A stretch of 10,045 nucleotides of DNA from Candidatus Adiutrix sp. (GTDB lineage Bacteria > Desulfobacterota > Desulfarculia > Adiutricales > Adiutricaceae), in contig JAITBV010000165.1 in assembly GCA_031283395.1 (NCBI GenBank), positions 1 through 10,045 on the forward strand, given 5' to 3'. A program made the translations under genes and the position numbers. Shown one piece after another: positions 1-10,045 of the stretch (position 1 is its first letter; the number at the start of each line of letters is the position of its first letter). The notes under the pieces are model-generated. The model was given only the letters and a program-made list of their open reading frames with translations. It had not been told where the DNA came from and searched no databases.

Positions 1-597
1 TTATTCTACGATTTTGAAGGGTTTGTCCAACTGCACCGATTTGGTCTGGTCCAGGTTGTCGGTCAGGGTGACCCGCATGACGTAGGAGCCGGCCGGCAGG
101 CACTGGAGGCCGATGGTCATGACCAGCATGGTCTCGGTGCTGCAAGTGCGGTAGTCGCTTTGCTCGTAAGGCCCCAGGTTTTTCTGGCCGCCAAGCACCC
201 GGCCGGCGGCGTCCAGGATATCAAAGGCGCCGATAATGGAATATTTGTAGGTCTCGCCAGTTTTGACCTGGGTGAAACCTATGGGTTCGCAATACAGGAT
301 CAGGGGTTCCGGAGCTTTGAAGTCTTGACCTTCCTTGGGGTGGTAGGTGCCGAAATTGTCAGGCTGGTCAGTGACGAAGGCCACGTTGCGGACGCCCAAG
401 GGGGCCCGGCGCCATATTTCCTCCTGGGCCGCCCACAGGGCGTCCAGGGCTCCGATGTGATCCCCGCTTTGATAGGCCGAGCCGGCTTGGGCCAGGTTGG
501 TGGAAACCGTGTCCTGGGCGGCCAGGGGGGGAGGACCGGTCAGTACGGTCAGGACGGCCAGGACGGCCAGGGCCGAAAAATTCGTTTTTTTCGCCAT
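1..597 (-). CDS. Exported protein of unknown function
   Basis: I do not recognise the family. The protein (198 residues from the ATG at 597) begins with a typical Sec signal peptide: basic MAKK, a hydrophobic Ala/Leu/Val core, and a likely cleavage site after PPPLAAQ, so it should be periplasmic or secreted. The mature part has an alpha-rich start (SGDHIGALDALWAAQEE) and a beta-rich second half. That half ends in PAGSYVMRVTLTDN and PFKIVE, which resembles the last strands of an immunoglobulin-like sandwich; the fold is my inference. A TTG nine bases upstream (606) is in frame, but the AAAGG Shine-Dalgarno sits only about 3 nt from it; from the ATG it is about 12 nt away, so ATG is preferred with some doubt. 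The stop is TAA. The gene has its own promoter and is divergent from the lipoprotein gene. Two cysteines in the mature half (LYCEP, RTCST) plus one in LQCLP could form a disulfide. Confidence 0.75.
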   Translation of the reverse strand: MAKKTNFSALAVLAVLTVLTGPPPLAAQDTVSTNLAQAGSAYQSGDHIGALDALWAAQEEIWRRAPLGVRNVAFVTDQPDNFGTYHPKEGQDFKAPEPLILYCEPIGFTQVKTGETYKYSIIGAFDILDAAGRVLGGQKNLGPYEQSDYRTCSTETMLVMTIGLQCLPAGSYVMRVTLTDNLDQTKSVQLDKPFKIVE

Positions 598-635
598 CTT
601 GTTCAAACACCTTTCTTAAGGGGCCACTTTCTGTT

Positions 636-665
636 ATTATACACCAAATATTCGTTTTCTGACAA
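636..665 (-). promoter_or_regulatory. Sigma70-type promoter of the exported-protein gene
   Basis: Read on the minus strand, a -35 TTGTCA (665-660, five of six consensus bases) is followed by an 18-nt spacer and a perfect -10 TATAAT (641-636). Transcription would start near 629, giving a leader of about 30 nt before the ATG at 597. Confidence 0.7.
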
Positions 666-766
666 CGAAATTTGCCCGGAGAAGGAGCCGGTGAGATGCC
701 CTCAGGGTAATAAGCCTGAGAGCTACCCTTTATATCCGGTGTTTACGACACGAAATTTGCCCGGAG
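665..766 (+). repeat. 17-bp direct repeat pair carrying a Shine-Dalgarno
   Basis: ACGAAATTTGCCCGGAG occurs exactly twice, at 665-681 and 750-766, 85 bp apart. The second copy supplies the GGAGG (763-767) that serves the lipoprotein start codon at 776. The first copy is followed by AAGGAG and, 8 nt later, an ATG (696) that opens a four-codon reading frame ending in TAA (710). The DNA between copies can form two competing hairpins: CTCAGG 701-706 with CCTGAG 715-720, or AGGGTA 704-709 with TACCCT 724-729. The first copy also overlaps the -35 box of the divergent promoter. A duplication of the translation-initiation region is the simplest reading. Confidence 0.8.
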
Positions 767-775
767 GTCCTGGTT

Positions 776-1639
776 ATGTCCCAGCGCCGCGTCAAGGTTC
801 CCCATATGGCGGCCCTTTCGGTCCTGACTTTTTTGGTCGCGGCCTGCGCCGGCCCTTTCGGCGGCAGGCCGGCCCCCCTTATGAATTTCAATGAAACGGC
901 CCTGAAACAGGGCCAGGGGGCGATCCTGGTACATGTCGTTGACCGGGGCAGCCTTTTGGCCACCCGCTGGCAGAGGCTGGATAATCCCCGTAAACGCCAG
1001 AACTTCACGGTTTATCATTCCGGCCGGCATCGTTCATTCGACCGGCTGGACATTTATGATGTAGTCCTGGTCGAGCCTGGCACTTACGCCCTCTATTCCG
1101 TTTTCAGCGATTGCGATGAGGGTTTGCGGCCGGCTTCGACCGACTGGGATGAGACTTGGCGGGAAAATGTGGCCAGCCGTCTGGGCCAGGTGTCCCGCCA
1201 TAAAGTTTACAAGCCCGGCGGCGGCGGTTCCACAGGGGGCTTGGGCATCTGGGGCGGCTCAGGCGGTCATTTTGGAGTGGGTTTGGGCTTGGGCTTCGCC
1301 CCGGGCGAGCCGGTGGCTGTTTGCAACCTCCTCACCGAAGGGGTCCGCCAAGGGCGGGCCCTCTTGGCCACGGTCACGATCAAGCCCGGTGAACTGGTCT
1401 ATGCCGGGGAATTGGAATTCGCCTTCGCCGCTGACAGCCGCTGCGATACCTCCGGAAACTGGTTGACCGAGAATGAAACCAGGCAATACTGCGGCGCCGA
1501 CTGGGCCAGGCTGGCCGTCACCGATCGATTCAGTGAGCGGGCCCGGCCTTTCATTGAGAAGAACCTGGGGGCCGACGCCCTGCGACGGACCGTGGTCCGA
1601 TTGGCCGAACCCGGCTCCGCCGTAACTGTCCGCCACTGA
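776..1639 (+). CDS. Lipoprotein of unknown function
   Basis: The 287-residue protein has a lipoprotein signal: a basic start, a hydrophobic stretch (ALSVLTFLVAAC) and a VAAC lipobox with the acylated cysteine at residue 24. It should be anchored to the outer or inner membrane and face the periplasm. After the signal come a segment with repeated beta-strand character (GAILVHVVDRG, then YDVVLVEPGTYALYSVF around residues 93-110), a glycine-rich linker at about 147-180, and a C-terminal part with two further cysteines. The VxxEPGxYxLY pattern resembles small lipoprotein domains that end a beta-sheet with a 'PGxY' turn, but I cannot name the family. The start is well supported by GGAGG 8 nt upstream. 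The nitroreductase gene follows after 24 nt and probably shares the transcript. Confidence 0.8.
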   Translation: MSQRRVKVPHMAALSVLTFLVAACAGPFGGRPAPLMNFNETALKQGQGAILVHVVDRGSLLATRWQRLDNPRKRQNFTVYHSGRHRSFDRLDIYDVVLVEPGTYALYSVFSDCDEGLRPASTDWDETWRENVASRLGQVSRHKVYKPGGGGSTGGLGIWGGSGGHFGVGLGLGFAPGEPVAVCNLLTEGVRQGRALLATVTIKPGELVYAGELEFAFAADSRCDTSGNWLTENETRQYCGADWARLAVTDRFSERARPFIEKNLGADALRRTVVRLAEPGSAVTVRH

Positions 1640-1663
1640 ATGAATTTATAGGAGAGCCCTTCC

Positions 1664-2197
1664 ATGAACGATTTCCTGGAATTGGCCGCCGCGCGCCAGA
1701 GTTGCCGCAATTTTGCCGACCGGCCGGTGGAACATGAAAAGCTGGTCAAATGCGTGGAGGCCGCCCGTCTGTCCCCTTCGGCCTGTAATTCCCAGCCCTG
1801 GAGTTTCGTGGTGGTGGAAGACCCCGCCCTGGTGCCCGAAGTGGCCAAATGCTCTCAGCAGTTGGGCGTAAACGAATACATCGCGGGAGCCCGGGCCTTC
1901 ATTGTGGTGCTGGAGGAACACGCCGTCCTCATGCCCAAGTTGCGGGCTTTCCTTGACAGCCAGTATTTCGCCAGGAGCGATTTGGGCGGAGCCTTGCTCA
2001 GCCTGTGCTTGGAGGCTGAATCCGTGGGCCTGGGCACCTGCATTCTGGGCCTTTACAACCGGGAAAGGCTGTGTGAACTGCTGAATATTCCCCTGGAAAA
2101 ACAGTTCGCCGGGCTGGTGGCCGTGGGTTATCCGGCCGACCCAAAAACCCGGGAGAAAGTCCGCAAGCCTTTGGAGAGCATCGTCCGCTACGTCTGA
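1664..2197 (+). CDS. Nitroreductase-family FMN flavoprotein
   Basis: This is a 177-residue protein of the nitroreductase superfamily, which uses FMN and NAD(P)H to reduce nitro compounds, quinones or other substrates in the cytoplasm. The visible family marks are the N-terminal phosphate-binding ARQSCRNF (R11, S13, R15), SPSACNSQPWSFVVV at 37-51 with the FMN-contacting N42 and Q44, the SVGLGTC helix start near 120-126, and VAVGYP at 152-157. The length matches the short single-domain members found in anaerobes. GGAGAG at 1651-1656 lies 7 nt before the ATG. It is rich in cysteine for this family (C14, C30, C41, C63, C115, C126, C137), which is unremarkable in an anaerobe. The substrate cannot be read from the sequence, and the lipoprotein upstream gives no functional clue. 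It ends in TGA and converges on the nuclease gene. Confidence 0.88.
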   Translation: MNDFLELAAARQSCRNFADRPVEHEKLVKCVEAARLSPSACNSQPWSFVVVEDPALVPEVAKCSQQLGVNEYIAGARAFIVVLEEHAVLMPKLRAFLDSQYFARSDLGGALLSLCLEAESVGLGTCILGLYNRERLCELLNIPLEKQFAGLVAVGYPADPKTREKVRKPLESIVRYV

Positions 2198-2220
2198 GGG
2201 CCAAGGCGGGCCAAGGCCCT
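2197..2220. terminator. Weak hairpin between convergent genes
   Basis: AGGGCC (2197-2202) pairs with GGCCCT (2215-2220) and the loop can form a small GGC/GCC helix. It lies directly after the nitroreductase stop codon and is followed by AAAATTTT rather than a clean T run. It may reduce read-through between the convergent genes, but it is not a textbook terminator. Confidence 0.3.
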
Positions 2221-2235
2221 AAAATTTTCACCGTC

Positions 2236-3861
2236 CTATATTGAGGGGCCATCGACCCCGGGGGCGGACATCAATAGGCTTTCGGCCTGTTCCAGATATT
2301 GCTCCAAAAGAGCCAGCCGGTCCGGGGCCAGGGTTCCGGCGGCCGGGGCCCGGTCGCGCAGGCGGTCCAGCCGGTTCAGGAAGCTGTCGGCCAGGGTCGG
2401 GTCTGCTAGGGAGAGTTCGGCCGGCGGAGCGGCCTCCAGAATCTGGCCGGCCGTATCCTCGGCCAGGGCCGCGTAGCTGAGCCAGTGGGGAATGTGGAAG
2501 CGGACCTCGGGGAAGGTCGTTCGGGCCAACTCCTGGAAGTCCCGGGTGCTGGCCGCCTCTCCGTGGATCAGATTGACCGTGAGGCCGGGTTTGGCTTGAG
2601 GGGCCAGCCAAGCCAGGAGTTCGGCCTGGTCGGCGTGGCCTGAAAAGCCGCCTATGGTGTGGATCTGAGCCTCGACCCGCACCGCTTCCCGGAATATTTT
2701 CACCACTTGGCCGCCCTCCACCAGGCGGCGGCCGATGGTGCCCTGGGCCTGGAAGCCCACGAAGACGACATGGCAGTTTGGCCGCCAAAGGTTATGTTTG
2801 AGATGGTGGAGAATGCGGCCGGCGTTTGCCATGCCGCTGCCGGCCATGATCAGGGCCGAGCCGGGAATGTCGTTTAGAGATTGGCTTTCCTCGGCGTTCC
2901 TGGTCAGGCGCAGGGTCGGCAGAAGCTGTCCGTCCCGCCACCGGTTCAGGAAGTCTTGGCTGTCCTGGTCGAAGAGGTTCTGGTGGTCGCCGTAGATGCT
3001 TAAGGCGGCCGAGGCCAGGGGCGAATCAAGGATGATGGGCAACTCGCGGGGCAGGCGGTCCTCGTGCCAGGCCCGGGCCAGCAGTAGGAGTATTTCCTGG
3101 GTCCGCTCCACGGCGAAAGCCGGGATGAGTATTTTGCCCTTTTCCCGCCAAGCCGTGTTTATGACCGCCAGCAGTTCCTCCACCGAAGGCCCAAGGTCCT
3201 TGTGGCGGCGGTTGCCGTAGGTGGTTTCCATGAAAATGGTGTCGGCCGGGGGCGGGGTGGCCGGTGGTGGCATGAGGAGCTGGCTGGCCCGGCCGAGGTC
3301 GCCGGAAAAGGCCACCCGGATCGGGCGTCCGTTTTCCAGGGCGGTGAAATGGGCTCCGGCGGCGCCGAGGATGTGCCCGGCCGGCGTCAGGCGCAGGGTC
3401 AGGCCGGGGACGATTTCATGGTCGGTGTTGAAATCCAGGGGGGTGAGTCTGGTCATGGCCCGGCGGGCATCGTCCTCGCCATAGAGTGGCTCCACCGCGC
3501 GCCGGCCCTGGCGCCTGTTCTTGCGGCTTTTCCAGAGCGCCTCATGTTCCTGGATGTGGGCCGCGTCCAGCCACAATATTTTCAACAGGTCGCAGGTGGC
3601 CGGGCTGGCGTGGACCGGGCCGCCGTATCCGGCCTTGACCAGGCGGGGAACCAGCCCCGAGTGATCCATATGGGCGTGGGTCAGCACCAGGGCATCCAGG
3701 GCCGCCGGCTCGTGGGGTCTGGTGTCGAAGTTGCGCAATTCCGTCTGGCGCCCGCCCTGAAATAGTCCGCAGTCCAAAAGAACTTTGGCCCCGCCGGCCA
3801 TCTCCAGCCGGAAACATGACCCGGTCACCGTGCCCACCGCCCCCAAGGCCTTGATTTTCAC
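2236..3861 (-). CDS. Beta-CASP metallo-beta-lactamase RNA nuclease
   Basis: The 541-residue protein is a metallo-beta-lactamase-fold nuclease of the beta-CASP group (relatives of CPSF73/Ysh1 and bacterial YsiE-like exonucleases), expected to cleave RNA in the cytoplasm with two zinc ions. Visible motifs: HAHMDH at 62-67, GHILGA with H163, FSGDLG with D188, then the beta-CASP motifs A (E211 in METTYG), B (GSGMANAGRILHH, 341-353) and C (FSGHAD, H409), with IHGE at 433-436. A C-terminal extension of about 75 residues after position 465 is Ala/Leu-rich, predicted helical, and not part of the core. The start is a GTG at 3861 with GGGG 6 nt upstream; the motif order leaves no missing N-terminus. 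A strong promoter precedes it. The stop codon is TAG, notable in a genome encoding tRNA-Pyl; read-through would add only 15 residues before a second TAG. Confidence 0.92.
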   Translation of the reverse strand: MKIKALGAVGTVTGSCFRLEMAGGAKVLLDCGLFQGGRQTELRNFDTRPHEPAALDALVLTHAHMDHSGLVPRLVKAGYGGPVHASPATCDLLKILWLDAAHIQEHEALWKSRKNRRQGRRAVEPLYGEDDARRAMTRLTPLDFNTDHEIVPGLTLRLTPAGHILGAAGAHFTALENGRPIRVAFSGDLGRASQLLMPPPATPPPADTIFMETTYGNRRHKDLGPSVEELLAVINTAWREKGKILIPAFAVERTQEILLLLARAWHEDRLPRELPIILDSPLASAALSIYGDHQNLFDQDSQDFLNRWRDGQLLPTLRLTRNAEESQSLNDIPGSALIMAGSGMANAGRILHHLKHNLWRPNCHVVFVGFQAQGTIGRRLVEGGQVVKIFREAVRVEAQIHTIGGFSGHADQAELLAWLAPQAKPGLTVNLIHGEAASTRDFQELARTTFPEVRFHIPHWLSYAALAEDTAGQILEAAPPAELSLADPTLADSFLNRLDRLRDRAPAAGTLAPDRLALLEQYLEQAESLLMSAPGVDGPSI

Positions 3862-3905
3862 TGTTCGCCCCGTATATCGACAAATTCCTGGAATTAGACC
3901 CAGTG

Positions 3906-3934
3906 ATTTTAAGAAGTTTTCCGCGACCTGTCAA
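3906..3934 (-). promoter_or_regulatory. Strong sigma70-type promoter of the nuclease gene
   Basis: On the minus strand a perfect -35 TTGACA (3934-3929) is followed by a 17-nt spacer and a -10 TAAAAT (3911-3906, five of six). The start would be near 3899, leaving a leader of about 38 nt to the GTG at 3861. Confidence 0.75.
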
Positions 3935-4000
3935 TGCCTCGACCAGTGAGGTCCCTTTTCGGGCCGATTTTCGCGCCAGACCCGGGCCTTGATAATTTTC

Positions 4001-4030
4001 TTGCCTGAGAATCATGGTTTATGCTAAATT
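4001..4030 (+). promoter_or_regulatory. Possible weak promoter toward the chemoreceptor
   Basis: TTGCCT (4001-4006), an 18-nt spacer and TAAATT (4025-4030) give four of six matches at each box. No sigma28 or sigma54 chemotaxis-type promoter was convincing in 3862-4145. If used, transcription would start only a few bases before the first terminator-like hairpin, which argues against it. Confidence 0.25.
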
Positions 4031-4039
4031 AAATCAATC

Positions 4040-4067
4040 CACCTTAAAGGTGTTTTGTTTCTTTTTT
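4040..4067 (+). terminator. Small hairpin followed by a T-tract
   Basis: CACCT (4040-4044) pairs with AGGTG (4048-4052) around a TAA loop, followed at once by TTTTGTTTCTTTTTT (4053-4067). The form is that of a short intrinsic terminator, but no plus-strand gene lies upstream, so its purpose is unclear; it might act in a chemoreceptor leader. Confidence 0.4.
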
Positions 4068-4075
4068 CCACCGAG

Positions 4076-4115
4076 GGCCTATATTTTTGGGATAAGGCCT
4101 TCAGTTTTCTTTTTT
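4076..4115 (+). terminator. Second hairpin with T-tract before the chemoreceptor
   Basis: GGCCTAT (4076-4082) pairs with ATAAGGCC (4092-4099) with one bulged A, and TTTTCTTTTTT follows at 4105-4115. The 5-nt gap between stem and T-tract weakens it as a terminator. It lies 30 nt upstream of the chemoreceptor start. Confidence 0.35.
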
Positions 4116-4145
4116 AACTTCATTGATATTGGCAAGGTGTGACAC

Positions 4146-6098
4146 ATGAAACTGGGAACCAAAATCATTCTGGGCTTCGTGATGACGAACGTCATCTATT
4201 TCGCCCTCCTGACAGCCATCTTCGTGCTTGTCCAGCCTTTGAGGGCCAGCTCCGATGTTTTGAATAAGTTTGTTTTGACTGCTTTCGGCACCTCCGACGA
4301 GATCCGCTATCAAATGGAGAGCCAGCGTTCGTCCATGAGGGCTTTTCTGGCCAGCCCCACCAACGACCGCAAGATATTCGACCTGTTGATCGCCAGCAAC
4401 AAGGAGACCGCCGGTCTTCTCCAGGAACTGGGCCGTCTTATAAACGCGCCGGAGGCCGGGATACTCCGGGTCCCGGAAATAACCGGCCGCTACCAGAAAA
4501 TTACGGGCATGTTCCAGGAATACACCTCCATGGCCATGGCCACCCCCGAGCGTCAGGATAAGATCCTTGACACCCGCACCGCTTTAGTGGCCGCTTTCGA
4601 TGAGACCCTTGAGGCCCTGGTCGAGGCCCTGAATACGGAAGTCGATATCTTTGAACAGGAAGCCCTGGAAGGGACTGACGCGGCTCACATCAAGCGGCGG
4701 GTCAGGCGCGTCCACGAACTCGGCACCTTGGTGAATCTCGCCAACGCCAGTTGTCTGGCTTTCAGCCGCGGCCTTCTCCGGAACAGCCAGGAACTTTTGG
4801 AGAACAGCCTGGCCCTGGCCCTTGATGTGGACAAGCGCCTGAAGTCCCTGCTCGTCGATACCCAGATCCCGGCGGTCCAGGCGACCCTGAACAAGGCCCT
4901 GAAGATCCAGAACGAGAGGTATGAGCCCAGCCTCAGGGCCACCCTGGACATGATGAAGATCGACGCCGAAGTCACGACAAAACGTAACTCCCTGGTCACC
5001 GCCCTGGTAGACGAGTGCGCCGGTTTGGCCGCGGCCGGTGAGGACATCGCCCACAAGGCCGCGGAGGACACCGCTTCGGCGGTCAATAAGATTGGCGGGA
5101 CCATGCTCATCGGGGCCTTTGTGGCTCTTTTGACCAGCCTGGTTTTATCGGTCTTGATGACCAAGGGCCTGATCCGGCACATTGACGGCATAGTTTCCAG
5201 CCTTTCGGAAAGCGCCGAGGAGGTGGACGGGGCCTCTTCGCAGCTCACCACCGCCTCCAACACCCTGGCCGAAGGGGCCACGGAAAACGCCGCCAGCCTG
5301 GAGGAAACCAGCGCGGCTCTGGAAGAATTCAGTTCCATGACCAAGCGCAACGCCGACAACGCCTCTGAGGGCAACGCCCTCATGACCCAGGCCACCCAGG
5401 CCGTTGATCAGGCCGAAAGTTCCATGGCTCAGGTCATCCGGGCCATGGAGGAGATTTCCATTTCCGGCAATGAGATAGGCAAGATAATCAAGACCATTGA
5501 CGAGATAGCCTTCCAGACCAATCTTCTGGCCTTGAACGCGGCGGTGGAGGCGGCCCGGGCCGGGGAGGCCGGGGCCGGTTTCGCGGTGGTGGCTGACGAG
5601 GTGCGCAACCTGGCCATCCGCTCGGCCGACGCGGCCAAGAACACGGCCGATTTGATCGCGGCCACCATTTCCAACATCAACTCCGGCTCGGAGATGGTCA
5701 ACGCCACGGCCGAGGCCTTCAAGACCGTCGGCTCCCACGCGGCCAAGGTTTCCGAATTGGTCTCGGAAGTGGCCGAAGCCTCCAAGGAGCAGAGCCTGGG
5801 CATCGGGCAGATCAGCACGGCCATGAACGAGATGGACAAGGTCACCCAGGGCAACGCCGCCTCGGCCGAGGAATCGGCCAGCGCGGCCGGCCAGTTGTCC
5901 ATTCAGGCCGGCAACCTTATGGCCGCGGTCAAAGACATAAGCATCTTGGTCCACGGAGCCGGGGGCGGCGGCCACCACTCCTCATCATCACGTCGCTTGA
6001 ATCCTCCCTCCCAATTCCGCTCGGCCCCGTCTGCTGGCGGAAAATCAGCCGCGGCCAACAAGGCTCTGCCCATGGATAACGACTTCGGAGACTTCTGA
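4146..6098 (+). CDS. Methyl-accepting chemotaxis protein
   Basis: This 650-residue transmembrane chemoreceptor senses an unknown signal and controls CheA kinase. Layout: TM1 at about 7-30, a periplasmic all-helical domain at about 31-316, TM2 at 317-338, then a cytoplasmic coiled-coil. The coil's highly conserved hairpin tip runs from [19 protein letters not shown] (456-474) into [13 protein letters not shown] (478-490). The periplasmic region is long, helical and almost free of beta-sheet, so it looks like a helical-bundle sensor rather than a Cache or PAS domain. A classical HAMP domain is not obvious after TM2. The C-terminus has a glycine/serine linker with HH and SSSS, then the acidic-aromatic tail DNDFGDF; it differs from the NWETF-type CheR pentapeptide but could be an analogous docking tail (inference). 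The start has AAGG 9 nt upstream. No che or flagellar genes adjoin it, so it is an orphan receptor. Confidence 0.95.
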
Positions 6099-6122
6099 GA
6101 GGGGAGTCGACAAAACAGAGGC

Positions 6123-6150
6123 GCCCGGCTTTCAATTATGGAAGCCGGGC
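6123..6150 (-). terminator. Terminator hairpin overlapping the end of pylB
   Basis: A 9-bp perfect GC-rich stem, GCCCGGCTT at 6123-6131 with AAGCCGGGC at 6142-6150, has the pylB stop codon TAA (6138-6136) in its loop. On the minus strand it is followed by GCCTC and then TGTTTTG, a modest T-rich stretch. It also lies just after the chemoreceptor stop, so it may work in both directions. It implies that pylB is the last gene of its transcript. Confidence 0.65.
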
Positions 6151-7227
6151 TCGGGCCAGGATTTTCAGGCGGCGGCGGTAATCTTCGGCTGTGGCGGCCT
6201 TCAACCCCAGCTCATTCAGAACAGGCCTCACGCCGGCCAGGCTGCGGGCTTGATTGTCGATGTCCAGTTCCGCTTGGGCCACCCCGGCCAGGCCGTGCCC
6301 GGCCGGCACCAGGGAGGTTATGACGTCAGCTCCGGCTTGGAGGCGGTCCCTCAGGCCGGCTAGGCCTTCAACATCCAGGGAGGCCGGGATGAGGGCTTCG
6401 GGCCGGGTCAGGCGCAGGACGGCGATCAAGTCCAGTTCCCGCCTCCGGGCCTCTCCGGGCGAAGGGGCCGGCGTCCATAGACCGGGCGGGGTTCCAGCCG
6501 CTTCCGGGGGTGGCATATAGGCCATACCCCTCACCTGTTCCGCTCCCAATTCCATCATGGCCAGGACCGAGTCGGCCAGGTCGGCCGCGCTCTCGCCCGC
6601 TCCGCACAAGACCCCTTCCTCCACCAATAGCCCTTTCGTCCGGGCCGCCAGCTTGGCGGACCAGCGCCGGTCATAGCTCTGGCCCGGCCTGAGCCGGCTG
6701 AATAGCCCCCTGTTGTGGGTTTCCTGGTAACAAGCGTACCAGGTCGCCCCGGCTTTCCGGTAAGCCGTCAAAGCTTCATCTTCGGCCACCCCCGGGGAAA
6801 CCATGACCGGGAGCCCGGTCACCCGGGCCACCTGGCGGATGAGTTCGGCTGTTTCCCTGAAAAAATCCGGCTGGTCGGCCTTTTGGTCTTCGCCCAGGGT
6901 CAGGTCGATAAGATTGACGCCCTGGGAGGCCAAATCCCGGGCCGCGGCCAGAATCTCCGGTTGGGAGAGGCGATAGCGCCGGGCCAGGGGGTTGTCGCGG
7001 CGGAAGGCGCAGAAGCGGCAGGCGTTGCGGCAGAAAGTGCCAATATAGACAAAGCCGTAGGTGTGGATGAGATCTCCGCTGTGGCGGGCCCTCTGGGCCC
7101 GGGCCGCGGTTTGGACTTCAGCCCGTTCTTCCGGCCGGGTCAGGCTCAAAAGGGTGACAAGGTCGGTCCTGGTCGGGGCGGACCCGGCCAGGATCCGGGA
7201 CAGAAGGGCGGTCAGGGGCCGAGCCAT
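6136..7227 (-). CDS. pylB: PylB, methylornithine synthase (radical SAM)
   Basis: PylB is the first enzyme of pyrrolysine biosynthesis: a radical-SAM mutase that rearranges L-lysine to (3R)-3-methyl-D-ornithine using a [4Fe-4S] cluster, in the cytoplasm. The cluster motif CRNACRFC gives C66, C70 and C73 (CX3CX2C), preceded by HTYGFVYIGTF and followed by RRYRLS. Further PylB marks are IDLTLGED (107-114), MVSPGV (142-147), CYQETHN (166-172), RLRPGQSYD (178-186) and IPASLDVEG (280-288), the last being the substrate-contacting strand in known PylB. The length (363) is normal. Biotin synthase and HydE are related, but these motifs fit PylB better. The ATG is 6 nt after the pylSc stop with only a weak Shine-Dalgarno, so translation is probably coupled. 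pylC and pylD do not follow; a terminator does. Confidence 0.93.
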   Translation of the reverse strand: MARPLTALLSRILAGSAPTRTDLVTLLSLTRPEERAEVQTAARAQRARHSGDLIHTYGFVYIGTFCRNACRFCAFRRDNPLARRYRLSQPEILAAARDLASQGVNLIDLTLGEDQKADQPDFFRETAELIRQVARVTGLPVMVSPGVAEDEALTAYRKAGATWYACYQETHNRGLFSRLRPGQSYDRRWSAKLAARTKGLLVEEGVLCGAGESAADLADSVLAMMELGAEQVRGMAYMPPPEAAGTPPGLWTPAPSPGEARRRELDLIAVLRLTRPEALIPASLDVEGLAGLRDRLQAGADVITSLVPAGHGLAGVAQAELDIDNQARSLAGVRPVLNELGLKAATAEDYRRRLKILARARLP

Positions 7228-7233
7228 GCCGGT

Positions 7234-8097
7234 TCAGCCCTGGATATTGAGGCGGAAACCGGCCAGGTAGGCAAGGCTGCGGCCGGCTCGCAAGGGGTTC
7301 AGGGTTTGCCCCCTTCCAGCCGCCAGGGCCATGACCAGGCGTTCCAGGCCGAAGCCCAAACCTATCCAGGGCATATCCATCAGGCCCCAGTTGGCGTCCA
7401 GAGGATGCGGCCCCATGGCCGTGCTGGCCAGTTCCAGGCCGTCAGGGCTTTCCACATCCAGGGTTTCTCCGTAAACTCCGGAATCCACGAGGGTCAGGCG
7501 GCACTTTGAGGCCGGTAGTCCGGCGGTATTTAAAACCAAGTCGGCCAGTTCCCGGATCCTCTCCCGGCGGGCCGGGAGAGGCAGGCCCATTTCCACCAGG
7601 TTGAGCATGGTGAATTCGGTGGCGTGTTTGGCCCCCTGGGTCTCCTTGCGCAGACAGGGGCCGATTTCAAAAATGGAGACCGGGTGGGGGGCCAGACGCA
7701 GGAGATCCACCAGGAGATAGTAAAGATTAGGGGCCAGCATGGGCCGAAGGGCCTTGTTCCGGTCCAGCCAGAATATCTGCCGGTTAAGGCTGTGTTCAGG
7801 CCCGAGGCCCATGCGTTCCAGGAGGGACCGGGAAACTGTGAGGGGGGTTTCCACTTCGGTGAAGCCGGCCGAGGCCAGGGCGGCGGCCAGTTTTTCCCGG
7901 AGCCTGGCCAGCTCCGGGCGGCCGCCGGAGGCCAGATGGCGCCGGAGCCCTTCGGCCGCGGCCCGGGCCATCTCTTTTTCCAGGAACTGAAAGACCTGGT
8001 CGCGCTCGGCCCGGTCGGGGAAATCCCGCCCCATAGTTTCTTCGTCCGCGTCCAGTTCTTTAAGTCGCCGCCCCTGTTCTTTGCTCCAACCAGTCAC
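7234..8097 (-). CDS. pylSc: PylSc, catalytic half of pyrrolysyl-tRNA synthetase
   Basis: This is the separate catalytic domain of pyrrolysyl-tRNA synthetase, a class II enzyme that attaches pyrrolysine to tRNA-Pyl. Its 287 residues match bacterial PylSc in length. Motif 2 is FEIGPCLRKE (143-152) and motif 3 is GLGFGLERL (246-254). Pyrrolysine-pocket residues can be placed by comparison with the archaeal enzyme: Y126 and L129 in APNLYYLL, N166 in TMLNLVEMG (the amide-sensing Asn), Y209 in GVYGETLDV on the mobile loop, and W244 in PWIGLG. The position of archaeal Cys348 is valine (V168). The ending RLNIQG resembles the family's conserved C-terminus. The start is GTG at 8097 with GGAG 9 nt upstream; an upstream ATG in this leader is closed at once by a stop. 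It is the middle gene of pylSn-pylSc-pylB. Confidence 0.95.
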   Translation of the reverse strand: MTGWSKEQGRRLKELDADEETMGRDFPDRAERDQVFQFLEKEMARAAAEGLRRHLASGGRPELARLREKLAAALASAGFTEVETPLTVSRSLLERMGLGPEHSLNRQIFWLDRNKALRPMLAPNLYYLLVDLLRLAPHPVSIFEIGPCLRKETQGAKHATEFTMLNLVEMGLPLPARRERIRELADLVLNTAGLPASKCRLTLVDSGVYGETLDVESPDGLELASTAMGPHPLDANWGLMDMPWIGLGFGLERLVMALAAGRGQTLNPLRAGRSLAYLAGFRLNIQG

Positions 8098-8122
8098 TGT
8101 CGTTCACTCCATATTGAATCTT

Positions 8123-8467
8123 TTAAGTGTTTTCATGCAAAAAGGAACCCTGGCGGCGGCTGAAAAAGGTGGCTCCATATTTGTCGAGCTTCCATTGAGG
8201 CACGGCGCAGGCCGGACAGGGCGCCTGGTAAAATTTGCCCCGCAGCCAGCGGGCGGCCCGGCTGCGACGGGAATTGCGCACCTTGAAACGGCGGCCGCAG
8301 TGGGTGGTTAGAATCGCGACTTCTCCCTGCCGTTCGATTTCTCTGAGGCCGTGAAGAAAGCCGGAGCGGGCCGGCCAGAGTTTCATTTTTTCCAGGAGGG
8401 TCAGAAGGTCCAGTTTTTTGCGGTAATAGCGCTTGGCCTGACGGGCGGAGTTGACATTTTCCAGCAT
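8123..8467 (-). CDS. pylSn: PylSn, tRNA-binding half of pyrrolysyl-tRNA synthetase
   Basis: PylSn is the small partner of PylSc. It binds the T-arm and variable-loop side of tRNA-Pyl, giving the synthetase its specificity. In bacteria it is a separate protein, as here (114 residues). The family core is visible as LWPARSGFLHGL (30-41), THCGRRFKVRNSRRSRAARW (55-74) and the CPAC pair (C84, C87) followed by WKLDKY. The CxxC and H39 are the likely zinc ligands by comparison with the archaeal N-terminal domain. The lysine/arginine-rich N-terminus (KRYYRKKLD) precedes the core. The start is ATG at 8467 with only a weak TGGA upstream; the core motifs do not depend on this choice. It leads the operon, 25 nt before pylSc, with a clear promoter. 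The stop is TAA. Confidence 0.9.
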   Translation of the reverse strand: MLENVNSARQAKRYYRKKLDLLTLLEKMKLWPARSGFLHGLREIERQGEVAILTTHCGRRFKVRNSRRSRAARWLRGKFYQAPCPACAVPQWKLDKYGATFFSRRQGSFLHENT

Positions 8468-8515
8468 GGCGGGTCCAGAAGAGCGTTATTGTGGAAAACT
8501 TTTACACTGCCGCAG

Positions 8516-8544
8516 AGTTTAGCCCTGTCTAAATATTTTGTCAA
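8516..8544 (-). promoter_or_regulatory. Promoter of the pylSn-pylSc-pylB operon
   Basis: On the minus strand a perfect -35 TTGACA (8544-8539), a 17-nt spacer and a -10 TAAACT (8521-8516, four of six) point to a start near 8509, about 40 nt before the pylSn ATG. Confidence 0.7.
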
Positions 8545-8582
8545 GAGAATGGACGGTAGCTGAGTTTAGGTAAACCTCTTGA
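8541..8582. promoter_or_regulatory. Inverted-repeat patch upstream of the pyl promoter, possible operator
   Basis: TCAAGAG (8541-8547) and CTCTTGA (8576-8582) form a 7-bp inverted repeat whose left arm overlaps the -35 box of the pylSn promoter. Between the arms is the palindrome GTTTA-GG-TAAAC (8564-8575), and GAGTTTAG (8562-8569) also occurs at the -10 box (8515-8522). This would suit a regulator-binding site, but no regulator is encoded in the window. Confidence 0.3.
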
Positions 8583-8598
8583 AGCGTTTTAGGGCTCC

Positions 8599-8618
8599 GG
8601 CACCCACCTGGCACCCAC
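8599..8618. repeat. Short tandem repeat GGCACCCAC
   Basis: GGCACCCAC is present at 8599-8607 and again at 8610-8618, an 11-bp period. It lies between the two divergent promoters. Its function is unknown. Confidence 0.6.
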
Positions 8619-8649
8619 GGAACAGCAAGATTTTGCCCTCTTGTCATTT

Positions 8650-8679
8650 TTGACTTTCCCTTGGCCTTTATAGTATAAT
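8650..8679 (+). promoter_or_regulatory. Near-consensus promoter of the structured RNA and secreted protein
   Basis: TTGACT (8650-8655, five of six), an 18-nt spacer and a perfect TATAAT (8674-8679) make this one of the best promoters in the window. Transcription should start near 8686, at the foot of the first RNA hairpin and about 335 nt before the start codon of the secreted protein. Confidence 0.75.
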
Positions 8680-8686
8680 TCTACAC

Positions 8687-8854
8687 AGGTACTAGAAATA
8701 CCTATCTGCGGTCGCACGCCCGTAGCCGTGTCTTTTTGTTTTCTGTCTATTTGAGGTGATACGGCCGGGCGTGGACTGAATACAATACCGTAAGGGAATA
8801 GGTTCGCAACTCAGATAGTTGTTTCTAGCGCCCGGCCTCTTTAATTTAGAGGCC
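8687..8854 (+). ncRNA. Structured RNA or long leader with competing helices, unknown class
   Basis: From the predicted start site the transcript can fold extensively. A first hairpin pairs AGGTA 8687-8691 with TACCT 8699-8703. A closing helix pairs CTATCTG 8702-8708 with CAGATAG 8812-8818. Inside it is a 20-bp hairpin arm: GGTC 8710-8713 with GACT 8774-8777, CACGCCCG 8715-8722 with CGGGCGTG 8766-8773, and GCCGTGTC 8725-8732 with GATACGGC 8758-8765, capped by a 25-nt U-rich loop. The 3' part has CGCCCGGCC (8829-8837), which can instead pair with 8763-8771 over 9 bp and break the long arm. It also overlaps a last hairpin (GGCCTCT 8834-8840 with AGAGGCC 8848-8854). Two mutually exclusive folds suggest a switch. 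It matches no riboswitch, 6S, tmRNA or SRP signature that I can recognise. It could be a free small RNA or the 5' leader of the gene at 9021. Confidence 0.6.
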
Positions 8855-8880
8855 ACCCAGTATTCTGCAGGACGGCGTTC

Positions 8881-9036
8881 ATGCCAGTATTGCTCTACAA
8901 ACTTCTCGCCAATAAATACCCCTTCATTATAAAGCCCTTCAAGCGCCGGCTAGGTTTAGCATTTTTTTGCCCTTCCTTTGTCTTTTCTTGTATTCATCAA
9001 TCCAATTTCGGAGGTTCGTCATGTTCAGGCGTTTAG
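8881..9036 (+). CDS. Possible 51-residue upstream ORF
   Basis: An ATG at 8881 has AGGA 8 nt upstream and opens a frame of 51 codons. It encodes a hydrophobic, basic peptide (start MPVLLYKLLANKYPF, then KPFKRRLGLAFF) and ends in TAG at 9034-9036, 16 nt into the secreted-protein gene and in another frame. This geometry would suit translational coupling, or a toxin-like membrane peptide. Codon use gives no support and the frame may be chance. Confidence 0.25.
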   Translation: MPVLLYKLLANKYPFIIKPFKRRLGLAFFCPSFVFSCIHQSNFGGSSCSGV

Positions 9037-9872
9037 CATCATTTTCGGTGAAACAAACAATCGGTTTTTTGTTGTTCAGCCTTTTGGCTGGCGTGGTTTT
9101 ATGTGGGCCGGTTCAGGCCCAGGAGAAAACTTTCACCAACAGTATCGGTATGGATTTTGTGCTGATTCCGTCCGGCCAATTCAGTCGTGGGGTGGTGACT
9201 GCGGCTGAAGCGGTTAAGAACGATTTTGGCGAAGTGGTTCAACCGGCCAAAGATGTGGAACGCCTGGTAACGATCAGTCGTCCCTTTTATTTGGGCAAGT
9301 ATGAGGTGACCCAGGAGCAATGGGTGGCGGTGATGGGTGAGGGGAGCAATCCATCCAAAAACACAGGGCGGACCAATCCGGTGGAAATGGTGAGTTGGGA
9401 TGACGCGCAGAAATTCATTCAGAAATTGAACGAGAAGGAGGGCGGGAAGAAGTATCGTTTGCCCACGGAGGCGGAATGGGAACATGCGGCCCGGGCCGGG
9501 ACTAAGACGAAATGGTTTTTTGGGGATAAAGAGAAAGCTTTGGGCAAGTATGCCTGGTTTGGGGGAAACCATGCACCCGGCGGGAATTCCGGGAGAGACG
9601 CGCACCCGGTTGGTCAAAAGAAGCCCAACCCTTGGGGTTTATATGACATTTATGGGAATGTTTGTGAGTGGGTGCAGGATTGGTATGATGAATACCCCGA
9701 GGAGGCGGTGACTGACCCGACTGGTCCGTCCGGGGGCTCCAACCGGGTCTTCCGGGGCGGCAGTAGGTACGGCACGGGCGATTTTTGCCGGTCTGCCATC
9801 CGCTTCAGGTTCACGCCGGACTACCGCTACGTCAGCCTTGGTTTCCGGCTGGCTTTCTCCCCAGGTCAGTAA
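9021..9872 (+). CDS. Secreted FGE-sulfatase/C-type-lectin-fold protein, candidate DGR target
   Basis: The 283-residue protein starts at the ATG at 9021 (GGAGG 6 nt upstream; an earlier in-frame ATG at 8967 has no such site and would spoil the signal peptide). Residues 1-34 are a Sec signal ending in PVQAQ. The rest is a formylglycine-generating-enzyme-like (FGE-sulfatase) domain with a C-type-lectin fold: GMDFVLIPSGQF, YLGKYEVTQEQW (90-101), NPVEMVSWDDA, YRLPTEAEWEHAARAG (145-160), NPWGLYDIYGNVCEWVQDWY (203-222), NRVFRGGS (241-248), LGFRLA (273-278). It lacks the two catalytic cysteines of true FGE (only C256 lies in that region), so it is unlikely to make formylglycine. Such folds are common display scaffolds and binding proteins. 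The gene lies on the opposite strand between pylT and pylSn, and its codon use is more AT-rich than its neighbours. Export suggests action at the cell surface. Confidence 0.9.
   Translation: MFRRLASFSVKQTIGFLLFSLLAGVVLCGPVQAQEKTFTNSIGMDFVLIPSGQFSRGVVTAAEAVKNDFGEVVQPAKDVERLVTISRPFYLGKYEVTQEQWVAVMGEGSNPSKNTGRTNPVEMVSWDDAQKFIQKLNEKEGGKKYRLPTEAEWEHAARAGTKTKWFFGDKEKALGKYAWFGGNHAPGGNSGRDAHPVGQKKPNPWGLYDIYGNVCEWVQDWYDEYPEEAVTDPTGPSGGSNRVFRGGSRYGTGDFCRSAIRFRFTPDYRYVSLGFRLAFSPGQ
9750..9836 (+). other. Candidate DGR variable region (residues 244-272)
   Basis: The last third of the lectin fold has invariant anchors (RGGS, CRSA, PD, LGFRL) separated by slots that in DGR-diversified proteins of this fold derive from template AAC/AAY codons. 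Here the slots hold F244, Y250, G251, T252, D254, F255, I260, F262, F264, T265, Y268, Y270, V271 and S272, and most codons have the form NNC (ttc, tac, ggc, atc, gtc, agc). Phe and Tyr codons before residue 240 are mostly ttt (8 of 13) and tat (7 of 8); from 240 on they are ttc (5 of 6) and tac (3 of 3). That shift inside one gene suggests a different origin for this segment. Ordinary FGE-domain proteins share the anchors, so without a template repeat this remains a hypothesis. Confidence 0.5.
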
Positions 9873-9900
9873 GGAAAAGGGTGGGGCAGGGCGGTGCGCC

Positions 9901-9936
9901 GAGCGGACGGCCGCGAAGTGGAACGGAGCGGACGGC
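9901..9936. repeat. 11-bp direct repeat after the secreted-protein gene
   Basis: GAGCGGACGGC occurs at 9901-9911 and 9926-9936 with 25-bp spacing, in a GC-rich stretch directly after the stop codon. Confidence 0.75.
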
Positions 9937-9952
9937 GAGAAGGCCACCGCTC
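9926..9952 (+). terminator. GC-rich hairpin after the secreted-protein gene
   Basis: GAGCGG (9926-9931) pairs with CCGCTC (9947-9952), and inside it GGC (9934-9936) pairs with GCC (9943-9945). No T-run follows on the plus strand, so termination is doubtful. A GC-rich inverted repeat close behind a variable region is also the place where DGRs carry the hairpin that promotes retrohoming. The first direct-repeat copy (9901-9906) could compete for the same partner. Confidence 0.4.
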
Positions 9953-9982
9953 TCTCCTTAAAAAGTGATAAAAAGTAAAAAT

Positions 9983-10045
9983 TGGCGGAGGGCCCGGGAG
10001 TCGCACCCGGCTATGAGGGTTTAGAGCCCAAACGATCCTTTGCCG
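9983..10045 (-). tRNA. pylT: tRNA-Pyl (CUA anticodon), 5' end beyond the window
   Basis: Read on the minus strand, 63 nt of a tRNA end in an encoded CCA (9985-9983) after discriminator G. The 3' acceptor strand is GCCCTCC, the T-arm is CCGGG-TGCGACT-CCCGG, and the anticodon loop is CTCTAAA with CUA, which reads the amber codon UAG. Pyl-specific marks are the T-loop without TTC, the identical CTCTAAA loop, the 3-nt variable loop (TAG), and exact length agreement with archaeal tRNA-Pyl from the second D-stem strand (GATC) to CCA. The six-pair anticodon stem has two mismatches in the middle (TTTGGG against CCCTCA). The first D-strand and 5' acceptor strand lie outside; GGAGGGC is expected there. 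After CCA the minus strand has T-runs (9977-9956) that may end transcription. Confidence 0.85.

Follow-up and report, generated by a model that had tools for sequence, protein, structure and literature searches.

In a 10,045-nucleotide stretch of DNA (hereafter, the window), a gene for a C-type-lectin-fold protein with a domain of the formylglycine-generating enzyme (FGE) type lies between pyrrolysine genes, and its 3' end raises the question of whether it is the variable region (VR) of a diversity-generating retroelement (DGR) target. Our analysis favours this reading, with template and reverse transcriptase (RT) elsewhere in the genome, at a probability of about 0.93. The gene would accordingly be a remote target, live or orphaned, with a template and RT of its own, and any present activity, presumed. 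The description of the host as a user of pyrrolysine is borne out by the genes that flank the FGE gene (pylB, pylSc and pylSn, along with a 3' portion of tRNA-Pyl). ARAGORN detects no tRNA in the window itself. PylSc finds matches in 17 genomes, and the best two are the Ca. Adiutrix genome G001, at 73% identity, and G003, at 70%; we refer to the source as an Adiutrix-like bacterium.

Does the gene simply encode a formylglycine-generating enzyme whose active-site loop happens to look variable? The Pfam FGE-sulfatase match and PDB matches to FGEs would suit such an enzyme, an identity that we nevertheless regard as having next to no chance of being correct, since TvpA (PDB 2Y3C) is the best match of the ORF both by sequence and by predicted fold. 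Moreover, the first cysteine of the S. coelicolor FGE loop YLCHDSYC, whose two cysteines we take to be the catalytic pair, aligns to residue 251, a variable slot that holds glycine here, so that the two active-site cysteines of a catalytic FGE are not both present. The N terminus resembles a signal peptide by eye, and the protein is probably exported or exposed at the surface; visual inspection showed no lipobox. The best 120 homologues include, where a source is named, Ca. Adiutrix, other Deltaproteobacteria and also Betaproteobacteria and others, and the best of 28 loci in the genome collection is one of G001 (L001).

Table 1. Features of the window discussed in the text.
Feature	Position	Strand	Basis or remark
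pylB	6136..7227	-	TIGR03910, 367 bits (cut-off 348)
pylSc	7234..8097	-	TIGR02367, 259 bits
pylSn	8123..8467	-	TIGR03912, 110 bits
sRNA-Xcc1-like RNA (RF02221)	8763..8845	+	56.4 bits (gathering score 53); between pylSn and FGE gene
FGE-sulfatase-domain (C-type-lectin-fold) protein, probable DGR target gene	9021..9872	+	Pfam FGE-sulfatase match
Probable DGR variable region, fixed anchors and slots	9735..9860	+	codon alignment with G028 and G016 templates; entropy
Slots of the variable region	residues 241, 244, 250, 251, 255, 260, 262, 263, 264, 268, 270, 271, 272		NNC throughout, save ttt at 255 and agg at 263
Conserved 3' terminus of the VR, IMH-like candidate	9837..9872	+	very similar in several G001 genes; putative function
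Flank after stop, candidate recognition element	9880..9945	+	alignment with flanks of four G001 FGE genes
tRNA-Pyl (anticodon CTA), 3' 63 nt, cut by window end	9983..10045	-	matches G001 and G003 tRNA-Pyl (ARAGORN)

The presumed VR lies within the last 45 residues of the protein, at the 3' end of a C-type-lectin-fold gene as in a DGR target, and combines fixed anchors (TGCCGGTCTGCC...CTTGGTTTCCGG) with 13 slots, defined as the Asn codons of the templates of two relatives, G028 and G016, pooled (the G028 template alone gives 11). The extent given by the original prediction, 9741..9860, agrees well with this alignment, since the first slot (residue 241) stands at 9741 and the last (residue 272) at 9834-9836, with the conserved end after it. 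The predicted shift from ttt/tat to ttc/tac is also real: the C:T ratio at the end of Phe and Tyr codons rises from 6:15 in the gene body to 8:1 within the segment (p=0.004, Fisher test), and all C- or T-ending codons give 47:63 and 25:8, respectively (p=0.0013). Third-position GC in seven other genes of the window (ORF 1-606 left out) lies between 0.68 and 0.81, and amounts to 36/45 in the segment and 142/238 in the FGE body; it is the gene body, rather than the segment, that is compositionally at odds with the contig. NNC codons had been proposed to occupy slots where templates carry AAC, and 10 of the 11 codons opposite Asn codons of the G028 template do end in C; the share is 19.7% among body codons (p=8e-7), and elsewhere in the segment 14 of 30 codons do so (p=0.003).

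Complete DGRs exist in relatives. RVT_1 matches occur in 18 of the 37 genomes that make up the family set of G001, and among 18 loci of this set listed with a YxDD-like motif, motif 4 reads QGxxxSP in 12 and is of the SQ type characteristic of DGR enzymes in two, both from G028 (IGSLISQ in L038 and IGGVASQ in L056). A G028 contig (C123, locus L089) carries an FGE target side by side with genes for an HRDC-domain protein (61 bits to PF00570) and an RT and with a template, all in one direction; 15 of 27 template adenines are changed in the adjacent target, along with 3 of 98 other bases, these three at the very end. Used as a DNA query, this template matches G028 at 12 further sites, all inside FGE genes, namely the adjacent target and 11 further genes, and in the more distant matches up to 27 of the 98 non-A bases differ too. 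G028 has 47 FGE matches in all (E <= 1e-25), several of them in tandem, with 12 genes matching one DGR template. It also contains a second RT-like region spread over several ORFs (L090, C176:55500-61000, positions 2159-3398; IGGVASQ, YMDD), which looks like the remains of a DGR-type RT. Among viral sequences, the G028 RT has relatives at 17 loci, with no more than 36% identity. The gene order of G028 recurs in G016, from target through HRDC protein and RT (here split over two ORFs) to template, with 18 of 31 adenines and 6 of 92 non-A bases changed in the target. Outside the family, a Ca. Anammoxibacter locus (L004) encodes a DGR-type RT and an FGE protein 46% identical to that of the window, and its template and target differ over 108 bases at 15 adenines and at no other base. 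A DGR-type RT is likewise present in a Bacteroidia locus (L009); our script found no template there, nor any for two variable regions of L001. The NNC slots of the window fall on the template Asn codons of such complete DGRs (G028, L004), which supports the original reading of the segment as a DGR variable region.

When the window is aligned with these templates over 41 ungapped codons, it differs from that of G028 at 17 of 27 adenines and 28 of 96 non-A bases (p=0.003), and from that of G016 at 20 of 31 adenines and 22 of 92 non-A bases (p=7e-5); with so many non-A differences, neither can be the gene's own template. The window gene resembles the G028 system in that the adjacent G028 target is 59% identical to its product and the template Asn codons align without gaps with its slots, and is set apart from it by those non-A differences and by the lack of a PylSc match in G028. 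At residue 249 the window has agg, both templates have tgg and the homologue P0004 also has Arg, perhaps a sign that a related template carries an Arg codon here. In six of 11 aligned VRs of G001, the columns with at least three different bases sit, by eye, on the same NNC pattern, and 64 of 79 invariant columns are common to the window. One comparison, drawn from four G001 genes, counts against the DGR reading: identical codons at conserved residues are not clearly different between VR (17/23) and body (59/96).

The same slots stand out in the variation among homologues, calculated for 95 proteins (215-300 aa, the window's included) of 120 listed from 7902 matches. Mean entropy is 3.47 bits at the 11 slots, compared with 1.16 in the 30 other VR columns and 1.26 in 238 body columns. 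When the 283 columns are ranked by variability, all 11 slots come within the first 16, and the remainder of the top 20 consists of 241, 252, 263 and six body columns. Columns 241, 252, 254 and 263 are not Asn in the G028 template and yet reach 3.04-3.51 bits, and all four bear adenine in the G016 template. The closest of the homologues listed (P0004) is identical to the window protein at 171 of 190 body positions, 24 of 30 other VR columns and none of the 11 slots. Three homologues of 485-492 aa (P0002, P0003 and P0005) appear by eye to contain two FGE domains with a variable-looking tail on each. At the protein level, and as judged from the templates of relatives, variation lies at template-adenine positions, as in a DGR target. 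Binding faces can evolve fast, and FGE-fold genes are numerous in these genomes, so this variability might stem from a binding face under ordinary diversifying selection, with no retroelement involved. We think it very improbable, because the variable columns line up with template Asn codons in register only (moving the slot set by 1-6 residues lowers the mean to 1.23-2.16 bits, and none of 20000 random choices reaches the slot mean), because slot codons keep C as their third base and residues outside the NNC repertoire seldom occur (37 of 1044 residues at slots are M, W, Q, K or E, versus 1016 of 4161 in 46 variable body columns), and because template-target pairs exist in G028, G016 and L004.

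Under the DGR reading, an RT encoded elsewhere in the genome would copy a template RNA carrying Asn (AAC) codons at the slots and misread its adenines, and the mutagenised cDNA would replace the 3' end of the FGE-fold gene. About a dozen amino acids would be randomised in this way, with anchors and scaffold kept fixed, to yield a repertoire of binding faces. By analogy with TvpA, where the slots lie on the ligand face, those of the window protein may occupy the ligand face of an exported product that binds something.

As originally noted, the window contains neither part of this machinery: the template search within it was empty and no RT occurs in its nine Pfam-scanned ORFs. The VR with its adenine slots opened, used as a query, found nothing in viral contigs or in genome contigs. 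A stricter generic AAC pattern found nothing in the 37 genomes and is evidently too strict, since it missed G028 and G016, which have templates; the G028 template as DNA query matched in G028 only of the 37 genomes and, as it missed the G016 template, is uninformative on other templates. A search for template-like ORFs gave 765 matches, and of the 120 listed, 114 carry Asn in at least 9 of the 11 slots; the window gene's template is not among these 120, the best anchor match being 26/34.

These results bear on a different history for the gene, in which its VR was diversified earlier or in another host, reached its place between pylT and pylSn unaccompanied by a template or RT, and is now frozen. 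The deviating composition of the FGE body compared with its seven neighbours is in line with such an arrival, as is the distance between pylT and pylSn, about 1.5 kb in the window (8468-9982) as opposed to 177 bp for G001 and 78 bp for G003; with a gap of under 200 bp in these two relatives, the RNA and the FGE gene look inserted next to the tRNA gene. G001, the closest of the 37 genomes by PylSc, offers a possible parallel: it has 13 FGE matches and an ORF (L001:3099-3410) that resembles by eye the start of an HRDC accessory, without a Pfam match, and no DGR-type RT was found in it, one RVT_1 match remaining below the cut-off. Stranded targets are a real possibility because T. denticola strains with target genes but with 0 templates and 0 RTs are tabled in a portion of PMC4891356. 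On the other hand, the gene retains an intact ORF and codon pattern along with a conserved 3' end, and a missing RT is weak evidence given that these genomes are in many contigs (at least 399 for G001). We judge a frozen, stranded VR to be somewhat less likely than not.

The RNA apparently inserted together with the FGE gene belongs to a family first described in Xanthomonas (as given in a section of PMC2996969) and named in integron papers. A role for it as a companion of FGE genes was rejected: none of 20 RNA loci of relatives has an FGE-like ORF in the stretch examined, and Rfam found no sRNA-Xcc1 at 20 FGE loci of G001 and G028. An integron was likewise discarded, as the integron integrase family TIGR02249 has matches in five of five genomes, none over the cut-off, and 14 of 14 controls match too. 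G003 has 22 sRNA-Xcc1 matches, and one of its loci (L176, C3:71600-73800, positions 521-1390) is a tandem array with a 153 bp period and 5.7 copies, in which six sRNA-Xcc1 matches recur at that spacing, most of them under the gathering score.

What could mark the gene as a target may lie in its 3' end and downstream flank. A DGR target is expected to end in an IMH-like element, and a hairpin or cruciform after the VR is needed by a subset of DGRs, according to part of PMC3521204. The 3' end of the window gene is conserved with G001 genes. Stems of 15, 12, 12 and 9 bp follow four of seven printed G028 targets that match the template, and are reached by 0-1 of 100 shuffles; the window flank has no significant fold or stem, its 6-bp stem being reached by 34 of 100 shuffles. 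Aligned with the flanks of four G001 FGE genes, it gives a mean column identity of 70% over the five sequences. A pattern written from three G001 flanks recovered those three places alone in G001, which only shows that the flank is not spread through the G001 assembly.

Among the closest known systems is the T. denticola DGR, whose target TvpA, like the window protein, has an FGE fold with a C-terminal VR. According to sections of PMC4891356, that DGR has two to seven dispersed targets and an HRDC accessory between template and RT. T. denticola belongs to another phylum, many of its targets are lipoproteins, whereas the window protein has no lipobox by eye, and for the window gene no template or RT of its own was seen. 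Remote variable proteins of cyanobacteria are also comparable, being CLec genes located away from the RT with 3' ends that match the template (in a part of PMC7517822), although there every genome has a known template. Further close cases are TaqVP of Thermus aquaticus and Mtd of a Bordetella phage. FGE-fold DGR targets, HRDC accessories and dispersed, RT-remote targets are thus already in print (parts of PMC4891356, PMC3521204, PMC7517822 and PMC8144416). A single search found no paper joining 'Adiutrix' and 'diversity-generating', so that a DGR in the Adiutrix-like lineage may be unreported; of nine papers listed on DGRs and termites, none concerned termite bacteria by title, and the one listed on DGRs and pyrrolysine dealt with crAss-like phages. 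What is new is a probable DGR target in an Adiutrix-like bacterium with pyrrolysine genes; its kind is known.

Aligning a relative's template with the gene, together with entropy values from homologues, allows a remote target to be recognised even where the contig has no RT. A more speculative and in our opinion rather unlikely reading is that a single DGR acting in trans would diversify, in Ca. Adiutrix-like bacteria, a large and dispersed repertoire of exported FGE-fold proteins, with the conserved post-stop flank (~9880-9945, and in four G001 FGE genes) as a portable recognition element that would make new copies, such as the one between pylT and pylSn, targets anywhere. Ca. Adiutrix is a termite-gut symbiont, and if this repertoire exists, Ca. 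Adiutrix-like bacteria would keep many diversifiable binding proteins.
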